A stretch of DNA of 64,000 bases from Candidatus Nitrosopumilus sp. GTDB lineage: Archaea > Thermoproteota > Nitrososphaeria > Nitrososphaerales > Nitrosopumilaceae. Both the position numbers and the translations under genes were made by a program. The DNA is taken from NCBI GenBank assembly GCA_029864335.1, contig JAOTTS010000009.1, positions 1 through 64,000 on the forward strand, written 5' to 3'. A model generated the notes under the pieces. The model saw only the letters and a list, made by a program, of their open reading frames with translations. It made no database searches and was not told the origin of the DNA. How positions within the stretch are numbered: the stretch's first letter is position 1; every line of letters starts with the position of its first letter. This document shows, piece after piece, positions 1 to 64,000 of this stretch.

Positions 1-250
1 CTTTTCGAACTTTGACTTTTCCTGGTACCACATCCATGTGACCACATAACATTATTTTTGGAGATCCTGTACCTTTCTTTGCAATAACATTTCCAACTTC
101 ATCAATTTCGATATCTTCAAATCCCAAGTCATCACATTTGTCAGCTAAAAATTCTGCTAATGGTTTTTCACTAAGTGATGGTGTGTAGAGTCTGAGTGCT
201 TTCTCTAACATCTTTACTGCAAATCTTGGTTCTGATAGATGATTGGCCAA
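1..250 (-). CDS. lysK: [LysW]-lysine/ornithine hydrolase LysK, N-terminal part
   Basis: Partial gene running off the left edge. The visible frame contains GHMDVVPG, the metal-binding H-x-D motif of M20 metallopeptidases, preceded by a typical N-terminal helix (MLEKALRLYTPSLSEKP). LysK releases the finished lysine or ornithine from the LysW carrier, and its place directly after lysX fits. The frame opens right after the lysX stop; I chose TTG at 250, 3 nt downstream of that stop. ATG at 211 is the alternative and would give a short N-terminus. The C-terminal catalytic part is not visible. Confidence 0.8.
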   Translation of the reverse strand, partial: MANHLSEPRFAVKMLEKALRLYTPSLSEKPLAEFLADKCDDLGFEDIEIDEVGNVIAKKGTGSPKIMLCGHMDVVPGKVKVRK

Positions 251-253
251 TTC

Positions 254-1096
254 TTATTTTTCTATATTTAGGGCATAATTTAGCATTAATGATGGAATAT
301 CTACTTCGCAAACTCTAACTGTGTTTTTGTATTCTGTTGTGTTATTTACTTCGTGCACAACCAATCCTTTTTCATCACTTTCCATCAAATCTACACCTAC
401 AATATCTCCTTGAACTGCATTTTTTGCCTTTATACACATCTCTTCCATTTCTGATGTGACCTTGCATGGTTCTGCTTCTCCACCAAGTGCCATGTTTGTT
501 TTCCAATGTTTTGATTTTCTGTATATTGCAGCAGCTATTTTCTCTCCTACCATTATAGCTCTGATGTCTCTTGGTGGTCTTTTTACAAATTCTTCTAGAT
601 AATGTATTTGATAAATTGGATACATGTTTTCTCTACTTTCAATAATGCCTTCAGCTGAATCTCTGTCGTTAAGTTTTGAAATTAGTCTTCCCCAACTTCC
701 TACAGTAGGTTTGATAACTTTGGGAAATCCTTGTGTCTCTAATGCTTCCAAAGCTGCCTCTTTTGAAAATGCTACTGTAGCATCTGGTGTTGGAACATCG
801 AATTTTTTAAGTAACATGTGTGTAAATAATTTATTTCCTGCAAAAACACCTGTGTTTAGACAATTAATTACCTTGACTCCTAATCCTTCAAGAGCAGCAG
901 TTGAATGTAAATTTCTGTAATAGCTTACACATCTTTGAATAACTACTCCATAATCTTCAGGTTTTTTTTCTAAATCTAATGCTAGCTTCTTACAATCAAC
1001 CATCTGGATATTGATGTTATTTTTTTTACCTGCTTCTAGTAGGGCTTTTTCTTCCCAACGGATGGTATCGTAAAGAATAGTAACGTCAGGACTCAC
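254..1096 (-). CDS. lysX: LysX, alpha-aminoadipate-LysW ligase (ATP-grasp)
   Basis: RimK-like ATP-grasp ligase, 280 aa, of the LysX/ArgX family, which joins an amino acid to the C-terminal Glu of LysW. Seen: GSWGRL loop, RPPRDIR, and HEVNN near the C-terminus. The loop EYKNTVRVCEVDIP and the HWKTN segment resemble bacterial LysX as I remember it, whereas the paralogue at 8382-9239 has EFKGLVRV, so I assign this copy to aminoadipate (lysine branch). The start is GTG at 1096, which overlaps the upstream lysW stop as GTGA; a TTG at 1105 is in frame but less likely. Substrate assignment is inference. Confidence 0.8.
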   Translation of the reverse strand: MSPDVTILYDTIRWEEKALLEAGKKNNINIQMVDCKKLALDLEKKPEDYGVVIQRCVSYYRNLHSTAALEGLGVKVINCLNTGVFAGNKLFTHMLLKKFDVPTPDATVAFSKEAALEALETQGFPKVIKPTVGSWGRLISKLNDRDSAEGIIESRENMYPIYQIHYLEEFVKRPPRDIRAIMVGEKIAAAIYRKSKHWKTNMALGGEAEPCKVTSEMEEMCIKAKNAVQGDIVGVDLMESDEKGLVVHEVNNTTEYKNTVRVCEVDIPSLMLNYALNIEK

Positions 1097-1260
1097 TGTC
1101 CCCAATCCTCGCCAACCGTTTGGGCAGGCTTTAGTTGGAAACCGTCTGAATTTTTTTCTAATTCAAAACTTGCACCACATTCTGAACATGTTACAATTTC
1201 TCCCTCAAGTGCATCGCTTGGGATGAATATTTCTGCATCACATTCTTCACATTTTGACAT
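1093..1260 (-). CDS. lysW: LysW-like amino-group carrier protein ending in Gln
   Basis: 55-aa acidic zinc-ribbon protein with CEEC and CSEC pairs and the C-terminal signature GEDWG-. LysW carries aminoadipate or glutamate on its terminal Glu during lysine/arginine synthesis. The last codon here is CAG (Gln), so it ends EDWGQ, while the second copy at 9239-9406 ends EDWGE. The ATG at 1260 gives exactly the same length as the second copy; a longer in-frame ATG at 1293 is less likely. The stop overlaps the lysX start by 4 nt, so the two are translationally coupled. Confidence 0.85.
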   Translation of the reverse strand: MSKCEECDAEIFIPSDALEGEIVTCSECGASFELEKNSDGFQLKPAQTVGEDWGQ

Positions 1261-1570
1261 ATTTTTTCTTCCACAATCCTCTTTATTTATCATTAATTAT
1301 CTTTGTCGTCATATTTTTCCTGACTATTTTATTATTTATCATAATTGTTACTGATTAATTAAAACAATTGCAGAAATATGTATTTTTTCCATATTGTTTT
1401 TCAAGTTAAATAATGTATGTTTACATATCTCTTTTAACTATACTAAAGTTCTTATCTTGTCTAGGATTTTTGAAATTTTCTTGATGAATTTGATATCCAA
1501 TTCAAGCGAATTCTAAGAACAATGACCCATGTTTTTAAGTAGGTTATATCGTAATTCACCTTGTCTAATT
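1261..1570. other. Intergenic region upstream of lysW
   Basis: About 300 bp, very AT-rich. It should hold the promoter of the lysW-lysX-lysK unit. The stretch 1301-1346 resembles 3609-3651 on the far side of the cyclase gene (see findings). I see no gene or RNA here. Confidence 0.4.
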
Positions 1571-3448
1571 CTAGTTACAACCGATTACACTATGTGAATA
1601 TGATAAGGTTGATTTTGGGGTTGGAGGATTGTTTTCTACTGAATAAACTTTAATCTTTGTCTTGTCATTTAGAACAAATTCTGTTTTTTGTTTAAATACG
1701 AATTTCTCGGACGATTTTATAATGTTGTATAGATCTCCTTCAATCACCAGTTTATTAGGTTGTGCCAATGAATTAATTTTTGTGCACACATTTACAGTAG
1801 AGCCAAAGATATCTACGACTGATGAAGTAGACATCTGAGCAATCATTATTGAACCATAAACGGCACTAATTCTGTAAGAAACAGAAGATAATCCTTTCTC
1901 ATCCATTTTATCGTTAATTTTGCTATATGAGTCAATCATCATCATACAGCAATTAATGGCATTTTCAAAATGTTGGATGTTATCTCTATTAGTTTCAGGA
2001 AAATAAAACAGCAATGCGTCACCAATATTTTTTACTACAATTCCTTCAAATTCTTTAACAATTGAAGCCATGAAATTGATAAAAATTCCATAGAAATTAC
2101 GCGTATCTTTATCTGATAGATTTGCGGTAATTTTGGTTGAATTAACGATGTCTATTACACCCACACAGCATTTTTGTTTATTCTCAGAAAATTCTAAAAG
2201 AAGATCTTGTTGTTCTTTAATTATTTTATCTCTTTGTTTGATTTTTTTCAGGGATTCTTGAATTTTTACAGCCATCGCATCAAATGAAATCGAAAGTTGT
2301 TCTATCTCGTCACCAGATTTTATGTTACTTCTTGTATCGAAATTTCCGTTAGCTATTTCATCTGCAGCATCTTTAAGCTTCATAATTGGTTTTGAGATGG
2401 ATTTGGAAAGAAAGACGGAAACAATTCCCACACCTGCAATAATTATGATGCCAATAAAGAAGAATGCTTGTTGTAGCTTTGTGATTGGACTCAAAATTTC
2501 AGATTCATCAATTTCAGTTAGTAAGGCCAAATTAAAATTAGTTAGACAATAAGAAAAACCATATACTTGCTTGTTGGCAGAATTGGAGTATTTTCCGTAA
2601 TAATTCAGTCCTTCATCAAAACACATCTTTGTGGGAATTGTATTTAGCATCATGGAAGATGAATTGTTCTCATCAGATCTAGATTTTAAAATGATCAACT
2701 CATCATTATTTATTAAAAATGATTGATCTGACTCTGTAGTTTTAAATGGTTTACGTAAAATTTGATTTATCTCCAATATGTCTACTGTTGCAATGATGGT
2801 GCCCATTGGTTCAGAATGAATATTTGTCTCAGAAACAAAAACAGGTACTGATATAATCGCATTTCCATTATTTGAAATTGAAGAAATATTAAATTCAATA
2901 AGAGGTGCTTTAACACCTCTTTCAGAATCATAAATGGGGGATAAATTATTTTCATCGGTTTCTTCGCTCAAAGAAAAATATGTTTTTCCATTCTGACCCA
3001 AAATCTGCAAATCCTCTAATTCTAATGAATGATCTAAATTGTTTTGGTATTCATGAATTTTATCTAAAAAATCTAGTCGTTTTTCTTCAATTGTAACTTT
3101 AAATAAGGATTCATCTTCTAACCTGTTTACATCATTAATGGATTTTTGTATTAATTGGTTTTTTGCAAGATTTTGTACTTGTTGAATTTTTAAATTAAGA
3201 AATTCCTGTATCGTTTCTCCCTGTATGATAGACTCACTAACAAGTTGATCTTTTGTCTTTTCTTCAATTGTCAAGATGACAATACTAAATGTCAAAAGTG
3301 CGGTTATAGATAATGCTATGATGGAAACTAGGCCGATTGCTAAAATCATTTTTTTGTTAATGTTTAATGAAAGCATACTTAACTTATGTGAACAAAAATA
3401 TTGTTTCAATATGCAATATTTTTTATTACAAACTCTAACCATCCGCAT
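1571..3448 (-). CDS. Membrane-bound class III adenylate/guanylate cyclase with HAMP domain
   Basis: 625 aa. One membrane segment near residues 34-60, a roughly 270-residue extracytoplasmic sensor region (Cache-like by layout), a second membrane segment (FFFIGIIIIAGVGIVSVFL), a HAMP linker beginning SKSISKPIMKLKDAADEIANG, and a C-terminal class III cyclase domain. In the latter, GVIDIVNST and NIGDALLFYF carry the two metal-binding Asp residues, and VDIFGSTVNVCTKI fits the conserved region near the catalytic Asn. Likely turns an external signal into a cyclic nucleotide or other signal. ATG at 3376 (MLSLNINKK) is an alternative start. It sits alone between the lysine genes, with which it has no obvious link. 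Confidence 0.8.
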   Translation of the reverse strand: MRMVRVCNKKYCILKQYFCSHKLSMLSLNINKKMILAIGLVSIIALSITALLTFSIVILTIEEKTKDQLVSESIIQGETIQEFLNLKIQQVQNLAKNQLIQKSINDVNRLEDESLFKVTIEEKRLDFLDKIHEYQNNLDHSLELEDLQILGQNGKTYFSLSEETDENNLSPIYDSERGVKAPLIEFNISSISNNGNAIISVPVFVSETNIHSEPMGTIIATVDILEINQILRKPFKTTESDQSFLINNDELIILKSRSDENNSSSMMLNTIPTKMCFDEGLNYYGKYSNSANKQVYGFSYCLTNFNLALLTEIDESEILSPITKLQQAFFFIGIIIIAGVGIVSVFLSKSISKPIMKLKDAADEIANGNFDTRSNIKSGDEIEQLSISFDAMAVKIQESLKKIKQRDKIIKEQQDLLLEFSENKQKCCVGVIDIVNSTKITANLSDKDTRNFYGIFINFMASIVKEFEGIVVKNIGDALLFYFPETNRDNIQHFENAINCCMMMIDSYSKINDKMDEKGLSSVSYRISAVYGSIMIAQMSTSSVVDIFGSTVNVCTKINSLAQPNKLVIEGDLYNIIKSSEKFVFKQKTEFVLNDKTKIKVYSVENNPPTPKSTLSYSHSVIGCN

Positions 3449-3635
3449 AATATTTTTGTAAATTTTATAAAATCAAAACGTAGTAAAAATACGTTAACCT
3501 TATTATCTTCAGTATGGAAAATAATTAAAAAATGAAACTCAGTAATTAATTCTAATAGAATTTTTTACTAAAATTACAATAGGATCCGAGCCATTATGTG
3601 AGATTTACCTTTGTCACCATATTTTTTTGATTGTT

Positions 3636-4802
3636 TTATTTATCAGAAATTATCTTTTTTTCAAGTCTATCTTCGAGTGGTATTTCTATAAGATCCCCCA
3701 TTCTGAGTCCCTTTAATCCGGATGCTACTGCTTTTGCACTTTCATCGTTTTTCTCGAGTCCTAACAATGACATCAAATAGGCAGCACCTGTCTTTCCTGC
3801 AAGCTCTCCAAAGACAATTCTTCTCCGGTTTCCAACTGCTCTTGGTGGTATGGGCTCATATGCTGCTGGGTTTCTGAGAATGGCTGCAAGATGTGTTCCT
3901 GCTTTATGTTTATATGCTGATGAACCAACAATTGGTTTTGAATCATATGGTTTGATTGTTGTATATTCTTCAATCAATCTTGAAAGATCTAGTAACATAT
4001 CCAATCTGAAATCATTTGGTGATTTGTATAGATATGTCAATGCAACTGCTACTTCTGCAAGGGGTGGAATTCCTGTTCTTTCCCCAATTCCATCAATAGT
4101 AGTGTGAATCTGATCAACTCCTGCATCACATGCTGAAAATGCATTTGCTACTGCAAATCCAATATCATTATGAACATGTGCATCTAATGGAACATCTATA
4201 GTATCTCTTACTTTCTTAACAAAATTATACATTCCAATTGGACGCAATATTCCAACTGTATCTGGAAGACTAATTCTATCAACGCCTGCTTCTTCAATCG
4301 CTTTACAAACCTTGATTAAAAATTCAGGTTCTGCCCTACTTCCATCTTCAACTGTAAATCTAATTTTTAGACCATGAGATTTTGCATACTCTACTGTTTC
4401 AACTGATCTTCTTAGAGCCTCTTCTCTTGAAATACGTAATTTGTCTTTTAGATGAATATCTGAAATTCCTAGATATGCAGCACACCATTTAGCATCACAA
4501 TCTAATGAAATGTCAATGTCTTCTTTTAGTGCACGCCCATGAGAAACAATGTCTGCTTTTAATCCTTGTTTAATTATTGTTTTAGTTGCTTCTTTATGAT
4601 CATTTGAAACAACTGGTGATATTTCAATTTGATCTACTCCAAAATAATCTAACATCCATGCAATCTGAATTCTTTGTTTGTTAGTAAACGATACACCTGG
4701 ATGTTGTTCTCCTTCTCTTAGAGTACTATCTAATACTTTGATCTTCTTTGGATTTTTGTCATATGCATTGTAAATATTTGCATAGTGATTCGGATCTTTC
4801 AT
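3636..4802 (-). CDS. lysS: Homocitrate synthase-like enzyme (HMGL family)
   Basis: 388 aa of the isopropylmalate/homocitrate synthase superfamily. Motif DSTLREGEQHPGV near residues 25-37 and the metal-binding HVHNDIGFAVANA are present. DSTLREGEQ is homocitrate-synthase style rather than the LRDGEQ of most LeuA proteins, and the length lacks the LeuA regulatory domain. It would condense 2-oxoglutarate with acetyl-CoA, the first step of the aminoadipate route to lysine, which fits the neighbouring LysW genes. Isopropylmalate or citramalate synthase activity cannot be excluded from sequence alone. Starts at ATG 4802, 118 nt after the Lrp gene. Confidence 0.75.
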   Translation of the reverse strand: MKDPNHYANIYNAYDKNPKKIKVLDSTLREGEQHPGVSFTNKQRIQIAWMLDYFGVDQIEISPVVSNDHKEATKTIIKQGLKADIVSHGRALKEDIDISLDCDAKWCAAYLGISDIHLKDKLRISREEALRRSVETVEYAKSHGLKIRFTVEDGSRAEPEFLIKVCKAIEEAGVDRISLPDTVGILRPIGMYNFVKKVRDTIDVPLDAHVHNDIGFAVANAFSACDAGVDQIHTTIDGIGERTGIPPLAEVAVALTYLYKSPNDFRLDMLLDLSRLIEEYTTIKPYDSKPIVGSSAYKHKAGTHLAAILRNPAAYEPIPPRAVGNRRRIVFGELAGKTGAAYLMSLLGLEKNDESAKAVASGLKGLRMGDLIEIPLEDRLEKKIISDK

Positions 4803-4920
4803 TACTGAAATCGTTCACATAAATTGATGATATAAACATATTCGTACTATCTTCGTTGAAAAAAACTATTAATGATCCTAAATTAGTTATGAAATAATTT
4901 TTTTTTTACGAAAGTCGTTT

Positions 4921-5340
4921 TTAGACTATTTTTCTCAAAATTATCACAGTATTTGTATCAACCACACCTGGAATCTTTCTTAATGCGTCAATGGTGTTGT
5001 TGATTTCAGCAATGCTTGATGCACTCATAATTGTCGTAATATCGTATTGACCAGTTATTTCATAAACTGTTTTCACTCCTTCTAGTTTTGCAAGTTTTAG
5101 AGAAACTTTTGATGTGTCTGTGGCAGAATCAACTGATACCAAAACAATTGCACTTGTCGCATTCTCCTCACCAATCTCCAAAGTAAATTTTTTGATTGTT
5201 CCACTATCTACAAGATTTTTCACTCGTCTTCTAACTGCTGATTCAGAAAGCTTTAATTTTTTACCAATATCTACAAACGATTCTCTAGCATCTTCTTTTA
5301 GATATCCGATTATCTTCTCGTCTATTTTATCCTTGTACAT
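4921..5340 (-). CDS. Lrp/AsnC-family transcriptional regulator (LysM-like)
   Basis: N-terminal helix-turn-helix (DEKIIGYLKEDARESFVDIGKKLKLSESAVRRRV, given in pieces: recognition part SESAVRRRVKNL) followed by a RAM ligand-binding domain (YEITGQYDITTIM). Located as the last gene of the arginine/lysine operon, so it probably senses lysine or arginine and regulates the cluster, as LysM does in Sulfolobus; that role is inference. I chose ATG at 5340 (MYKDKIDEKI), giving a 14-nt overlap with lysJ; a start at 5361 would add a poly-basic tail. Confidence 0.8.
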   Translation of the reverse strand: MYKDKIDEKIIGYLKEDARESFVDIGKKLKLSESAVRRRVKNLVDSGTIKKFTLEIGEENATSAIVLVSVDSATDTSKVSLKLAKLEGVKTVYEITGQYDITTIMSASSIAEINNTIDALRKIPGVVDTNTVIILRKIV

Positions 5341-6508
5341 TTTTTTTTTGCTCCTCCTCACTAAGTACAGAATCTAGAGCATGTAAAACTTTTGTTATGT
5401 CTTCTTCAGAAATCACTAGCGGTGGAAGAATTCGTAGAATATTCCTTCCAGAATATAGCATCAGAACACCTTTTTTCATCAATCCCATAAGTATGTCTTT
5501 AACTTCAAATTTCATCTCTATTCCTATCATTAATCCTTTACCTCGAATTTCTCTAATCATGTTGTGATTTTCTTTTAGTTTCTCTAAACCTTCCCTGAAT
5601 ATTTTCCCCATTTTTTCAGAATTCTCTACTAAACCATCTTCTGTTAATGCTTTGAGTGCTGCAGTTCCTGCTGCACATGATAATGGATTTCCTCCAAATG
5701 TTGAAGAATGTTCTCCCTTACTCATTGAAGCAAGTATATCTGGTCTTACAAGTGTTGCACCCATTGGAACACCGCCTGCAATTCCTTTTGCAAGACACAA
5801 AATATCCGGCACAGTATTCCAATGTTCACATGCCCATAATCGTCCTGTTCTTCCTAAACCAGCTTGTATTTCGTCAAAAATTAACAAAATTCCTTTTTCA
5901 TCACAAAGTTTTCGTACATCCTGTAAAAATCCATCTGGCGCAACAATGATTCCACTTTCACCTTGTATTGGTTCTAAAATCACAAATGCTGTATCCTCAT
6001 CAACTACAGAACAAAGTGACTCAATGTTTCCAAAAGATGCAAAAGAAACTTTCTCAACTAGTGGCTCAAATGCTTTTTTATATTTTGGATTAAATGTTAA
6101 TGATAACGCACCAAATGATTTACCATGATAGGAGCCTTTCATTGCAACCATTCCTTTTTTACCAGTAAATTTTCTTGCAAACTTTATTGCAGCTTCAATT
6201 GCTTCTGCACCGCTATTGTTTAGATGAACTTGTGTGAGTCCTTTAGGAGATAACCCGATTAATGTTTTCAAAAATTCTTCTCTTGTTTTATTGTATAAAG
6301 AACTGTGAACTGTAATAATTTTATCAATCTGTTCTTTGATTGCATTTTTGACTCTTTGATTTTGATGACCTACTAATGCTACTCCATATCCTCCCATGCA
6401 ATCAATGTATTCTTTTCCGTCTATATCCCATACATGTGATCCTTTCCCTTTCTCAACTGTAACTGGAAATCTCTGGTAGAGATTTCCCATAAATTGATCT
6501 TCACTCAT
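5327..6508 (-). CDS. lysJ: [LysW]-aminoadipate semialdehyde / acetylornithine-type aminotransferase
   Basis: 393-aa class III PLP aminotransferase. FDEIQAGLGRTG contains the cofactor Asp (about residue 212) and LAKGIAGGVPMG the Schiff-base Lys (about residue 241). It transfers an amino group to the LysW-bound semialdehyde, probably serving both lysine and ornithine branches because only one copy is visible. Overlaps the kinase gene upstream by 8 nt. Confidence 0.88.
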   Translation of the reverse strand: MSEDQFMGNLYQRFPVTVEKGKGSHVWDIDGKEYIDCMGGYGVALVGHQNQRVKNAIKEQIDKIITVHSSLYNKTREEFLKTLIGLSPKGLTQVHLNNSGAEAIEAAIKFARKFTGKKGMVAMKGSYHGKSFGALSLTFNPKYKKAFEPLVEKVSFASFGNIESLCSVVDEDTAFVILEPIQGESGIIVAPDGFLQDVRKLCDEKGILLIFDEIQAGLGRTGRLWACEHWNTVPDILCLAKGIAGGVPMGATLVRPDILASMSKGEHSSTFGGNPLSCAAGTAALKALTEDGLVENSEKMGKIFREGLEKLKENHNMIREIRGKGLMIGIEMKFEVKDILMGLMKKGVLMLYSGRNILRILPPLVISEEDITKVLHALDSVLSEEEQKKNVQG

Positions 6509-7304
6509 GTTCTATCACCGTACAATTATCATGTGCAATTGCAGCAGAGATTGGATTTTCTTTTTGACCATTTGCAATCAATGCTTCTTTTACTCCCATA
6601 TCTAATGCTTCTGTAGATGCTAAAATCTTCTTTTCCATTCCAGGTCCTATTTTTGACCTGATCTCTTTTGCTTCTGCTAATGTCAACTTTGGAACAAGTT
6701 TGTCATCCATTAGTAATCCATCTACATTTGTAATGAATAATACTTTGTCACTGCCAACTTTACCTGCCACATATGCTGCTGCTCTGTCTCCATCAACATT
6801 TAGAAATTCTGATTCTTCACTAATTGCTATGGGTGAAATAACAGGTGTTAATCCCTGCTCTAAGAGAGATTTGATGAATTTTGAATTGATATCGGTAATT
6901 TTACCTGTATATCCGCCGTCAATTGCTTGTTTTCTGCCTTTTTCGTTAACTATGAGAAGCTTCTTTTTTCTATCTGCTTGAATGATTTTTGCATCAACTC
7001 CTGAAAGACCAATTGCATTAATTCCATTTTTTTGAAGCATCTGAACAATTTTCTTGTTTATTCTTCCAGACATTACCATTGTAAAAATTTCTGCAGTTTC
7101 TTTGTCTGTATATCTACTTTTGATTCCACTTGGAGATGTAACAAATTTTGGTTCCTTTCCAAGTTGTTCACAAACTTTTGTAACTTCTTTTCCTCCACCA
7201 TGAACTAAAATAACTCCTTCTGACTCTGCAACTTTTTTAATATCTGTTATAGTAGATGGGTGTAAATTATCTACTACACTTCCACCAATTTTGATTGTGA
7301 TCAT
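6501..7304 (-). CDS. lysZ: [LysW]-aminoadipate/glutamate 6-kinase
   Basis: 267-aa amino acid kinase of the ArgB/LysZ family: IKIGGSV near the N-terminus, HGGGKEV loop, NVDGDRAAAYVAG and FITNVDGLL for substrate and nucleotide binding. It phosphorylates the carboxylate of the LysW-bound amino acid. Starts at ATG 7304, 2 nt after the stop of lysY, within the same operon. Confidence 0.88.
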   Translation of the reverse strand: MITIKIGGSVVDNLHPSTITDIKKVAESEGVILVHGGGKEVTKVCEQLGKEPKFVTSPSGIKSRYTDKETAEIFTMVMSGRINKKIVQMLQKNGINAIGLSGVDAKIIQADRKKKLLIVNEKGRKQAIDGGYTGKITDINSKFIKSLLEQGLTPVISPIAISEESEFLNVDGDRAAAYVAGKVGSDKVLFITNVDGLLMDDKLVPKLTLAEAKEIRSKIGPGMEKKILASTEALDMGVKEALIANGQKENPISAAIAHDNCTVIEHE

Positions 7305-7306
7305 TT

Positions 7307-8353
7307 CTAAACAGGAGTTAGTGGCGTGTTTCTGAGTCCATCCATTTCATCAAAACCACACATTACATTCATGTTTTGAATGGCTGAACCTGCTGCACCT
7401 TTCATCAAGTTATCTGATGCAGATAATGCAATTAATCTATTATTATCTTTATCTAGTTCAAATCCTATATCGCAAAAGTTAGAACCAACTAAGAATTTTG
7501 GATCTGGGAATTTATACAATCCTTTCTTATCTCGAATTAATCTGATGAATTTTTCTTCACCATAAGTTTGTCGATATAATTTCCACAATTCTTTTTCATC
7601 AATATCTTTCTTCAAGAATGTGTGATTTGTACATAAAATTCCACGAACAACATCGACTGCATGCGGACTCATTGAAACACGAATTTTATGTCCTGCAATT
7701 TCGCTTAATTCCTGTTCAATTTCACCAGTGTGTCTGTGCTTTGCAGGTTTGTATGGTCTAATTACTCCTGCTCTCATCGCATGTGCAGTTCCTGAACCAG
7801 AACCTGCACCAGAAGAACCAATCTTTGAATCAACTATAATATGTTCTGTATCAATAATGTCATTTCGAATTAATGGTGCAAGTGCTAACATCGATGTTAC
7901 TGCCATGCATCCTGGGCATGAAACAAGCTGAGCTTTTTTAATTGCCTCTCGGTGTAATTCAGGTACCCCAAAAACTGATTTTGCTAAATAATCTGGATGT
8001 GGGTGTTCCCAACCATACCATTTGTCATATGCATCCTGATTATGCAATCTATAATCTGCACTCAAATCAACAACTTTGACTCCTCTGTCATACAGAGCCT
8101 TTACAATTTCAGTTGCAGTTCCATGAGGAACAGCGGTGAAAACTAAATCACACTGATCAGTTAGTTTGTCGTAATCTAATTCAGAAAACATCAGATCGGT
8201 AAATCCTTTCAAACTTGGTTGGACTCTATGTAGATATTCTCCAACATGTTGTCTTGATGTAACCATGGCAATCTCAACATCTGGATGATTAACAAGCAGA
8301 CGAAGTGTCTCTCCACCTACATAACCTGATGCCCCAACAACACCTACTTTCAT
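7307..8353 (-). CDS. lysY: [LysW]-aminoadipate/glutamyl phosphate reductase
   Basis: 348 aa, ArgC/LysY family NAD(P)H-dependent reductase. GASGYVGG at residues 7-14 is the Rossmann loop and SCPGCM around 145-150 holds the catalytic Cys; HRHTGEIEQEL is typical. Reduces the LysW-acyl phosphate to the semialdehyde. The gap to argX is 28 nt, the longest inside this operon. Confidence 0.88.
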   Translation of the reverse strand: MKVGVVGASGYVGGETLRLLVNHPDVEIAMVTSRQHVGEYLHRVQPSLKGFTDLMFSELDYDKLTDQCDLVFTAVPHGTATEIVKALYDRGVKVVDLSADYRLHNQDAYDKWYGWEHPHPDYLAKSVFGVPELHREAIKKAQLVSCPGCMAVTSMLALAPLIRNDIIDTEHIIVDSKIGSSGAGSGSGTAHAMRAGVIRPYKPAKHRHTGEIEQELSEIAGHKIRVSMSPHAVDVVRGILCTNHTFLKKDIDEKELWKLYRQTYGEEKFIRLIRDKKGLYKFPDPKFLVGSNFCDIGFELDKDNNRLIALSASDNLMKGAAGSAIQNMNVMCGFDEMDGLRNTPLTPV

Positions 8354-8381
8354 GATAAGTCTCCTCGTAAAGGAGTATAAT

Positions 8382-9239
8382 TTATTTCCTAACGTAGTTT
8401 AGAGCAAATTCTATCATTTCTTTTGGTATATTTCGTTGTGATACTCTTACCAATCCTTTGAATTCAACTGTATTATTCACTTCATGCACAACTAGTCCTT
8501 TTTGATCATCTTCCATCATGTCAATCCCCAAGATTCCACCTCCCATTGCTTTTGATGCTTTGACGGCCAATTCCTCCATCTCTTTTGTGATCTCACAAAT
8601 TTCAGGATCTGCTCCAAGTGCAATATTTGTTTTAAAACCTCCTGAGGATTTTCTATACATTGCAGCAATAGGCTCGTCTCCTACTGTAATTACTCTGATG
8701 TCTCTTGGTGGTCTTTTGATTAATTCTTGCAAATAGTAAATTCTGTCATGTGGGCTATCTGTTATGTCTCTAATTTCAAAAACTGCCTCCATGGTATCTT
8801 TATCTTTTAACGGCATTACTCCTCTCCCCCAACTTCCTATTACAGGTTTGATAACTAGAGGAAATCCTACTTTTTTTAAATTCTCAGCTGCACTTTCACT
8901 TGAAAATGAAAAATATGTTTTTGGTGTAGGTATATTATTTTTTTTTAAAAGTAGAGTCATAAACATTTTGTTTCCACAAATACTTGCAACGTCAAATTTG
9001 TTTAAAACAGGAAAATCTAAAAATTCTAAACTTGCAGTAAAGTGAAGGCCTCTGAAATAACTGACGCATCTTTCTAGAATAACATCACCCAAGTCATAGT
9101 CTTCTTTTTTACTATCTGTGTTTATTTGAGTAATTTTTGCATCAAGCATAACTGTATCATGCCCGAGACTAGATGCTTCTTTTTGGAGCATCTTCTCTTC
9201 CGCTCTTAGGCGGTCAAACACGATACAGACTTTTGACAT
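8382..9239 (-). CDS. argX: ArgX, glutamate-LysW ligase (ATP-grasp)
   Basis: 285-aa RimK-like ATP-grasp protein, paralogue of the gene at 254-1096. Seen: GSWGRGV loop, LIKRPPRDIRV, HEVNNTVEFKGLVRV. The substrate loop differs from the LysX-type copy (EFKGLV versus EYKNTV), and the gene is coupled to argG, so I assign it to glutamate (arginine branch). ATG at 9239 overlaps the lysW stop (TAATG). Substrate assignment is inference. Confidence 0.78.
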   Translation of the reverse strand: MSKVCIVFDRLRAEEKMLQKEASSLGHDTVMLDAKITQINTDSKKEDYDLGDVILERCVSYFRGLHFTASLEFLDFPVLNKFDVASICGNKMFMTLLLKKNNIPTPKTYFSFSSESAAENLKKVGFPLVIKPVIGSWGRGVMPLKDKDTMEAVFEIRDITDSPHDRIYYLQELIKRPPRDIRVITVGDEPIAAMYRKSSGGFKTNIALGADPEICEITKEMEELAVKASKAMGGGILGIDMMEDDQKGLVVHEVNNTVEFKGLVRVSQRNIPKEMIEFALNYVRK

Positions 9240-9406
9240 TACTCTCCCCAGTCTTCGCCTACGCTTTCTGCTTGTTTAAGCTCAACATTTGATCCGTCTT
9301 TTTTGGAGATTTCAAAGTCAGCGCCACAATCAGGACAGGAGACAATTTCTCCAACTGAGGCATCGTCTGGGATGTTTAGTGTTGCATCACATTCTGGGCA
9401 GTTCAT
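9239..9406 (-). CDS. lysW: LysW amino-group carrier protein
   Basis: 55 aa: CPEC and CPDC zinc pairs, acidic body, C-terminal EDWGE whose last Glu is the attachment site. ATG at 9406 overlaps the argG stop as ATGA, and the stop overlaps argX, so argG-lysW-argX are coupled. Serves as protein carrier and N-protecting group for glutamate and, if shared, aminoadipate. Confidence 0.9.
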   Translation of the reverse strand: MNCPECDATLNIPDDASVGEIVSCPDCGADFEISKKDGSNVELKQAESVGEDWGE

Positions 9407-10602
9407 GTTTTTGTTGACCTTTTCTTTTGTAATTTATTAGCTTCTGTTGACTGCATTCCCCACAATTCTACAAATCCTTTGGCCAATCTTTGATCAAAAG
9501 TTGATTCCGTACCATATGTTGCAATTTCATGACTGTACAATGAATTATTTGATTTTCTGCCAACAACTCTGAGACTTCCCTTGAGCATCTTGAGTTTCAC
9601 AGTTCCAGAAACTGCTTTTTGTGATTCCTCAATAAATCCGTCTAGATCTGCCCTTAGAGGATCTTGCCAAAGTCCTGAATATACCAAATATGCCCATTCA
9701 TCGTCAATTAATGATTTGAACTTATTTTCATGTTTTGTGTGGACCATTTTTTCTAAATCTGAATGAGCTTCAATTAGACAGGTTGCAGCTGGAGTCTCAT
9801 ATACTTCTCTGGATTTGATGCCTACAACTCTGTCTTCAATATGATCTACTATTCCAACACCTGCATCTCCTGCTTTTTTGTTTATGTATTCGATGAGTTT
9901 TTGTGATTCCAATTTCTTTCCATCAACTGCAATTGGAATCCCTTTTTCAAATTTAATTTCCAAGTATGATGGTTTATCCGATAAGTTTTTTGTTTTAACC
10001 CAAATGAATGCATCATCAGGTGGTTCATTGTATGGATCTTCAAGAACTCCACCTTCTATTGCACGTCCCCATAAATTTTGATCAATACTGAATCTTTTTG
10101 CAACAGCATCAATTTCAATACCATGTTTTTTTGCAAACTTTAACTCTGTTTCTCTGTCCAAATTTTTATCTCGTATAGGAGCTATGATTGGAAGATCTGA
10201 ACCAGAACGTAATGTAATATCAAATCTTACTTGATCATTTCCTTTGCCTGAACATCCATGTGCAAGCGAGGTTACTTTTTCTTTTTTTGCAATCTCTAAT
10301 ACTTTTTCTGCAATTAATGGTCTCGCAAGAGCTGTTGCAAGGCAATATTTTTTCTGATAAAGAGCGTTTGCTTTAATTGACGGAAAAATGTAATCTTTGA
10401 CAAATTCTTTTCTAGCATCAATGTTGTAATGTTTTTTTACGCCAAGCTTTTTTGCTTTGGCTGCAATTTTTTTAGTATCATCACATTGCCCTACATCCAC
10501 TGTTACTGTAATGACATCCATGTCATGTTCTTCTTGTAAATATTTTACAACTACAGAAGTATCGAGTCCTCCAGAAAATGCGAGAATTCCTTTTTGAGTC
10601 AT
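9403..10602 (-). CDS. argG: Argininosuccinate synthase
   Basis: 399 aa. AFSGGLDTSVVV at residues 7-18 is the ATP-pyrophosphatase P-loop; AHGCSGKGNDQVRF and YNEPPDDAFIW match the family. Joins citrulline and aspartate, the penultimate step of arginine synthesis. ATG at 10602 places the P-loop at the normal distance from the N-terminus; a start at 10659 would add an unlikely basic extension. First gene of the operon; the 131-bp gap to the divergent transporter holds both promoters. Confidence 0.93.
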   Translation of the reverse strand: MTQKGILAFSGGLDTSVVVKYLQEEHDMDVITVTVDVGQCDDTKKIAAKAKKLGVKKHYNIDARKEFVKDYIFPSIKANALYQKKYCLATALARPLIAEKVLEIAKKEKVTSLAHGCSGKGNDQVRFDITLRSGSDLPIIAPIRDKNLDRETELKFAKKHGIEIDAVAKRFSIDQNLWGRAIEGGVLEDPYNEPPDDAFIWVKTKNLSDKPSYLEIKFEKGIPIAVDGKKLESQKLIEYINKKAGDAGVGIVDHIEDRVVGIKSREVYETPAATCLIEAHSDLEKMVHTKHENKFKSLIDDEWAYLVYSGLWQDPLRADLDGFIEESQKAVSGTVKLKMLKGSLRVVGRKSNNSLYSHEIATYGTESTFDQRLAKGFVELWGMQSTEANKLQKKRSTKT

Positions 10603-10733
10603 AAAACAACTTTCCCGTCGTATTTTGGAATTTATCTTTTGTGATAGACTAGAATGCAATATTTTTGAAAAATTTCTGACTAGCTTGAGCTAAAATTCGA
10701 TGATTATTTAACAGCCAAATATAACGCTGTTTT

Positions 10734-11759
10734 ATGAAAAATCGATCGATTTTCTTAGCAGTAATTGCCGGTATAATTTTACTGTCTATAGTGGGAATTA
10801 CTCTTAATTCTAGCGATACCACTCATGAAAATAAACTTCGTATTGCATATTTCCCAAATATTGGTCATGCCATTCCGATAGTTGGGATGGAAAAAGGCTT
10901 TTTTGAAAAAAGTGTTGGAGATGAAATAAAAATTGAAACGCGAGTTTTTGATAGTGGTCCACAAGCAATAGAATCTCTATTTGCAAATTCGATTGATCTT
11001 GCATACGTTGGACCTGGTCCTGCTATAAACGGATTTTTAAATTCAGAGAATCATAATGTAAAGATTCTTGCAGGGGCTGCAAGTGGTGGTACAAGCTTTA
11101 TTGCTCATCCGTTATCTGAAATTAATTCTGCATCTGACTTTTCAGGCAAAAAGATTGCTGCACCTCAAATTGGAAACACTCAAGACGTTTCACTAAGAAA
11201 CTATCTCTCTGAAAATGGTTTAAAAACTGCAGAAAAAGGTGGTTCGGTAATTGTTTACAATATTCCAAATCCTGATATCTACACACTATTTGTAAAAGGA
11301 GATATTGATGGTGCATGGGTTGCCGAACCATGGGCCACAATTTTAGAAACTGAACTTGGTGGGAACAGATTATTCCATGAAGAAGAATTATGGCCAAATA
11401 ATGAATTTGCATCTGTTCTTTTAATTGCAAATATAGATTATGTTGAAAAAAATCATAAACTAGTTTCTGATCTGTTGATCTCTCATCATGAAACTGCAGA
11501 TTGGATTAATGAAAATCCTATCGAAACAAGAATTATTTTTAATAATTTTCTAAAATCTCATTTGGGGCAATCCTTGTCTGATGAGGTTGTAGATGTTGCA
11601 TTATCTAATCTTGTAATCACTGCAGATCCTCTTCTTGATTCCGTTAATTCTTTTGCTGAGAAAGCTGATAGGTTAGGATATTTGGGGCGAAATGGATATG
11701 ACTTAGCTGGAATTTTTTACCACTTTGATTCAAATTCTGTCTTGGAGGAAAGTACGTAA
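10734..11759 (+). CDS. ABC transporter substrate-binding protein (NMT1/SsuA/TauA type)
   Basis: 341 aa. An N-terminal hydrophobic segment (residues 6-24) without a lipobox Cys anchors or exports the protein. The rest is a type 2 periplasmic fold typical of NitT/TauT importers: AYFPNIGHA, DLAYVGPGPAINGF, GSWVAEPW-like WVAEPWATILE. The ligand (sulfonate, nitrate, taurine, thiamine precursor or another small molecule) cannot be read from the sequence. The next two genes overlap it, forming a three-gene operon. Confidence 0.8.
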   Translation: MKNRSIFLAVIAGIILLSIVGITLNSSDTTHENKLRIAYFPNIGHAIPIVGMEKGFFEKSVGDEIKIETRVFDSGPQAIESLFANSIDLAYVGPGPAINGFLNSENHNVKILAGAASGGTSFIAHPLSEINSASDFSGKKIAAPQIGNTQDVSLRNYLSENGLKTAEKGGSVIVYNIPNPDIYTLFVKGDIDGAWVAEPWATILETELGGNRLFHEEELWPNNEFASVLLIANIDYVEKNHKLVSDLLISHHETADWINENPIETRIIFNNFLKSHLGQSLSDEVVDVALSNLVITADPLLDSVNSFAEKADRLGYLGRNGYDLAGIFYHFDSNSVLEEST

Positions 11760-12523
11760 TGACTAAACTTGAGGCAAAAAATATTGTAAAATATTTTACT
11801 CATGATTCTCACAAACTAAAGGCACTTGGTGGTGTAAACCTCAAAGTTGAGGCAGGTGACTTTGTATGCTTGGTAGGTCCTTCGGGATGTGGGAAATCGA
11901 CATTTTTACGCATAGTTGCAGGCTTGGAATCCCCTGACGAAGGACAAATATTGTTTGACGGTCATCCTGTTGCCGAAACCGGACCTGAGAGAATAATGGT
12001 CTTTCAAGAAGGTGCTCTATTTCCATGGCTGAAGGTTCAAGATAATGTGGAATTTGGATTAAAGATGGCAGGTATTCCAAAAGAGGAGAGAGCAAAGATA
12101 TCTCATAGATATCTTGACATGATGCAACTTACGAAATTTGCAGATTCTTACACTTTCCAACTTTCCACTGGAATGAAACAGCGCGTGGCTATTGCTAGAG
12201 CACTGGTGATGGATCCTGATGTGTTACTAATGGATGAACCATTTGCAGCACTTGATGCGCAGACTCGTGACTTGTTGTTAGTTGAGATGCAGCTAATTTG
12301 GGAAAAGACAAAGAAGACAATTTTGTTTGTAACTCATAATGTTGCAGAAGCTGCGGTTCTTGGAACAAAAGTTGCAATTTTTAGTAATCGTCCATCAATT
12401 ATTAAAAAAGAAGTTGATAATAATTTTCCACGACCTAGAGTCACTGAAGATGAAACATTAATAAAATTTCAACAAGATATTTTGGCAGAATTAAGACCTG
12501 AAATAAAGAAAAGTAAAGGATGA
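11759..12523 (+). CDS. ABC transporter ATPase (SsuB/TauB type)
   Basis: 254 aa. Walker A GPSGCGKST near residue 40, Q-loop VFQEGALFPW, signature LSTGMKQRVAIARAL, Walker B VLLMDEPFAALD, and the switch His in VTHNVAEA. Powers import of the unknown substrate. The ATG overlaps the upstream stop (TAATG). The signature reads LSTGM rather than LSGGM, a mild variant. Confidence 0.9.
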   Translation: MTKLEAKNIVKYFTHDSHKLKALGGVNLKVEAGDFVCLVGPSGCGKSTFLRIVAGLESPDEGQILFDGHPVAETGPERIMVFQEGALFPWLKVQDNVEFGLKMAGIPKEERAKISHRYLDMMQLTKFADSYTFQLSTGMKQRVAIARALVMDPDVLLMDEPFAALDAQTRDLLLVEMQLIWEKTKKTILFVTHNVAEAAVLGTKVAIFSNRPSIIKKEVDNNFPRPRVTEDETLIKFQQDILAELRPEIKKSKG

Positions 12524-13287
12524 TTACAATGGCAAAAAATTTTACACCTTACAGAATTGCATTTTACATTGGTATAGTTGTCGTTTGGCAAATAATTGCA
12601 ATGACTGGAATTTGGCCTGATAATATTTTCCCATCTCCATATGATGTAGCTGAAGACTTGGCATATGGTGCAGCAGATGGTAGTCTGTTTTACGGAATTG
12701 TAACTAGCATGTGGAGATTGTCTATTGGACTGGCAATCGCAATTGCCGGTGGAATTGTATTGGGAATTTTTATGGCAAGAGTTGAAGTTATCAATCAAAC
12801 TGTAGGTTCTCTAGTTTTGGGATTGCAATCAATCCCTTCAATTGCTTGGGTTCCATTAGCAATTCTTTGGTTTGGATTAACTGATGGTGGAATAATTTTT
12901 GTCACAGCAATAGGGGCAATTTTTGCAGTTACAATAAACACCTACACTGGTGTCAAAAATATAGATCCTCATTTTATTGAAGCCGCGCGAAATATGGGGG
13001 CAAAGGGTAGCCAGCTAATTACTGCGGTTTTGATACCTGCAGCATTCCCACACATGATTTCAGGATTCAAACAAGGCTGGGCATTTGCATGGAGAGGCGT
13101 AATCGGTGCTGAGATACTCTTTTCATTCCTAGGATTGGGATTCTTGCTAAATGCTGGGCGCTCTCTAAATGATGTCTCAGAAGTTATTTCTATAATGATG
13201 GTGATAATGGGAATTGGTTTAGCAATTGACGGCATTGTGTTTACGAGACTTGAGAACAAAGTAATGTCTCGTTGGGGACTGCGATAG
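12520..13287 (+). CDS. ABC transporter permease (SsuC/TauC type)
   Basis: 255 aa, about six membrane helices. The cytoplasmic EAA loop is visible (EAARNMGAKGSQ followed by VLIPAAFPHMISG). ATGA overlap with the ATPase gene supports the start at 12520, with ATG 12529 as alternative. Completes the importer. The decayed cdc6 sequence begins directly after this stop. Confidence 0.88.
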   Translation: MITMAKNFTPYRIAFYIGIVVVWQIIAMTGIWPDNIFPSPYDVAEDLAYGAADGSLFYGIVTSMWRLSIGLAIAIAGGIVLGIFMARVEVINQTVGSLVLGLQSIPSIAWVPLAILWFGLTDGGIIFVTAIGAIFAVTINTYTGVKNIDPHFIEAARNMGAKGSQLITAVLIPAAFPHMISGFKQGWAFAWRGVIGAEILFSFLGLGFLLNAGRSLNDVSEVISIMMVIMGIGLAIDGIVFTRLENKVMSRWGLR

Positions 13288-14428
13288 TTCTCTTTTCTGG
13301 GTTTCAATTTGTCTGTGAGAATCTTGATGATGTGGTATGTTGTTTTGTCAATCTGCGAAAAGCAAAGACCGTTTTTGGATGTGCAAATTTGGTACTAGCA
13401 GAACTTGGAGAATCAAACATGAAAAACGCCCAAGGGATAAGTCTTGCAATAGAGACGATAGGTGACGCGGTGGCAAAGTTGTTGGGAGAATCAGAAAGAA
13501 AGAACCTTTTTGTGTTGGTACTAGATGAGCTTGATGCATTGTTTTTAGACCAAAGAGGAAATCCTTCTGACTTTATCTACAAGCTTGTGGTGTTAGAGGA
13601 GAGATTCCATGAGAAAGGTCACCTGATGTGCATTGTAGGAATATCAAACAATGTGATGACAGAGTTTGATCTTGATGACAGGGTACGTTCTAGAATTGGA
13701 TCCTCTGAAGTCTTCTTTGAGGCATATTCAGAAAAAGATGTTCTTGGAATATTACGAGACAGGGCAAAGAGCGCATTTTCTGGCAAGGTTGATTCTGCAG
13801 TATTGGAGTATTGTGCTGCAATGAGTTCATCTGAGCATGGCGATGCAAGACGTGCAGTTGACTTGTTGCGTAGTGCCGCAGAGATTGCTGGCAGGAAATC
13901 AGAGCAACTCTCAGAGCCATATTGATCTGGCATCAGAGCAGCTGCAAAAAGACAGAGTCGGCTTGATTATCTCAACTGCATCATACCATTTCCGGATTGC
14001 GGTGATGGCCCTTGCAAGAATCACGTTCTTGTCAGGTGAGACATGGCGTTCTACATCATCAGTGTACAAGCAATACGGGATGATTCTGGACAAGGAGACA
14101 AAACCCCTGACATACAGACGTGTATCTGAATTGCTAGTTGAGCTGCAAAACACCGGCATTGCTTTGTCCCAGACAGCATCAAAGGGAAGACACGGGTATG
14201 GCCACACGGTACATGCTTACAGTGTCTCCAGAGTCTATCGGAATGACAGTGGCACCAGAATGGTGGGAGAATCTAAGAAAAAACAAGGCGGAATTTGAGG
14301 CAAGCACTTCTATACAGAGTCTTTGGCGCGATATTGGACGGAAAAATGGCAGCCTTGTAGCAATGCAAAAGAGCAATGAGGAGGTCCAAAAAAACCACTG
14401 GAGAAAGTTTTCTGGACTTGACTCTTAG
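13288..14428 (+). pseudogene. cdc6: Degenerate Orc1/Cdc6 replication initiator
   Basis: Broken AAA+ initiator spread over three frames. Frame one (to about 13925) has VLVLDELDALF (Walker B), DRVRSRIGSSEV and HGDARRAVDLLRSA (sensor 2). The second frame (about 13925-14215) continues with the winged-helix region (YHFRIAVMALARI, LTYRRVSELL). A third frame ends with TVSPESIGMTVAPEWW. The N-terminal part with Walker A is missing, and the similarity starts right at the permease stop. Probably a dead second copy of the chromosomal cdc6 or the remnant of an integrated element. Confidence 0.8.
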
Positions 14429-14446
14429 CGGTATTTTTCTGTCTTA

Positions 14447-14484
14447 ACGGTTCAAATTTGGTTAAGAGCACAACGTGCATGGGG
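14447..14484 (+). repeat. 38-nt dispersed element, copy A, with hairpin
   Basis: Matches 33209-33246 at 33 of 38 positions, starting ACGGTTCAAATTTG and ending ATGGGG. It holds a small hairpin (GCAC-AAC-GTGC) that the other copy keeps with changed bases. Both copies lie outside genes. Function unknown. Confidence 0.6.
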
Positions 14485-14515
14485 TTATAGTTAGTGATGT
14501 GTTTTTGATACCCAC

Positions 14516-14701
14516 GTGGAAATACAAATGAAGAAAAACAAAGTGATTTTTACACATCAAATATTCAAAAAAAGATTGAAAAAGGATTATCTTATCACTT
14601 TACATGAAAAAAACAAACGTGAGATGCTACTAACATTAAGAAACTTAATGAATGCTAAAACAAGGAAGAACCAGTTATTGGCAATTACACTCTTTATCTA
14701 A
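14516..14701 (+). CDS. Small Lys-rich hypothetical protein
   Basis: 61 aa, very basic (many Lys), no recognised domain. It follows the 38-nt element and slightly overlaps the convergent gene at 14694. May be spurious. Confidence 0.25.
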   Translation: MEIQMKKNKVIFTHQIFKKRLKKDYLITLHEKNKREMLLTLRNLMNAKTRKNQLLAITLFI

Positions 14702-14891
14702 CTGAAACCCGTTTTTTGGTATTTTTTCGCACTGGTCTGTCAGGCTTGTCTGTATTTAGTTTTGGTTTATCTGTAGATATGCTTACACCCTTCTTCTGCC
14801 CTTTACGTCTAGCATCATTACGTATTTTTTCATCTTTTTGTAATTTTTCCAATTCTTCAGAATCGGTTTTGCGAGTTTTGCTTGCTACCAT
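14694..14891 (-). CDS. Small charged hypothetical protein
   Basis: 65 aa of mostly Lys, Arg, Asp and Glu, with a predicted helix (SEELEKLQKDEKIRNDARRK). No cysteines or membrane segment. Could be a nucleic-acid-associated small protein; family not recognised. Confidence 0.4.
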   Translation of the reverse strand: MVASKTRKTDSEELEKLQKDEKIRNDARRKGQKKGVSISTDKPKLNTDKPDRPVRKNTKKRVSVR

Positions 14892-15054
14892 GTACTTTGA
14901 AAGTTCATTCTAGTAATTTAAGATGTTGAAATGATTAACGATTGTGAATTCTGTAAAAATATTTGCAGTTTAATGAAGATGAGAATGTTGGATTTCATCT
15001 CAGATAAAATTGTGATCTTTTGAATAGCTGTTTACAGTATTACAAGGATTATTT

Positions 15055-15864
15055 TCATATCAGCAATCCCAATATGTCTCTAAAAGTAATAATCCCTTGA
15101 AGGGTTTCCCCGATTTTCACCAAACAACAAGAAGTATCATTTTTTAGAATTGATTTTAGAATTACGTTAAGATCATCATCAGGGGTACATTGAGGAACTC
15201 GTGTAGTGCCCATATTGCCAATTTCAGATTCCAATTTACGGGATGTTTTTATTCCTAGAGATTTTTTCCCTTGACGTTCTTGAGGCAAAATGTATTCTAT
15301 AATATGAGCAGGTGTGAGAACTTGTTTGATTTTCCCATGTGTGATCACAGGTAAATGATCTAATCTTTTTGAAGTCATTATTTTTTTAGCATTGCTGAGG
15401 GGTTTTTCTGAAGATATGGTTATTGGATTTTGGGTGTAAATCATTTTGGCTTTTATTGACTTATTGCCTTTAGTTGAAAGTAATTCCAATATTTTTTTTG
15501 CAGTGACCACACCAACAATCTTATTTTTTTCCACTATTGCAACACCGCGAGTTCTATAATCCGAAATAATCTTTGCAGCTTTCTGAATTGTGTCATTTGG
15601 TCCAATGAACGGGATGGGGTGAATGAGTGACTCTACACTCATTTTAGAAATATTTTTTGCTTTTAACAATTCCCTCATATTGGTTGAAAGTGTTGATTTA
15701 CCATTAAAATAAAAAACATCAAATGCATTTTTTTCTGAAATTTTGTCAATAACACTAGAAAGTGTATCTGCAGGATCAATCATAATTGCTTTGGAGATCA
15801 AGGATGTCACGGGAGTATCTCGTATTTTTTGTAAATTCCCATCATCATTGTTAATTGATACCAT
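15055..15864 (-). CDS. CBS-domain protein (about four CBS motifs)
   Basis: 269 aa composed almost entirely of CBS repeats: segments such as DTLSSVIDKISEKNAF, DTIQKAAKIISDYRTRGVAIVE followed by VGVVTAKKIL, and the closing QGIITFRDILGLLI. CBS pairs bind adenine nucleotides and usually sense energy state. No catalytic domain is attached. A related gene at 44444-45276 is frameshifted. Confidence 0.85.
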   Translation of the reverse strand: MVSINNDDGNLQKIRDTPVTSLISKAIMIDPADTLSSVIDKISEKNAFDVFYFNGKSTLSTNMRELLKAKNISKMSVESLIHPIPFIGPNDTIQKAAKIISDYRTRGVAIVEKNKIVGVVTAKKILELLSTKGNKSIKAKMIYTQNPITISSEKPLSNAKKIMTSKRLDHLPVITHGKIKQVLTPAHIIEYILPQERQGKKSLGIKTSRKLESEIGNMGTTRVPQCTPDDDLNVILKSILKNDTSCCLVKIGETLQGIITFRDILGLLI

Positions 15865-15993
15865 CAGTTTGAGTCTCTTTAAGATTCAATTAAAAGCAAT
15901 ATGCAAATTACCAGACATGAATTTGAAACTTGAAGAATTACAGTAAAAGATTAATTTCTTAATTGAAAAAAACAAACCATAACCAAAAAAACA

Positions 15994-16483
15994 ATTATAA
16001 TTAAAGCAGATGGCAGCAAAGTTTTCTTCAATCCTAATAAGATCATCTCAACCTGTATGAGATCTGGAGCAAGCAGGGATGCAACTAAGAGAATCCTCAA
16101 AAAAATTAGGGGTCACATTTATCGTGGAATGGACACGGGATATTTACAAAATGGTATTATCTGCATTAAGTGAAGAAAAAGGAGGCGCAGTATTAAAACA
16201 AAAATATCAGCTAAAAGATGCAATTGAATTAGCCCCAGCAGATGATCTATTTGTGAAAACTGGATTTTCTCTCCATATTGATCCTTTACTTTTACCTTCT
16301 ATCATGAGTAAAAAGAAAGCAGTTGGCGCAACCCATCTTGCAGTCGATATTCCAACTGGAAGAGGGGCAAAGATGAAAACAACAGGGGAAGCTGATCTTC
16401 TTGCAAGAGACATCATTGAACTTGGTATCAGATTAGGAATTCTTTCTTTTTTGATGAGGAAAGGTAATTTGACTCACTCATGA
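15994..16483 (+). pseudogene. Chimeric remnant: ATP-cone fragment joined to AMP phosphorylase fragment
   Basis: From 15994 one frame reads an ATP-cone domain (IIIKADGSKVFF, then GASRDATKRILKKI, then HIYRGMDTGY). A frameshift near 16138 continues it as DIYKMVLSALSEEKG and KYQLKDAIEL. Without a break the frame then becomes part of an archaeal AMP/thymidine phosphorylase (APADD, SIMSKKKAVGATH, IPTGRGAKMKTTGEA, LARDIIELGIRLG) and ends. Neither part is complete and no proper start exists. Confidence 0.7.
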
Positions 16484-16569
16484 ATATATTGGAGATTTCA
16501 CATTTTTTTATTACTAAGAATAAAATCAGAAATGAAAATCATGTCATGTGTTTAATTATTATTTTTACG

Positions 16570-16576
16570 TATATTA
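16570..16576 (+). promoter_or_regulatory. TATA-box candidate for the RNA at 16606
   Basis: TATATTA centred near 16573, which would place a transcription start at about 16600, just before the predicted RNA helix. Spacing follows the usual archaeal rule of about 26-27 nt. Confidence 0.4.
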
Positions 16577-16605
16577 CATGGGCTGGATTTCGATTTAGCA
16601 CAATG

Positions 16606-16668
16606 CACGGAAACGTGGGGTATTAACCCAAACGATAAACTTCGGTTTGACGTTTTCACGATTCCGTG
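16606..16668 (+). ncRNA. Predicted compact three-way-junction RNA with UUCG tetraloop
   Basis: 63 nt that pair almost completely. The closing stem joins 16606-16612 with 16662-16668 (7 pairs), then an A-A mismatch, then 16614-16617 with 16657-16660 (4 pairs). Inside are a GGG/CCC hairpin (16618-16629) and an arm 16630-16655 with ten pairs, one A-A mismatch and a C-UUCG-G tetraloop at 16641-16644. A run TTTT follows at once (16669-16672). The UUCG loop favours the plus strand. No family recognised; hand-folded. Confidence 0.55.
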
Positions 16669-16765
16669 TTTTAAAAATTAAATCACTATACGCATGTGCA
16701 AACTTTTATTTCCAATTCTGGTAAATTTGTCTCTAGTTTAATTACTTATATTGCACTTTTAATGC

Positions 16766-16978
16766 ATGAATTCTCAATCACAAAAACAGATTGATGATAT
16801 AATGTATGAAACAAATGAGAAAATTTCTGCCATTGTAAATGAAATCCGAGATATCAGATTTTCCAAAATGACTGAAAACGATAAACAAACAAAATGTGAT
16901 AAATTAAGAGAAGAGTTTGAAAAAGTCATGTCTGAAGAAGGTAGAAAAATAGAGGAAGTAATGAAAGAATGCCGATGA
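16766..16978 (+). CDS. Small coiled-coil protein
   Basis: 70 aa, almost fully helical and highly charged (KQIDDIMYETNEKISAIVNE, then EEFEKVMSEEGRKIEEVMKE). A TATA-like ACTTATATT lies about 20 nt before the ATG, so it probably has its own promoter. No family recognised. Confidence 0.55.
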   Translation: MNSQSQKQIDDIMYETNEKISAIVNEIRDIRFSKMTENDKQTKCDKLREEFEKVMSEEGRKIEEVMKECR

Positions 16979-17002
16979 AAATGGACGATATTGACCCAGA
17001 TT

Positions 17003-17377
17003 ATGAGACTGAAAATAGATCAAGTAGGTGTTATTGACCCACTTACAGGTGTGGTTTTATTCAAAGATGAGAGAGTTGAATTTCTAGTGTCTGGGTTTTC
17101 ATCCGAAGTTACAGGCTTTATCTCCAATTTCCTAAAAGAAAAAAGAGAAGATCCACCTACAATATATCTTCTGGTTGAACAAATTTGTGAAGAAAATGGA
17201 CTTCTTTTAGTCAAAGTCAAAATCTATGAAAGTGGAGGTATCTTTAGAGCAAACCTGTATTTCGCTGGTAAAAAAGACATGGTGTTTAGAAATTTTAGGG
17301 CATCCGATGCAATAGCTTTGGCAACGTATTATCACATCCCAATTCTAGTGAGAGAATCAATGTTAAAGAAAAAATAA
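17003..17377 (+). CDS. Bifunctional-nuclease-like (BFN/DUF151) protein
   Basis: 124 aa from ATG 17003 (TTG at 16991 would add four residues). The C-terminal RASDAIALATYYHIPILV matches the conserved end of DUF151 proteins (usually PSDAIALALR..PI.V), preceded by a beta-strand region. The family includes plant BFN nucleases and archaeal/bacterial proteins of unclear role. Follows the coiled-coil gene by 24 nt. Confidence 0.7.
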   Translation: MRLKIDQVGVIDPLTGVVLFKDERVEFLVSGFSSEVTGFISNFLKEKREDPPTIYLLVEQICEENGLLLVKVKIYESGGIFRANLYFAGKKDMVFRNFRASDAIALATYYHIPILVRESMLKKK

Positions 17378-17507
17378 AATTCTTTTAAAATATTATTCTG
17401 TAATTGGATAATAACCAACATTATAACTTCAAACAAGAATTATCGGCTAATTTCAAAAGTGACATTGGTCTAATTACTTTTAATATCTTTATTGGGATTA
17501 TTTTATA

Positions 17508-18557
17508 ATGACAAAAACTATTCAAATACTGTCTTTGATGACAATTATTTTGCTAAGTGTTACTGTATCATCTAGTCTGATTGATAATTCATATGCAATC
17601 AAAAGCAAGGGAACCCCAAATCCCGTGACGGGCTCAGACAAGGTTTGTGGAGACAGACTATGTTCAGAGCCAGAAGTAAAATCACAAAAGGAATCAAAGA
17701 AAAAAGAAGAGATAAAGACTGAAAAAAAGGCTGAAGAGAAAATCAGGGCCGAAGCTGAAAAGTCCAAAGTACAAAAAGATCCAACAGAATCCCACGAGGA
17801 AGAAGCAAGACAATATGCCGAACAGCGTGGTCAAGGTCCATCTTGGAAAACCATTTCAGGAACCATAACATCAGACAAGGATCCTGGGATAGGACATGAG
17901 ATGCACCAGTTGGCAATACTGCTATCTCCGAGTAAAAATCTCTACAAGGGCCACTTAACATATTCAGCATCTGAGAATGTTCAGATAGTTGTTTTACATG
18001 GTCCTCTAAAGAAAGGACAAGACAAGGGACAATTGTTTTGGACAACTGATGGACAGACAAAGTACGGTCTTACACTAGTTGATCAAAAATCTGACTCTGG
18101 AATCTTTACGTTTAGCGGCAAGGCATTGGCAATACATTCTATGAATTCTGAACCATTTACGGTGACATACTCTGTTACATACAAGGAGACACAATCCTCA
18201 AAGACAATATATTCAGAAAGCATGACATCTATGAAAAGTCCAGCTCTTGGACACGAAGGACATAACATTGCAATGATACTTCCCCCAGGTGACGAGTTTT
18301 ACCGAGGTAGGGTGACATTTGTTGCCTCTGAACCAGTACAATTTGCATCATTAACAGGACCACTGGGTACCGGGGATGATAAGGGACAGCCAACATGGAC
18401 CATTGACGGAAAGACAAAGTATGCATTTACCTTCATCAGGGCAGACAAGACAAGCGGTACGTGGGAATTTTCTGGAAATGGAATAGCGTTTCATACCATG
18501 AAAGACAATCCATTTACCATATCATACACTGTTACTCTAGAATCAATTGACAAGTAA
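17508..18557 (+). CDS. Secreted protein with two copies of a beta-rich domain
   Basis: 349 aa. Signal peptide at residues 1-30 (ends NSYA), a Lys/Glu-rich linker at about 55-110, then two homologous domains of about 100 aa, each starting GHE-H and ending near FT.(T/S)Y.VT. Shared features: LYKGHLTYSASENVQ versus FYRGRVTFVASEPVQ, GPL.KG.DKGQ and (G)K(T)KY. The His-rich GHEMH/GHEGH starts might bind metal. Family not recognised; probably exported and cell-surface bound. Confidence 0.65.
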   Translation: MTKTIQILSLMTIILLSVTVSSSLIDNSYAIKSKGTPNPVTGSDKVCGDRLCSEPEVKSQKESKKKEEIKTEKKAEEKIRAEAEKSKVQKDPTESHEEEARQYAEQRGQGPSWKTISGTITSDKDPGIGHEMHQLAILLSPSKNLYKGHLTYSASENVQIVVLHGPLKKGQDKGQLFWTTDGQTKYGLTLVDQKSDSGIFTFSGKALAIHSMNSEPFTVTYSVTYKETQSSKTIYSESMTSMKSPALGHEGHNIAMILPPGDEFYRGRVTFVASEPVQFASLTGPLGTGDDKGQPTWTIDGKTKYAFTFIRADKTSGTWEFSGNGIAFHTMKDNPFTISYTVTLESIDK

Positions 18558-18726
18558 CACTCTTTATTTTTTTAATGTAGTTTTTTTGTATGTTTGATGA
18601 AATTCTATAAAACATGATTGATTTTTTAAAACTAGTGGAAATATTATTTCTTTGTCATACTTTTTCTCAGCATTGAAAATCAGTATACCTAATAATATAC
18701 AAAACAACTCTCACAATAAAGCATAA

Positions 18727-19040
18727 ATGCAAATTTTGTTAATCTCAATTCTTTTAGTTTTAACATTTACAATTATTTCTGCTACTGTATATGCTGAAAC
18801 GTGGAAAGTACAAATTCCTGCAGGATCTTCTGACCCTGCATCGCCAGTGCATTTTGTACCCTCTGAAGTTTCTATAAGATTTGGAGACAAGGTCGAATGG
18901 GGAAATGCTGATTCCGTAGCACATACTGTAACTTCGGGAACATTAGAGTCTGTTTTTACCATTTGACTTTGGTATTGCACCAAAAGAATTCCAATCCCCA
19001 CTAAAACAAATGATGTCAGTTGAACACACAAGTGATGTGG
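18727..19040 (+). pseudogene. Blue copper (plastocyanin-like) protein, frameshifted and truncated
   Basis: Opens with a signal peptide (MQILLISILLVLTFTIISAT) and a cupredoxin start (VPSEVSIRFGDKVEWGN, SVAHTVTSG), then stops at 18966 after a T-run. Another frame continues with FDFGIAPKEFQSP to about 19040 but lacks the C-terminal copper ligands (Cys-His-Met). Looks dead. Confidence 0.6.
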
Positions 19041-19046
19041 TATGTA

Positions 19047-19151
19047 ATGAGGGATAAATTATTTAAGAAAAAGTCCAACGGAAATGCAGTTTGTTTAACA
19101 GAACCTACTGCAGAAATTTTGATTAAACGAGGTTGGGCTGACTACTTTTAG
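19047..19151 (+). pseudogene. C-terminal fragment with VCLTEPTAEILIKRGWA motif
   Basis: 34-aa frame ending GNAVCLTEPTAEILIKRGWA. A similar tail (NPVCV..ETAEKLIERGWA) closes many thaumarchaeal secreted proteins, so this is probably the loose end of a lost gene rather than a full protein. Confidence 0.4.
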
Positions 19152-19205
19152 GCATGTCACAGGATTATTCTGAGAGTATAAATCTGAGTATGGATATTTT
19201 TGAAC

Positions 19206-19625
19206 ATGGGTAAAATTCTGGTTCCTATTGATGGGTCTCTTAATTCTGTAAGAGGACTAGAAAAAGCAATTGACCTTGCAAGAAAAACAGATTCAACTAT
19301 TACATTGCTTCATGTTGCCATGCTTCCACCAATACATATTGTTGGTCATCCATTAGATAAAGTAAAAAGATCCTTGGCAAAAAAAGCTCATAAATTCATC
19401 AAAGATGCAGAAGACCGATGTATCAATGAAAATATTCAATCCACGACCAAATTGATTTATGGCTCTGATCCTGCATATGATATTGAGCAATTTGCGCGTA
19501 AATACAGGCATGACATGATTGTAGTTGGCGCAAAGGGAAAAAGTACTCTAAAGCGCCTCTTTTTGGGAAGTGTTTCTAGCTATCTTGTTCAAACTACAAA
19601 GACGCCAGTAACTGTGATAAAGTAA
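19206..19625 (+). CDS. Universal stress protein (UspA family)
   Basis: 139 aa from ATG 19206; TTG at 19200 is an alternative. KILVPIDGS at the N-terminus, and VVGAKGKSTLKRLFLGSVS with the ATP-binding G-2X-G-9X-G(S/T) pattern. Cytosolic nucleotide-binding stress protein; starts a run of stress genes ending at 23682. Confidence 0.9.
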   Translation: MGKILVPIDGSLNSVRGLEKAIDLARKTDSTITLLHVAMLPPIHIVGHPLDKVKRSLAKKAHKFIKDAEDRCINENIQSTTKLIYGSDPAYDIEQFARKYRHDMIVVGAKGKSTLKRLFLGSVSSYLVQTTKTPVTVIK

Positions 19626-19886
19626 TCAACAGTATCTTGGAAATATACACATGAGGTTCAAGTGGATGGATATTTTTACAGAAATGCAGAAAAAATAAAA
19701 TCATAAAGATAAATAAGGTCCCAAAATTGTTTTTACAACATGTTATAGATGACTCGTTTCAATAGATGATTTCTTTCTCACTACTCTGAATTTTCAAAAT
19801 TCTCAAAATATACGAGAACACGCAAATGTTTTTACCATAAATAAAAAAATTCAGAGCGACATCTAGTCTGATGGGGATTATCATGG

Positions 19887-20663
19887 ATGAATATCATGTT
19901 AGAAAATCTACGTTTTTCTTTTAATTGTAAGATTGTGAAAAATAATGACTTGGAACTTGCAAAAATAAGCCCTCAGGAGAAGACATTACTGGTAGGATTT
20001 CCAAGCAATGGTCTTGTTGGCACTTTTTCAATATCCTACCTGATTCATCATCTAAAGATGAAGTATATTGGAGATGTTGAAGTATCAGATCTTCCTTCAA
20101 CGTTATTTGTAGAAGAGGGGGAAATTTTAGCCCCAATCAGAGTCTACAATAAAAATAATCTTTTTGTGATAATTTCAGATGTTCCATTTGATCAGTACTT
20201 GGCAGAGAAATTTGCACTTGCAGTTCATGCGTTTTGCAAAGATCATACAATAAAGAAAATAGTACTTGTCAGTGGTATGGAGTCAGTTAACCAAAAAGAA
20301 GATGGTCCAAAAATTTATGGTCTTGTAACACATCCGATCTTAGAAAGTAAACTTTACGATAATCAAATTCCAAAATTTTTAAATGGTTCAATTTTTGGGA
20401 CAGACGCTGCCATAATTTCAGTTTTTAGAAAAACAAACATTCCTGTAATGGTTTTGTATGCAGAATGTCATTCATTCTTCCCAGATCCCGAAGCATCAAT
20501 TATCGCAATAGTCACACTAGCAAAAATTCTAGATATTGAAATAGACATAAAAGATATTCAAAATAAAATAGACACACTTCGAATACAGCATAGAAACCTA
20601 ATGGAAGAAACACTTCGAACATTACAAGAAAAGAAGACAAGGGCTCCACAGATTTACAGGTGA
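19887..20663 (+). CDS. PAC2-family protein (proteasome assembly chaperone-like)
   Basis: 258 aa. VGFPSNGLVGTFS, ISDVPFDQYLAEKFA and YGLVTHPILE match the PAC2 family, which includes proteasome assembly chaperones and archaeal homologues. The C-terminus is a charged helix. Four nt separate it from an Hsp20 gene, suggesting co-transcription and a protein-quality-control role. Confidence 0.8.
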   Translation: MNIMLENLRFSFNCKIVKNNDLELAKISPQEKTLLVGFPSNGLVGTFSISYLIHHLKMKYIGDVEVSDLPSTLFVEEGEILAPIRVYNKNNLFVIISDVPFDQYLAEKFALAVHAFCKDHTIKKIVLVSGMESVNQKEDGPKIYGLVTHPILESKLYDNQIPKFLNGSIFGTDAAIISVFRKTNIPVMVLYAECHSFFPDPEASIIAIVTLAKILDIEIDIKDIQNKIDTLRIQHRNLMEETLRTLQEKKTRAPQIYR

Positions 20664-20667
20664 TTTA

Positions 20668-21054
20668 ATGAACAATTTCGATAAGTTTGAATTCAGAATG
20701 GCTTTTCCCATGATTAGTTCATTATTTGATGATATAGAACAAAGAATTCTTTCACCACTATCGTGTCTGAGAGAGTTTGACAATTATTGGATGTTAGAAT
20801 TTGATCTTCCACTGGTGGATAAAAAAGATATTGACGTCACTTTTGATGAAAACATCATAAGTATCAAGGCAAAGCTCAAGGAAGAATATTCTGAAGAAAA
20901 ACAAGGCAATATCATAAAGTTTGAATATTTTAAAAAATCAATCTCATTGCCTGAAAGAATAAATGTTAAAAAAACAACTGCCAAATTCCAAAAAGGAAGA
21001 TTAGAAATAAAAATTCCAAAAAAGATAGTCGGTCATTCCATCAAAATCAATTAG
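20668..21054 (+). CDS. Small heat shock protein (Hsp20/alpha-crystallin)
   Basis: 128 aa. Alpha-crystallin domain with FDLPLVDKKDIDV, ISLPERINV and GRLEIKIPKK, where the usual G-x-L motif reads GRL. Prevents aggregation of unfolded proteins. The canonical C-terminal I-x-I anchor reads IKIN at the very end. Probably in an operon with the PAC2 gene. Confidence 0.88.
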   Translation: MNNFDKFEFRMAFPMISSLFDDIEQRILSPLSCLREFDNYWMLEFDLPLVDKKDIDVTFDENIISIKAKLKEEYSEEKQGNIIKFEYFKKSISLPERINVKKTTAKFQKGRLEIKIPKKIVGHSIKIN

Positions 21055-21267
21055 CATTTAGTGGATAAAATAATGGCATTATTTACGGAGCAAGTTTTTT
21101 TGCAAAAGTGGTTTTTCCACTTAATGCAATACCGACCGTTAACACATAATCCATTTACATCATTGTTAGATCAACTAATTACAGGTTTTTAATGAATTAG
21201 AAAACAATTCAAGACGACATACACATAATGATGACAAACTAATTTTCATATCTTGAAATCTGTTTTC

Positions 21268-22914
21268 CTATTCCATCCCCATTCCGGGCATGCCTCCCAT
21301 TCCTCCTTGAGGTGGAGCAGATGATCTTGATGATGCAACAACGTTATCGATTCGCAGTATCATGTTTGCAGTCTCAGTAGCTGACTTTATTATCTGCTCT
21401 TTTACCTTGACTGGCTCTATTATGCCTAGTTTCTCAAAATCTGCAATTATTCCATTAATTACATCCACGCCAGTGAATTTCTCTCCTTTGCTCTGTCTTG
21501 ACCGTAATTGCGTAATTGTATCAATAGGATTCATTCCAGCATTTCTTGCAAGTGCAAGTGGAATGGATTCCATGGCGTCAGCAAACTTTTCAACTGCAAG
21601 CTGGTCCCTCCCAGAAAGTGACTTTGACCAATCTCTGAGTTTTAGTGCAATGAATGCCTCAGGGGCTCCGCCGCCATAGACTATCTTTGGTTTTTCAATT
21701 ACATCCTTTACAACCATCAATGCATCATGCATTGACCTGTCTGCCTCATCAATCACTCTTTGAGTGCCACCTCTTAGCAATATGCTGATTGCCTTTGGAT
21801 TCTTGCATCCTTCAATGAACACCCAATTGTCCTCCTCAACTCTTTTCTCCTCCACATTTTCTGCCAGACCCAACTCTGTATCATTTAAATCATCAACTCT
21901 TCCCACTATTCTGCCTCCAGTGGCTTTTGCAAGTTTTGTCATGTCACTTTCCTTGATTCGTCTAACTGCAAGTATTCCCTCCTTGCTCAGATAATGCTGA
22001 ATAATGTCATCTATTCCCTTTTGGCACAAAACAACATTAGCGCCAGTTGATTTAATCTTGCTTGCCATATCTTTGAGCATCTGATTTTCTTCTTCCATGA
22101 ATGACTTTATCTGGTTGGGGGTAGAGATGTTTAGCTTTGCTTCAAACTCTGTCTTTTTAATCTCTAGGGCCTCATTGATTAAAGCAATCTTTGCATTCTC
22201 AATTCTTCGCGGCATGCCGCTATGAACTATTTCCTTGTCAAGTATGATACCACTTACTAACTCACTGTCAGAAATTGAACCCCCCGTCTTTTTTTCTATC
22301 TTTATGTTGTCAAGATTTACCTTGAATATTCCATTTTTCTCTTCAATGACGGCCAATACTGCATTGACTGCCAGTTTGGCAAGATCAGTTGCTTCAATTG
22401 ATACAAGCTTTGTCTGCATTGACGTGTTTGCAATCTTTTCAAGTATTTCCTTGTCTTTTGGTTCAAAGTTTATTGTAATTTCAGTCAAAAATTCCATTGC
22501 CTTCTTTGAGGCCTTTTTGTAACCCTCGGCAATTATTACTGGATGAATGTCATCATCAATTAATGATTCTGCCTTTTCAAGCAGAGCCCCTGCCAAGACA
22601 ACTGAAGATGTTGTACCATCTCCCACCTCACTATCTGTAGCTTTGGCTACTTCCACCATCATCTTTGCAGCGGGATGCTGCACGTCAATCTCTTTTAGAA
22701 TGGTTGCACCATCATTTGTAATCGTAATGTCCCCGATTGAATCTACAAGCATCTTGTCCATCCCTCTTGGTCCAAGGCTTGTCTGAATAATTTCAGCAAT
22801 TAGTTTTGCTGCCCTGATGTTGTTTCTTTGTGCATCACGTCCGCGTGATTGTCTTGTTCCTTCTTTAAGCAAAATTATAGGAACACCCTCCGGTGTTGTT
22901 CCAACTTGAGACAT
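21268..22914 (-). CDS. thsA: Thermosome subunit (group II chaperonin)
   Basis: 548 aa. [35 protein letters not shown] and GDGTTS are group II chaperonin motifs, and a GGMGGMPGM tail closes the protein. ATP-driven folding chamber in the cytosol. A TATA-like AATAAATATAT at about 22934-22946 lies 20-30 nt before the ATG, so the mRNA is probably almost leaderless. Faces the Hsp20 genes on both sides. Confidence 0.97.
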
Positions 22915-23208
22915 TAGATTACCTAGTTTTGTTTTGATATATTTATTGCAATGATATGATTTTCATTTTTGAAACCATGTCATTTTGATTTCAAAATAAA
23001 GAGATATCCAACTTTATTACATCTGATGATAGATTAAACCTAGACGGTAAAAATCCTGTGTTGATTCATTTATGTGCAAGCCATATTTCAATTAAAGTTT
23101 GAGATTAGATTGGGATCCTTTTTTATTAAAACTAGACAACAGGAAGACAAAAATCATAATTGATAATCTACAGAAAGTACAAATCCATTTTTTGATATAT
23201 TGTTCTCA

Positions 23209-23682
23209 ATGAATACTGAAAACAATGACAAAGAGAGAAAAGAGGTTGTACCATTTTGGCGTTCAGGATTTGGCGAACTAGACAAAGTTTTTGACAACTT
23301 TAAGCGAGATTTTGAGCATGCATTTGCAACAAAACCCCTTCATCTGTTTGACGCCACAACAGCATGTGATTTGGTAGATGAAGGAGACAGGTTTGTAGTT
23401 ACTGCAGACATGCCCAGAATAAAGAAAGAAGAGATCAACCTTAACGTGGGTGATGACTATATCGATATCTCAGCCGAACACAAGGAATCCGAAGAAGAAA
23501 AGAAGAAAAAATACGTCAGAAAAGAACACAGTGAAATATCGATTCATCGAAGGATGTCACTTCCTGAGAGGGTAAAGCCATCAGATGTTAAGGCTAAACT
23601 AACCAATGGAATTCTGACTGTAGAGATTCCAAAGGAAAAGCCAACACCCCAACCAAAGACTACCAAAATCAACATAGAGTAA
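23209..23682 (+). CDS. Small heat shock protein (Hsp20)
   Basis: 157 aa. N-terminal DELDKVFDNF-like region (ELDKVFDNFKRDFE), then the crystallin domain with VTADMPRIKKEEI, MSLPERVKPSDVKAKLTNGILTVEIP (motif GILTVEIPK) and a C-terminal Pro/Lys tail ending IN(I)E. ATG 23209 chosen; TTG 23200 would add three residues. Different in length and tail from the copy at 20668. Confidence 0.9.
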   Translation: MNTENNDKERKEVVPFWRSGFGELDKVFDNFKRDFEHAFATKPLHLFDATTACDLVDEGDRFVVTADMPRIKKEEINLNVGDDYIDISAEHKESEEEKKKKYVRKEHSEISIHRRMSLPERVKPSDVKAKLTNGILTVEIPKEKPTPQPKTTKINIE

Positions 23683-24045
23683 TAAAACCCCATTATTGCT
23701 TTTTATTTTTTATTACATCTCCAAAAATATGGAATGATACCGAAATGATAGGAATAATCGATCAAACTATCGAAAACTCTCGGAACATTTCACCGAATTG
23801 AGTAAAACAACTATCAATAATGCCCTGCGATATGCATATGCAATATGAGAAAGATCTTTTAGTAAATTGTCATCGTCTGACATTAAATCTTGATTAATTA
23901 CAATGTAACATACTGAGAATTTAATCCACACACTAAGAGTTGTGAGTTATTGTTAAATGAGAATTTGTGTTCTTTACTCATAGTTAGTAGGTCTGTACGC
24001 CAAGATCTGTTAACCACATGTTATCTTTGTAAAAATTATTAAATT
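23683..24045. other. Intergenic region after hsp20
   Basis: 363 bp. It begins with a T-rich run (about 23698-23712) that could end the hsp20 transcript. Nothing else recognised: no convincing frame, tRNA or strong stem. Confidence 0.35.
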
Positions 24046-24228
24046 CTAAACTTTTGATGAGAGTTCATCTATTTTCTTTTCTAATTCTTCTAACCTAGAG
24101 TTTAGATCTGAAATGCCATTCTCTTTTTTGGATGGTTGTGTTTTTGTGGATTTCTTTTTTGTAGTTTTTGATATTTTAGGCATTGTTTTCTTTTGTGATG
24201 ATTTCTTTTCGGTAGTTTTCTTTGCCAA
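24046..24228 (-). CDS. Small Lys-rich protein with C-terminal coiled coil
   Basis: 60 aa. The first 40 residues are Lys/Thr/Ser-rich and disordered (KKTTEKKSSQKK), like an eukaryotic-style basic tail; the last 20 form a heptad helix (LNSRLEELEKKIDELSSK). Might bind nucleic acid through the basic part and oligomerise by the helix. Family not recognised. Confidence 0.5.
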   Translation of the reverse strand: MAKKTTEKKSSQKKTMPKISKTTKKKSTKTQPSKKENGISDLNSRLEELEKKIDELSSKV

Positions 24229-24354
24229 TAAAAATAATACAGATAAACTTGTTAATAATTATTTAAGTTACCATATCCCAAATTATTTTGATTGCTATTT
24301 TAATTTCAAGAATCCATCCTGAAAATATTTTTATGTACACGAAAATTATATCAA

Positions 24355-24938
24355 ATGTTGGCAAAACAAAATCCTCTCGTCTTTCACAAAATTGAAACCG
24401 TTCCAATCTCAAAAGTAATTGTATGGGATGAAGTGGAGGCAAGGCAATTAGATCTTGATGGGATTGAAGAATTAACAAAAAGTATCAGAGAAGAAGGATT
24501 GCAAAACCCCCCGGTTGTTCAAAAAAACAAAGACGGGACATTCAAACTGATTGCAGGTCAAAGGAGGCTGGAAGCACTAAGAATTGGCAGTAAAAACATC
24601 CCAGTAATGGTTGTAAAAAAACCATATGATGATGAGAATGCAAAAGCCGTATCAATTATCGAGAACCTGCACCGTAAACAGATGAATTCCCAAGAGATGG
24701 CCCAAGCTTGTGATTTTTTGGTAAAATCAATGAAATCCACAAAAAAAGCAGCCAAGGCTCTAGGAATCAGTCAGCAGACTCTGAGAACACATACCATTTC
24801 CGAGAAAAACAAAACATCCGTCTAAAACTATCAAAGACCCAGGCAAAGACATTGGCAAAAGAATCTACACATATGGATTTGGAACCTGAGGATCTTGTAA
24901 GAAAGATTGTTTCTGATTGGATCTCAAGGAAAAGTTAG
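24355..24938 (+). pseudogene. ParB/Srx-domain protein with frameshift
   Basis: First frame, 24355-24825: ParB-like N-terminal domain with LDGIEELTKSIREEG, IAGQRRLEALR and IENLHRKQMNSQE, then the HTH start (KKAAKALGISQQTLR). The frame then breaks: a second frame from about 24787 reads YHFREKQNIRLKLSKT and DLVRKIVSDWISRK to 24938. One indel near 24787 would restore a protein of about 193 aa. Dead gene, recent mutation or sequencing error. Confidence 0.65.
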
Positions 24939-25051
24939 TGAATCATTATATTTTAAAAATTATTTAATTGCATATTTTTGATGATGCAATATGACAATAC
25001 AAGTTGTCTTGAAATGCAATGATAAAAAATTGAGAGTTTTTAAGAAAAACT

Positions 25052-25198
25052 TTATTCATTACAAGAAAATTTAGTCCTCGTAAAAAATCCAGGACAGTCC
25101 TTGCACTTCTTCCCAACTTGATTTGTTTTGTTTATCTTGATTGCTCGTGATGTAACATTGCAGAATTTTAATAAAAGCAACACGAATGATTCGTTCAT
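25052..25198 (-). CDS. Small protein with CKDCPG motif
   Basis: 48 aa, ATG to TAA. N-terminal hydrophobic stretch (FVLLLLKF) and a Cys pair in KKCKDCPGFF. No family recognised and no clear ribosome site; it occupies most of an otherwise empty gap at 24939-25307. Confidence 0.3.
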   Translation of the reverse strand: MNESFVLLLLKFCNVTSRAIKINKTNQVGKKCKDCPGFFTRTKFSCNE

Positions 25199-25307
25199 CT
25201 TATTCCTCAGTGTATTTGTATCAATTGATAAAAGATAATTTGAAAAGGATGGGCAAAAGTTGGCCCACCCCTTTGGACGGTATATGGTCGGTTGGTTAAA
25301 CGGTTAG

Positions 25308-25505
25308 ATGACTCCTACCGCAGAATCCCAAACTGATGACAGCAAAGTTTGCTTAAAAGAAGAACGTATCATTACTCAGAATGATCTAAATACTATTTCT
25401 GCAAAAGTGCAGATAGACACATTGGATCTGTCACAAGGTACAATCGTTCTTGGTCTTAAGATCCGATTATCAAAATTTACTTATTTCTGGTATTTGTTAT
25501 ACTGA
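25308..25505 (+). CDS. Hypothetical protein, doubtful
   Basis: 65 aa directly before the copper-oxidase fragment, whose ATG follows this stop at once. No motif seen; the C-terminal end (KFTYFWYLLY) is hydrophobic. May be part of the same decayed locus. Confidence 0.25.
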   Translation: MTPTAESQTDDSKVCLKEERIITQNDLNTISAKVQIDTLDLSQGTIVLGLKIRLSKFTYFWYLLY

Positions 25506-25844
25506 ATGGGAATCGGAGTATCTGACCATTTATTATCACTTGCAATGCAAAGTAGATCAATGGCTAATGCTAACACTAACACGGTAAGTCCTATCTGGCT
25601 AATATCCATTGGAGTGATAATCGGTGTCGGTTCTGCAGCAATCTATTTTCTAGAGATGGCAGATTCGGACATTACTATTCAAGCAGAAAACCAGCAAATC
25701 AAGACTGCAGGTATCACCATTGATGACATTTATCCAAGGGCTGAAAATCCGAATCCACAAAAAAGAAGCTATACGCTGATTGCACAGGATGCAGAGATTG
25801 AGGTATCAAAGGGAGTAAAGGCCAAAGTCTGGACGCATAACTGA
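25506..25844 (+). pseudogene. N-terminal fragment of a multicopper oxidase
   Basis: 112 aa: a membrane anchor (PIWLISIGVIIGVGSAAIYF) and the first strand of a two-domain copper oxidase (SYTLIAQDAEIEV, AKVWTHN), then a stop exactly where the normal family continues with NGTVP-P. The intact relative at 43220-44278 has WTYNGTVPAP here. All copper ligands are lost, so this is a truncated remnant. Confidence 0.65.
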
Positions 25845-26309
25845 TTCATCAATTTCGTATAAAAAATAGTGATTACTAACGATTGCACTCTCTAATTCAG
25901 GTGGTATTATTCCAAAACCACCCACTTTTGCATCAATTTCAGCAACAATTAGATCATTGGTTTTTACCATAAATTGTTTTTTTGTCTTAATTTCTGCCCC
26001 AAAAACCTCATCTCTTAATTGAATTCCTTTTCCATGGATTTTCACTTTTACTCGTTTGTATTTTGTTTTATCATTAATTGTAATTGGTTCTTTTCTTAAT
26101 TTTAAAAATTTGGACATAGAAATAACGGGAATGGTAGTTTTGTTTGATTCTAGAATTTTCTTTTGAATATCAATCAAAACTTTATGAGATTTTTTTAGTA
26201 TGTTGATATTATCATTAATTTCAATAAGTTGTTTATCGAAATCAATTTCATGCTTATTTAATTCAGATAACAGATCTTTTCTCGATTTTGATTTTTTACG
26301 AATAGACAA
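25806..26309 (-). CDS. Type I restriction S-subunit (target recognition)-like fragment
   Basis: 167 aa. A helical start (LLSELNKHEIDFDKQLIEINDNINIL) and then KIHGKGIQLRDEV, IVAEIDAKVGGFGIIPPELESAIVSNHYFLYEID, which match the core of HsdS target-recognition domains. It ends soon after instead of having the second domain and overlaps the copper-oxidase fragment tail. No HsdM or HsdR is present, so it is probably non-functional or a stand-alone DNA-binding protein. Confidence 0.5.
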   Translation of the reverse strand: MSIRKKSKSRKDLLSELNKHEIDFDKQLIEINDNINILKKSHKVLIDIQKKILESNKTTIPVISMSKFLKLRKEPITINDKTKYKRVKVKIHGKGIQLRDEVFGAEIKTKKQFMVKTNDLIVAEIDAKVGGFGIIPPELESAIVSNHYFLYEIDESVMRPDFGLYSL

Positions 26310-26626
26310 ACTTGGATTTCTAGCAGAAATATTGTAATTTCTAAGAAATATGTCATCAGTTGCTTGATTGATTTTGAAATTTCTTGGTTCTCACTGTTCT
26401 TCATTATTCCCAACAGGAACAAATCTTCTTTTTCTACGGATTTCCTAATTTTAACAAAATCTACAGATTCATAAAATCTTGACAGCTCCTCCAATAAATT
26501 CAGAGAATTATTCACCTTGGTTTGTACGAATTTAAGCGCAATCTCAAATCTATCTATAGAATTAAGGTATTTTTGGTACTGTTTTATGCGTAATTTGCCT
26601 AAATTTTGGTGACAGTTGTTTGGCAA
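26258..26626 (-). CDS. Hypothetical helical protein upstream of the HsdS-like gene
   Basis: 122 aa, mostly helix, no recognised domain. Its last 50 nt overlap the HsdS-like gene in another frame, so the two may be one frameshifted gene (the other frame reads RNYNISARNPSLSIRKK across the junction). Confidence 0.3.
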   Translation of the reverse strand: MPNNCHQNLGKLRIKQYQKYLNSIDRFEIALKFVQTKVNNSLNLLEELSRFYESVDFVKIRKSVEKEDLFLLGIMKNSENQEISKSIKQLMTYFLEITIFLLEIQVCLFVKNQNREKICYLN

Positions 26627-26679
26627 GAGTTGACAATTATTTTGATTTGTTTATAATTGACACTTCTGAAATTGTAATC

Positions 26680-27780
26680 TTATTTTTTTATCTTCAATGA
26701 AACAATAAAAGCGCAAACAATTATTGCAATTGCAAAATACATTACTGCAGTATAGTCAAATAGAAATGCAATGCTTCCTGCAACTACCGGGCCTACTACT
26801 GTAGCAATTGATAATGTAGAACTAAATATTCCAGTTGATGTGGAACGTGGGTTGTTTTCCATCAAATGGAAATTTCCACCAATAAACAAAAATGCCCATG
26901 TTGCACCAACGAGTGCCATAAATGGCATTGCCATCCACCAATCAGTAACTACTGCCAACCCGATAAATACAAACGTTGTAAATCCAATCCCGATTTGAAA
27001 TTTTGTTACATTTGAGAGATGAATTTTGCTTGCCATCACATTCATCAGAATAAATGCAGTCAATGTGTTTGCAACATATACTATTGATATCTGGTAAAGC
27101 TCAGCTCCTAATCTCTCCATTAACATTATTGGTAAAATAGTCCATACTGCTGCTGCTCCAATATGTCTTAGCAATAATGATGAGAAGAGAAATTTATTTT
27201 TTATAATGACATTTTTTGTAGTTCCAGGTTTTAGCTCTTTTTCTTGTTGTGGATTTGGCAGTTTTATTGTAAATAATAATCCAATTACAAACGAAGCCGC
27301 ACTAATCAAGAAAATCAATCTTAAGTCATTTGCAATTCCAGCAGCTGCAATTCCAGCTAACCATCCTAATGCATGAAATGATATTACAGTAGCTGCACGC
27401 TTTTTGTCAATATTTGCCTCGTAGGTATATGCAATCATTGCAGGAATCATGATTCCACTTGCTACCCCTGCGGCAATTCTTACTAGGAAAAACATGGATA
27501 AGTCATCTGCAAAATAGTGCAATCCAAAGGCTATTGCACATCCTATGAAGCCAATTCTGATGAATTTGAGCCTAGTTCCTTTTTTGTCTGAGTGTCTTCC
27601 AAAATAAATCTCAGATAAAATCTGGGCAAAACTAAATGATGCAACTAGTAGCCCAATCTCAAAAACAGATTCTGTGACGCCCTTTGCAATAATGGGCATG
27701 AACACAAAGATTATTGAGATTCCAGCATGCTGAAAAAAGGTTGCACTACGAACCAGGTTGTTTACTTGAAGTTTAAGCAT
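26680..27780 (-). CDS. MFS transporter
   Basis: 366 aa, about eleven or twelve membrane helices. The MFS loop signature appears as GRHSDKKGTRLKFIRIG between helices 2 and 3. Exporter or uptake carrier; substrate unknown. Divergent from the methionine synthase genes. Confidence 0.85.
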   Translation of the reverse strand: MLKLQVNNLVRSATFFQHAGISIIFVFMPIIAKGVTESVFEIGLLVASFSFAQILSEIYFGRHSDKKGTRLKFIRIGFIGCAIAFGLHYFADDLSMFFLVRIAAGVASGIMIPAMIAYTYEANIDKKRAATVISFHALGWLAGIAAAGIANDLRLIFLISAASFVIGLLFTIKLPNPQQEKELKPGTTKNVIIKNKFLFSSLLLRHIGAAAVWTILPIMLMERLGAELYQISIVYVANTLTAFILMNVMASKIHLSNVTKFQIGIGFTTFVFIGLAVVTDWWMAMPFMALVGATWAFLFIGGNFHLMENNPRSTSTGIFSSTLSIATVVGPVVAGSIAFLFDYTAVMYFAIAIIVCAFIVSLKIKK

Positions 27781-27892
27781 AAATCTACAGAGAAATACGT
27801 TTCACCTAATTTCAACATACGTATCATTCCAACCAATGCTTGGGGAATTTTCTGAAAAGAGTTAAACTATCTAATCCCATTTTGAAATTGAA

Positions 27893-28855
27893 TTGTCTGA
27901 AAAAGAACCCTTTCTGAATGCATTACAAACGAGAATATTACTTTTTGATGGCGCAATGGGAACTGAGATTCAAAAATATGATCCAAAACCTGAAGACTTT
28001 CCAAATAATCAAGATGGATTCAATGACGGTTTAGTCATTACACATCCTGAATGGATTAAACAGATTCATAGAAATTATTTGGATGCAGGTTCTGATTGCA
28101 TTGAAACAAATTCTTTTGGTTCAAACAAAATAAAGCTAGATGAATATGGTTTTGGTGATCAAACAATTGAATTTAACAAAAAAATTGCACAACTTGCATG
28201 CGAAGTATGTAAAGAGTATTCAGACAAGCCACGTTATGTGATTGGTTCTATGGGACCAACAGGTTTTCTTCCAAGCTCAAATGATCCTGATTTAGGTCAA
28301 AAGTCTCTTGATGAAATAAGGGAAGCATTTGAGTTGCAAGCTGAAGGATTGATTCTTGGAGGTGTTGATGCATTACTTATTGAAACAAGTCAAGATATTC
28401 TTGAAGTAAAATTAGTAATTGAAGCATGTCACAATGCAATAAAAAAGACTGGCAAAAAAGTTCCGATAATAGCTAACACTACTTTAGATCAATATGGAAA
28501 AATGTTGCTTGGAACAAATATTCAAGCTGCATACACAACTGTTTCTGATATGGGCATTGATGTATTTGGATTAAATTGTTCTACTGGTCCAATTGAGATG
28601 AATCCCAGTGTAAGGTGGCTTGATGAGCAAAATGAACACAACATATTGGTAGTTCCCAATGCTGGAATGCCTGAAAATGAAGGTGGACAAGCAGTTTACA
28701 AAATGACTCCTAATAAAATGGGAAAAGCCCTAGGTGATTTTCTTAATCAATACAGCAAAGTACGAATTATTGGTGGTTGTTGCGGAACAAATCCTGAACA
28801 TATACGGGAACTAAGAAAAGTAATTGACGAAAAAGCCAACTCCATCGAGGGTTAA
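27893..28855 (+). CDS. metH: Methionine synthase, homocysteine-binding module (MetH N-terminal)
   Basis: 320 aa. LFDGAMGTEI, SFGSNKIKL, GSMGPTG, NCSTGP and the zinc-binding GGCCGTNPEHI are hallmarks of homocysteine S-methyltransferases. Starts at TTG 27893. The folate, B12 and reactivation modules are on the next gene, so methionine synthase is split over two genes 32 nt apart. Confidence 0.9.
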   Translation: MSEKEPFLNALQTRILLFDGAMGTEIQKYDPKPEDFPNNQDGFNDGLVITHPEWIKQIHRNYLDAGSDCIETNSFGSNKIKLDEYGFGDQTIEFNKKIAQLACEVCKEYSDKPRYVIGSMGPTGFLPSSNDPDLGQKSLDEIREAFELQAEGLILGGVDALLIETSQDILEVKLVIEACHNAIKKTGKKVPIIANTTLDQYGKMLLGTNIQAAYTTVSDMGIDVFGLNCSTGPIEMNPSVRWLDEQNEHNILVVPNAGMPENEGGQAVYKMTPNKMGKALGDFLNQYSKVRIIGGCCGTNPEHIRELRKVIDEKANSIEG

Positions 28856-28887
28856 GTATTTACAAAAACAATGGTGATTTTTTAACG

Positions 28888-31386
28888 TTGACAATTCCTA
28901 GAGTAAGTTCTGCATTAAAGGCAGTTGACCTAAAACAACTTCCAGCACCACTAATTATTGGAGAAAGAATAAACACTCAGGGTTCTCGAAAAGCAAAGCA
29001 GCTTGTTCTAGCAGATGATTTTGATGGATTGGTGGATTTGGCAAGAATGCAAGTTGAGGATGGTGCTCACTGCCTTGATGTTTGTGTTGCAACTACTGAA
29101 CGCTCTGATGAACATGACTTTATGCTAAATCTTGTAAAAAGATTAAGCTTAGAAATTGATGCACCACTTGTTATTGATTCTACAGACCCTGAAGTTATTG
29201 AAGCGGCAGTTACTCAAATTCCTGGCAGGCCAATAATTAACTCAATAAATCTTGAAGGTGATGGTAGTAGATTCGAAAAATTGGCCCCACTAATGGCAAA
29301 ATATGGTTTACCTGCAATTGCATTGTGTATTGGTCCTAAAGGAATGGCAAAAACCCCTAAAGAAAAACTAGAAACTGCAGAGCTTCTATATGAAACTGGA
29401 AAAAAATATGGATTAAAAATTGAGCAGTTTATTTTTGATGTTCTTACATTTACTTTGGCAACAGGAGAAGATGAATTTCTGGATGCTGGAAAAAATACTC
29501 TAGAGGGAATCCGCCTTGTTAAAGAAAAATTTCCAAATTCCTTTACTACGTTAGGTCTTAGTAACATCAGCTTTGGACTGACTCCTTATGCTAGAAAAAT
29601 ACTAAATTCTATATTTTTGTATCATGCAGTTAAAATTGGACTGGATACTGCAATTGTTAACGCAAAAGAGATTATCCCTTATGGTGAAATTGATGAGAAA
29701 GAAAAAAAATTAGCAGAGGATCTAATCTTTAACACTCATCCGAATGCTCTATCTGATTTGATTACTTATTTTGAAAAAACCGGAAAACAAGGAATTACTG
29801 CTTCCAAAAAAGTCGATGTTGATCCTTCTTGGGCACCTGGAAAACGAGCAAATTTTAGAATTGTAAATAGACTCAAAGATGGAATTCAAAATGATGTTGT
29901 ATCTGCAATTGCCGAAAAACTTGGAAATAATGAAATAATCAAGGATAATGATGGCATTTTATCCCTAGATGCTGCACAAGAAATTACTCATGACGGTGCA
30001 ATTAGAACCCTAAATGAAGATCTACTTCCTGCAATGAAAGAAGTTGGTGACAAATTTGGTGCAGGCGAACTAATCCTTCCCTTTGTTCTCAAATCTGCAG
30101 AATGTATGAAGGCAGCTGTTGGCGAACTTGAAAAATATTTGGTAAAGAAAGAGGGTACAAGTAAAGGCAAACTTGTTTTGGGAACTGTTTACGGTGATGT
30201 GCATGATATTGGAAAGAACCTTGTAAAGACAATCTTTCAAAATAATGGTTATTCAGTATATGATTTGGGAAAACAAGTACCATTGCAAAAATTTCTGGAA
30301 AAAATCGACGAAGTAAATCCTGATGCAATAGGTCTGTCTGCACTATTAGTCTCCACATCAAAACAAATGAAGTTTTTTGTAGAGCATGCAAGAAAAAATA
30401 AAATGAATATCCCAATCCTTTGCGGCGGTGCAGCAATTAACAGCAACTACATAAACAGAATTGCCAAGGAAGATGGAATATACGAACCTGGAGTATTTTA
30501 TTGCAATACTATGTTTGAAGGTCTCAAGACAATGGACGTTCTAATTTCAGATGAAAAACCAAAACTATTGTCTGAATGGAAACATAATTTAGAAAATTGG
30601 AAAGACAAATCTACTGCACCTGTAGATCCTGCAACTCTTCCTAAAAGTGAGATTAAACCTGTTGCCCCTCCAACACCTAAAATTATAGGAGATCCTATTC
30701 GCCTTAAGTTAGATCAAATCAAAATGGATGAGGTTTGGACAATGATTGACAAAAGATCTCTCTTCAAATTATCTTGGGGACTGAGGGGAAAAGCCGGGTC
30801 TGAATCAGAGGCAGATCATGAACAATTACTTACAGAATGGAAAATTAGAATAATTCGAGAAAAACTCTTTGAACCAGAGATTGTTTACGGATATTTTAGA
30901 TGCCATAATCATGATGGGAAATTATTAGTTGAGAAATCTTCTGGTGAAAATATTGAATTTGATTTTCCTCGCTCTACAAAACCTGAACATCTATGTTTGA
31001 CTGATTATTTTGGTGATGATGATATTGTGGCATTTCAATCTGTAACTGTTGGAAATAAAGTGGCAGAAATCATTGAACAATGGAACGATGAAGACAAGTA
31101 TACTGATGCCTACTATCTCCATGGATTGGCAGTTGAAGTTGCAGAGGCTTTAGCTGAATGGGTAAATCAAAAAATAAAATCCGAATTAAATTTAGAAAAA
31201 GGAGGATTACGATATAGTTGGGGTTTTCCTAGTTGTCCTGATGTCTCACAACATCATCTAGTCTGGAAACTTTTAGAACCTGAAAAATCTGGAATGACAT
31301 TAACTGAATCTGGCCAAATTATTCCTGAACAATCAACTGCAGCAATTGTAGTTCATCATCCAAACGCACAATATTTTGTACTTTAA
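28888..31386 (+). CDS. metH: Methionine synthase, folate/B12/reactivation modules (MetH C-terminal)
   Basis: 832 aa in domain order: pterin-binding (GERINTQGSRKAKQLV near residue 26), B12 cap, cobalamin-binding domain with the GDVHDIGKNLV lower-ligand motif plus SALLVSTS and GGAAIN, and the AdoMet reactivation domain ending with YSWGFPSCPDVSQHH. Works with the preceding gene to remethylate homocysteine. TTG 28888 start. Shows a cobalamin-dependent lifestyle, expected for ammonia-oxidising archaea, which make B12. Confidence 0.93.
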   Translation: MTIPRVSSALKAVDLKQLPAPLIIGERINTQGSRKAKQLVLADDFDGLVDLARMQVEDGAHCLDVCVATTERSDEHDFMLNLVKRLSLEIDAPLVIDSTDPEVIEAAVTQIPGRPIINSINLEGDGSRFEKLAPLMAKYGLPAIALCIGPKGMAKTPKEKLETAELLYETGKKYGLKIEQFIFDVLTFTLATGEDEFLDAGKNTLEGIRLVKEKFPNSFTTLGLSNISFGLTPYARKILNSIFLYHAVKIGLDTAIVNAKEIIPYGEIDEKEKKLAEDLIFNTHPNALSDLITYFEKTGKQGITASKKVDVDPSWAPGKRANFRIVNRLKDGIQNDVVSAIAEKLGNNEIIKDNDGILSLDAAQEITHDGAIRTLNEDLLPAMKEVGDKFGAGELILPFVLKSAECMKAAVGELEKYLVKKEGTSKGKLVLGTVYGDVHDIGKNLVKTIFQNNGYSVYDLGKQVPLQKFLEKIDEVNPDAIGLSALLVSTSKQMKFFVEHARKNKMNIPILCGGAAINSNYINRIAKEDGIYEPGVFYCNTMFEGLKTMDVLISDEKPKLLSEWKHNLENWKDKSTAPVDPATLPKSEIKPVAPPTPKIIGDPIRLKLDQIKMDEVWTMIDKRSLFKLSWGLRGKAGSESEADHEQLLTEWKIRIIREKLFEPEIVYGYFRCHNHDGKLLVEKSSGENIEFDFPRSTKPEHLCLTDYFGDDDIVAFQSVTVGNKVAEIIEQWNDEDKYTDAYYLHGLAVEVAEALAEWVNQKIKSELNLEKGGLRYSWGFPSCPDVSQHHLVWKLLEPEKSGMTLTESGQIIPEQSTAAIVVHHPNAQYFVL

Positions 31387-32120
31387 TTGGATAATTTTTC
31401 TAAAAACTCATTCAAGCCATTAAAATCACTAGGAGATGTAATCAATACATCTCCTGTAATATCGTGAACTTTTTTTACAAACTCTACAAATCCTTGGCTA
31501 TATACTGCTAAATCTAAATTCAAAAATTTTGCAGATTTTTCATTTTTTCCAGAAGGAAACAATATGATTGGAATTACTAAAAATTCCTTAAGATTGTCTG
31601 ATAAATTTTGAACTTGCTCAATGTTTTGAACTACTTGAGTAATGAATCCTTTGGGTTTTGATTCTAATTTTTTTCCAATTTTAGAAAAATTTGGTTTGTT
31701 TGAAATAGAAAGATACAAATCAATTTTTGCATCCAGCCCTTGCTCTCTTAACTTCTTGACAATCCCGCTAGGAATTTGACATGAATCTTGTTTTCCTGAC
31801 TGTGATGGATCTCCCATAAGTACAAGAATTCCTGAAAAACCAATCGAAATGCAATTTTCTACAAACTCAAAAATTTCCTTTTCACTCTTGTCTCTTACTC
31901 TAAGACTAACTGTAATTGGCAATTTTGGAATTTCTTTTCTAATAATTTTTCCAACTTCAATTGGTGATACCCGTTGATATCCCAATACGTTCTCAGTAAG
32001 ATGAATTGCGTCACATTTTTTTGAAATAATTTTTATTTTTTCTATAAATTTTAGAATGGATTTTTTTGTATCAACATCAGGTAATATTTTTGGTGGATTT
32101 GCTTCATACCTGATTGTCAT
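31383..32120 (-). CDS. Methylenetetrahydrofolate reductase-like protein
   Basis: 245 aa TIM-barrel-like protein similar to MetF: RYEANPPK, HLTENVLGYQRVSP, LVLMGDPSQSG. Probably supplies methyl-tetrahydro(methano)pterin to MetH, judging from the adjacent genes; it converges on metH with a 4-nt overlap of the stops. Shorter than bacterial MetF. Confidence 0.65.
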   Translation of the reverse strand: MTIRYEANPPKILPDVDTKKSILKFIEKIKIISKKCDAIHLTENVLGYQRVSPIEVGKIIRKEIPKLPITVSLRVRDKSEKEIFEFVENCISIGFSGILVLMGDPSQSGKQDSCQIPSGIVKKLREQGLDAKIDLYLSISNKPNFSKIGKKLESKPKGFITQVVQNIEQVQNLSDNLKEFLVIPIILFPSGKNEKSAKFLNLDLAVYSQGFVEFVKKVHDITGDVLITSPSDFNGLNEFLEKLSN

Positions 32121-32192
32121 ATTGTCATTTTTTTATCCTTGGTTAAAACCTTTGAATACCAAAACCGATATGGAATAATAGGAAAGATTGAA

Positions 32193-32741
32193 ATGAATTT
32201 AGATGAATTAAAATCAGTACTATCAAAACCAGTAAATCCAAAAATTGACTATGATGAAAATTATCGATTGGCATCAGTACTAGTTGTTATTTATGGAAAA
32301 GAGCCACGAATTATAATGACTGAGAAACCCAAACATATGAAATTCCATGCAGGAGAAATATCATTCCCTGGAGGAAAATTGGAAGATGATGACACTGATC
32401 TTTTACATACTGCATTACGGGAAACTAATGAAGAGATTGGACTTGAAATTCCACGAGAGCAAGTAATTGGTCAGCTTGAACCGGTAGTGACTTTGAATTC
32501 TAGATTTTTAATTTTGCCATATGTTTCTGTTGTTGATAGGATTCCTCCGCTTTCAGCTAATCGTGAAGTTGAAAAAATTTTTCATATTCCGTTTGAATCA
32601 TTCTTGTATACCATGGCTAAAGATCCAGATCCTTCACATAATATCATACAAGAAATGTACACGTTTGAGTATCAAAATCAAATAGTCTGGGGAGCATCTG
32701 CAAGAATTCTCAAACAGATTCGAAATCTTGTTAAATTTTGA
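32193..32741 (+). CDS. Nudix hydrolase (CoA pyrophosphatase-like)
   Basis: 182 aa from ATG 32193 (TTG 32139 also in frame but only 18 nt from the divergent start). Nudix box GGKLEDDDTDLLHTALRETNEEIGL fits GX5EX7REUXEEXGU (pieces: GGKLEDD and RETNEEIG). FHAGEISFPGGK is the extra motif of CoA-type Nudix enzymes. Likely cleaves a nucleotide diphosphate such as CoA. Confidence 0.85.
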   Translation: MNLDELKSVLSKPVNPKIDYDENYRLASVLVVIYGKEPRIIMTEKPKHMKFHAGEISFPGGKLEDDDTDLLHTALRETNEEIGLEIPREQVIGQLEPVVTLNSRFLILPYVSVVDRIPPLSANREVEKIFHIPFESFLYTMAKDPDPSHNIIQEMYTFEYQNQIVWGASARILKQIRNLVKF

Positions 32742-33022
32742 GATTCATTTAAAACGAGCTTGTCATATTTAAGACTCTCTATGAACAAATCATGCCAAAT
32801 TTTTGCATCTAAATTGGGTACAATTTTAATAATTTTCAAAACCTGAAATAATTTTCTATATGATTTGAAATAATTTGATAATTTAAAATGAAATAAAACC
32901 TTCTTCTAGGTTCAAATTTTTGATCGTATTTAACACCATCAACAAACTCTTACCACTTTGACTTATCACTCTGTCCGCTTTTTGTAGATACAGCGTCCAA
33001 ATCCCTGTTATAATGAATATTC

Positions 33023-33136
33023 TTAATCATAAAGTTCTCTTAGGTTCGATGCCGAGGCGGGAGACATAACCTTTCTTCTCGTGTCCTGTAAGACATTTTT
33101 AACAACTTTGTACCAATGACTTTTTTGTTGAGTCAT
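33023..33136 (-). pseudogene. Possible small protein or decayed gene start
   Basis: 37-aa frame (begins MTQQKSHWYKVVKNVL, contains SPASASNLREL) in an unusually GC-rich island. The +1 frame then continues plausibly (NRDLDAVSTKSGQSDK and, after a stop, EFVDGVKYDQKFEPRRRF) towards 32880. This suggests the debris of a gene I cannot identify. Confidence 0.3.
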
Positions 33137-33208
33137 GATGCAAACAGTGAGCGATAATACTATTTAACAATTATTCAATCATCTCAAAAATTATTTTTAT
33201 ATCTTTTT

Positions 33209-33246
33209 ACGGTTCAAATTTGATTAGGAACATAACGTGTATGGGG
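33209..33246 (+). repeat. 38-nt dispersed element, copy B, with hairpin
   Basis: Partner of 14447-14484 (33 of 38 identical). The hairpin here is ACAT-AAC-GTGT; relative to copy A the outer G-C pair has become A-T and a C-G pair has become a U-G pair, so pairing is kept. A further CACGTGGAA follows both copies at different distances (about 14513 and 33314). Confidence 0.6.
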
Positions 33247-33413
33247 ATGTATTTAATGGCAAAGATTTTGCATTAATTTTTACTTGAATTAAGTGATGAA
33301 TTTGTTGAACTCACGTGGAACTACCAAGTAACAAATTAGGCAATTTTTAGTACGTGTTTAGAATTACATATTCTGCAAAGGTGAATAAGTAGTTGTTATA
33401 ATGGCAAAACATA

Positions 33414-33668
33414 TTGCCGAAAATTACGATTCTGGATGAAATTCTCCTTGCATTTGATACTCTTAAAAAATTTGAAATTCCATTGTTACAGATATTGGCT
33501 CAGATAAAAGAGAATCGAGAACAAAACAACAAGGATGTTGGTGATTTTGAGTGTTTAAAATCGTACATTCGCTGGAGTATACTCAGTAATTCAGGAGGAC
33601 GAGAACGAGATCTCTTTACTATAAAGAATGACAGTCAGGAACTTGTTATTTTAAAAAATTGCATTTGA
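33414..33668 (+). CDS. Hypothetical protein
   Basis: 84 aa starting at TTG. Helical N-terminal half (LDEILLAFDTLKKFEIPLLQ), and a CLKSYIRWSILSNSGG stretch that could be a winged-helix fragment. Ends convergently with the DUF427 gene (18-nt overlap). Unrecognised. Confidence 0.35.
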   Translation: MPKITILDEILLAFDTLKKFEIPLLQILAQIKENREQNNKDVGDFECLKSYIRWSILSNSGGRERDLFTIKNDSQELVILKNCI

Positions 33669-33977
33669 TTGTTCATAGCAACAATTAGGATTATTCCTAT
33701 TCACTAATTGAACACCTTTCCAGAAAGCAACACGATTTTTGACCTTTTTTGCAAGAAATGATGGTTTGGGATAGTACCATGCACAATCCTTGTTAGTTTT
33801 TCCGTTTACTATTACCGAAAAATAACTTGCCTTGCCTTTCCATAAACACAAAGACATGGACTTGCTTTGATCAAAATACTCTTTCTTTAATGAGTCCATT
33901 GGAAAATATGCATTGCCTTCAACAGTAATAATATCATCGCTTTCAGCTAATATTGTATCATCCCATATTGCTTTCAT
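33651..33977 (-). CDS. DUF427 family protein
   Basis: 108 aa. ILAESDDIITVEGNAYFP, CLWKGKASYFSV, AWYYPKP and VAFWKGV match DUF427, a small beta-rich family of unknown function found in bacteria and archaea. Complete apart from a Cys/Asn-rich tail. Confidence 0.8.
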   Translation of the reverse strand: MKAIWDDTILAESDDIITVEGNAYFPMDSLKKEYFDQSKSMSLCLWKGKASYFSVIVNGKTNKDCAWYYPKPSFLAKKVKNRVAFWKGVQLVNRNNPNCCYEQSNAIF

Positions 33978-34330
33978 GTATTATTGCTGAAAATTTCTCA
34001 TAAAAAATTTCTCCCAAATTGTACTCAGAAATATCATGTTTTGACTCTATCTGATGGTATACCTATTTTTATCACAGAAAATTTGGGAGTTTTGTTGTTT
34101 TCCATCCATTTTTTTGGTCTGTGCGGTACCATCAAATAATTTGCCTTTACAAGACCATTCTATTGTACCCAGTCTAGTTTTTCAGGCATATTTACATAGT
34201 CGGATAGTCGTGACAAAATCAATTGGATTATATACATGTTTTATACAATAATATATTCAAATATGAATTTAATTAAAATTCATAAAGATTTTATTCGTTA
34301 AAGCAAATGATTATATAATTAATTTGGAAT

Positions 34331-34340
34331 AATACTTAAC
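34331..34340 (+). promoter_or_regulatory. TATA-box candidate for the RNA at 34364
   Basis: AATACTTAAC, about 27 nt before the first base of the RNA's closing stem. The match to an archaeal TATA box is only moderate. Confidence 0.25.
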
Positions 34341-34363
34341 ATTTGATTTTACCATTATTATGT

Positions 34364-34471
34364 GGAAGCTAATGGTTGTTCAACCACCCACTGGTTGGAT
34401 AAGTTACATGCATCAAGAGTTGAAGACTCGTGATAAAATGTAATGGAGAAACTCCCTTCACGTTAGCTTCC
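34364..34471 (+). ncRNA. Predicted four-helix structured RNA
   Basis: 108 nt. Closing stem 34364-34372 with 34463-34471 (GGAAGCTAA/TTAGCTTCC, 9 pairs). Inside: CAACCA (34381-34386) pairs with TGGTTG (34392-34397); a long arm pairs TTACAT (34404-34409) with ATGTAA (34438-34443), then ATCA/TGAT and GAGT/ACTC around a TGAAG loop; and a GGAG-AAA-CTCC hairpin (34445-34455). A second TGGTTG at 34373-34378 can compete for the same CAACCA, giving a possible switch. No known RNA family recognised; strand is a judgement. Confidence 0.55.
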
Positions 34472-34634
34472 TTTGAATATATTTCAAATCAACTGAAATC
34501 ATATTCGTTCTTTTATTATCAAAATGTGGAATCGTATTATAATTTAAATCTGAAAGATAATTTTAAAAATTTATTACAAGTGAGATGTAAATTTTGAGAT
34601 TTTGGAGTTGTGGGTACATCTTTTAGACAATGAA

Positions 34635-34644
34635 AAGGAGGTGA
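34635..34644 (+). promoter_or_regulatory. Full-length Shine-Dalgarno site of the phasin-like gene
   Basis: AAGGAGGTGA ends 4 nt before the ATG at 34649; it is a complete match to the 16S 3' end. Most genes here show weak or no such site, so this gene is probably translated very strongly. Confidence 0.7.
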
Positions 34645-34648
34645 AAAG

Positions 34649-35071
34649 ATGAGTAAAACTGAAGAAGCAGAAGATGCATTTACGGCATATCAAAAAAATT
34701 TAGACAGATATTGTTCTTATGTAGAGGAATCCATACCAAAATATATCCAGTCAATAACAAATGTACAACAAGAGTATTTTAGGGCATGTGGCAATGCAAC
34801 AAAATCCTCTTTAACGTTGCAAAAAGACTTTGCAGACAAGACTGGACTGAGCCCCAGCATACCCAAAGTATCGATGAAATTCATGCAGGACATAACAGAT
34901 GGATTAATCAAGGCACGTTCAACACGAGATCAAATAGCTCTTGCCACAATTGATGCTACAAAACAAAACATCAAGACATGTAATGACAATTTAAAGTCAT
35001 TTGCAGATCTAAACAAAAACATAATGCAATCGTGGATATCCACTTTCATATCATCCCCACGAACAAACTAG
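34649..35071 (+). CDS. Phasin-like helical protein
   Basis: 140 aa, entirely helical and without membrane segment (NLDRYCSYVEESIPKYIQS, LTLQKDFADKTGL, ATIDATKQNIKTCNDNL). Layout and size resemble phasins that coat polyhydroxyalkanoate granules; several thaumarchaea carry PHA synthase genes, though none is visible here. Very strong ribosome-binding site. Function is inference. Confidence 0.5.
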   Translation: MSKTEEAEDAFTAYQKNLDRYCSYVEESIPKYIQSITNVQQEYFRACGNATKSSLTLQKDFADKTGLSPSIPKVSMKFMQDITDGLIKARSTRDQIALATIDATKQNIKTCNDNLKSFADLNKNIMQSWISTFISSPRTN

Positions 35072-35227
35072 GAATTTTTTCCTTTTCTTTTTATTTGATA
35101 AATAATTCTCTAATTGATACTCATTTATCGCGTATGTAATTTTATCATTTTTCTCAAATTAAGAATTTTCTGATTTGTTGTACTCTGGTTAGATAATTGA
35201 TTTTCAATTACAAAAATCACATCTTGT

Positions 35228-35596
35228 TTGTTTGATGTTGCAAAAGCATCTAATATCTCAAAGAAATTACTTCAAAAATCATACAGGAGATTAGTTGAGA
35301 ACTTGGAACTTAAATCTAGTACATTCATCCCGACAGATTTCATCACACGATTAGCATCAGATGTAAATGTTCAAGAAAAAACTAGACTCGATGCAATATA
35401 TTTTCTCAAAAAGGCTCAGAGAATGGGAATTATTGTAGGAAGAAACCCTATGTGTATTGCTTCATCTGCCTTGTATTTGGCATGTGTTCTTAATAATGAA
35501 AATATTTCACAGGGAAAAATTGCCAAGGAGGCCAGAACAACCAGTGTTACCGTAAGAAATGGATATCAATACTTGGTGAATAAGTTTGGATCTTGA
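35228..35596 (+). pseudogene. C-terminal half of a TFB (transcription factor B)
   Basis: 122 aa corresponding to the end of the first cyclin repeat and the second cyclin repeat of TFB: ASNISKKLLQKSYRRL, PTDFITRLASDVNV, GRNPMCIASSALYLACV, ISQGKIAKEARTTSVTVRNGYQYL. The zinc ribbon, B-finger and most of cyclin repeat 1 are missing, and it starts at TTG. Probably a remnant, though a stand-alone DNA-binding repeat is possible. A fragment related to the gene at 36504 follows on the other strand. Confidence 0.7.
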
Positions 35597-35604
35597 GAAT
35601 GTGA

Positions 35605-35652
35605 AGTCAAACAATGACTGTAACATAGATACTTTGTACAACTACTCTTTTC
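35605..35652 (-). pseudogene. Short remnant related to the gene at 36504-36668
   Basis: The frame MKRVVVQSIYVTVIV then stop parallels KKVDVQNICVKVIA of the 54-aa protein at 36504-36668. Only about 15 residues remain, directly after the TFB fragment, so the two broken genes were probably copied or lost together. Confidence 0.4.
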
Positions 35653-35809
35653 ATCTCTTTTTTTATTGCTCTTTATCCATTATGAACATATTTTACTCAT
35701 AATGTAATTTATGAAGGATCAAAAAATTTGTATATTTAAAATAAAATTATTGAATAATTTTAAAGTTTTAAAAAAATTTACTATAATATTATAACTTGTA
35801 ATAGTCACT

Positions 35810-35917
35810 ATGAAAATTAAAATATGTAAATGCCCTCCCGAATCCTCAAGTTATGTCAATAAAGACGGTTTTATTGTTTGTAATTCTTGCGGAGGATGGA
35901 TAGAAGGACAATATTAG
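35810..35917 (+). CDS. Zinc-ribbon-like microprotein
   Basis: 35 aa: CKC near the N-terminus and CNSCGGWIEGQY at the end, spaced like a zinc ribbon, with an acidic/polar loop between. Its paralogue at 48427-48546 shares CxCPP, a short loop with DG, then CxSCGGW. The conserved pattern between two distant genes supports real coding. Function unknown. Confidence 0.6.
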   Translation: MKIKICKCPPESSSYVNKDGFIVCNSCGGWIEGQY

Positions 35918-36007
35918 AGATATTAAGATGGCACATTACATTCAAGTTTAATGTTTCATTTTATCTGATAAAAATTTCAAAATCTATAAAATTTATATTT
36001 TTTCTAA

Positions 36008-36427
36008 TTATGGTTTTTTAGATTTTTCTTTAGATGTAATGGGCATGGCAAAAGAAAGCTGATAGTGATCTGGATCTCTCAAGTGAAAAAAACGTTCACC
36101 CCAATCAGCTGTGGTTGGTTCATTTTCAAAAGTAGTAAGTTCAGCAAAATCTTGGTCACTACTCAAATATGAATATAGTCCATCAACATCATCTGTGTAA
36201 AAAATTATCCTTCCAAAATCTTTGTTTTTATTTTCAGTTTTTAATTCAAGGTTTAGGTACATTTGTAGTTCTTCACCTACTTTAAAGGTGGTAAAATTAG
36301 CAGAAGGCCCACCACATACCAGCCTAAAACCCGGTATTCTTGAGTAAAATTCACAGGATTTTTGCATGTCGTTAACAAATAATGTTACTGCAGAAATTCT
36401 ATTTGTTTTCAATCTATCTTCTTCCAC
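36008..36427 (-). CDS. VOC/glyoxalase-family protein
   Basis: 139 aa from GTG 36427. VTLFVNDMQKSCEFYSRI, GFRLVCGG, IIFYTDDVDGLYSYL, FFHLRDPDHYQLSFA fit the vicinal-oxygen-chelate fold (DPDG-like end reads DPDHY). Role could be glyoxalase, dioxygenase or drug-binding; not decidable. Last gene of a three-gene overlapping unit with the Cys-rich and 54-aa proteins upstream. Confidence 0.75.
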   Translation of the reverse strand: MEEDRLKTNRISAVTLFVNDMQKSCEFYSRIPGFRLVCGGPSANFTTFKVGEELQMYLNLELKTENKNKDFGRIIFYTDDVDGLYSYLSSDQDFAELTTFENEPTTADWGERFFHLRDPDHYQLSFAMPITSKEKSKKP

Positions 36428-36504
36428 TCCTTAATTTTGTGACACTTACAGTTACAATCATTTCCACAAAGTCTTTCAGCATAACCAGTACATCTGAGCT
36501 TCAT
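36409..36504 (-). CDS. Cys-rich microprotein
   Basis: 31 aa with six positions of interest: RCTGY, LCGNDCNCKCHK, then a Lys/Trp-rich end. The dense CxxxCxCxC pattern suggests metal binding. Its ATG at 36504 overlaps the upstream stop (TAATG) and an AGGAGG lies just before, so translation is plausible. It overlaps the VOC gene start by 19 nt. Confidence 0.5.
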   Translation of the reverse strand: MKLRCTGYAERLCGNDCNCKCHKIKEWKKID

Positions 36505-36668
36505 TATTCATGTTCCTCCTTTGTCATCACATAGGTTCTAATCTTGCCTTTGCTGTCAAGCAATTCGAAAAAACTTTCTGAATTTAAGATTGTACGTTGA
36601 GCAATGACTTTTACACAAATATTTTGTACATCTACCTTTTTTATCAGTTTTGTGGGAAATAAAATCAT
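36504..36668 (-). CDS. 54-aa hypothetical protein
   Basis: Complete small frame (begins MILFPTKLIKKVDVQN, ends YVMTKEEHE), coupled by TAATG to the Cys-rich gene. A decayed relative of its N-terminal part survives at 35605-35652, which argues that it is a true gene. No family recognised. Confidence 0.5.
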   Translation of the reverse strand: MILFPTKLIKKVDVQNICVKVIAQRTILNSESFFELLDSKGKIRTYVMTKEEHE

Positions 36669-36744
36669 CTAGTACTATTTTTTCATGCTTACACGTATTC
36701 ATTATATCAATATACCTCAAAGTACCATTTAATGTGAGTTCAAA

Positions 36745-37023
36745 ATGGTACTTGGTTTAGAATTTCGTAGATTATTAGAAAGAGAACTTCGAAAATCCAT
36801 AGATTTTACCTTCAAGCAAAATATGGATTTCAAGGAAATTTGGAATTGTACAAACGAAGATGACTTTTTGTATGGATGGTATATGGGTAGATCAGATGAT
36901 TTTTGTAGAAATCAATTCTTTTTGCACTATCACAAGGCCCCTAATAAAAAAGAAGCAAAAGAAATTCAAGATATTTTACTTAATCACGCAAAAGATTTTC
37001 GTGATCAATTAGCAAAAAAATGA
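36745..37023 (+). CDS. Small protein of a local paralogous family (YG-x3-GR)
   Basis: 92 aa, helical. Central FLYGWYMGRSDDF and end NHAKDFRDQL parallel FAYGLIIGRLYNS..NHDKEF of the protein at 40866 and the pseudogene at 42268. Coupled by ATGA overlap to the zinc-finger-like gene that follows. Family not recognised outside this window. Confidence 0.6.
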   Translation: MVLGLEFRRLLERELRKSIDFTFKQNMDFKEIWNCTNEDDFLYGWYMGRSDDFCRNQFFLHYHKAPNKKEAKEIQDILLNHAKDFRDQLAKK

Positions 37024-37205
37024 AGGTCAATAAAATCAGAGTCACAATTTTCTGTCCTTTTTGCCATGGCCAACATCTAGATGAGGGAAAATATGCAATC
37101 AAGCCTCACAAGACACACTTGTGTTTTCATTGTGGAAAAAAATTCAAAGTTGTTACACCTACCATCGGTGTGAAAATTGGATCAAATATGACATTAGAAT
37201 CATAA
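37020..37205 (+). CDS. Small zinc-finger-like protein
   Basis: 61 aa with CPFCHGQH and CFHCGKKF, two CxxC pairs 22 residues apart as in a zinc ribbon, then a strand-rich tail (VVTPTIGVKIG). ATG overlaps the previous stop. Possibly nucleic acid binding; partner of the upstream protein by coupling. Confidence 0.65.
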   Translation: MKVNKIRVTIFCPFCHGQHLDEGKYAIKPHKTHLCFHCGKKFKVVTPTIGVKIGSNMTLES

Positions 37206-37266
37206 ACTAATTTTTAACATACTTTGTCCGAACCAAAAATGAACTAAAAATTGGGTAGAGACTAAG

Positions 37267-37575
37267 TTATGTCTCTACATAGATGCTACCGGATTCTACT
37301 ATTACTTTGTATGAAGCCAAATCCTTAAGCTGTGAAGCAAACGCAATTAGCTTGCCTGTTTTACAATCCCATGTTGAACCATGCCAAGGACACGTTACAG
37401 TGGAGCCTTCCAAGGTTCCCTCAGAAAGACTTGCACCCTGATGAGTGCAGGTATCGTCCATTGCATAGTAGTTTCCATCTACATTTGCTACAAGAATTTC
37501 CTTTCCATCCTCACTTACCTTGATCATCTCTCCAGTAGGAATGTCCGAAGTCTTACCAGCCAATATTTTTCCCAT
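37267..37575 (-). CDS. Rieske-type ferredoxin
   Basis: 102 aa. CTHQGASLSEG and CPWHGSTWDCKTG give the C-x-H...C-x-x-H ligands of a [2Fe-2S] Rieske centre. Length and simple layout match soluble Rieske ferredoxins or NirD-like electron carriers. Partner oxidoreductase unknown. Confidence 0.88.
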   Translation of the reverse strand: MGKILAGKTSDIPTGEMIKVSEDGKEILVANVDGNYYAMDDTCTHQGASLSEGTLEGSTVTCPWHGSTWDCKTGKLIAFASQLKDLASYKVIVESGSIYVET

Positions 37576-37653
37576 ACTTTCTTTGATTCGTAATTTGTTT
37601 TAAATAATACTAGAATTAGATTGAGCTAATTAACTGCCTCTAATTTTTACAGT

Positions 37654-38655
37654 ATGATAACTTTTTCTAGAATGAGAAAAAATCTAATTACTATAAAGAC
37701 GTGTAAAAAATTAATGGATACTGATTCATTGAAACTTTCTGAAAAATGTATTCTATCACGATGTAAAGACGGACCACTGATCACAGATAATATGGCAGGT
37801 GAGTTAATGTGTGGCAGTTGTGGAGTTGTCCTATCTGAAAAAATGGAAGATTATGTACAAGAGTATCGTACTTTTACAAAAGAGGACTATATGCAACAGA
37901 CAAGAACAGGAATGAAATCCACCCTAACCATACATGATATGGGACTTGCCACAAAAATCGGCTCAAAAAATAAGGATGTATCTGGTAAACGATTATCCAG
38001 TAAAATGAATTTTGCATTCAATCGTCTTAGAGTATGGGATGCGAGAAGCAAAATGTATAGCAGAGAGAGGAGTATGCAAAATGCATTTACTCTGCTTGAT
38101 GGCATGGCAGCCAAGCTGGGCCTACCCGAATTCGTATCAGAAAAAGCAGCATATTTTTACAGAAAAATTAAATCAAAAAATCCCAGAACTGGAAAATTCA
38201 CCGAATCATTAATCGCTGCTGCATTATATGCTGCTTGTAGGTCTACAAATACTCCCAGAACATTAAATGATATAGCCCAGGCTGCCAACGTTAAGAAGAA
38301 ACGCCTTCAAAAAAGCTACCGAGATATTGTAAAAAGGCTAGGTCTTAATATTGAACAATATGATCCCATCGAGTTTGTAAGCAGAATTTCAAGTGAGGTT
38401 AGTGCTAGTGAGAAAACTAGAAGATATGCTGTGAAAATTCTGATAAAGGCAAGAAAGACCAGGATATTAACAGGTAAACATCCAATGGGAATGGCAGCTG
38501 CTGCTCTGTACTTTTCAGGCATTCACAACAACGAAGATATTTCCCAGGAAAAGATTTCTGGTGTCTCCGGAGTAACTACTGTCACTATTAGACATGGATA
38601 TCAAACTTTGGTAAAGGGAATTGGCATATCTCCCCTAGAGTCCTTGACAAAATAA
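37654..38655 (+). CDS. tfb: Transcription initiation factor B (TFB)
   Basis: 333 aa (ATG 37714 would give 313). Zinc-ribbon pairs CILSRC and CGSC, B-finger region ending RLRVWDARSK, then two cyclin repeats (FTESLIAAALYAACRSTNTPR and HPMGMAAAALYFSGIHNNED) and the HTH GVTTVTIRHGYQTL. Recruits RNA polymerase to TATA/TBP. One of several TFB-related loci in the window and the only intact one. Confidence 0.93.
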   Translation: MITFSRMRKNLITIKTCKKLMDTDSLKLSEKCILSRCKDGPLITDNMAGELMCGSCGVVLSEKMEDYVQEYRTFTKEDYMQQTRTGMKSTLTIHDMGLATKIGSKNKDVSGKRLSSKMNFAFNRLRVWDARSKMYSRERSMQNAFTLLDGMAAKLGLPEFVSEKAAYFYRKIKSKNPRTGKFTESLIAAALYAACRSTNTPRTLNDIAQAANVKKKRLQKSYRDIVKRLGLNIEQYDPIEFVSRISSEVSASEKTRRYAVKILIKARKTRILTGKHPMGMAAAALYFSGIHNNEDISQEKISGVSGVTTVTIRHGYQTLVKGIGISPLESLTK

Positions 38656-38676
38656 AAAATTAAAAGGATCAAGGAT

Positions 38677-38892
38677 TCAGTAACAAAGTTCAGGTATTAT
38701 GAAATTACACTTCTTGCATTGAAATTCTATAATGTAATTTCCTACTCTTGCAATATTTGCCCACTCTGGGTGTTCAATACCGTATTGGTATGGTGGTAAA
38801 TTCTCTTTCATGGCTTTTAGATAATTATCTGTAATAGTAATATCTGAAATTCTTTCCCATTTTTCATTTCTACACTTTGGACATTTTACCAT
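38677..38892 (-). CDS. Small zinc-ribbon protein
   Basis: 71 aa with CPKC at the start and CKKC near the end, separated by about 52 residues, so the zinc site brackets the whole protein. Convergent with tfb. No family recognised. Confidence 0.6.
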   Translation of the reverse strand: MVKCPKCRNEKWERISDITITDNYLKAMKENLPPYQYGIEHPEWANIARVGNYIIEFQCKKCNFIIPELCY

Positions 38893-38964
38893 GACTAATC
38901 AGTATTTTATGTAAAATTTTATTTTTAAGTAAGATATTTTGTTTACTATTTCCTTTACAATCTT

Positions 38965-39156
38965 ATGAGTGAGGATCTCATGAAATCAATCATTGTACTA
39001 TTACAAAATGATATGGGGGATAAGGAGATTTTAATGCGAATCTTAAATGATCTCAAGAAAGACAAAAAGCCCTTTGGTCCAGACAAATCATATCTCAAAA
39101 CCATTATTGAGAAATATCTATCAGAAGACAAACATCTTCTAAAGTCTTTAGAATAA
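38965..39156 (+). CDS. Small hypothetical helical protein
   Basis: 63 aa, charged and helical (KSIIVLLQNDMGDKEILMRIL, then YLKTIIEKYLSEDKHL). No motif; intergenic ATG with a short leader. Plausible but unproven. Confidence 0.45.
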   Translation: MSEDLMKSIIVLLQNDMGDKEILMRILNDLKKDKKPFGPDKSYLKTIIEKYLSEDKHLLKSLE

Positions 39157-39232
39157 ACAACTAATCACTATCCTATTATTTTTCATTTTAATCGTAAAAA
39201 AATCTAATATGCTATATCTTTAAAAAAAATGA

Positions 39233-39463
39233 TCAAGAATTGTTTTCAAATTTAATGATATTTTTATTTTCTTTTACATATTTGATATTTTTACCATCAA
39301 GAAAACTATCTATTGTGCCGTTCCATTTCCTGACGCTTTGATATTTCGGTCTTTTGTTGCTTTTGCTAACTATGTGTTCTATGTAATCAACATACCAAAA
39401 TTCGTTAGGAACAGAACCAATTTGTGTTTGGATCCAAAGGCTGGTCATTGTTTCAATTACCAT
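39233..39463 (-). CDS. Small hypothetical protein
   Basis: 76 aa with several aromatic residues (EFWYVDYIEHI, RKWNGTIDSFLDG). No cysteine motif or membrane segment. Unrecognised. Confidence 0.4.
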   Translation of the reverse strand: MVIETMTSLWIQTQIGSVPNEFWYVDYIEHIVSKSNKRPKYQSVRKWNGTIDSFLDGKNIKYVKENKNIIKFENNS

Positions 39464-40111
39464 AAGTAATAGATTTAAGGAATTTAAAAAATATGCAAAA
39501 GTGATTTAAAAATTTTGGATTCTGAATAACATCGGTTTTCCTATTTTTCTTCAGGTGCGTTTGCCTTATCACGCACACTTTTTAGCACACAAAACTTTGC
39601 AAGCGTTTTCCTAAGGCTCATGTAGTTATTGGTCCATCATTGTATTTAACTACAGTTTGAATTAGAACAAATTCTAGAATCTCAAGTCCAAATTCAAATA
39701 GTATCGATTATGCAAAATCCATACAGATTCATACTAACAGCGAGTCTTGGTAGACTTTTACCTACGTTTTAAGGGTGTTAAACTAATTTCACAAATCCCT
39801 CTACAAGTCAAACTATGGCACCAAAATGCTCCGACATGCCAGATAGCCATCTTTGCTTTTTGTAATAGAGTAAACTTTCCTCCAATACAGACAAATCTTC
39901 AGACGTGCCCCTAAAACCATAGAACCATTTACTTAAAAATCACTTTAAACTGAGTACTAATTCTATGATGCTGTTTCGCGTTTTTAGAAACTTTTAGATT
40001 TTTAGTTAATTTTTCCTTGTTTGCTTTGGTCATTTTTAAAACATTATTGTTTTGTGTCAAATTATTTTTTGGGAAGGGTGACAATAAATCATATTGTGCA
40101 TGTAATAAAGT
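39464..40111. other. Long gap with possible microgene debris
   Basis: 648 bp. Two minus-strand frames look coding-like but weak: 39541-39621 (26 aa, begins MSLRKTLAKFCVLK) and 39808-39894 (28 aa from TTG, contains YYKKQRWLSGMSEHFG). The second frame stays open upstream to 39939 with plausible residues. These may be remnants. No RNA recognised. Confidence 0.3.
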
Positions 40112-40531
40112 ATGGACTTTTCAAGAATACTTGTTGCAATTGATGGGTCTGAATCTGCAAAGAAAGCTTTTACAAAGTCTCTCTTTTTGGCACTCAAGTG
40201 TAACGCCAAATTGGATCTAGTTCATGTAACCCCATGTGAACTTGGGGGCGATAGTGCCACAACTTTTGAGTTAATAGAGCAACTCCAAACAAAAGCAAAA
40301 TTAATTCTTGAGGAATATAGACAGGAAGCCATAAAGAAAAACATACCAATCGAGGTGATGCTAAAACAAGGCGATCCAGCTCAAATTATAATTGAAATTG
40401 CAAATACCCAGAATTACGATCTTATTGTCACTGGAAGCCGCGGTATGAGTACGTTTAAGGAATTACTTCTTGGAAGTGTCACTCTTAAGGTCATACATCA
40501 TGTACACTGTCCAGTCATGGTTGTAAGGTAG
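40112..40531 (+). CDS. Universal stress protein (UspA family)
   Basis: 139 aa. ILVAIDGSESAKKA at the N-terminus, VTGSRGMSTFKELLLGSVT as nucleotide-binding loop. Third type of Usp in the window, with 19206 and 46248. Confidence 0.92.
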   Translation: MDFSRILVAIDGSESAKKAFTKSLFLALKCNAKLDLVHVTPCELGGDSATTFELIEQLQTKAKLILEEYRQEAIKKNIPIEVMLKQGDPAQIIIEIANTQNYDLIVTGSRGMSTFKELLLGSVTLKVIHHVHCPVMVVR

Positions 40532-40865
40532 CATGGTTAAGATGCTAAAACGGGAATATCTGTACATCTTACATTCCTTCCCATATGTGAAAACAAAGAA
40601 AGAAATTTCAGATTTTATTCTAAAATAATTTGTAAAATGGTATTCTAATTTTAAAAACTTGAAGTAAATTTATTTTAAAATACTTTCAACTTTTATTCAA
40701 ACAAAGATCTAATGGTGAAACACCCATCTCTTAATCAATCTTTGAAAATCTGTTTGGCGAACCACAAAAAATTACAATTACTCTACACATTGCATTCTAA
40801 AAAGACAGTTTAAAAAACACTGATACTCCAACACTATTTTTAACTATACCCTACCTATCAAAATC
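40532..40865. other. Intergenic region, nothing recognised
   Basis: 334 bp of AT-rich sequence between the Usp gene and the small paralogue. No frame, repeat or stem stood out. Confidence 0.3.
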
Positions 40866-41138
40866 ATGGATAAAAAACTAGAAGAAAAAATTGAACAAAA
40901 AATTAATGAAACTGCCACTTGCCACAAAGACCTTCATGTTATGATAAAATCCTTCAAGCATCTTTCTTCAGGTGACAAATCATTTGCATATGGCTTGATA
41001 ATAGGCAGACTATACAATTCATTTTATTATCAGTGCAGAAGAATACTCAAAAGAGATCCTACAGAAGAAGAATTTTTAGAATTTATCAAAATTATTAAAA
41101 ACCATGATAAGGAATTTCCAACTAGATTTTGCTTTTAA
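40866..41138 (+). CDS. Small protein of a local paralogous family (YG-x3-GR)
   Basis: 90 aa. FAYGLIIGRLYNSFYYQCRRIL in the middle and FIKIIKNHDKEF near the end match the proteins at 36745 and 42268. Helical and charged, one central hydrophobic turn. Role unknown. Confidence 0.55.
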   Translation: MDKKLEEKIEQKINETATCHKDLHVMIKSFKHLSSGDKSFAYGLIIGRLYNSFYYQCRRILKRDPTEEEFLEFIKIIKNHDKEFPTRFCF

Positions 41139-41160
41139 TCATTAGTTTTCTTAGAAGAAC

Positions 41161-41553
41161 TTAGTTAGCATATAGATTTTTACGATACTTTTCCACCATT
41201 TCTTCCCATTCTGATTTTGATGCCCTGTAATGATATAGGTGTGCTAGAAGAACTTTCAACAAAGAGACATACTTGTTTACATAATCCATAATGAGAATTT
41301 CAGGTTGACTGAACAAATTCTTTCTTAGATTATGAAATTTTAACATGTCATTTTTTTCGGATTTAGTAATTTTGTTCTTCTTTTCTATTAACTCTAAAAG
41401 AGAATTAAAATCGAGAGGATCATTATCCAATTCTTCAAATTCAGTCATGACAAACCCACTTATTGCAGTCATTGTTGCATCATCGATGCTGATAAAGGCA
41501 AGGCGATTTACATTTTTGAACGAACTTCGATTAAAGATGACACCATAGCACAA
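41161..41553 (-). CDS. Hypothetical helical protein
   Basis: 130 aa. Long helices (NSLLELIEKKNKITKSEKND, YVSLLKVLLAHLYHYRASK). No recognised domain. Convergent with the preceding gene. Confidence 0.5.
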   Translation of the reverse strand: MCYGVIFNRSSFKNVNRLAFISIDDATMTAISGFVMTEFEELDNDPLDFNSLLELIEKKNKITKSEKNDMLKFHNLRKNLFSQPEILIMDYVNKYVSLLKVLLAHLYHYRASKSEWEEMVEKYRKNLYAN

Positions 41554-41712
41554 CTGTTCTATTATTGTGTTTACCAGAGCATTATAGTTTATACCTACAG
41601 ATAGATCCGGATTAAATTTAAGAATTCATATTTACTTTTCCTTTTATCTAATAAGGCACATTTCATCAAGTAGCTTCTTGACAATTATTTATCTGATGAC
41701 GTATCATGTTAA

Positions 41713-42249
41713 TTGGGAACAAGATTGCTAAAAGATTTGGTAACGCCAGAAAACGCAAATGTCTTTGTAGGAAAGCTTGGAGATATTTTAGAAAAAGCAA
41801 TCGACAAACCATTGGGCTATGCCATCAATTGGGGTAGAATTTGGTCACTCTGGCCTGTCCACATTGAAACAGCTTGTTGCAGCGTTGAATTTGGCGCAGC
41901 ATCAAGTCCTAGATATGATGTTGAAAGATTTGGTATCATTGAAGCATTTGGATCACTTAGACAATGTGATCTAGTTGTTGTTCAAGGAACTATTACAAGA
42001 AAAATGGCACCACGTCTTAGATTAGTTTATGATCAAATGCCAGAACCAAAGTATGTAATTGCTATGGGAGCTTGTGCAATTACTGGAGGATTGTATTTTG
42101 ATTCATACAATGTACTTCCAGGAATTGACGGAGTCATTCCAGTTGATGTCTATGTTCCAGGATGTCCACCTAGACCTGAAACTCTCATCCAAGGATGTAT
42201 GTTATTGCAAGAGAAGATAAAGAGAATGAAGGCTAGGAAGTTTGTATAA
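41713..42249 (+). CDS. nuoB: NADH-quinone oxidoreductase subunit B-like protein
   Basis: 178 aa from TTG 41713. ETACCSVEFGA, VVQGTITRK, AMGACAITGG and VPGCPPRPETL carry the four Cys ligands of cluster N2. NuoB sits where the hydrophilic arm passes electrons to quinone. No other nuo gene lies nearby, so this is an orphan copy or the gene was moved; sequence is complete and not decayed. Confidence 0.92.
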   Translation: MGTRLLKDLVTPENANVFVGKLGDILEKAIDKPLGYAINWGRIWSLWPVHIETACCSVEFGAASSPRYDVERFGIIEAFGSLRQCDLVVVQGTITRKMAPRLRLVYDQMPEPKYVIAMGACAITGGLYFDSYNVLPGIDGVIPVDVYVPGCPPRPETLIQGCMLLQEKIKRMKARKFV

Positions 42250-42267
42250 TGAACAAAATCTAGAGCA

Positions 42268-42593
42268 ATGGAGATAGTAATCTCAATAGAAGAATATGCT
42301 CATGATATTACCAACAAATTTTATGGGCTTAGTAGTAGAGCCTATACAAAGAATAACTGTCACTAAAACAATTCGTACCAGATTTGAAACAAGCTAAAGA
42401 AGAATATGGTGTGGCAAACCCAAGAGATTTTTCATACGGCCTGATATTAGGAAAAATAAGAGGAGGGGCGACTATGACAATATTCGTAAGCACATATGCT
42501 AAGGAGATGACTCATGAATAACTACACGAATTAGATAAGATTATCAAAAATAACACTGGTGAAATAAAGGATCTCTGCTACAAAGACGCTTGA
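42268..42593 (+). pseudogene. Decayed third member of the YG-x3-GR small-protein family
   Basis: A frame from 42268 stops at about 42363 and the next frame continues with LKQFVPDLKQAKEEYG and RDFSYGLILGKIRGG; a premature TAA then interrupts HE-LHELDKIIKNNTGEI. SYGLILGKI and KIIKNN mirror the proteins at 36745 and 40866. One frameshift plus one nonsense codon. Confidence 0.7.
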
Positions 42594-42736
42594 AAATCAT
42601 CATTTAACTCAAACCTCTCTGCAAAAAATTCGGCATTCAATGAAGTCAAGTTATTGCTCTTGCCGTCATTGTTGTCTACTAATCCTATATTAGTTCTTTC
42701 AAAGGGATTTACAGAATTAGGTTAACCCTCTAAATA

Positions 42737-42757
42737 TTCAAGGTTCAATTCCATAGA
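42737..42757. repeat. 21-bp repeat, copy 1
   Basis: Identical to 45355-45375 (starts TTCAAGGTTCAATTCC). Lies just downstream of a Cys-rich microgene. A neighbouring half-match (GAGGCTTGAACC near 43038) resembles the sequence that follows the other copy. Confidence 0.6.
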
Positions 42758-42833
42758 TTCATCCACTTGTTTGGGTAGAAAAAAGTTCCATGGGCCCACG
42801 GGTATCATATAATATGAAAAAAATGTGGGATAT

Positions 42834-42920
42834 CTAAAATTCAGTACCACAGACAGTGCAATGACATTTTCCATCCGATTGTGTATGATTTCTGCATTTA
42901 TGACACCAATTTGTTGACAT
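42834..42920 (-). CDS. Zinc-finger-like microprotein
   Basis: 28 aa: CHKC, then KCHCTVCGTEF, giving a CxxC...CxCxxC set. A minimal zinc knuckle. ATG to TAG, no overlapping larger gene that looks real. Part of the group of Cys-rich microproteins in this region. Confidence 0.5.
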   Translation of the reverse strand: MSTNWCHKCRNHTQSDGKCHCTVCGTEF

Positions 42921-43219
42921 TGTATTCGAGATGTAATCTGGTAATTTTTATTTACAAAGAAATGTCGAAGTGTTTTGATCAGATAGCAAAAAAGAACATA
43001 ATTGCTGCTTATCGTTAAATGGAAATTTAGTTTCAAAAATATTGATTTTAGTCCTAAGAGGCTTGAACCATTTTTTGGAAGTTTTTTTACGGCACCAAAC
43101 TTTTAGTTCAACACCGCAATTGGGTTTAACTCCGCTGGACTCACCTACCTTTTTGGAATAAAATGGACGCAGTTACACATAACGTAGGTTTGACAAAATA
43201 AAAAAGAGAAAAAGAAGAG

Positions 43220-44278
43220 TTATTCTTCTACTATGAATAGACCTATCATTCCTGCATCTGCATGGCCAACAACATGGCAATGGAATAGCCATATGGCGGG
43301 TTTGTCTGGTTTAATAATGAATGATTCGAGTGTTCCTTGTACAAGGGGGAATGTTTGGGAGGTAATCACAGAACCTCTTTCATTTGTACTTGAAATCATT
43401 TTGTTTCCATGTAGATGAAATGAATGGATTTGTTCTCCCAGATTTGTAACGTGAAATTCGACTGTTTCTCCGACCTTTGCTTTGTAGACAGGTAATGTGT
43501 AATTGAATTGCGCAGCAACTCCATCCAGTCCTTTTTCTGCAAAGATTTCTTCAAGAGCTTTTTCTCCACCAGGCACTCCCATTCCATTCATGATATAGTA
43601 TGGTGTGGGGCCTTTTTCCATTCTCTCAACGTCGTGACCTATTTCTGACATTACGATTGGAATGTGTCTGTCAATGTATGGTCTTGGAGGATTTCTTTCA
43701 ATTATGATATTACCATAAAGACCTTGCAAAATATGATCTTTTATTCCAAGACCCTCAGATGCTGCGTGATCATGGAAAAATGTTGTACCCCAAGTATTTA
43801 CATTGTATTCATATGTCCATTCGCCACCTGGTGGAATCATTGAACCGGCACCGACTCCTGTAATCACATTGACTGGGGATCCATCATGTTTAGGATCATA
43901 GTCACTCATATGAGCATGGAAACTGTGAGTCACATCATGATTATTGATTACTTTGACTCGTAATAGATCTCCCTGATTTACCATTAGAGTTGGCGCGGGT
44001 ACTGTTCCGTTGTATGTCCAAGCATGCCAGACAGCAGTATCAGATATTTGAATGTCTGTTTGTTCGATTATCAATGTGTATTCCTTAACTGGTTGTTCTT
44101 CAGCTTCAGCAATTTGTGGTTGTAATTCAGATACACTTTGAGGCTGAACATTAGAGACAGTCTGTGTTTCTGTATTTAGTTCTGGCAAGAGTTGAATGTT
44201 TCCTGTTGCTGCTACAATTAAAAATGCAAGCAAGATTGGTACTCCTATCAGACCAAATTTTTTCTGCATAACCACCAT
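43220..44278 (-). CDS. Two-domain multicopper oxidase
   Basis: 352 aa. Signal/anchor at residues 6-26. Copper ligands: HSFHAHMSDYD, TTFFHDHAA, HSFHLHGNKM and WLFHCHVVGHADAGM, i.e. the HxH pairs and the type 1 HCH-x3-H-x4-M site near the C-terminus. Extracytoplasmic oxidase or nitrite-reductase-like enzyme, common and varied in ammonia-oxidising archaea. A truncated relative lies at 25506. Confidence 0.88.
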   Translation of the reverse strand: MVVMQKKFGLIGVPILLAFLIVAATGNIQLLPELNTETQTVSNVQPQSVSELQPQIAEAEEQPVKEYTLIIEQTDIQISDTAVWHAWTYNGTVPAPTLMVNQGDLLRVKVINNHDVTHSFHAHMSDYDPKHDGSPVNVITGVGAGSMIPPGGEWTYEYNVNTWGTTFFHDHAASEGLGIKDHILQGLYGNIIIERNPPRPYIDRHIPIVMSEIGHDVERMEKGPTPYYIMNGMGVPGGEKALEEIFAEKGLDGVAAQFNYTLPVYKAKVGETVEFHVTNLGEQIHSFHLHGNKMISSTNERGSVITSQTFPLVQGTLESFIIKPDKPAIWLFHCHVVGHADAGMIGLFIVEE

Positions 44279-44443
44279 AATAAGATCATTAAATTAAACC
44301 AAAATTAGTTTTTTCAAAGCTAGTAATGAAAAGATGGATTTTTATATGAATTACGATAAGTTGTCTCATACAAATTTTTTAGAATCTCATTTTTTGAAAT
44401 ACTCATTCAAAGATGAAAAGTACAGATAGGTATGAAAATAGAA

Positions 44444-45276
44444 TTATTTTGAAAATGCCAAAGCTTTGACGATGTCTGTTTTGCTAAGAATTCCAGCAAT
44501 TGATTCATTTCCATCCAATACTATCAAACTGCTAACATTGTTTTCTAAAATCAGTTTACATGCATTAGATAAACTCTGATTGAACTTGATTGTGATTAGT
44601 CCTTTAGTCATGACGTCTCTTTCTAGTGAAATATTTCCAAATCCTTCCTCTGAAAGAAACCCCTTCCTGATTTGATCTAAAGTGGTATGTTCTGAATCTT
44701 CCTCCTCATCACCCAACTCGATAGAAATTCTAAACAGATTCCTAAATGAAATCACGCCCACAGGATTCTCATTTTGATCCTTTACAATTACTCTTGATAC
44801 CTTTCTTTCTAACCTCTTTCTTACAACCTTGAACAGTGGTGCTGCAGTATGCGTATTGATATAATCATGCGTCATATGATCTATAACTCTGCTTTCATCT
44901 GAGATGTTATTCAAATAATATTTTACAAGATCAGTTTTAGTAAAAATACCTTTAGTTCTGCATCAGAACCTATCGTAAGAGAACTAACTCCATTCTCAAT
45001 CATAGTTTTTGCAGATTTTTCTGGAGATTGTGATTCATCCACAAATAAAATCGGCTTCATGATTTTTGTAATAGGAATATCATCTAATCCTTGTCTAGTT
45101 GTCTCAGAAAATAAGAATAAGCCAACATCTTTTTCTGTAACAATGCCTATGGGTTTTCCATCCTCCACAACAATTAATCTGCTGAGATTGTATTCCAATA
45201 ATTTTTTGATTAACTCTGAAATACTAGATCTTTTTAAAATTGAAATTGGTTTTTTTGAAATATTTGAAAGTGACAT
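44444..45276 (-). pseudogene. CBS-domain protein split by a one-base frameshift
   Basis: Two frames abut: the first (44923-45276, 117 aa) ends AELKVFLLKLIL, the second (to 44444) reads GIFTKTDLVKYYL directly across the same point. One extra G in the AAAGG run at about 44949-44953 would give ELKGIFTKTDL and a continuous protein of about 277 aa with four CBS motifs, the size of the intact relative at 15055. The rest shows no decay. Confidence 0.7.
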
Positions 45277-45354
45277 TTTTTCAATTCAATTGGTTTTCTA
45301 TAAAAACAACACATATGATTTTCATTATTGGGCATGTGTTTTAGTTTAATACTC

Positions 45355-45375
45355 TTCAAGGTTCAATTCCATAGA
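45355..45375. repeat. 21-bp repeat, copy 2
   Basis: Exact match to 42737-42757; in one frame of the minus strand both copies encode MELNLE, so they may derive from the same lost gene end. Confidence 0.6.
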
Positions 45376-45395
45376 GGCTTAAACCTTTTTTGGAA

Positions 45396-45518
45396 TTAAT
45401 TTGAGATTGACTGCTTTGTTAAATGGATATTTGTATTATTTTTTTGTATATCGTTTTCAGAAATTTTAACATCATTAAAACCAAGTTTTTTCCCATAATC
45501 AAAACAGGTTTTCTCCAT
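45396..45518 (-). CDS. Possible 40-aa protein
   Basis: ATG-to-TAA frame (begins MEKTCFDYGKKLGFND). Residue composition is plausible, but there is no ribosome site, homologue or coupling. Low support. Confidence 0.25.
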   Translation of the reverse strand: MEKTCFDYGKKLGFNDVKISENDIQKNNTNIHLTKQSISN

Positions 45519-45772
45519 ATGAATCTCATATCATAATGTTATTTATGACATTTCAAACAAATCATAACATTTCAAATCTCTTAGTTATCGTCTATTTTCT
45601 CTCACAAATGTGGGACATTTTATTTTCGTTCTTTATCGTTAAAAATAGTGTCCCCTTTCATGAAGGAATTTAGACGGTGTCTTGAGATTAACGGTATTGT
45701 TTGATAATCTTGTATAGGATTATGAAATTCAAATATCATCAGATGATTAATCGATTATTCTCAGAATAAAAA

Positions 45773-46009
45773 TTATTTATGAAAATCAGATTTATTGAAC
45801 TTTAACATGTGTTCTTTTATCATTATTTTAGAACCTTTTTTCATATAGTAAGGGATCTTTTTTTCTGAAAATAATCGGACGTTTATTTTTGCGTTATCTT
45901 CTATAGCTTCGTAAATATCTAAATCAAAATTATCTTCATTGATTTGTTTCCATTTATCCTCCAACTCGCAATAAGCAAAATTGATGTATGTAGTAGTTGG
46001 ATTAGCCAT
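45773..46009 (-). CDS. Small hypothetical protein
   Basis: 78 aa, mixed strand/helix composition, acidic centre (NEDNFDLDIYEAIEDNAK) and basic end (YYMKKGSKIMIKEHML). No motif recognised. Isolated gene. Confidence 0.5.
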   Translation of the reverse strand: MANPTTTYINFAYCELEDKWKQINEDNFDLDIYEAIEDNAKINVRLFSEKKIPYYMKKGSKIMIKEHMLKFNKSDFHK

Positions 46010-46247
46010 AATTATTTGAGTTTTGCATTACCCTTTAATTATTAAGTACAATATCTCTTTTGAGATTAAGAATTGTAGTTATATAGAGGATCATTTCGAT
46101 GAACAAAAAAGAACGGGTTGAGTTATGGTTACCATGCAACAACTGAACATGTCAATCAAATGGATCAGTAGTTAGTGTATGTAGTACTGGATCTTTTTGG
46201 AATTGCTCATATCTTAGGATAAATTATACAACAATTAGAAATTAGAT

Positions 46248-46670
46248 TCATTTAACTACCAATACCTGAATTTTGGATTTGTGTATTATATAATGAGAAA
46301 CACTTCCCAAGAAAAACTCCTTGACTGAGCCCATTCCTCTTGCACCAATAACGATCAAGTCAAAGTTTTGTTTTTGAGCCAATTTGACAATATAGTCGCC
46401 TGGTTTTTGAAACTCTGTAATCTTGGCAGTAAATTTAACTCCGTTTTTTTCTGCAAGTTTTTTAGCTGAATCTAGGAATGTGTCATCTGCGGTTATCTTT
46501 TCAGCATACATCGGTTTCATTCTTCCAAATATTGGAGGAGTTGGCCTTACATACACTGCCTTGATTTCAGCCCCAAGTGGTTTAGCAAGTGCAATCGCAC
46601 TGTTCAAACCTTTCATTGAATTTTTAGAACCATCCAGAGGCACAAGAATTTTTTTTATTTGATCTACCAT
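46248..46670 (-). CDS. Universal stress protein (UspA family)
   Basis: 140 aa. ILVPLDGSKNSMKGL and VIGARGMGSVKEFFLGSVS. Typical ATP-binding Usp monomer. Confidence 0.93.
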   Translation of the reverse strand: MVDQIKKILVPLDGSKNSMKGLNSAIALAKPLGAEIKAVYVRPTPPIFGRMKPMYAEKITADDTFLDSAKKLAEKNGVKFTAKITEFQKPGDYIVKLAQKQNFDLIVIGARGMGSVKEFFLGSVSHYIIHKSKIQVLVVK

Positions 46671-46947
46671 GATTGAACTCGGATAATATTATTAAAAGAG
46701 ATTTTTTTGATTATCAATCTTGGTTTTCATATTTAGCACAGACATATTTTGTTTTTATTTTTTAGAAAAACAAAAAGAGATATCACATGGCAGCAAGAAG
46801 TAAAATAATGATAGGTCTCAATAAATAATATTACAAAAATAAATGAGAATTTAAACTATAATTAATCAAAATTTTACTTCCCTATGAGTCACATCAGTAA
46901 TTATTGTCTGAAATTATGACATCATTTGTTTTAATCAAATATTCTTA

Positions 46948-47151
46948 TTATCTCACCCTAAGTAAATCATGTTCTGCCAGATCATCAACTATTAACTGCT
47001 CAGCTTTGTTTAATTCTGAGTGGATCTCTGAAATCTTCTGCATTATCACTGGGTAACTTTTTTCCTCCTCAACCATATGTATTGCAGCTGCCACATCAGT
47101 TTTTACTGCTTGTAGTTTTTCTGCTACTTCTGGCAATTTGTGATGAACCAT
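46948..47151 (-). CDS. Small helical protein resembling CsoR/FrmR (DUF156)
   Basis: 67 aa predicted as three helices (PEVAEKLQAVKTDVAAAIHM, YPVIMQKISEIHSELNKAEQL, VDDLAEHDLL). The arrangement resembles the DUF156 fold of metal or aldehyde-sensing repressors, but the Cys metal ligand of CsoR is absent. Could be a divergent sensor or an unrelated bundle. Confidence 0.45.
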   Translation of the reverse strand: MVHHKLPEVAEKLQAVKTDVAAAIHMVEEEKSYPVIMQKISEIHSELNKAEQLIVDDLAEHDLLRVR

Positions 47152-47333
47152 AATAAATTTGGCAAAACATTGTATTTAATCCAGTCATACAATAACATAA
47201 AAATTCGTTTAATATGATGACAAAAACTGAATATTGTCAATATTCTTTTAGCAGTTCTGTATCCTCCTTAATCATCTGCTGCTAGATTTCCCATAAAGTA
47301 AGTTTACTACACAAAATCTGATTTTGCTTCAAG

Positions 47334-47531
47334 TTATTTTATAATCCTTAGCTCATAATATTGACAATCAATTGAATTATTTTGATTTTTGTTGTTATTG
47401 GTTCCATTTCGTTTTTCACAATACTTTTCTGCCTTATCCATTGTGGCAAAAACCATAGGCGGTGTCATCATTTTACCATCGTAACAAGTAGCAATTACAA
47501 CATAGACGATACGAGTTAGTTTATCTGTCAT
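47334..47531 (-). CDS. Tandem paralogue 3 (aromatic/Cys small protein)
   Basis: 65 aa, the most divergent of the three: YVVIATCYDG, VFATMDKAEKYCEKRNG, CQYYELRII. Matches the other two in the order strand, KK/DKA-x-C, and YY/KE-EL end. ATG overlaps the upstream stop (ATGA at 47528-47531). Confidence 0.65.
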   Translation of the reverse strand: MTDKLTRIVYVVIATCYDGKMMTPPMVFATMDKAEKYCEKRNGTNNNKNQNNSIDCQYYELRIIK

Positions 47532-47701
47532 TGAAAAAGTTCAACTTCCTTATAGTACCATAATCGTGAAGGCAAGCCTATGTTTTCATTTTTCTTATCA
47601 CACCATTTGTCAGCTTTCTTTTTACTAAAGAAAACTGGACCAACATCTTCGGAATTTCCACCAGCCTGTAAGCATACATAACATTTCTGATTGATTGTCA
47701 T
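47528..47701 (-). CDS. Tandem paralogue 2 (aromatic/Cys small protein)
   Basis: 57 aa from ATG 47701, which overlaps the upstream stop as ATGA and is therefore preferred over ATG 47734. KCYVCLQAGG, EDVGPVFFSKKKADKWCDKKN, RLWYYKEVEL. Close in pattern to paralogue 1. Confidence 0.7.
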   Translation of the reverse strand: MTINQKCYVCLQAGGNSEDVGPVFFSKKKADKWCDKKNENIGLPSRLWYYKEVELFQ

Positions 47702-47889
47702 CGTAACTCGATCTCCTTTAGATACCATTCCCATGCAGGACCTAACTTATTGTCTTTGTTTTTCACCTTGCACCATTTCCCCTCTTCTTTTTTAATCAAA
47801 AATGCAGGACCTACATCCATAAATTCGCCATGAGGGGCATTTAGGGCCATATAACATTTTGATGAACTGTTTGTTTTCAAATCAAACAC
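47698..47889 (-). CDS. Tandem paralogue 1 (aromatic/Cys small protein)
   Basis: 63 aa: KCYMALNAPHG, MDVGPAFLIKKEEGKWCKVKN, WEWYLKEIEL. Shared core with paralogue 2: KCY, DVGP-F, KK, KWC-KN, W-Y-KE-EL. First of three genes joined by ATGA overlaps. Function and family unknown; one invariant Cys in each WC/YC. Confidence 0.65.
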   Translation of the reverse strand: MFDLKTNSSSKCYMALNAPHGEFMDVGPAFLIKKEEGKWCKVKNKDNKLGPAWEWYLKEIELR

Positions 47890-47940
47890 TCTAATCCTTT
47901 TTTTACGTTGTTGTGCAATCCTTGGTGATGCTATATGACA

Positions 47941-48198
47941 TCACTTCCTATATGTCGACATAATACTCTGCTTTTTATTTTCATCAAGAAAACCCATAAC
48001 AGTTTTGGAAAATTTTTTTAGTTCTTCAACAAACTTTTCTATCTCACTATGCAAGCCTTCACTTCTTGAGGCATGTGATTCTTTTTTGGCAGTCTGCTGT
48101 GAGTAAAATCCTATATGTGTTACTGAGTTTAGGCAATATCCTAATTTTTGATTATCATTTTGATTAATTGCTTCAATCTCTTTTGAATTCTTGACCTT
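47941..48198 (-). CDS. Coding-like frame without a standard start, downstream of the RAM protein
   Basis: Open from the TAA at 48199-48201 to the TGA at 47941. Residues look real: KLGYCLNSVTHIGFYSQQ, then HSEIEKFVEELKKFSKTVMG and DENKKQSIMS, with a helix rich in E/K. No ATG, GTG or TTG lies before the plausible beginning, so it may start at ATT, be reached by frameshift from the RAM gene it overlaps, or be a pseudogene. Confidence 0.4.
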   Translation of the reverse strand, partial: KVKNSKEIEAINQNDNQKLGYCLNSVTHIGFYSQQTAKKESHASRSEGLHSEIEKFVEELKKFSKTVMGFLDENKKQSIMSTYRK

Positions 48199-48424
48199 TT
48201 ATTCCCATAACGGTAATTGTTGATATGATGTCAGGTAATTTACGTATCTGCCAAGTAATTGCTTCTCTTAATGCATCTGCTGAATCTGACACAACTTTGG
48301 CAACAATATCATAGGCCCCAAAAGTTCCATGAATCTCTTTAACACACAAAATATTTTTTAGCTCATCAATGATTTCTTCTTCTTTGCCTAGTATGCAGTT
48401 GATGAGAACATATGCCGTAGCCAT
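48173..48424 (-). CDS. Stand-alone RAM (Lrp/AsnC ligand-binding) protein
   Basis: 83 aa, RAM domain only: TAYVLINCILGKEEEIIDEL, HGTFGAYDIVAKV, ITVMGIKG. No DNA-binding HTH. Such proteins bind amino acids and may modify full Lrp regulators. The zinc-ribbon microgene ends 2 nt upstream, so the two are likely co-translated; compare the fused version at 50489. Confidence 0.85.
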   Translation of the reverse strand: MATAYVLINCILGKEEEIIDELKNILCVKEIHGTFGAYDIVAKVVSDSADALREAITWQIRKLPDIISTITVMGIKGQEFKRD

Positions 48425-48426
48425 TA

Positions 48427-48546
48427 CTATACCAGCTCATATGGGCTGACCCATCCCCCACAAGAACGACAAATCAGCATGCCATCTTCATCCTCATAGC
48501 TTTCAGATCCTGGTGGACATTCACATTTGGATATAACAACATCCAT
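48427..48546 (-). CDS. Zinc-ribbon-like microprotein
   Basis: 39 aa: KCECPPGSESYEDEDG, then CRSCGGWVSPYELV. Paralogue of 35810-35917 (shared CxCPP...DG...C-SCGGW). Ends 2 nt before the ATG of the RAM gene. Confidence 0.65.
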   Translation of the reverse strand: MDVVISKCECPPGSESYEDEDGMLICRSCGGWVSPYELV

Positions 48547-48907
48547 GCTTAATTTTATCAATAATAGTTATTATAATACCAACATAATTCAAAGTAAAGT
48601 TATTTGAAATTATAATAGATTTTTGTACAAATTTTAATAAAAACATGAGAGACAGTTAGTTTGCTTTGCAGACAAATCATGAGTATAAAATCTGGTCTGA
48701 ATAACTTGTTCCTGCTTGGTATGACCGTTATGACTTTGGATTCACGGTGGGATTTACAGTTTTGTTGACTAGTTAAATTACAGATTTAAATGGAAAAATT
48801 CAATTATTTTCAACAGATAGGATTTGTGAAATGCTTGCTTATTTTTAATCATAACACAAACAAGGTTACACTTTTAGTATGATCAAGAAGATGTCCATCA
48901 ATTTGTC
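48547..48907. other. Gap upstream of the HD hydrolase
   Basis: 361 bp. A short hydrophobic frame from ATG 48679 (MSIKSGLNNLFLLGMTVMT) would run on as a membrane segment only if one base were inserted, so it may be a relic. Otherwise nothing recognised. Confidence 0.3.
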
Positions 48908-49474
48908 ATGAATAAAAACCCAAAACTAGAACTTGCTGAAACGTTAGCAAGAAAAAAACACATGGGTCAATTAAGAAAGGATGGGATAACTCCTTTCTCA
49001 GAACATCTAGAAAGTGTAGTTGATACGTTAAAACAACTAGGGATAAAAGATCAAGAGGTTTTATGCGCCGGATGGCTTCATGATTCAATAGAGAATACGG
49101 ATACTGACTATGATGAGCTAAGTCAGATTTTTGGAAAAACAGTTGCTTTACTTGTTGTATCATTGACAAAAGATAAATCCCTTCCAAAAAAACAAAGGGA
49201 GTTACAATATGTCAAGATTTTAAAAAACTCCCCTCTAGATGCTAAGATGATTAAGCTTTGTGATGTCTCCTCTAACCTTAATGCTATTCACAAGTCTGGT
49301 CTTTCAAATGAAATGAAGGCAAAAAAGGTAAGGCAGATTAATAATTACCTTGATGTTATTAAAAACGATATATTTGAAAATATTTCATGCTATTCAAATG
49401 TTGAATCCATACTAACTGGAATAAATAATATCCTATTCCATTACGGGTTGCAACCAGCAAAAGCAAATATCTGA
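48908..49474 (+). CDS. HD-domain hydrolase (SpoT/MESH1-like)
   Basis: 188 aa. HMGQLRKDGITPFSEHL, GWLHDSIENTDTDYDEL and KMIKLCDVSSNLNAI match the HD phosphohydrolase domain of RelA/SpoT and MESH1, including H, HD and the later D. No synthetase or TGS domain. Possibly hydrolyses ppGpp-like nucleotides or another phosphate ester. Confidence 0.82.
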   Translation: MNKNPKLELAETLARKKHMGQLRKDGITPFSEHLESVVDTLKQLGIKDQEVLCAGWLHDSIENTDTDYDELSQIFGKTVALLVVSLTKDKSLPKKQRELQYVKILKNSPLDAKMIKLCDVSSNLNAIHKSGLSNEMKAKKVRQINNYLDVIKNDIFENISCYSNVESILTGINNILFHYGLQPAKANI

Positions 49475-49506
49475 TGAATTTGATTATAAATTAAGAGTTT
49501 GATAAA

Positions 49507-49821
49507 ATGAGACCGATTAAGTGCTGGCAAATAATAATTAGAATGAGAAGAAATGACAAGACGTCTAAAAAACGCACATTTGAGGTGGTTTTAGATTTCT
49601 TAAAAAAGAATAAAATTTCAGGAGCCACTGTCTGGACTGGCGTTGACGGATACGGAAAGAGAGGAGATGCAAAATTAAGGATTGAAGGACTTTTGATGAA
49701 TAACCCATTGTTAATTGAAATAATAGATAAAAGATCAAAACTACAGCCACTGTTGCCGGACATCAAGCAGATTGTGGACGATGAGGGTCTTGTTACTTTT
49801 AGTGAGGTCAATGCACTTTAA
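49507..49821 (+). CDS. DUF190 family (PII-like) protein
   Basis: 104 aa. FEVVLDFLKKNKISGATVWTG, GYGKRGDAKLRIEG and IEIIDKRSKLQPLLPDI match DUF190, a ferredoxin-like fold related to PII signal proteins. Could sense a nucleotide. Follows the HD gene by 32 nt. Confidence 0.78.
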   Translation: MRPIKCWQIIIRMRRNDKTSKKRTFEVVLDFLKKNKISGATVWTGVDGYGKRGDAKLRIEGLLMNNPLLIEIIDKRSKLQPLLPDIKQIVDDEGLVTFSEVNAL

Positions 49822-49996
49822 ACAGAATTAGTTCCTTTGGAATTGACAGACTGCTTTCCAAATAAAATTAATTGGCATCCTTCCAAAAATTACTCCTATT
49901 CAAAATCTTTACCATTAACACATTCCAAATCATCAAATAGTAGTTTTTTTCTAATTAAAATTTCAAACAAATAACCAATCTACAAAAATTACAAAA

Positions 49997-50203
49997 TCAA
50001 TTGTCCTTTAATTCCACACAAGACATCAATTTTTCTCCTTTAGCCTCCCATATTGTTTGTTCCTCAATTTCATAGAGATAGGCCTTCTCTATTTCCTCAT
50101 ACTCTCTTTCTTCCTTGCTATGTAATTCTAGTTTCTTTAAGGCTTCAAAGTGATAATCCTCTAAAACTTTTCCATGTTTTGGACATTGTATTACCCATGC
50201 CAT
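49997..50203 (-). CDS. Small hypothetical protein
   Basis: 68 aa, Glu-rich and helical after a CPKHGK start (KLELHSKEEREYEEIEKAYL). Single Cys/His pair near the N-terminus. Unrecognised. Confidence 0.5.
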   Translation of the reverse strand: MAWVIQCPKHGKVLEDYHFEALKKLELHSKEEREYEEIEKAYLYEIEEQTIWEAKGEKLMSCVELKDN

Positions 50204-50348
50204 ATTAACTCAGTTTTATTTGTCCTTTGATAAATATAAGTAATATTTGATTAAAACTATAAATTTATAAAAATATTCATGGATATTCTATATTTATTTT
50301 AAGAAATACTATAAAATACTTCAAATATAATCTCTATGAATCTATGAT

Positions 50349-50492
50349 ATGGCAATGCTAGAGAAGACACGAAAAAGAGATTTGGATGATAAAAAAATTG
50401 AAAAATTTCATGCAAAGAAAACAAAATTTTATAACAACTATGAAATGATTTTTGAAGAATCTCTCAGAGACGCAATGGGTCAGGGTTGGTGA
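50349..50492 (+). CDS. Small basic helical protein coupled to RAM-zinc gene
   Basis: 47 aa, Lys-rich (EKTRKRDLDDKKIEKFHAKK) and ending AMGQGW. Its TGA overlaps the GTG start of the next gene as GTGA, the best evidence that it is translated. Confidence 0.5.
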   Translation: MAMLEKTRKRDLDDKKIEKFHAKKTKFYNNYEMIFEESLRDAMGQGW

Positions 50493-50941
50493 CAGTGAAA
50501 GAAAATAATCAGAAAATGGTGGGAGCACATATTCTGATAAATTGTGGAATTGATGAAAAAGAAGCACTGCTTGACAGGATAAGCAATCTTGAAAATGTAG
50601 CAGAGATAAATAATGTTTCAGGAAGTTATGGCATAATCACAAAAATTAATGCAAACAATACAAAATCATTAATGACAACTATTAGAGATGAGTTAGGTAA
50701 GATGATAAACATTGATTCTACAATCACATTGGTTCATACGGATTTACAAAATCCACATAACATGACAGGTAAAATAAATCTGATTTCCAATAAAAAGGAT
50801 AGTCATGATTCTACAGATTATGACTATACATGTTGTGATCAATGTGGTTTGCTGTTACCTCACTGTCATTGTACTTGTCCATATTGTGGAGAAAGAGACC
50901 GTTGTGAGTGTGCTCTTTTTGATGCAGCAACAGGTGGATAA
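50489..50941 (+). CDS. RAM domain fused to a Cys/His-rich C-terminus
   Basis: 150 aa from GTG 50489. First part: RAM-type ligand-binding domain (GAHILINCGIDEKEALLDRI, VSGSYGIITKI). The last 40 residues hold CCDQCG, HCHCTCPYCGERDRCEC, at least nine Cys, a dense metal site. The combination of RAM and zinc module repeats what is encoded as two genes at 48173-48546. Eight nt before the oxidoreductase subunit. Confidence 0.75.
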   Translation: MTVKENNQKMVGAHILINCGIDEKEALLDRISNLENVAEINNVSGSYGIITKINANNTKSLMTTIRDELGKMINIDSTITLVHTDLQNPHNMTGKINLISNKKDSHDSTDYDYTCCDQCGLLLPHCHCTCPYCGERDRCECALFDAATGG

Positions 50942-50949
50942 TAAAATAA

Positions 50950-51918
50950 ATGACACTCAGACTAGCTGACTACAAGACTGAAGTGCACAATGACTGGTGT
51001 CCTGGCTGTGGGGATTTTGGTATTATTAATGCAATTCAAATGGCATTAGCTGAACTACAGATACAAAGAGACAAGTCAGTTGTTTTTTCTGGAATTGGCT
51101 GCTCTGGAAAGACGGCGCATTTTATCAACATTAATGGCATGCATGTGCCACATGGACGACTACTAACATATGCACAAGGTGCCAAAATAGCAAATCCCAA
51201 GCTGACAGTTATTGGTACTGCAGGAGATGGGGATGGATTGGGAATTGGTGCAGGACATTTTGTGGCGGCTGGAAGAAGAAATGTGGATATGACATACATG
51301 ATATATGATAACGGAGTTTATGGGTTAACAAAGGGTCAGGCTTCACCTACGCTGAAGCTGGGTGAACAAACAAAGTCACTTTCTAATCCCAATCCAAATT
51401 ATGATGTAAATCCAATTGGGCTAGCAATAGCAAGTGGGTTTACTTTTGTTGCAAGGAGTTACTCTTACAGCATAAAACATCTTGTCAAAACAATTGTGCG
51501 TGCGATTAAACACAAAGGATTAGCACTCATACAGATCTTACAGCCTTGTCCAACATACAATGACATCAATACACGAGATTGGTATGCAGGTAGTGACAAC
51601 ATAGACGAAACTACAAAAAAACCAATTCCACGTCTTTATGATCTGCAAGAGACAGGATACGACCCAATTGTCCACTACAACTCGACTGCAGATTTAGATG
51701 AGAAACTAACTCAAGCCTTGGTAAAGTCATTAGAATGGGGAGATAAAATTCCAATAGGAATATTTTACAAAAACGAGATTATCTCGACTTTTGGTAAGCG
51801 AATAAGGGATATTGTTCCAAACTATCTTGAAAACCCACCAGCAATACAAACCATTTCAACAAAAGATGGGAAACCAACAACAGATATATCTGAAATTCTT
51901 AGTTCGCTAAAGGTTTGA
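50950..51918 (+). CDS. korB: 2-oxoacid:ferredoxin oxidoreductase beta subunit
   Basis: 322 aa. DWCPGCGDFGI, SGIGCSGKTAHF, and the TPP motif GDGDGLGIGAGHF...YDNGVYGLTKGQ. Binds thiamine diphosphate and a [4Fe-4S] cluster. The alpha/gamma partner that is normally adjacent is missing, so this is an orphan beta subunit or uses an alpha chain encoded elsewhere. Substrate (2-oxoglutarate, pyruvate) not decidable. Confidence 0.9.
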   Translation: MTLRLADYKTEVHNDWCPGCGDFGIINAIQMALAELQIQRDKSVVFSGIGCSGKTAHFININGMHVPHGRLLTYAQGAKIANPKLTVIGTAGDGDGLGIGAGHFVAAGRRNVDMTYMIYDNGVYGLTKGQASPTLKLGEQTKSLSNPNPNYDVNPIGLAIASGFTFVARSYSYSIKHLVKTIVRAIKHKGLALIQILQPCPTYNDINTRDWYAGSDNIDETTKKPIPRLYDLQETGYDPIVHYNSTADLDEKLTQALVKSLEWGDKIPIGIFYKNEIISTFGKRIRDIVPNYLENPPAIQTISTKDGKPTTDISEILSSLKV

Positions 51919-52066
51919 ATGCTAGAAATTAATTGAAAATGATGATTAATATTTTTTAGATGGAAAGTAAATGAAAATACAAATTAATTTGAAATTTTCA
52001 TATTATTAATCGTGTAAGAAATTGTATTCCCTCCTTTTTGTGGCGTTTTATCGATTGTATATTTAT

Positions 52067-52192
52067 CTAGTTTATTTTAAAAACTATTTTGGTTTCATTT
52101 AAAGATAATTTGCACAATCCTGCATTACATATATCACACACATAGCCATCACTTATTCTCTTACAGCCGCAATTACAAGCACATTGGGACAT
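52067..52192 (-). CDS. Cys-rich microprotein
   Basis: 41 aa: MSQCACNCGCKRISDGYVCDICNAGLC with eight Cys in 27 residues (longest piece CACNCGCKRISDG), then a short tail. Metal-binding by appearance. ATG to TAG; no known family. Confidence 0.5.
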   Translation of the reverse strand: MSQCACNCGCKRISDGYVCDICNAGLCKLSLNETKIVFKIN

Positions 52193-52212
52193 TCATTATC
52201 CCATTTCCTTTT

Positions 52213-52323
52213 TTATTCGAGTGGTTCGGGGTGTCCTTTTCCACGAAGTGCAAAAAGTACTGCTGCAAGTGTAATGGCAACTCCAATTGCAGCACCGTAT
52301 GCTGCAAGTCCAGCTTCTGCCAT
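52213..52323 (-). CDS. Single-span membrane microprotein
   Basis: 36 aa: Ala/Gly-rich helix (GLAAYGAAIGVAITLAAVLF) and a polar tail RGKGHPEPLE. Looks like a small subunit of a membrane complex; partner unknown. Twenty nt upstream of the Cys-rich gene on the same strand. Confidence 0.5.
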   Translation of the reverse strand: MAEAGLAAYGAAIGVAITLAAVLFALRGKGHPEPLE

Positions 52324-52463
52324 GAAATAGTTAATGCAAAATTAACAATAAACATAACTGTATCAAAATGAACAATTTGTTTAATTTGATATTGTAAAAC
52401 CTGACAAGTTTTCATTATTGTGATGCTCTACTTTATTGAAGATGTAACCATATTAATTTCAGA

Positions 52464-52622
52464 TTGAATATCTATGATACAAAATCCATCTCATGTGCAA
52501 TCTGTGGACAAACAATTGGTGAAGTTGATTATGATGCAGAGATTATTCGTCCAAAATGTGGCCAATGCTCAAATCCTACTCCTCACGTTAAAGACAAAAT
52601 GCCTTATTTGATTTCTCACTAG
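52464..52622 (+). CDS. Small zinc-ribbon protein
   Basis: 52 aa from TTG 52464. CAICGQTIGE and KCGQCSNP give two Cys pairs about 21 residues apart. Divergent from the membrane microprotein. The start codon is uncertain. Confidence 0.5.
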   Translation: MNIYDTKSISCAICGQTIGEVDYDAEIIRPKCGQCSNPTPHVKDKMPYLISH

Positions 52623-52636
52623 TCTTCCAACTCATG

Positions 52637-52646
52637 TTTACAAATA
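52637..52646 (+). promoter_or_regulatory. TATA-box candidate for the RNA at 52667
   Basis: TTTACAAATA, centred about 26 nt before the first base of the RNA's closing stem. Confidence 0.35.
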
Positions 52647-52666
52647 CCATAACAAGATAATTAAAT

Positions 52667-52756
52667 GGCGTAACCCCATTTTTGCAGAACGCTGAGAGAT
52701 TACCTCTCTTGCCAGGTCAAAGACCTGTTTACCATTTTTGTTCTGTGTGTTACGCC
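52667..52756 (+). ncRNA. Predicted structured RNA with nested stems and two hairpins
   Basis: 90 nt. Closing stem GGCGTAAC (52667-52674) with GTTACGCC (52749-52756), 8 pairs. Second stem GCAGAAC (52684-52690) with GTTCTGT (52740-52746), 7 pairs. Within it, hairpin GAGAG-ATTAC-CTCTC (52694-52708) and hairpin CAGGTC-AAA-GACCTG (52713-52727). GC content is far above that of the surrounding gap. A further GATGTC-TAGT-GACATC stem follows at 52774-52789. No known family recognised. Confidence 0.6.
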
Positions 52757-53077
52757 GCCTATTCAACATGTCGGATGTCTAGTGACATCAAACATCCTTA
52801 GTAATTGAGATATTTAATATTTAATGCAATACTTTTGAACATTTGTTTAATCAGGGTTGTATACTTTTTTGGATCCAATTCCGTCTACAAAGTTCTCCAT
52901 TCGTTATGCATTGGTTTGACGGAATTAAATTATGATTAGAAGAAAGATACTATTTTTGTATTTATTACGTAAAACAGAATACAAATGAAATTATGCAAAA
53001 CCACTAGAATTGCTAAATTGTGGGTCTTTTTTTTTAAAATTTAGATCAGACTTTAGTGTTATTTTGACGTATCTTAT

Positions 53078-53160
53078 ATAACGAGGAAATGCTGTCAATC
53101 GCAGAACTGGGTGGCAGGTGGTAATGGAATAGTTTTGTTTTCCAGTCATGTCCTCGTTGT
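53078..53160. ncRNA. Weaker structured-RNA candidate
   Basis: GC-rich island in an AT-rich gap. AACGAGGA (53080-53087) pairs with TCCTCGTT (53151-53158), then one mismatch and ATG/CAT; the interior offers ACTGG/CCAGT. A TATATAA overlaps its left end, which is the wrong place for a plus-strand promoter. Strand uncertain. Confidence 0.3.
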
Positions 53161-53192
53161 CCTATGATTGATAGTTAGTACGGTGTAAAAAA

Positions 53193-54019
53193 TCAAATCA
53201 GTTTAACATGCTGTATGTATTCTTTGTAGCGATTACGAATAGTCACTCCTGTTATTCCGTAAACTTTTGAAATCTTTTGTTGAGATAAATTTAAACCTGT
53301 TTTGATGCCTGCCATGTAGATTACAGTGGCTGCAACTGCATCGGGTTTTTTTCCTGCAGTTAATTTTTTCTCCTTTAGGGTATCGAAAATGTTTATTGCT
53401 TCCCGTTTTGTATTCTCAGGTATTTCTAAATTATTTGCAATCTTTACAATACATTTGATTGGATCTGGTACCGATACAGTAAGCCTAAGATTTTGAAACA
53501 ACATTCTATAGTTTTTTGCAATTGATCTTCTATGTTCTTGAAGATTTTCTGAAATGTCCATGATCGTCCGTGTGGCATCCATCTCTCTGCATGCCACATA
53601 CACACATGCTCCAACTACTCCATTAATGCTTCTGCCACGAATTAATTGGGCTCTAGCAGCTTTTCTATAGAGATAAGATGATCTTTCCATAATTGCATCT
53701 GACAAACCTAATTTCTCTCTTAGTTTTTCCATCTCAGATAAGGCGGTTCTTAGATTTCGTTCCGAAGAATTTTTTGTTCGACTTCTTGCATCCCATAATC
53801 TCTTATCCGGATATTACTGGCATTTTGTAATGCCAGTGCATCCAAAAATAGTACGGATGTCTGTCCATTTTTGTATCTAAGCAAAGTTTTTCTATAACGC
53901 TCCACTTTATTCTTTGAGAGGTAAATGTCATCAGAACTTTTATCGTTCATATTTTGTAATCCTCCATTTGTGTAAAAGGAGCATTTTTTCTTCATTATGC
54001 GCCGCAGACTTGAACACAT
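53193..54019 (-). pseudogene. Degenerate TFB without zinc ribbon
   Basis: The C-terminal part (53193-53732) has both cyclin repeats: IRGRSINGVVGACVYVACREM, AGKKPDAVAATVIYMAGI and the HTH GITGVTIRNRYKEY. In the same frame upstream, DKRLWDARSRTKNSSERNLR is clear TFB sequence, but a TAA lies before it and there is no start codon. A second frame (53750-54019) supplies the N-terminal part without any CxxC zinc ribbon. Broken paralogue, or an unusual short TFB starting at ATG 53732. Confidence 0.6.
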
Positions 54020-54052
54020 GGTTTAAAAAGAGCTCTTCGTGCCTGAAAAACT

Positions 54053-54211
54053 ATGGCTGCACGCAAGTCTTCTCCAAGAAAAATCCGTCTTCTAAAAAAG
54101 ACAAGACAAGCATCACCCGTACCGGCTTGGATTATTCTCAAAACAAAGAGAAGTGTTAGAACAAATCCAAAACGTAGGGCTTGGAGATCAACTGATGTGG
54201 AGGTAGGATAG
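54053..54211 (+). CDS. rpl39e: 50S ribosomal protein L39e
   Basis: 52 aa, very basic. RKSSPRKIRLLKKTRQ, PVPAWIILKTKR and the end RRAWRSTDVEVG (typical RNWRRTKLK-like tail in other archaea). L39e lies in the exit tunnel. The ATG of L31e follows the TAG without a gap. Confidence 0.92.
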   Translation: MAARKSSPRKIRLLKKTRQASPVPAWIILKTKRSVRTNPKRRAWRSTDVEVG

Positions 54212-54676
54212 ATGTCTCAAGAATTAGAACGCGTTTATACCATTAATCTAGGTAAAGCTTTGCTTTCACAGTCTCAACACAGAGCTGTTAGAGCAATCAA
54301 CATGATCAAAGAATTTGCTCGCCATCATATGAAAGTAGAACAAATCAAAATTGAGGAAGAACTGGCTCATCAGATTTGGGCAAAAGGTGTTAGAAGTCCT
54401 CCAAGAAAAATTAGAGTTAGGATGAGTAAAACAGATGAAGGATACGTTCTTGTTTCCCCATATACCGATGAAGTAGAATCTAAAGTAACCCCTGAAAAAG
54501 AAACCAAAAAAGTTCCAGACAAAGTAGAGGAACCAGCTAAAGAAGTAAAGAAAGAGGAACCAGCTAAAGAAGTAAAGAAAGAGGAACCAGCTAAAGAAGT
54601 AAAGAAAGAGGAACCAGCTAAAGAAGTAAAGAAAGAGGAACCAGCTAAAGAAGTAAAGAAAGAATCAAAAGAATAA
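54212..54676 (+). CDS. rpl31e: 50S ribosomal protein L31e with repetitive C-terminal tail
   Basis: 154 aa. Residues 1-85 are L31e (VYTINLGKALLSQSQHRAVRA, WAKGVRSPPRKIRVRM). The remainder is a low-complexity tail with five repeats of EEPAKEVKK, about 60 residues longer than a normal L31e. Cotranscribed with L39e. Confidence 0.93.
   Translation: MSQELERVYTINLGKALLSQSQHRAVRAINMIKEFARHHMKVEQIKIEEELAHQIWAKGVRSPPRKIRVRMSKTDEGYVLVSPYTDEVESKVTPEKETKKVPDKVEEPAKEVKKEEPAKEVKKEEPAKEVKKEEPAKEVKKEEPAKEVKKESKE
54527..54661 (+). repeat. Tandem 27-bp repeat, five copies
   Basis: Five essentially identical 27-bp units encode EEPAKEVKK. The near-identity at DNA level points to recent slippage or selection-free copy expansion. 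Confidence 0.9.
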
Positions 54677-54708
54677 ACTCTCAAAAAATTATAATTTTAA
54701 AAATTATT

Positions 54709-55653
54709 TTATTCTAATTGGTACAAATCTAATTTGCAATCAATACTGCAATCTGGAGTAGACCAATCAAATGTGTCTTCCTGTGGAATCATTCCAAGTG
54801 GATCGTAGTTGTCAAATTTTGTCATTCCTTGAATTGATGATAACATTACAACTTTGGACTCATCAGAAGTTGAACTCATATCTATCTGTGAATTACTATC
54901 ATTTAGAATTCCACTTGTAAGGTTAGTAATTGAATTTATTACTCCTACTGGGATATTGCTGCCTCCAACTACATACAACATAGAACGTTTAACTGAATTT
55001 GGTGGTGCATTACCGTATAGCATTTTTAGTGAATCTCTTAGGGAGTCTTCAATATGTTGTCCATCTTTACTTGTTGTGAGGATGTTTGTTTCATTAGATA
55101 TTTCTGATGAACCAAGTGATTCTACTACATGCATAATTGCTGAATTTGCAATATCATAGCATGTTTTAGGACTTAAATCTGGATTACTTTCAAGCAATGA
55201 GTCATTATCTAATACAACTGTACATTCTGAATTTTCTCTGATTCTTTTTAGAGATACACCTGAATTGAAAATTCTATCCTTTTCATATTTGAAAGGCATG
55301 ATTGCAAATGAAACTAGTCCCTTGTCTTTACACATTTCAGAGACTACTGGAGCAATGGCTGAGCCTGCTTTGCCTGCCAAGTTACTCATTAGAATAACTG
55401 TGGAATATCCTGAAATCTTTGATTTTATCTCATCTGCTACATTGTAAGTTGAGCCTCTGATTAATTGAACAGATGGATTAACTACTCCATTTGTAGAAAC
55501 ATGAACTGATGGATTTCCTGAAGAGAAATCTTTTTCATCATTACTAATTAGTAGGCAATCTGAATTAAGAGAATTTTTTGCTTTAATTGCTAATTTTGAG
55601 CCTACGCCACCCAAGCCTATTACTAAAATTGGCTCCTTTACTTGAAAACTCAT
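54709..55653 (-). CDS. Divergent FtsZ/tubulin-family protein
   Basis: 314 aa. N-terminal VIGLGGVGSKLAIKA is a Rossmann-type Gly loop; MSNLAGKAGSAIAPVVSEMC stands where FtsZ has GGGTGTG; then FAIMPFKYEKDRIFNSGVSLKRI and VVLDNDSLL follow the FtsZ order. The degenerate tubulin signature fits reports that thaumarchaeal FtsZ is atypical while Cdv proteins divide the cell. Probably a structural or regulatory relative; GTP binding uncertain. Confidence 0.75.
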   Translation of the reverse strand: MSFQVKEPILVIGLGGVGSKLAIKAKNSLNSDCLLISNDEKDFSSGNPSVHVSTNGVVNPSVQLIRGSTYNVADEIKSKISGYSTVILMSNLAGKAGSAIAPVVSEMCKDKGLVSFAIMPFKYEKDRIFNSGVSLKRIRENSECTVVLDNDSLLESNPDLSPKTCYDIANSAIMHVVESLGSSEISNETNILTTSKDGQHIEDSLRDSLKMLYGNAPPNSVKRSMLYVVGGSNIPVGVINSITNLTSGILNDSNSQIDMSSTSDESKVVMLSSIQGMTKFDNYDPLGMIPQEDTFDWSTPDCSIDCKLDLYQLE

Positions 55654-55726
55654 TTCTGATTCTATCTTCTGATTTACATAAAAAACCTTCTTACGTTTTT
55701 TTAATCAAATTTTAGATCTAAAAAAT

Positions 55727-56995
55727 TTAGCTTGCGATCTTTCCAACAAGTCTCTTTACAGAGGCATCTGTGATTTCAACTATATACGATTCACCAATGT
55801 TTATTTTGTCAAAAACTGCTACAGGCTTGTAAGCAAAGTTTCTGCCTTTGATGCCTTCATCTGTCATTTCATCAAATAACACTTTCCCCTTCCAGCCGAT
55901 CCACTTTTTGTTGGACTCTATTGATAATTTGCTGATCTGCTCAAAAACTATCTTGCTTCTTCGTTTGGCTTCAGATTTATCCAATTGTTTCCACTCGGCT
56001 GCATCTGTACCTGGTCTTGCACTGTATTTGGATAGATTTACGACATCTGGTTTTGTTTCATCAAGTAATGCAATTGTTTTCTGAAAATCTTCTTCTGTTT
56101 CTGAAGGAAATCCAACTATGATGTCCGTTGAAATAGTAAATTGACTAAATCTGTCTCTTGCTTTTTTTACCATTTCTCTAAAAGTTCCTGCAGTATGACC
56201 TCGCTTCATATCGTGTAGAACTTTATCGCTTCCACTTTGTACAGGAATGTGAAGGAATTTGAAGACTTTGTCATTATCATAAGATTCAATTAATTTGTCT
56301 TTTATTCTTGGCATGTACATTGGGTTCATCATCCCTACTCTTACCATGAAATCATGTGGAATTTCCACAATTGAGTTGACTAGTGATGGCAAGTCTGTTC
56401 CAATGTCAAATCCATAACATCCATTATCTGTAGATGTTAGCCATACTTCTTTACATCCATCTTTGATTTCTGTTTGGACTTGCCTTACAATGTCTCCAAG
56501 TCTGTAACTTGAAAGATCTCCCTTGGATAATTTGGTTTGACAAAATGTACATTCACTCATACATCCACTTGCAATCTCTACAATTCCCACTGCTGGATTT
56601 AGTCTGACTTTGGGGAGTCCAACTTTTGAAAAGTCTGAATCCTCTAACGCAATTTGCTTTCTTCCATTTAGTGTTGAATTAATTATCTGAAGTGTTTTTC
56701 CAAGTGAGTTAGGTCCTAAAATACTGGCTTTACCTGCAAATTTTTCTACACTAGTTTGCTCAGCCTTTGGAAGGCACCCTGCAACAATCAGTGGTTTTGA
56801 TTTTAATGATTTAATTCTATGAATCATCTTGTTTGCAGTAGCATCCTTGACAGAACATGTGACTACTATGTTGAGATCCGATTCTGCAGAATTATTTACT
56901 AGCGTATGGCCACCATTTTGAATCAATCCTGAAATCATCTCAGAGTCTCCAAAGCTTGCAGAACATCCGTAAGCTTCTACGAAAATTTTTGCCAT
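55727..56995 (-). CDS. tRNA methylthiotransferase (MtaB/CDKAL1 type)
   Basis: 422 aa. N-terminal UPF0004 domain (AYGCSASFGDSE), radical SAM motif CMSECTFCQTKL, SGSDKVLHDMKRGHT, and a C-terminal TRAM region (GESYIVEITDASVKRLVG). Converts t6A to ms2t6A at tRNA position 37. Immediately downstream of the fumarase gene. Confidence 0.9.
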   Translation of the reverse strand: MAKIFVEAYGCSASFGDSEMISGLIQNGGHTLVNNSAESDLNIVVTCSVKDATANKMIHRIKSLKSKPLIVAGCLPKAEQTSVEKFAGKASILGPNSLGKTLQIINSTLNGRKQIALEDSDFSKVGLPKVRLNPAVGIVEIASGCMSECTFCQTKLSKGDLSSYRLGDIVRQVQTEIKDGCKEVWLTSTDNGCYGFDIGTDLPSLVNSIVEIPHDFMVRVGMMNPMYMPRIKDKLIESYDNDKVFKFLHIPVQSGSDKVLHDMKRGHTAGTFREMVKKARDRFSQFTISTDIIVGFPSETEEDFQKTIALLDETKPDVVNLSKYSARPGTDAAEWKQLDKSEAKRRSKIVFEQISKLSIESNKKWIGWKGKVLFDEMTDEGIKGRNFAYKPVAVFDKINIGESYIVEITDASVKRLVGKIAS

Positions 56996-56998
56996 GCT

Positions 56999-58360
56999 CT
57001 ATCCAAAAAGGGAATCAATCTCTTTGTTACTCATTAGTTTCTTTGAAACAACAAGTTCTCTGATAGTTTTTCCTGTTTTCAGTGATTCTTTGAAAAGTTC
57101 TGCAGATTTTAGATATCCAATTTTTGGAGTTAGCAATGTAACGATCACCGGACTATTCTCAATGTCTGCACGTAGTTTTTCTTTGTTTGCAGTAAGTCCA
57201 TCAATTAGATTTGCAGAAAATATTGGCAAGAAATTTTTCAGCATGTCTGTTGACTCTAGCATGCATTTTAGCATTCCAGGTAACATGACATTTAGTTCAA
57301 ACTGTCCACTTTGTGCTGCATAAGATACCGCTGTATCGTTTCCAATTATGTTAAAACAAATCATATTCATGCATTCAGCCAAAGATGGATTCACTTTTCC
57401 GGGCATAATTGATGAGCCTGCATGGACTGCAGGAATTCCAAGTTCTGCCAATCCTGCAATTGGACCTGATGCCATGAGTCTTATGTCATTTGCAAGTTTT
57501 CCAATTTCTAATGCCAAGTTTCTTAAAGCACTTGATGCATTTGCAACAGCGAATTTACTTTGTAAGCCATGCTGCATATCCTTTTCAGGTTTTAATTCAA
57601 GTTTTGAAATTTTTGAAAGTTCAGATACTGCAATCTTTCTATAGCCTTTAGGAGTATTTGCACCCGAACCTACAGCTGTTCCACCTAATGCAATATTTTG
57701 CAATTCTTTTTGTGACGAAACAATTTCATTTCTTGCTTTAGCGATTGATGTTACATAAGCTGCAAATTCACTTCCTAATGTAACTGGCAATGCATCCATT
57801 AGGTGTGTTCTTCCAATTTTCTTAAATGATGAAAATTGTTTTGCCTTCTTTGATAATGATTTTATTAAAATATCAATTGCTGGAATTGTCTCTTTTAGAT
57901 TCATCAAAATTGCAACATGCATAGCAGTAGGATATGTATCGTTACTTGACTGCGACATGTTCACATGATCATTTGGATGGAGAAACTCATACTGTCCTTT
58001 CTTTTTGTGTGATACTTCTAGCGCAACATTTGCAATAACCTCATTAGAATTCATGTTAAATGCAGTACCTGCACCAGAATTTATCATATCGACTACAAAT
58101 TGATCTACATACTTTCCAGCCAAAATTTTGTCACATGCTGAAACTATGGCCTTTCCTCTCTTTCCATCAATTGCCTTGGTTTTCATGTTTGCAACTGCTG
58201 CAGAGCGCTTTATCATTACAAACGATTTTATTAAATTCTCGTGGCTTTTGTTTCCAGTTACATGGTATTGCTTGATTGCTCTTCCAGTAAATGCTCCATA
58301 ATATGCGTCAGATGGGATTTTGACTTTTCCAAGTGAATCTTGATCTAGTCTGAATTTCAT
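56999..58360 (-). CDS. fumC: Fumarate hydratase class II (or aspartase)
   Basis: 453 aa from ATG 58360; an ATG at 58393 would add eleven residues. GSSIMPGKVNPSLAE is the superfamily signature; GRTHLMDALPVTLGSEF is closer to fumarase (GRTH) than aspartase (GRTQ). Interconverts fumarate and malate, a reaction of the TCA cycle. Three nt from the MtaB gene. Confidence 0.88.
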   Translation of the reverse strand: MKFRLDQDSLGKVKIPSDAYYGAFTGRAIKQYHVTGNKSHENLIKSFVMIKRSAAVANMKTKAIDGKRGKAIVSACDKILAGKYVDQFVVDMINSGAGTAFNMNSNEVIANVALEVSHKKKGQYEFLHPNDHVNMSQSSNDTYPTAMHVAILMNLKETIPAIDILIKSLSKKAKQFSSFKKIGRTHLMDALPVTLGSEFAAYVTSIAKARNEIVSSQKELQNIALGGTAVGSGANTPKGYRKIAVSELSKISKLELKPEKDMQHGLQSKFAVANASSALRNLALEIGKLANDIRLMASGPIAGLAELGIPAVHAGSSIMPGKVNPSLAECMNMICFNIIGNDTAVSYAAQSGQFELNVMLPGMLKCMLESTDMLKNFLPIFSANLIDGLTANKEKLRADIENSPVIVTLLTPKIGYLKSAELFKESLKTGKTIRELVVSKKLMSNKEIDSLFG

Positions 58361-58440
58361 GTTGACTTTATTCAAATTACACCTATTATTCATTCTTTTT
58401 CAGAATACTTTATAATTTCTCAACATTACAATGGGAATTA

Positions 58441-58447
58441 TTATATA
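58441..58447 (+). promoter_or_regulatory. TATA box of nirK
   Basis: TTATATA lies 24 nt before the ATG at 58471, so transcription would start at or within a few bases of the start codon. Predicts a nearly leaderless, strong mRNA. Confidence 0.55.
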
Positions 58448-58470
58448 GGAATCGCTAGTCATCGTGCTTA

Positions 58471-59895
58471 ATGAATAAGCGAATTAGTATGCTCTTTACA
58501 ATTGCAGCAGTAGTTGTAATGGGAGCAACCTTATTCGGAAGCACATACACACAAACCCAGATTGCTGGACAATCTCTTGATGCCTCAAAATTAGATGCAG
58601 GTGTCCTAGAGCAGATCCATCAAATGGGCGGTTTAGAGCTAGTAATGCCAAGCGCATTTGCTGAAACTGATTGTAAGGTACTTTCAAGTTCAGGCCGTAA
58701 GGTACATGACTTCAAACTAACTGGTGAAAGTGTTGATCTACCTATGTTAGGTCACTCAGCAGACAGTCCTAAAATGTACAAGGCAATGACCTTCAGTGGT
58801 CAAATTCCAGGACCAACAGTTAGAGCAACACAAGGTGATGTCATTAAAATGACACTCACTATTCCAGCAGGTGAAGCCACTGCACATGGAAATGACATGC
58901 ATGCATCTCAGATGTCCTCTGCCAACTTCGGTGCCGTACAACCAGGAACTTCTAAGGCTTACTGCTACATTGCAGAATCAGCTGGTACTTTCAAATACCA
59001 TTGTTCCGGTGTTGATTTGGCAGCAATGGACCAACACGTTCTTTCCGGCATGTACGGAATTGCAATAGTTGATCCTGTCAATGGATACAAGAAATTAATG
59101 GTAGAGAAGACAAAAGTTGATGCTGGCAAAGTATCAATGGATAGAAAATTCTATGATGCAAATGCATTAGAATTCCAATTACAGTACAATCAATTGTACT
59201 TGACTGGTGGTGGTTTCTATGATCAGAAGGCAATGTTCCAACATCATAATTCACACACAGTAGTTAATGGACTTCCATTTGCATATGTGCCAAACGGCGT
59301 TCACAACCTCCTCCTTAAAGGAGACATGGGTGAGAACATCTTTGTAGCACAACCATGGAATGGTCTAGACCTCAAACAATACCAATCACAACTCTTGTAT
59401 GTTGAAAATAATCAACATGTGAGACTCTTTGTTGAAAACCATGGTAATGAACCAGTATTCTTCCACATAGTTGGAGAAATCTTGGATAGAGTTACTCAAG
59501 GTAACAGAGTCCAATCTGCAGCAACAGAAACATGGTTGCTCGGTGGCTCACAAGGAATGATTGTTGACTTGGTATTTGACGAACCAGGAACATATGCAGC
59601 AGTAAACCATGACTATGCAGCAATTTACACTGGCGCAGCTACAGTATTTGTAGCAGGTGATCCATTTGGATTAAATCCAAGACTAGTTGAAGCAGGAGTT
59701 ATTGCAGCACCAGTACCATCATATGCTTATGCATTAGGTAACCCAAGTGATGCAGTTCCACCAGCTGGAATGAACACCATTAAACATCCAGCAGTAAATG
59801 TTCACGGTATGTACACTGACAAAGTCGCTTCTGAAAAACAAGCAAAAGGTGCAATTCCTCTATGGGATGTTGTACCAACTTTACCACCTATCTAG
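58471..59895 (+). CDS. nirK: Copper nitrite reductase-like protein (NirK type)
   Basis: 474 aa. Signal peptide at residues 1-30. First cupredoxin domain: FSGQIPGPTVRATQGD, AHGNDMHASQM, and the type 1 copper site YHCSGVDLAAMDQHVLSGMYG. Further HxH/H ligands in FFHIVGEIL and NHDYAAIY. A long Pro-rich C-terminus follows. Matches the abundant NirK of ammonia-oxidising archaea, thought to handle NO/nitrite in the periplasm. Confidence 0.9.
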   Translation: MNKRISMLFTIAAVVVMGATLFGSTYTQTQIAGQSLDASKLDAGVLEQIHQMGGLELVMPSAFAETDCKVLSSSGRKVHDFKLTGESVDLPMLGHSADSPKMYKAMTFSGQIPGPTVRATQGDVIKMTLTIPAGEATAHGNDMHASQMSSANFGAVQPGTSKAYCYIAESAGTFKYHCSGVDLAAMDQHVLSGMYGIAIVDPVNGYKKLMVEKTKVDAGKVSMDRKFYDANALEFQLQYNQLYLTGGGFYDQKAMFQHHNSHTVVNGLPFAYVPNGVHNLLLKGDMGENIFVAQPWNGLDLKQYQSQLLYVENNQHVRLFVENHGNEPVFFHIVGEILDRVTQGNRVQSAATETWLLGGSQGMIVDLVFDEPGTYAAVNHDYAAIYTGAATVFVAGDPFGLNPRLVEAGVIAAPVPSYAYALGNPSDAVPPAGMNTIKHPAVNVHGMYTDKVASEKQAKGAIPLWDVVPTLPPI

Positions 59896-59931
59896 GCGGT
59901 AAAATTCAATCTTTTTCTATTTTTTAAATAT

Positions 59932-60453
59932 CTAACAATTGTAGTCTGTATCTTGATTGTTCATTAGACTCCAAAACTCTAGTCCTGGATACTGTTTAAT
60001 TTTAGTGAATGGAATAAAACCCAATACCTGAGAATCAATTTCTGTTACTATCATCATGTTTTCCAAATCTATCCTGCTTGGAATTACACCATTATACATT
60101 CCATCAAAATGTAATGCAAGATATTGAATTTGTTTAGAATCCTCTGATTCAAACTCTCCTTGTTTTCTTATTTCTGAATTGCCATCTAAAATTACATTTG
60201 GAAAATGAAGCACTCCTACATTTCTGTCAAGATAAATCATGGACATTCTAATTTCCTTGAAACTGGCAGGCAATGATAATGGATTACAAAATAAAATTGC
60301 CCCATTATTGATTAAATCAAAATAACTAAAATACCCCTCATTGATTGATTTGATTTGTATTTGCTCTGATGCAAAAATATTCCAGCCAGAATAGCCTATG
60401 GAACATATTATGATGCCTGATGCGACAATTACAATTACCGTATGCTTGTTCAT
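59932..60453 (-). CDS. Membrane-anchored hypothetical protein
   Basis: 173 aa with one N-terminal membrane segment (VIVIVASGIIICSIGYSGW) and an extracytoplasmic domain. No family recognised. Overlaps nothing; next gene on the same strand is the secreted protein at 60505. Confidence 0.55.
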   Translation of the reverse strand: MNKHTVIVIVASGIIICSIGYSGWNIFASEQIQIKSINEGYFSYFDLINNGAILFCNPLSLPASFKEIRMSMIYLDRNVGVLHFPNVILDGNSEIRKQGEFESEDSKQIQYLALHFDGMYNGVIPSRIDLENMMIVTEIDSQVLGFIPFTKIKQYPGLEFWSLMNNQDTDYNC

Positions 60454-60504
60454 CTTATTACTGAAAATGATGTCCTTTAAAAACCTCCAAAAAATCAGCT
60501 CGAT

Positions 60505-61698
60505 TTATTGAATTTTAATGATTTCTCTATTAATTAAATTCTGTAACACATTGACAAATGTTTCATTATCTATTTTCTCATCTACCCACCATTTGGTTGT
60601 GTTTTTAAACCAATTTGGAATTGTTGTTTCATCGTTTTTTATTGTATTAGTATGAATAATTATTTTTTCTTTTATCATAAATTCTACACCCTTAACAAAA
60701 AGCTCATCCTCTCCTAACTCATTTGCCCACCAAGAAGCATTAACTTTAACCCAATCTGGGAGTAAAATTCTATCTCCCGGATCCCATCCTTCTTTGAAAC
60801 CTGTAATTAGAACTTCTCCGCCCTCTCTTGGTTGAACAGTATATGCTACATGCCAGTTTCCTCTTTCATCTATGCTCTGAATGATTTTTTTCTTCTCACC
60901 ATTTACATAAACACTAAACTTTTCATCATCAGAAAATGCCGGGAATTCAAAATTTGCATAAGTTTCAAGCGGGTAACTGTTTAGTGTTCTTAAGGATAAT
61001 TCCGTTCCTTCATTGTTGAATTGCGGTGAAGTAAACCATGTTCCTGAATCATAACGATAATAAAAATTCTCTCCGTTTCTTTCTGCATACATTGGTCTAA
61101 CAAAAGAATTTGTAATGGCAAAACAGCTATAATAAAAAACATCCTCTGTGATGGCCAAATCCGGATACATCGAAAACTCTACTATTTCTCCAGGTTCTAT
61201 TTTTTCAATAAACTCAATGTTCTGAACAATATCCAACACCATCTCATAGCCATGAACTACAGCGTATACCTTAGGATAATAGACTGTTTTATCACCTATA
61301 TTTTGGATCCTAGCTGTAATGTGACCATCATCATGTTTGATCAAAGTCTTGTCATAAAGAATCTCAATTGAAACTGGATCTTTTTCTGTTATATTAAATG
61401 CCAATTTTGGTGGCATTAGAATTGGTGTGTTTCCTAGTATTTCTGGGAATTTTATTTTAAAAGGAATTTCTTTTCCGGAAGCAAGTGGTACATGTTGAAT
61501 TGTCTTTGAATGAATCATAGAATCATCTTTGACTAAAACTGTAATTATGGGAATTACTGCAAAATTATTTTCATTTTTAACATTGCCTACAACTGTATAA
61601 ATCCCATTTGAATCAAAATAGGATAGAAATTCCTCCTCAGGAATCAATACTTTTGACGCATATCCAAATTCAGATGTGTTGGCATGTGAAAATGGCAC
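60505..61698 (-). CDS. Secreted protein with WWA-type repeats
   Basis: 397 aa as called, but an in-frame extension to about 61766 encodes a clear signal peptide (IINTILVICISIVFFIFV, then PFSHA) without an ATG, GTG or TTG, so the true start may be a rare codon. The C-terminus has two repeats of the form P-W-K-(N)-ASWWANELGEDELFVKGVEFMI and NTTKWWVDEKIDNETFVNVLQNL, a motif recurrent in thaumarchaeal surface proteins. Function unknown. Confidence 0.6.
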   Translation of the reverse strand: MPFSHANTSEFGYASKVLIPEEEFLSYFDSNGIYTVVGNVKNENNFAVIPIITVLVKDDSMIHSKTIQHVPLASGKEIPFKIKFPEILGNTPILMPPKLAFNITEKDPVSIEILYDKTLIKHDDGHITARIQNIGDKTVYYPKVYAVVHGYEMVLDIVQNIEFIEKIEPGEIVEFSMYPDLAITEDVFYYSCFAITNSFVRPMYAERNGENFYYRYDSGTWFTSPQFNNEGTELSLRTLNSYPLETYANFEFPAFSDDEKFSVYVNGEKKKIIQSIDERGNWHVAYTVQPREGGEVLITGFKEGWDPGDRILLPDWVKVNASWWANELGEDELFVKGVEFMIKEKIIIHTNTIKNDETTIPNWFKNTTKWWVDEKIDNETFVNVLQNLINREIIKIQ

Positions 61699-61855
61699 AA
61701 AGATAAAAAATACTATTGAAATACAAATAACAAGGATTGTGTTAATAATTAATCTTATTCTTAATTATAGTGACTTCTTTGATTAAAACTATGTCCATAT
61801 TTTAAAACATAATTAATTATAATGAGTTATATTCCATATCTTTTTTTCCACTCTT

Positions 61856-62788
61856 ATGGGATTTAATGATTCAGTATTGATATGTGATGAAGTGGATCCT
61901 ATTTTGAATAAGATTTTACAAGATAATGGACTCAAAGTCTCTTATGAACCAGAGATTACTCCTGAGCAAATAGTAGAAAAAATTTCAAATTTCAATATTG
62001 TAATTGTTAGAAGTAGAACTACCATCACAAAAGAGATGATCGAAAAAGCAGATAATTGTAAAATTATTGCACGTGTTGGAGTTGGACTAGATAATATAGA
62101 TCAAGAAGCAGCCAAAGCAAAAAACATTCGTGTAATTAATGCCGTAGAAGGAGCAATGAATGCAGTATCTGAATTGGTTTTGGGTTTAATGCTTTCTCTT
62201 GCAAGACAAACAGCAAGAGGTGATAGGGCAATTAGAAATGGACAGTGGCTCAAAAAAGAACTCAAAGGAACTGAACTTAGAGGAAAATATCTTGGAATTG
62301 TTGGTTTAGGAAATATTGGAAAAAGATTGGGACGACTTGCACGTGCATTAAACATGAATATTATTGGATACGATGTAATTCCAATTGATGAAGAGTTTTC
62401 AAAAGAAGTGGGATTGATGAAAGCTGACTTGGATACTCTATTGCAAAGTTCTGATTATATCTCAATCCATGTTCCATTGTTGGATTCCACACATCATCTT
62501 TTAGATGCACAAAAAATGTCCACCATGAAAAAGACTGCCAAAATCATCAATACTTCTAGAGGAGGTATTGTTGATGAAGATGCACTTTATGATGCCCTCA
62601 AAAATGGAACACTAGGAGGTGCAGCATTAGATGTATTTGAAAAAGAGCCTGCAATTGGAACCAAATTGGCAGAACTTGATAATGTAATCTTGACACCACA
62701 TATAGGTGCTCAAACAAAAGAGGCACAATCCTTGGCTGCAAACGTTATTGCTGAAAAAATTATTCAAATTCTTCGTGGTGTCATCTAA
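61856..62788 (+). CDS. serA: D-3-phosphoglycerate dehydrogenase-like (D-isomer 2-hydroxyacid dehydrogenase)
   Basis: 310 aa. NAD-binding GIVGLGNIGKRLGRLA, substrate loop RSRTTITKEMIEKA, GVGLDNID, and catalytic Arg/Glu/His region (INTSRGGIVDEDAL, ILTPHIGAQTKEAQ). Serine biosynthesis is the likely role; lacks the ACT domain of long SerA forms. Confidence 0.88.
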   Translation: MGFNDSVLICDEVDPILNKILQDNGLKVSYEPEITPEQIVEKISNFNIVIVRSRTTITKEMIEKADNCKIIARVGVGLDNIDQEAAKAKNIRVINAVEGAMNAVSELVLGLMLSLARQTARGDRAIRNGQWLKKELKGTELRGKYLGIVGLGNIGKRLGRLARALNMNIIGYDVIPIDEEFSKEVGLMKADLDTLLQSSDYISIHVPLLDSTHHLLDAQKMSTMKKTAKIINTSRGGIVDEDALYDALKNGTLGGAALDVFEKEPAIGTKLAELDNVILTPHIGAQTKEAQSLAANVIAEKIIQILRGVI

Positions 62789-62904
62789 AATGTTTTCATA
62801 TAATTTCTGCCTGAACTTTAAAAATATGTAAAAAAGCTTGACTTTTACGTGATTTATTGTCGGCTCTTCGTTTTTAAGGTCTATCTGGAGGTTAAAATAT
62901 CATA

Positions 62905-63798
62905 ATGCAAAATATGACTATATATCAATTACAATCTGGCAGACTAAAGCATTTTCCTAGTGTCCATTTTTTATTGAAAATTTCACTTGGACTAATTCTA
63001 TTTACAATAATTTCCACTGCTTTGGTATATGCTGAAACAATCTCCGTTAATGTAGAAGGCTCTTCGTTTGATGTTGATTATACAGCAACTGGCATGACTC
63101 TTAACAGTATTGAGGCTGATGAATTTGGATTGCTATTACTTTCTGTGGATGTTGCTGACACTCCAGCAGCATCTTTAGAAATTACTCTTGATAGAAATTT
63201 CTATGATTCTACATTTGAAGGTCTTGATGAAGAATTTTTTATTCTAGTTGATCAAACTGAAGGGGAATTTACTGAAACAGAAACTACTTCTCAAAGTAGA
63301 ACTCTTAGAATTGAATTACCTTTTGGAACTGAGGAAATAGAAATAATTGGAAATACCTTTTTTGGTTCATCTATAGTTGAAGAAACACCAATAGTAGAAG
63401 AAATACCCGAAGAAACACCTGTAGTTGAAGATAAACCCATTGTAACACCACCGAAAGTCGAAGATAAACCCATTGTAACACCACCGAAAGTCGAAGATAA
63501 ACCCATTGTAACACCACCGAAAGTCGAAGATAAACCCATTGCAACTAGTCCAAAAGTTCAGTGTGGACCTGGAACTATTCTCAAAGATGGAGCATGTGTA
63601 CTTGATGAAAGATGTGGACCTGGAACTATTCTCAAAGATGATGTATGTGTACTTGATTCAACTCCAAAACCATCTCAAACATCTACACAAGGAATGGGTA
63701 AAGAAACAGTTGTGGCATTTATTGCAGCATTCATTATTGCTGGAGCTATAGGAATAATTTTAGCACTAATCTCTAAAGCAAGTAAGAGCTCAAACTAA
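62905..63798 (+). CDS. Secreted/anchored protein with Pro-rich repeats
   Basis: 297 aa. N-terminal signal segment (residues 22-43), a beta-rich domain, then three to four repeats of EDKPIVTPPKV, two CGPGTILKDGACVLD repeats that each hold a Cys pair, and a C-terminal membrane segment (VVAFIAAFIIAGAIGIILAL). Cell-surface protein of unknown role. Confidence 0.65.
   Translation: MQNMTIYQLQSGRLKHFPSVHFLLKISLGLILFTIISTALVYAETISVNVEGSSFDVDYTATGMTLNSIEADEFGLLLLSVDVADTPAASLEITLDRNFYDSTFEGLDEEFFILVDQTEGEFTETETTSQSRTLRIELPFGTEEIEIIGNTFFGSSIVEETPIVEEIPEETPVVEDKPIVTPPKVEDKPIVTPPKVEDKPIVTPPKVEDKPIATSPKVQCGPGTILKDGACVLDERCGPGTILKDDVCVLDSTPKPSQTSTQGMGKETVVAFIAAFIIAGAIGIILALISKASKSSN
63424..63555 (+). repeat. 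Tandem 33-bp repeat, about four copies
   Basis: Four 33-bp units code for VEDKPIVTPPK; the last unit is diverged. A second tandem pair of about 51 bp (63562-63660) encodes the Cys repeats. Confidence 0.85.
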
Positions 63799-64000
63799 TC
63801 ACAAGATAAATTTTCAGCATTCATTTTTTATCAAAATCAAATCCAGACATTTGAGTTGTAGTTGAATATGGAATAATGATTATGATTACTGCAATTCCTA
63901 TACTGATTAACTATTTGTTCATATTTAGTCACTTATTTCTATTGGAAATGAGATGATCCTTTTATCAATTAAATAGTTTAAAGCAGTACCCAAGACTTCA
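63799..64000. other. Right end, nothing recognised
   Basis: 202 bp of AT-rich sequence; no frame or structure stands out. Confidence 0.3.

Follow-up and report, generated by a model that had tools for sequence, protein, structure and literature searches.

A LysW-type carrier ending in glutamine in ammonia-oxidising archaea, a candidate pro-form that recurs across Thermoproteota

LysW is a small protein on which amino acids are carried while lysine and arginine are made, normally with the cargo on its terminal Glu. The window analysed here, a 64-kb stretch at the start of contig C50 in an archaeal genome (1.95 Mb, 58 contigs), encodes two such carriers, lysW-Q and lysW-E, both scoring above the curated cut-offs of the archaeal LysW/ArgW carrier model NF041070 and of the Pfam family Zn_ribbon_LysW. 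The lysW-Q gene occupies positions 1093-1260 of the minus strand (the strand was absent from the preliminary description) and its reverse complement translates to MSKCEECDAEIFIPSDALEGEIVTCSECGASFELEKNSDGFQLKPAQTVGEDWGQ*, a protein of 55 aa carrying two CxxC zinc-ribbon motifs, CEEC and CSEC. It reaches 86.8 bits against NF041070 (curated cut-off 75) and 44.8 against Zn_ribbon_LysW (cut-off 27), and among named organisms those most closely related at this locus are Nitrosopumilus species. The reading frame closes with CAG (1098-1096) and the stop codon TGA (1095-1093), and the EDWGQ terminus that had been reported for this carrier is therefore real. The G of the CAG codon, at position 1096, also opens the GTG with which lysX starts (254-1096, minus strand), giving a 4-base GTGA overlap. 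The ligase coupled in this way is intact, as previously stated: profile and motif identify it as a LysX-type ATP-grasp enzyme with the signature NNTTEYKNT, of the AAA type (KNT), and an unbroken GSWGR motif. The rule applied to these signatures separates aminoadipate-specific LysX (Asn-Thr) from ArgX (Gly) (PMC10433800).

Downstream of lysX, the 5' part of lysK (2-250, minus strand), which by profile encodes the M20 hydrolase for the release of Lys/Orn from LysW, is split by the contig end, and its remainder is found on contig C7. The second carrier gene, lysW-E (9239-9406, minus strand), ends with EDWGE, as the preliminary description had it, and adjoins argX (8382-9239, minus strand), a second ligase whose signature NNTVEFKGL is of the glutamate/ArgX type (Gly). 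Between the two carrier-ligase pairs, profiles place, all on the minus strand, a gene of the homocitrate/isopropylmalate synthase family for the first step to AAA (3636-4802), lysM, a regulator of the Lrp family (4921-5361), the lysJ/argD aminotransferase gene (5327-6508), the lysZ/argB gene for [LysW]-aminoadipate/glutamate kinase (6501-7304) and the lysY/argC reductase gene (7307-8353). A gene at 1571-3448 (minus strand) for a protein with HAMP and adenylate/guanylate-cyclase domains, the N-terminal half of which resembles an extracytoplasmic sensor, separates lysW-Q from the homocitrate/isopropylmalate synthase gene; these two adjoin in the mapped operons of families f3 and f5. Overall, lysW-Q has the operon context of LysW/ArgW carriers, with a cognate LysX and LysY/Z/J/K present, and lacks the encoded terminal Glu of their EDWGE end. 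Given its EDWGQ end, we class it as a LysW variant and not as an ordinary member.

The preliminary description had proposed comparing the C-terminal residue among relatives and regarded EDWGE in the same gene as evidence against its reading. The residue is Gln, always encoded by CAG, in 107 of 110 orthologous carrier loci (in part the same genomes present in two collections), and Glu in the other three. These three group in a single starred clade that arises from within the Gln clade, indicating that they are reversions. CAG is used instead of CAA because the GTG start of lysX is embedded in the overlap. We also considered whether this overlap forces the Gln itself and rejected the idea, as GAG is equally compatible and is used by the three relatives. 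Mapped on the ligase tree, base 1 of the terminal codon requires 2 changes vs 15 at the wobble base of the adjacent Gly codon, and third codon positions show a mean of 10.2. From the contrast between 2 and 15 changes, the terminal Gln of lysW-Q looks selectively maintained. We found no point in support of a chance mutation, a pseudogene or a sequencing error, and the probability of such an origin is negligible in view of both this contrast and the occurrence of Gln in 107 loci from many independent assemblies. The suggestion that the carrier is simply a mutant can thus be dropped.

We then looked at the distribution of the Gln end in 397 Thermoproteota genomes, which are partly MAGs, the key genomes being single contigs. 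The EDWGQ-stop pattern occurs in 96 of them and the EDWGE-stop pattern in 260. Two matches to the Gln pattern were set aside, one followed by TGG and not by a stop (G285:C1:1952672) and one outside any LysW profile match (G125:C35:44093). As judged from the sequences, most ammonia-oxidising archaea and, separately, several other groups encode a LysW with a Gln end. In the window's family, pattern searches found exactly one Glu copy and one Gln copy in 65 of 70 genomes, and genome G006 likewise has one of each. Moreover, the best tree requires 11 changes between Glu and Gln, and counting starred branches alone gives at least eight; they concern both LysX- and ArgX-linked carriers, and both end states are found inside single genera (f14/g58 and f36/g73). 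What had been presented as a single odd copy is instead a recurrent alternation across Thermoproteota, which extends to actinobacterial carriers. Such an alternation of encoded Gln with Glu among relatives is also what a Pup-type Gln precursor displays.

Carriers were assigned to ligases using a profile search of 50 genomes and operon maps. A lysine-specific tag, with Gln paired to LysX and Glu to ArgX, holds in the window's family and fails elsewhere: the assignment is swapped in G442, both carriers end in Gln in G422, G295 and G171, and both end in Glu in G433 and G386. Separately, three genomes of family f30 (L236, L237, L238) encode LysW-like zinc-ribbon proteins whose tail is a long run of Glu with Trp as the last residue, without an EDWGE/Q end.

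At least 17 Thermoproteota genomes from four families possess exactly one LysW, which ends in Gln (G285, G374, G400 and G439; G102, G118, G126, G134, G149, G206, G211 and G232; G110, G142, G291 and G216; G219), and one further genome, G223, has a single LysW with the end EDYGQ. For example, G285, G374 and G400 are closed single-contig genomes of soil-type ammonia oxidisers, rated 99% complete, in which the operon reads ArgG-ArgX-LysY-LysZ-LysJ-LysM-HCS-LysW(Q)-LysX-LysK and LysW(Q) is the only LysW. Being the sole LysW, the Gln carrier must work in these organisms if they make arginine or lysine this way. A decoy or a regulator, both of which had been put forward, is thus not a general answer, because many complete genomes whose LysX/Y/Z/J/K operons are intact encode no LysW other than the Gln form. 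The idea could still be confined to genomes that hold one copy of each kind. There, the Gln copy would never be loaded and would work as a regulator, a chaperone of LysX or a decoy, while the Glu copy served both pathways. The one-of-each composition of the window's family fits this, as does the single LysW that serves both pathways in Sulfolobus (PMC10433800). However, closed genomes with full operons have an orthologue of the Gln copy and no other LysW, and the return of three species to Glu did not require a change in LysX; we therefore regard this restricted version as unlikely. Taken together, Gln-ended LysW is very probably a functional carrier.

The LysX proteins beside the reverted Glu carriers show four consistent differences from their nearest Gln-partner relatives, at residues 3, 5, 6 and 280; the first three fall in the overlap region, and none of the four lies in the GSWGR or signature motifs. 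A scan for LysX columns tracking Glu/Gln over independent pairs returned none, the best averaging 3.3 of 8 pairs. Compensating LysX changes for the switch were thus found neither in the sister comparison nor in the column scan.

The tolerance of the terminal position was examined by searching the 397 genomes for EDWG followed by a codon ending in T or C (NNY), which covers Asp, Asn, His, Ala, Gly, Ser, Thr, Val and further residues. The 53 pattern matches, partly read, were of the same order as in the reversed-pattern control; 24 open frames with an EDWG-X end were recovered, and none of them is a LysW. The position thus appears to take Glu or its amide, as a requirement for a gamma-carbonyl predicts. 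This bears on a possible attachment without deamidation, in which LysX would attach aminoadipate to the terminal Gln through its free alpha-carboxylate. The ligase is a member of the RimK family, and the RimK/CofF/MptN family models are named alpha-L-glutamate ligases; such a linkage would also account for the Gln-only genomes and for the free exchange of Glu and Gln. It is nevertheless quite unlikely, since other residues should then be tolerated, yet no NNY-coded one was found, sister species with Glu and Gln ends have essentially the same LysX, and characterised LysX and ArgX form a gamma-linkage to Glu, the ArgW E54A mutant being an arginine auxotroph (PMC10433800). The absence of NNY-coded ends, the unchanged LysX and this known gamma-linkage chemistry together favour a conversion of Gln to Glu.

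The ligase itself could also, in principle, exchange the amide: with ADP and phosphate, LysX would run in reverse on the terminal Gln, releasing ammonia via a gamma-glutamyl phosphate and passing the acyl group to aminoadipate, much as in the gamma-glutamyl transferase reaction of glutamine synthetase. LysK would then leave Glu for later cycles. No extra enzyme would be needed, which would explain why Glu and Gln interchange with unchanged partners, and trans-pupylation by PafA offers a partial precedent. We know of no report of such an activity in LysX. The small protein Pup is encoded with Gln in mycobacteria and with Glu in many other species; Dop deamidates Pup-Gln and strips Pup from its targets, and the Pup ligase PafA is unable to deamidate Pup-Gln (PMC12288473, PMC8599861). 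Ligase-type enzymes therefore need not help, and we consider amide exchange by LysX decidedly unlikely.

We propose instead that lysW-Q encodes a pro-carrier: a single hydrolysis of the gamma-amide would convert it to the Glu form, in which it would cycle from then on, with LysK as the likeliest deamidase; the chances of this pro-carrier scheme seem to us about even. The protein would be made as an inactive pro-form with a C-terminal Gln, the gamma-amide of which would be hydrolysed to give Glu, and LysX would then load aminoadipate onto the gamma-carboxyl in the usual manner. In each round, the releasing hydrolase would leave Glu, so that the carrier molecule would stay in this form; as a single cleavage would make the Glu form permanent, the Gln step would be needed only once per molecule. 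Of the four alternatives in the preliminary description, the deamidated precursor fits best, and from evidence that is comparative throughout we infer, with slightly better than even confidence, that Gln-ended LysW is matured by deamidation.

As for the enzyme, Dop/PafA can be discarded as the LysW-Q deamidase, since no member of this family (PF03136) was found in the 15 genomes tested, namely that of the window and 14 others with Gln-ended LysW. LysK, the M20 hydrolase that already cuts the gamma-amide between the terminal residue and Lys/Orn, would be a candidate, with a double role like that of Dop towards Pup, and its role here is a tentative guess that we hold at clearly below even. It exceeded the cut-off in 11 of 11 other genomes tested, and in the window's genome it matches in two pieces at contig ends; given that LysK is expected in any genome using the pathway, finding it is not discriminating. 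A point against LysK is that enzymes of the M20 type usually recognise the amino acid that leaves, and a primary amide has none. Moreover, that ammonia oxidisers retain Gln so strongly implies some advantage over Glu, one that the pro-carrier model leaves unspecified; our guess is that it serves to gate freshly synthesised carrier.

The defining, invariant attachment site of LysW is taken to be its terminal Glu, and a large, ecologically dominant archaeal group encodes the amide of this residue. Lysine and arginine synthesis in the Gln-only genomes would thus involve either an undescribed carrier-maturation step or a different attachment point or chemistry. A search of the open-access literature, with subscription journals outside its scope, found no paper on EDWGQ.

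A second, independent case is provided by actinobacterial gene clusters located on plasmids (L285 13974-17454, L291, L292, L293, L294). Streptomyces plasmids encode a LysW-like carrier ending in RDWGQ together with a RimK-family ligase, ArgC/ArgB homologues and a class-I GATase-type hydrolase (PF00117) whose Cys and His-x-Glu residues are apparently intact, and homologous Rhodococcus clusters contain the same genes with a carrier ending in RDWGE. Glu and Gln alternate in these carriers as well, with the releasing hydrolase retained. The idea that the GATase-type hydrolase goes only with Gln carriers was rejected, as the Glu carrier of Rhodococcus has the same GATase. In Streptomyces and Staphylococcus, the clusters of Glu type that were examined have an M20 hydrolase in place of the GATase-type one. 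The Rhodococcus erythropolis carrier gene (RDWGE end; L294 6980-7180) is absent from the gene table of its record. A Staphylococcus epidermidis plasmid (L279/L289, NZ_CP043848.1, 33368-42088) carries genes for a LysW-like carrier, a RimK-family ligase, a DegT aminotransferase, ArgC, an M20-type hydrolase and a transketolase.

By analogy, a C-terminal Gln might be a recurrent pro-form of gamma-glutamyl carriers in general, the cargo-releasing hydrolase also maturing the carrier in three unrelated settings, i.e., archaeal LysW with M20, actinobacterial LysW-like carriers with the GATase-type hydrolase, and Pup with Dop. This wider reading is speculative and, in our view, on the unlikely side; if true, Glu and Gln would interchange freely and the maturation step could gate carrier supply. 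Among known systems, the LysW/ArgW carriers (NF041070; Thermus 3WWL, Sulfolobus tokodaii 3VPB, Thermococcus 5K2M) share with lysW-Q the zinc ribbon, the two CxxC motifs, the EDWG tail, the length, the operon with LysX/Y/Z/J/K and the coupling to the ligase, whereas every LysW of solved structure that was matched ends in Glu. The actinobacterial clusters resemble the lysW-Q locus in combining a LysW-like carrier with a RimK-family ligase and ArgC/ArgB homologues, and in their Gln or Glu ends; unlike the archaeal LysW operon, they are of secondary-metabolite type and have a class-I GATase-type hydrolase. Pup differs from LysW in fold and role, which are unrelated, but it too is a small protein with a C-terminal Gln/Glu alternation between species, joined through its C-terminal gamma-carboxyl to an amine from which an amidase afterwards frees it.

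Follow-up and report, generated by a model that had tools for sequence, protein, structure and literature searches.

The RNA described here resembles the archaeal intergenic sRNAs, a general class treated in two reviews (PMC5867862, PMC3432209), in being short, intergenic and non-protein-coding, with a promoter of its own assigned by inference. What sets it apart is its definition by a rigid, conserved fold of several helices in place of a segment that pairs with targets. Another archaeal ncRNA whose fold is conserved, and for which no function is known, is Tan1 from marine group II Euryarchaeota (PMC5069720); at 229 nt, in another phylum and with a complex structure of its own, it is set apart by its description rather than by sequence. 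Archaeal C/D and H/ACA guide RNAs are also small and stable, but their box features are mostly missing here: C (RUGAUGA) and D (CUGA) boxes occur together in only one of 47 sequences, and 14 of the 47 have an ACA in their final 20 nt while the others have none there, and we rejected both assignments. The hammerhead shares the arrangement of three helices around a small junction, yet no hammerhead model of Rfam gave a match with E relaxed up to 5.

Searches with Rfam 15 over the whole 64-kb stretch of DNA analysed here (the window) gave no match at the gathering threshold and, with E relaxed up to 5, only chance-level snoRNA and FasX matches below the cut-off. Six diverged homologue loci had no Rfam match at E ≤ 1, and ARAGORN detected no tRNA or tmRNA in the window or in six homologue loci. 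These results agree with an earlier reading made from the letters alone (the sequence-only reading), which recognized no known family and discounted a hammerhead: no match rose above chance level, and none was to a hammerhead at E up to 5. Few cells on Earth are as abundant as ammonia-oxidizing archaea, and our literature searches yielded neither a description of this RNA nor one of any lineage-specific regulatory RNA in these organisms. The RNA is a new family within a known general kind, the small structured non-coding RNAs.

Folding of positions 16606–16668 (+ strand) revealed a three-way junction as both the minimum-energy and the centroid structure, at −24.7 kcal/mol. Dinucleotide-shuffled controls averaged −13.3 ± 2.8 kcal/mol (z −4.06) and 0/200 were as good, and the computed structure is the one that had been drawn from the letters, an 11-pair stem with an A-A mismatch, a GGG/CCC hairpin and a UUCG-capped arm. 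Fold and alignment together delimit three elements on the + strand. The closing helix P1 joins CACGGAA A CGUG (16606–16617) to CACG A UUCCGUG (16657–16668), that is CACGGAA/UUCCGUG, an A·A mismatch and then CGUG/CACG. Hairpin P2 is GGGU[AUUA]ACCC (16618–16629). The P3 arm (16630–16655), which in the window reads AAACG-A-UAAAC[UUCG]GUUUG-A-CGUUU, ends in a C(UUCG)G cap, and its distal ACNNNGGU is the conserved part. The 63 nt are unique in their own genome and intergenic, lying between an ORF that ends at 16483 and one that starts at 16766. Folding by itself leaves the strand undecided, as the reverse complement gives a good fold too (z −4.75).

Within the genus, blastn identified four clear relatives at 77–81% identity. 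A first covariance model built from five sequences, followed by two later models, found matches in 45–47 of the 250 genomes searched from the host family, the GTDB family of Nitrosopumilus, Nitrosarchaeum and Nitrosotalea, with a final count of 47/250. We aligned 46 distinct homologue sequences, with pairwise identity down to 40%, and scored 18 core pairs. Substitutions that break the stems, which the sequence-only reading had named as refuting its proposal, are not what these relatives show: standard pairs fill 97.8% of core-pair cells, and 10 of the 18 pairs show double compensatory changes, so that the covarying homologues for which the sequence-only reading had proposed a search do exist. 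Double-change cells numbered 62 against 15.3 ± 2.9 after shuffling, a count that none of 500 shuffles reached, and sliding the 3' partners lowered pairing to 31–49%. In P1, seven of nine counted pairs carry compensatory double changes and the outer pair alternates among G-C (27), C-G (16), G-U (2) and U-A (1). P2 is paired in 99.5% of cells with an invariant U-A closing pair (46/46), while P3 keeps its closing C-G in all 45 rows with letters there and has double changes in two pairs. Nearly all homologues fold by themselves into the same junction, and eight full-length ones, that of the window included, have fold z-scores between −4.0 and −7.9. The alignment contains 73 G-U cells and only 2 A-C cells; read from the other strand, the G-U cells would turn into A-C mismatches, which identifies the + strand as the functional RNA. 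On this comparative sequence evidence, we regard a real RNA gene, as opposed to a chance structure, as nearly certain.

The predicted transcript is longer than the junction. The sequence-only reading had set the 5' end at 16606 and a TATA box, probably meaning TATATTA, about 27 nt before the junction; both placements are probably wrong. The box whose position is conserved, in 30/30 homologues with the additional hairpin described next, is the TATA-like TTTAATTA at 16551–16558 (+), and the junction is preceded by that 5' hairpin, P0 (16582–16599, +; GCUGGAU[UUCG]AUUUAGC, supported by fold and homologues), which begins about 29 nt downstream of the box. Archaeal TATA-to-start spacing, combined with the constant box-to-helix distance, predicts a transcription start at 16580 (+), give or take 2 nt. 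Directly 3' of P1 lies the T-run already noticed in the letters (16669–16672, +), a probable terminator, and many homologues likewise have a short stretch rich in T after P1. From the box-to-P0 spacing, the window transcript is likely to span about 16580–16672 with P0 included, a 93-nt RNA with a folding z of −4.39. A predicted promoter and a predicted terminator of its own, as befits a structured ncRNA gene, are thus both present.

Thirty of the 46 homologues have P0 on the 5' side of the junction. Its stem sequence is largely replaced between genera (GCAUUAAA/UUUAGUGC, GUACAAGA/UCUUGUGC, GUGCAGGA/UCCUGCAC and GAGUCAAA/UUUGAUUC), and its loops are frequently UUCG-like or GNRA-like. Nitrosotalea and two further genera (g18 and g19) lack it. 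Where P0 is present, a TTTA-type box stands 25–31 nt before its first pair (mean 28.5, sd 1.4; 30/30); where it is absent, a TATA-like box stands 29.6 ± 1.1 nt before P1 (16/16). A box at a fixed distance from the structured 5' end is therefore found in 46/46 homologues, with the qualification that boxes were chosen by motif, which biases the spacing toward motifs about 30 nt away where there were several, most sequences having had one candidate. Box and first paired base have thus shifted together, which is consistent with a transcript that begins where the structure does, and the link between P0 and promoter position offers a clear natural example of an RNA gene whose 5' end changes in step with its fold.

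The genes around the RNA point to a possible physiological setting. Within about 10 kb of RNA loci, Usp genes occur at 2.17 per 10 kb versus 0.03 in controls and CBS-domain genes at 1.96 versus 0.05, where the controls are 400 kb of stretches from nine of the RNA-bearing genomes and the Usp and CBS profiles were built from near genes, which favours the RNA loci in this count. Hsp20, bifunctional nuclease, thermosome and phosphoribosyltransferase genes also recur nearby. Of the 16 loci that have a Usp gene close by, five are syntenic loci of one genus (g16); at several loci of the window's genus, and at the g5 locus, the surrounding 5 kb contain no Usp gene. Whole-genome Pfam counts gave 11–17 Usp matches in seven non-window genomes of 1.6–2.0 Mb, 29 in the window genome and 1–27 in further genomes of its genus; within the genus, Usp number did not differ visibly with presence of the RNA. 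Because the RNA lies within Usp/CBS/Hsp20 gene islands, its location suggests a role in stress.

The independent small-RNA gene proposed by the sequence-only reading is upheld by covarying homologues, strand-specific G-U tolerance, a promoter at fixed distance, the T-run and variable flanking genes. As the best explanation, we propose a single-copy, stand-alone ncRNA gene of the Nitrosopumilus/Nitrosarchaeum/Nitrosotalea family, whose own TATA promoter would start transcription at P0, or at the junction itself where a lineage lacks P0. Its transcript would end at the T-run right after P1, giving an almost wholly paired product of about 75–95 nt. This product would act in trans as a compact protein-binding RNA, serving as the core of an RNP, a scaffold or a decoy in stress physiology, with putative protein contacts at the P2 hairpin (GGGUNNURACCC) and the tip of P3 (ACNNNGGU). 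These two elements and mid-P1 hold the most conserved letters. Trans action and protein binding are proposed because nearly all of the RNA is paired, these letters are conserved and no conserved single-stranded seed is present; the suggestion of a protein partner comes from loops that are conserved and from single-stranded sequence that is not. Transcription, trans action, a protein partner and a stress role are what we infer as most likely from sequence, and the full statement that combines a stand-alone, trans-acting, protein-bound RNA with stress physiology seems to us evenly poised between right and wrong. More tentative, and rather doubtful at present, is the broader idea that the RNA may be the founding member of a new archaeal RNA class, an RNP core or regulator of ammonia-oxidizer stress physiology with an optional P0 module whose gain and loss is matched by a promoter shift. 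With 46 aligned homologues, a covarying structure, predicted ends and genomic context in hand, experiments can be designed at once.

Several other readings were weighed. A trans-acting antisense sRNA, whose loops or 5' leader would pair with mRNAs such as those of Usp or CBS genes and alter their translation or stability, would suit a stand-alone gene among stress genes with exposed P0, P2 and P3 loops. We nevertheless consider it unlikely, as hardly any unpaired sequence is conserved: the P0 and P3 loop letters are variable, and the conserved letters sit in paired elements.

A putative self-cleaving or ligand-sensing domain of a new type might be read from the compact three-way junction with its invariant loop positions, but one copy per genome and the failure of relaxed Rfam searches to bring up any ribozyme or riboswitch make it quite improbable, and a T-run directly after P1 together with varied downstream genes argues against a riboswitch. 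The hammerhead and other known self-cleaving ribozymes were rejected since no Rfam model of such a ribozyme matched, relaxed thresholds included.

The neighbouring genes bear on whether the structure could instead be a cis-acting leader, attenuator or terminator of an adjacent gene. At 13 of 21 loci the nearest downstream gene shares the strand of the RNA, at some of them within 60 nt, as such an element would predict; it lies on the opposite strand in the other eight, and its kind varies (Usp, BFN, PNPOx-like, ADH, CBS, thermosome), so that no fixed gene class follows and a riboswitch or cis-regulatory leader was set aside. Adjacent genes in general differ in kind and orientation between genera, yet the RNA keeps its own promoter geometry, and we judge a cis-acting element very unlikely.

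The distribution of the RNA is patchy. Each carrier has a single locus, save for weak matches of the palindromic reverse strand, and as a tendency genomes give either a strong match or none. Named records with homologues belong to Nitrosopumilus, Nitrosarchaeum and Nitrosotalea, including Ca. Nitrosotalea bavarica. In samples of 400 genomes of the class and 398 of the phylum, covariance-model matches were confined to the host family, and 14 near-complete genomes of the window's genus gave none even with laxer filters. A pattern match in a 'Proteobacteria' MAG (L126) was dismissed for want of covariance-model confirmation, and inspection by eye led us to discard the weak matches at L041 (G036) and L139 (G097) as false. 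Two loci of the window's genus, L039 and L040 (G088 and G041), represent a divergent subtype, CACAGAAACAUUGGGU..., with an altered P3 arm and GGAAUU replacing GGUAUG.

Loss can be followed in g16, where most carriers have the RNA gene flanked by two Usp genes. Shortened syntenic copies are found in G214 (L174, ~2029–2109) and G221 (L173, ~1155–1255); the former still has its promoter, a hairpin resembling P0 and some of P1, with P2 and P3 gone, and either copy may be a reduced functional RNA or a pseudogene. Between the Usp genes of G216 and G227 no recognizable trace of the RNA was seen, and G020, from the window's genus, carries a decayed copy. That most genomes of the genus lack the RNA, and that decayed copies and traceless losses occur, shows that it is dispensable, and repeated loss explains the patchy distribution without a mobile carrier. 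Such a carrier is also unsupported because neither viral contigs (exact pattern) nor plasmids and phages (blastn) gave a match. Patchy presence and differing neighbours might otherwise suggest a DNA-level element, such as a cruciform, a recombination or integration site or a small mobile element. We hold this to be highly improbable, given that the excess of G-U over A-C cells fits a single-stranded RNA of one strand and not a cruciform, that the promoter is conserved and the locus single-copy with no plasmid, phage or viral match, and that much of g16 has it at the same place, with a Usp gene to either side. A chance fold without function is virtually excluded, being refuted by compensatory changes across sequences as little as 40% identical.

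The window itself contains, downstream of the RNA, a stress-gene cluster at 19200–23682 with a Usp gene (by Pfam) and two Hsp20-like, one thermosome and one PAC2-like gene (by eye from the ORF list). Closer to the junction lie a 70-aa coiled-coil-like ORF with no Pfam match (16766–16978) and a bifunctional-nuclease-domain gene (16991–17377); both recur near the RNA in G010, G032, G108 and G118, in differing orders and strands.

Follow-up and report, generated by a model that had tools for sequence, protein, structure and literature searches.

Three very short genes lie end to end, with overlapping stop and start codons, in the genome of a Candidatus Nitrosopumilus sp., and the locus raises the question of what these proteins are and whether they act together. 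A first-pass annotation of the window (the whole stretch of 64,000 nucleotides that was analyzed) had described them as three tandem paralogues of 57–65 aa that share several motifs, belong to no recognized family and may form a hetero-oligomer. The ORFs, which span 47334–47889, proved to be real, measuring 63, 57 and 65 aa on the minus strand, and the array most probably consists of copies of a small DUF7336-like domain that was duplicated locally.

Organization of the Array

The array has the following features:

47698..47889, minus strand: gene 1, 63 aa, GTG start; DUF7336-like by its paralogy to gene 2
47528..47701, minus strand: gene 2, 57 aa, ATG start; predicted beta-beta-alpha-beta fold
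47334..47531, minus strand: gene 3, 65 aa, ATG start; sub-threshold match to DUF7336
47698..47701, minus strand: 4-base ATGA in which the gene 1 stop and the gene 2 start overlap, read from the sequence
47528..47531, minus strand: 4-base ATGA in which the gene 2 stop and the gene 3 start overlap, read from the sequence

The earlier statement that each ATG overlaps the previous stop is correct for genes 2 and 3, but not for gene 1, which has no suitable ATG and starts with GTG. A Shine–Dalgarno-like AAGGAG ends 11 bases upstream of the gene 2 ATG and AAAGGATTAGA is located directly 5′ of the gene 1 GTG; both may serve as ribosome-binding sites. Translation of the three genes is most likely coupled through the four-base overlaps. 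Coupling of this kind would link translation without setting stoichiometry, however, and the proposal that the three proteins are made in a fixed ratio was not upheld.

Genes 1 and 2 Are Conserved Paralogues and Gene 3 Is More Distant

Paralogy between genes 1 and 2 is clear from their sequences. They share 48% identity (26 of 54 positions, E 6e-14), with an alignment score that was reached by none of 2000 shuffles (z 18.8), and have in common the motifs KCY, DVGP.F, KWC..KN and WY.KE.EL. Across 56 codons, the first, second and third codon positions are identical in 34, 38 and 24 cases, respectively, and in the core of the alignment pS is 0.74 and pN 0.33, corresponding to a dN of 0.43 and a dS of about 3, near saturation. 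Silent sites are close to saturation but the amino acids have been retained, and therefore both genes are conserved as proteins. This substitution pattern bears directly on the notion that the array might be chance ORFs without a product. Though their shortness, the 34% GC content of the DNA and the absence of a close homologue outside this genome would fit such an origin, it is contradicted by the 48% identity of the gene 1 and gene 2 proteins alongside saturated synonymous sites, by the exactness of the overlaps and by the confident gene 2 fold (see below), and we regard it as extremely improbable.

Gene 3 is a distant relative of gene 2, with a similarity that is weak but above chance (27% identity over 37 positions, E 2e-4, z 6.7, a score that 0 of 2000 shuffles reach), while its relation to gene 1 is marginal (E 22, with the score reached by 67 of 2000 shuffles). 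KCY, DVGP-F and KE-EL are missing from gene 3, which carries VYVV, PPMVF, AEKYC and YYEL instead. Thus, the motifs described as common to all three proteins hold for genes 1 and 2, whereas gene 3 is a remote copy in which most of the listed motifs are absent. The divergence of gene 3, far greater than that between genes 1 and 2, also argues against the idea that the products form an obligate hetero-trimer or other hetero-oligomer in fixed ratio. Tandem paralogues with ATGA overlaps are indeed a usual layout of coupled subunits, but there are also solitary DUF7336-like proteins, for example in Bacillus phage Troll and on another contig of this genome, and an obligate assembly of this kind is improbable.

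Sequence Searches Point to DUF7336

No Pfam, PHROG, NCBIfam or PADLOC model passes its cut-off for any of the three proteins, and genes 1 and 2 are recognized by none of them. The PADLOC search gave no match to known anti-phage defence, and a sequence search of the PDB returned nothing useful. Matches of gene 1 to SH3 (E 0.045) and Harpin (E 0.17) were rejected as chance. Gene 3, by contrast, aligns with the Pfam family DUF7336 (PF24024) at 20.9 bits (E 3.3e-4, positions 2–36 of 60), under the curated cut-off of 25 bits; it also matches PHROG 3002 weakly (E 0.17). In hhalign, genes 1 and 2 compared with a DUF7336 set gave a probability of 31% and P 5e-4, a P value for a single comparison between very shallow profiles, and hhalign probabilities overall, likewise from very shallow profiles, ranged from 15% to 31%.

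Because the curated cut-off was tested and the array proteins fall short of it (20.9 bits for gene 3, and no match for either of the other two), we do not file them as DUF7336 members; they are probably distant relatives of that family. The absence of a known family, as originally reported, therefore stands insofar as no model passes its cut-off, but it is qualified by the sub-threshold match of gene 3 and by the resemblance of the gene 2 model to DUF7336-annotated phage proteins. The profile search that had been suggested as a check revealed no well-described family, DUF7336 itself having no described function and going unmentioned in the literature searched.

The Predicted Fold Resembles That of Small Phage Proteins

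The AlphaFold2 model of gene 2, built from only three sequences, has a strand-strand-helix-strand (EEHE) arrangement with a mean pLDDT of 82.6. The gene 3 model shows the same order of elements at a pLDDT of 69.3, with one poorly predicted loop. Fold quality had been proposed as a further check, and for single chains the gene 2 prediction is not poor while that of gene 3 is moderate.

Foldseek comparison of the gene 2 model with viral predicted structures retrieved many phage proteins of 52–75 aa at probability 1.00, with TM scores of about 0.8 and rmsd values of 1.3–1.7. The best E-values lie between 4e-3 and 2e-2, and such modest values (4e-3 and up) are expected because the domain is so short. 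Three of the top 30 viral matches are named DUF7336. The gene 2 model superimposes on U5PY09 with TM scores of 0.80/0.81 and an rmsd of 1.7, and on A0A2I7RWF5 with TM scores of 0.74/0.80; the DUF7336-annotated matches include proteins of Bacillus phage Spock and Vibrio phage 1.245.O. Gene 2 and the annotated members of DUF7336 thus share a predicted fold, at E-values of 0.016–0.08 that are supportive rather than proof. The gene 3 model gave weaker matches, with a DUF7336 protein again among them. Against the PDB, Foldseek found no credible match (best E 3). VIA-align scores for ClpS (Z 5.4), SbtB (5.1), AcrIIC5 (4.2), AcrIF9 (3.2) and Had1 (2.0) are no higher than a common arrangement would give, and were not taken as homology. 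The beta-beta-alpha-beta fold is simple and may arise by convergence.

The Array Was Seen in One Genome Only, and the Domain Occurs Sporadically in the Genus

Close relatives of genes 1–3 were sought in the same genome and in 95 genus, 150 family, 300 class and 398 phylum genomes, yielding isolated weak matches only (E 0.0025–0.09); several of these, in a partial check, have in-frame stops or lie inside unrelated ORFs. Scans of genome contigs, viral contigs and phages, which reach close relatives only, likewise gave no relatives of the array genes. Thus, across the 95 genus genomes and the family, class and phylum samples, the array is seen only in this genome.

A fourth, unlinked copy of the domain is present on contig C9 of the same genome (L016 1504–1707), encoding a 67-aa DUF7336 protein that scores 25.7–26 bits, above the cut-off. 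This copy lies next to a phosphoesterase-like ORF and several short ORFs that resemble zinc ribbons, and has relatives at ≥80% identity in three congeners (G274, G349 and G223). In all, 5 of 95 congeners contain proteins above the DUF7336 cut-off; the highest copy number is that of G348, a genome with 8% contamination. This sporadic occurrence within the genus suggests that the domain was gained by transfer with mobile DNA.

The Neighborhood Resembles an Accessory Region

The following genes surround the array:

40112–40531: USP gene
43220–44278: multicopper oxidase
44444–45276: CBS proteins
46248–46670: USP gene
46948–47151, minus strand: CsoR-like protein, 67 aa, weak match (22.5 bits against a cut-off of 22.8)
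48173–48424: Lrp/AsnC ligand-binding domain
48427–48561: zinc ribbon
48908–49474, plus strand: HD-domain RelA/SpoT-like protein, 188 aa, E 1.1e-18
49507–49821: DUF190

The order of genes in this neighborhood is kept in none of the eight congener regions examined. UspA, CBS, zinc-ribbon and multicopper oxidase genes are reported as common cargo in a survey of integrated elements of Thaumarchaeota (PMC6563490), and the surroundings of the array agree with an accessory region. The genome contains 11 integrase (PF00589) matches, with none on the array contig, though an element cut at a contig end could be missed in an assembly of 58 contigs. With no integrase on the contig and core genes (ribosomal L31e and a TFB) within 7 kb of the array, mobility of the locus is not established.

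The same surroundings could be read in another way, namely that the array is a host-encoded regulatory or stress module expressed together with its USP, CBS, Lrp/AsnC and zinc-ribbon neighbors, its fold having arisen by convergence rather than by descent from phage DUF7336. The regulatory and stress functions of these neighbors and the core genes that follow fit such a module. Against this reading stand the DUF7336 sequence match of gene 3, the fourth DUF7336 copy in the genome, the unconserved gene order in the eight congener regions and the absence of the array from the other 94 congeners. We consider this reading unlikely, if less so than an obligate hetero-oligomer.

Several other features of the region were observed. 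The CsoR/metal-sensitive repressor-like protein has no cysteine, and its gene lies downstream of the array at a distance of about 180 bases. The HD-domain protein shares about 50% identity with proteins of two congeners and is possibly a small archaeal (p)ppGpp hydrolase. Three TFIIB-repeat proteins are encoded within 19 kb (35228–35596, 37654–38655 and 53193–53732), one of them apparently short at 122 aa with a single repeat, and a 314-aa protein on the minus strand at 54709–55653 has a partial Tubulin/FtsZ GTPase match. No Rfam family was detected in 45500–50500.

Discussion

The data are best explained by a polycistronic set of one beta-beta-alpha-beta domain, DUF7336-like and widespread as tailed-phage proteins of 50–75 aa. 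Genes 1 and 2 would descend from a duplication old enough for silent sites to be near saturation, gene 3 would be a more distant copy, and the overlaps would couple translation of successive genes. The domain itself may have been acquired with mobile DNA. We hold the identity of the domain and its local duplication to be likely; that judgment does not extend to function.

On function, binding is more plausible than catalysis for a 60-residue domain made up of one helix and a three-stranded sheet. Our preferred reading, put forward tentatively and with low confidence, makes each protein a small adaptor or inhibitor that would use its beta-sheet to pair with itself, with its paralogues or with a target protein. 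The proteins might then tune a host or invader machine, with the copies differing in target. A bolder version, in which coupled and diversified DUF7336-like adaptors hetero-oligomerize and engage different partners, for example as a counter-defence or host-takeover kit in an archaeal chromosome, is a long shot; were it true, it would give DUF7336-type proteins their first function.

The observation in the first-pass annotation is real and mostly correct, but its claim to novelty is reduced by the resemblance of the proteins to a type of small phage protein that is obscure yet numerous. By itself the array answers no open question, and as a find it is modest and not surprising. Many small phage genes encode DUF7336-like proteins, for which we found no described function, and a compact three-copy array in an archaeon offers a convenient setting for asking if these domains pair with each other and what they bind.

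Comparison with Known Systems

PHROG 3002, also of unknown function, matches the copy on contig C9 (E 1.2e-5) and, weakly, gene 3, and differs in that the array genes have no significant match to it. Small uncharacterized proteins of tailed phages (Bacillus phages Anthos, Troll and Flapjack, and Mycobacterium phage Tonenili) have a similar predicted fold, with TM scores of about 0.8 over 51–57 columns, but show 12–30% identity and have no known function. In Troll, the one phage checked in this respect, a single DUF7336 match lies within a run of small hypothetical genes. From PF24024 the array proteins differ in that gene 3 scores under the cut-off and genes 1 and 2 lack a sequence match, and in their KWC and DVGP motifs and tandem overlapping layout. 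They resemble PF24024 in size, in the beta-beta-alpha-beta order, in a YVV-type first strand and in a helix that begins after an F-S/T/A-T turn with A-E-K, and the gene 2 model superimposes on the annotated phage proteins.

Follow-up and report, generated by a model that had tools for sequence, protein, structure and literature searches.

A conserved structured RNA of the Nitrosopumilaceae with a leaderless nine-codon open reading frame at its predicted 5' end

The 64,000 nt stretch of Candidatus Nitrosopumilus sp. DNA analysed here, the window, is shown by comparison with related copies to carry a standalone gene on its minus strand, between predicted ends at approximately 52789 and 52657, which appears to specify a structured RNA of around 130 nt. 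This RNA belongs to a family that is new to Rfam and is present in nearly all sampled genomes of the Nitrosopumilaceae, described as being among the most abundant marine archaea (PMC6593220). From 5' to 3', its plan consists of a nine-codon open reading frame (ORF), a basal helix (P1), a second helix (P2), a three-way junction from which hairpins P3 and P4 extend, and a U-rich end (Table 1). We regard the gene, its strand and its fold as practically certain to be correct. If a leaderless ORF of fixed length but free sequence is indeed under selection together with a folded RNA, it would represent a new tie between a regulatory RNA and the ribosome.

Table 1. Parts of the RNA gene in the window; the coordinates are those of the window, and the sequences are read on the minus strand
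Feature	Sequence	Position	Strand	Basis and conservation
TATA box	TTAAATA	52811..52817	-	same place in essentially all copies
Leaderless micro-ORF, peptide MSLDIRHVE	ATGTCACTAGACATCCGACATGTTGAATAG	52759..52788	-	in-frame ORF of 8-9 codons, same place in every intact copy; here ATG TCA CTA GAC ATC CGA CAT GTT GAA TAG, read from 52788 to 52759
P0, 5' hairpin inside the micro-ORF	GATGTC-ACTA-GACATC	52774..52789	-	fold; helix weakly conserved (69% of cells pair across the family)
P1, 5' strand	GGCGUAAC	52749..52756	-	fold and family covariation
P1, 3' strand	GUUACGCC	52667..52674	-	fold and family covariation
P2, 5' strand	CAGAAC	52740..52745	-	fold and family covariation
P2, 3' strand	GUUCUG	52685..52690	-	fold and family covariation
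J2/3, A-rich junction	AAAAAUGGUAAA	52728..52739	-	possible pairing with the 3' tail
P3 hairpin	CAGGUC-UUU-GACCUG	52713..52727	-	sequence and length variable; 7 of 7 pairs change on both sides
P4 hairpin	GAGAG-GUAAU-CUCUC	52694..52708	-	98.4% of cells pair; several columns are invariant
3' tail, U-rich	AUUUAAUUAU	52657..52666	-	CGCC followed by a U-rich stretch in most copies

Fold and strand of the element

A preliminary description of the DNA had marked positions 52667-52756 as a GC-rich island in which two nested helices, of eight and seven pairs, close two tight hairpins. The helices and hairpins are present as claimed: GGCGTAAC/GTTACGCC (8 bp) and GCAGAAC/GTTCTGT (7 bp, one of them G-U) are stacked, and the same region contains the GAGAG/CTCTC and CAGGTC/GACCTG hairpins. 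The fold is far above chance, with a z-score of about -6: positions 52660-52765 read on the plus strand gave -34.1 kcal/mol, against -17.9 +/- 2.9 kcal/mol for shuffled sequences (z -5.6), and positions 52663-52756 gave z-scores of -6.4 on the minus strand and -6.5 on the plus strand. The G+C excess is also real but modest, the element having a content of 0.40-0.43, measured per 100 bases, against 0.24-0.33 in the surrounding AT-rich stretches; the neighbouring short gene has 0.36-0.38 on the same measure. As the element is nearly palindromic, its strand is not readable from folding energy.

Two covariance models of the family were constructed, R1 from the first 12 copies and a better one, R2, from 61 divergent copies, with P3 placed by hand in the latter. 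Among the 61 distinct copies, changes on both sides were found at 27 of the 38 proposed pairs, amounting to 178 cells compared with 50.6 in shuffles, none of 500 of which reached the observed value, and when partners were slid out of register the proportion of cells that paired dropped from 87% to 38-46%. P1, P2 and P4 were each paired in 92-98% of cells; both sides had changed at seven of the ten pairs of P1 (92% of cells paired) and at four of the seven pairs of P2 (97.6%), while P4 is the most conserved part of the RNA.

The same alignment identifies the strand. In the minus-strand reading of P1-P4, G-U combinations outnumber A-C by 104 to 25 (61 copies, with one invariant G-U pair left out), and by 61 to 9 in P1 and P2 together; because the 104 G-U cells would be A-C mismatches on the plus strand, the RNA is the minus strand of the window. 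This strand has the conserved TTAAATA upstream and, downstream, CGCC followed by a U-rich stretch. The preliminary description thus had the strand wrong: the TATA-like sequence that it placed at the right distance on the plus strand is not a conserved promoter, the conserved one being that in Table 1, and the further stem that it noted does exist, as P0, but at the 5' end of the transcript rather than behind the element. Conservation, covariation, synteny and the promoter lend strong support to its central proposal, a structured RNA with a function, and an absence from the nearest relatives, which it had named as grounds for abandoning the idea, was not what the comparison found.

The U-rich tail probably represents the 3' end and terminator of the RNA. 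Pairing between J2/3 and this tail (AAUG/CAUU, or AAAG/CUUU in relatives) is tentatively suggested by additional complementarity and covariation within the close group, where one pair is AU in 26 cases and UA in 12; distant genera did not bear out this putative pseudoknot, and nearly as high a score was obtained from slid controls.

Distribution, known families and genomic sites

A DNA search of 61 genomes located the element in 11 further members of the genus, and once more within the genome of the window itself. R1 matched 166 of 200 genomes of Nitrosopumilaceae and had no match in other families of the order. Of 300 genomes sampled across the order, 127 had R2 matches, all of them Nitrosopumilaceae; only five genomes of this family were listed without a match (of about 132 sampled), and none of about 168 genomes from other families of the order had one, the E-values of both custom models being rough. 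The matches from an independent scan were named Nitrosopumilus, Nitrosarchaeum and other Nitrosopumilaceae, with two labelled as Nitrososphaeraceae by their depositors, a label taken as deposited. Complete genomes mostly harbour two to four copies, and single copies occur in several genera; three loci, at 22395-22537, 690168-690307 and 488157-488287, all on the plus strand, are found in G106, which we take to be the genome of the cultured strain N. maritimus. For the copy in the window, the score was 73.4 bits under R1 and 93.9 bits under R2, but this copy was in the training sets of both, such that the independent evidence for it is its sequence match to relatives. Nitrosopumilaceae genomes without a detectable copy include G064 and G086 (0.8 Mb each), G070 and G073; it is possible that the RNA was lost through genome reduction in the first two, which are strongly reduced.

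No match was found in the window at the gathering thresholds of Rfam 15, and relaxing the search to E<=10 produced just two matches, both unrelated, which fell far short of their cut-offs and did not lie over the element. Archaeal RNase P RNA (RF00373) and SRP RNA (RF01857) were considered and rejected, as the genes of this genome for them lie elsewhere (on contig C45 and at the end of C22 for the former, on C57 for the latter), as were tRNA and tmRNA, ARAGORN detecting none in the window. Inspection by eye found no box C/D or H/ACA arrangement in the element, and there was no Rfam match to one. The RNA was not reported in the literature searched, largely the main texts of open-access articles, and neither Nitrosopumilus, Cenarchaeum nor Crenarchaeota is named in the main text of Weinberg 2010; the RNA may have been seen before as an abundant intergenic transcript.

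The copies can be divided into two types. Type I copies are found mainly at two ancient sites that are syntenic across genera, one flanked by an SDR-like gene and by a small gene that is convergent, the other beside a convergent gene encoding MIKSSEIKKIVNDYSDVKIGVLGSHSALEIMDG..., which is probably purP. The divergent type II copy is situated between two genes that we take, from their sequences, for aroC and aroA; it follows the same overall plan, except that P1 and P2 form one continuous helix of 11 bp. Type II copies (L165-L177, for instance L166:4158-4288) also contain a strongly conserved ...GGAGAATGCTTTTCA...TATACAGGGTCGCGCC stretch, and have their own class of nine-codon ORF, MxKRVNxxx. 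At 97 of 113 loci the first gene downstream is convergent with the RNA, which excludes a general role as a cis-acting leader. The copy in the window is an additional and more diverged paralogue of type I; a gene for the transcription factor TFB (TFIIB) lies upstream of it. Elsewhere in the same assembly are one canonical copy of type I (contig C46), another extra one of this type (C40) and one of type II (C9). This assembly contains two RNase P RNA genes (L072 and L073, on C45 and C22), one of them at a contig end; this is a sign of strain mixture, and the C40 copy may consequently belong to another strain.

The nine-codon open reading frame

A conserved leaderless ORF at the 5' end of the RNA had been missed by the preliminary description. 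In intact copies its start codon lies 27-28 nt after the first T of TAAATA and its stop codon 2-5 nt before P1; in the window these distances are 28 nt, counted from position 52816, and 2 nt, with TAG as the stop. For protein ORFs in the same DNA that are 120 aa or longer, the distance from TAAATA to the ATG peaks sharply at 27-28 nt (16 of 36 sites), so the micro-ORF begins at precisely the position used by leaderless genes. Such starts appear to be common in the Nitrosopumilaceae.

The frame was present in all 98 type I matches (90 of them distinct), and the addition of 39 more matches, including type II, brought the total to 137, representing 93 distinct sequences, of which 92 have the ORF, with nine codons in 84 and eight in the other eight; as the copies are related, falling into about 11-17 clusters of ORF DNA at 60-70% identity, these counts overstate their independence. 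A pattern scan recovered the ORF in 76 of 76 complete copies, including 22 new distinct ORFs, and its three misses were cut by contig ends. The one distinct sequence without the frame, L175:4133-4265, is a decayed type I copy at the usual SDR-gene site (47.8 bits, 23% G+C), which has a premature stop in the micro-ORF; other copies in the same genome are intact, making it a natural pseudogene control.

The variation that does occur respects the frame. Start codons are ATG, GTG or TTG, all 84 nine-codon ORFs beginning with NTG in which the T and G are invariant, and stops are TAA, TAG or TGA; TGG is absent from the stop position of these 84, though both of the bases concerned vary. Among the 90 distinct type I sequences, 77 contain stops in frame +1 and 30 in frame +2, and the probability of a shuffled micro-ORF staying open was 0.55. 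The flanking spacers vary by single bases, and the length of the ORF varies only by a codon. In type I the ORF overlaps hairpin P0, which could itself fix both length and bases, but type II copies retain nine codons without a comparable hairpin, so the frame is not explained by it.

There is, by contrast, no classical coding signature, since the three codon positions are about equally variable when compared by their entropies and the third is not the most variable. The peptides, such as MFVKPLRMA, MAEKSRQMT, MQKDAKSTA and MSLDIRHVE, have no pattern common to all beyond the initial Met. Both observations suggest that selection is on the start, length and stop of the frame, and not on the peptide. 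Translation of the micro-ORF is strongly suggested by this pattern of conservation, and we consider it likely.

Possible function, alternatives and neighbouring features

The best reading overall, to which we would give an even chance, is that this structured RNA acts in trans, coupled to the process of translating its nonapeptide frame. A ribosome would load leaderless on the 5' AUG and read nine codons, and termination would place its leading edge against or over the 5' strand of P1; a single ribosome would thereby occupy the 5' part of the RNA, and its presence would oppose full closure of P1. Only 24 nt separate the first P-site position from the last when nine codons are read from a leaderless message; a ribosome footprint is longer than this, so the frame should hold about one ribosome. 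The selected thing would be the act of translation rather than the peptide, and the folded domain, with its invariant P4 and A-rich J2/3, would then act in trans, either regulating in a ribosome-linked manner or holding ribosomes. Such ribosome-linked action in trans is a tentative suggestion from the geometry of the RNA. A more specific version, in which the leaderless start, nine arbitrary codons and stop before the basal helix form a docking site for one ribosome, allowing the RNA to sense or hold initiating or terminating ribosomes and its folded domain to signal or store that state with no peptide function, is somewhat doubtful. The ribosome might alternatively stabilise the 5' end of the RNA, or the frame might be inert.

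The RNA could instead be purely non-coding, in which case the AUG at its 5' end and the U-R-A that precedes P1 would be sequence or structure motifs of the RNA end that are never translated, for example an initiator and a single-stranded linker around P0. The lack of peptide conservation, third codon positions no freer than the others, the scarcity of indels in the micro-ORF region and the near co-extension of the ORF with P0, which partly covaries, are all consistent with this idea; we nevertheless consider it unlikely, as start codons change only to GTG or TTG and stops only among the three stop codons, the spacers change by single bases and the ORF only by a codon, and nine codons persist in type II copies without a comparable P0 yet are lost from the decayed copy. 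That the nonapeptide has a function of its own, as a signal or inhibitor, beside a structured 3' part seems improbable: classes of peptide do recur within a locus (MPKDIIPID-like, MSLVxKSGD-like and MxKRVNxxx-like), but all share only Met, and the loop codons vary through non-synonymous changes. Among the features by which dual-function small RNAs are recognised, an independent promoter and a structured, covarying RNA were found here, and the ORF is conserved as a start-stop frame, while selection on the peptide sequence was not found.

A cis-acting leader, riboswitch, attenuator of a neighbouring gene or elaborate transcription terminator might be expected to have the U-rich 3' end, compact three-way junction and short leader ORF seen here, as in attenuators, but is very improbable and largely excluded by the predominance of convergent downstream genes, the different neighbours of different loci, and the finding of neither regulatory codon runs nor a match to a riboswitch family. 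We give hardly any weight to an RNA on the plus strand, as first drawn, for though the near-palindromic element folds equally well in that direction, it would contain A-C mismatches in place of the excess G-U pairs, and the conserved promoter and ORF are on the minus strand, with no conserved promoter on the plus strand. Least credible of all is a mobile palindromic DNA repeat of the REP or MITE kind, or a protein-binding DNA palindrome; several near-palindromic copies per genome would fit, but these are few, occupy loci syntenic across genera, and combine conservation in single-stranded parts with wobble pairs in the manner typical of RNA, the G-U excess contradicting a DNA element. Phage, plasmid and viral collections contained no match to the element.

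Among known systems, bacterial dual-function small RNAs and proposed archaeal cases (PMC12482152) resemble this RNA in having their own promoter, an ORF, a separate structured part and no cis-regulated gene. They conserve a functional peptide, whereas here the length, start and stop are kept and the peptide is not; the frame here is also leaderless and ends just before the folded domain, unlike theirs. Ribosome profiling of Haloferax volcanii has revealed small RNAs that are occupied by ribosomes without evidence of coding (PMC12482152). These are likewise archaeal small RNAs, although ribosome association is in our case predicted from the conserved start and stop codons, and they do not form one conserved structured family as the RNA described here does. 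Neither group has a conserved ORF of fixed length and free sequence. The Tan1 ncRNA, an abundant structured RNA of 229 nt from Thalassoarchaea, in group II Euryarchaeota (PMC5069720), is similarly a structured marine archaeal RNA outside the Rfam families, the comparison being one of descriptions only. Leader-peptide attenuators likewise have a short ORF at the 5' end, immediately followed by an RNA structure that finishes in a U-rich stretch, but the present RNA has no downstream gene to regulate and no run of sensor codons, and occurs at many unrelated genomic sites. Bacterial tmRNA is likewise a stable structured RNA with a very short ORF and its own stop codon; by contrast, this RNA has no tRNA-like domain, and its ORF, which has a start codon of its own, occupies the very 5' end.

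Several further features lie around the gene in the window. A short ORF at 52476-52622 (plus strand), convergent with the RNA gene, has two CxxC pairs in a zinc-ribbon-like arrangement and no Pfam match. The TFB gene (53193-53732, minus strand; TFIIB repeat, PF00382) has its first start codon, at 53732, inside the conserved region, and the sequence just upstream reads in frame as WDARSRTKNSSERNLRTALSE, such that the gene looks 5'-truncated, frame-broken or like a short paralogue. A long imperfect inverted repeat, AACGAGGAAATG ... CATGTCCTCGTT, occupies 53070-53175, with a fold z-score of about -2 on both strands, and a 9-bp inverted repeat, AATTCCGTC ... GACGGAATT, is located at 52878-52927, between the TFB gene and the promoter of the RNA.
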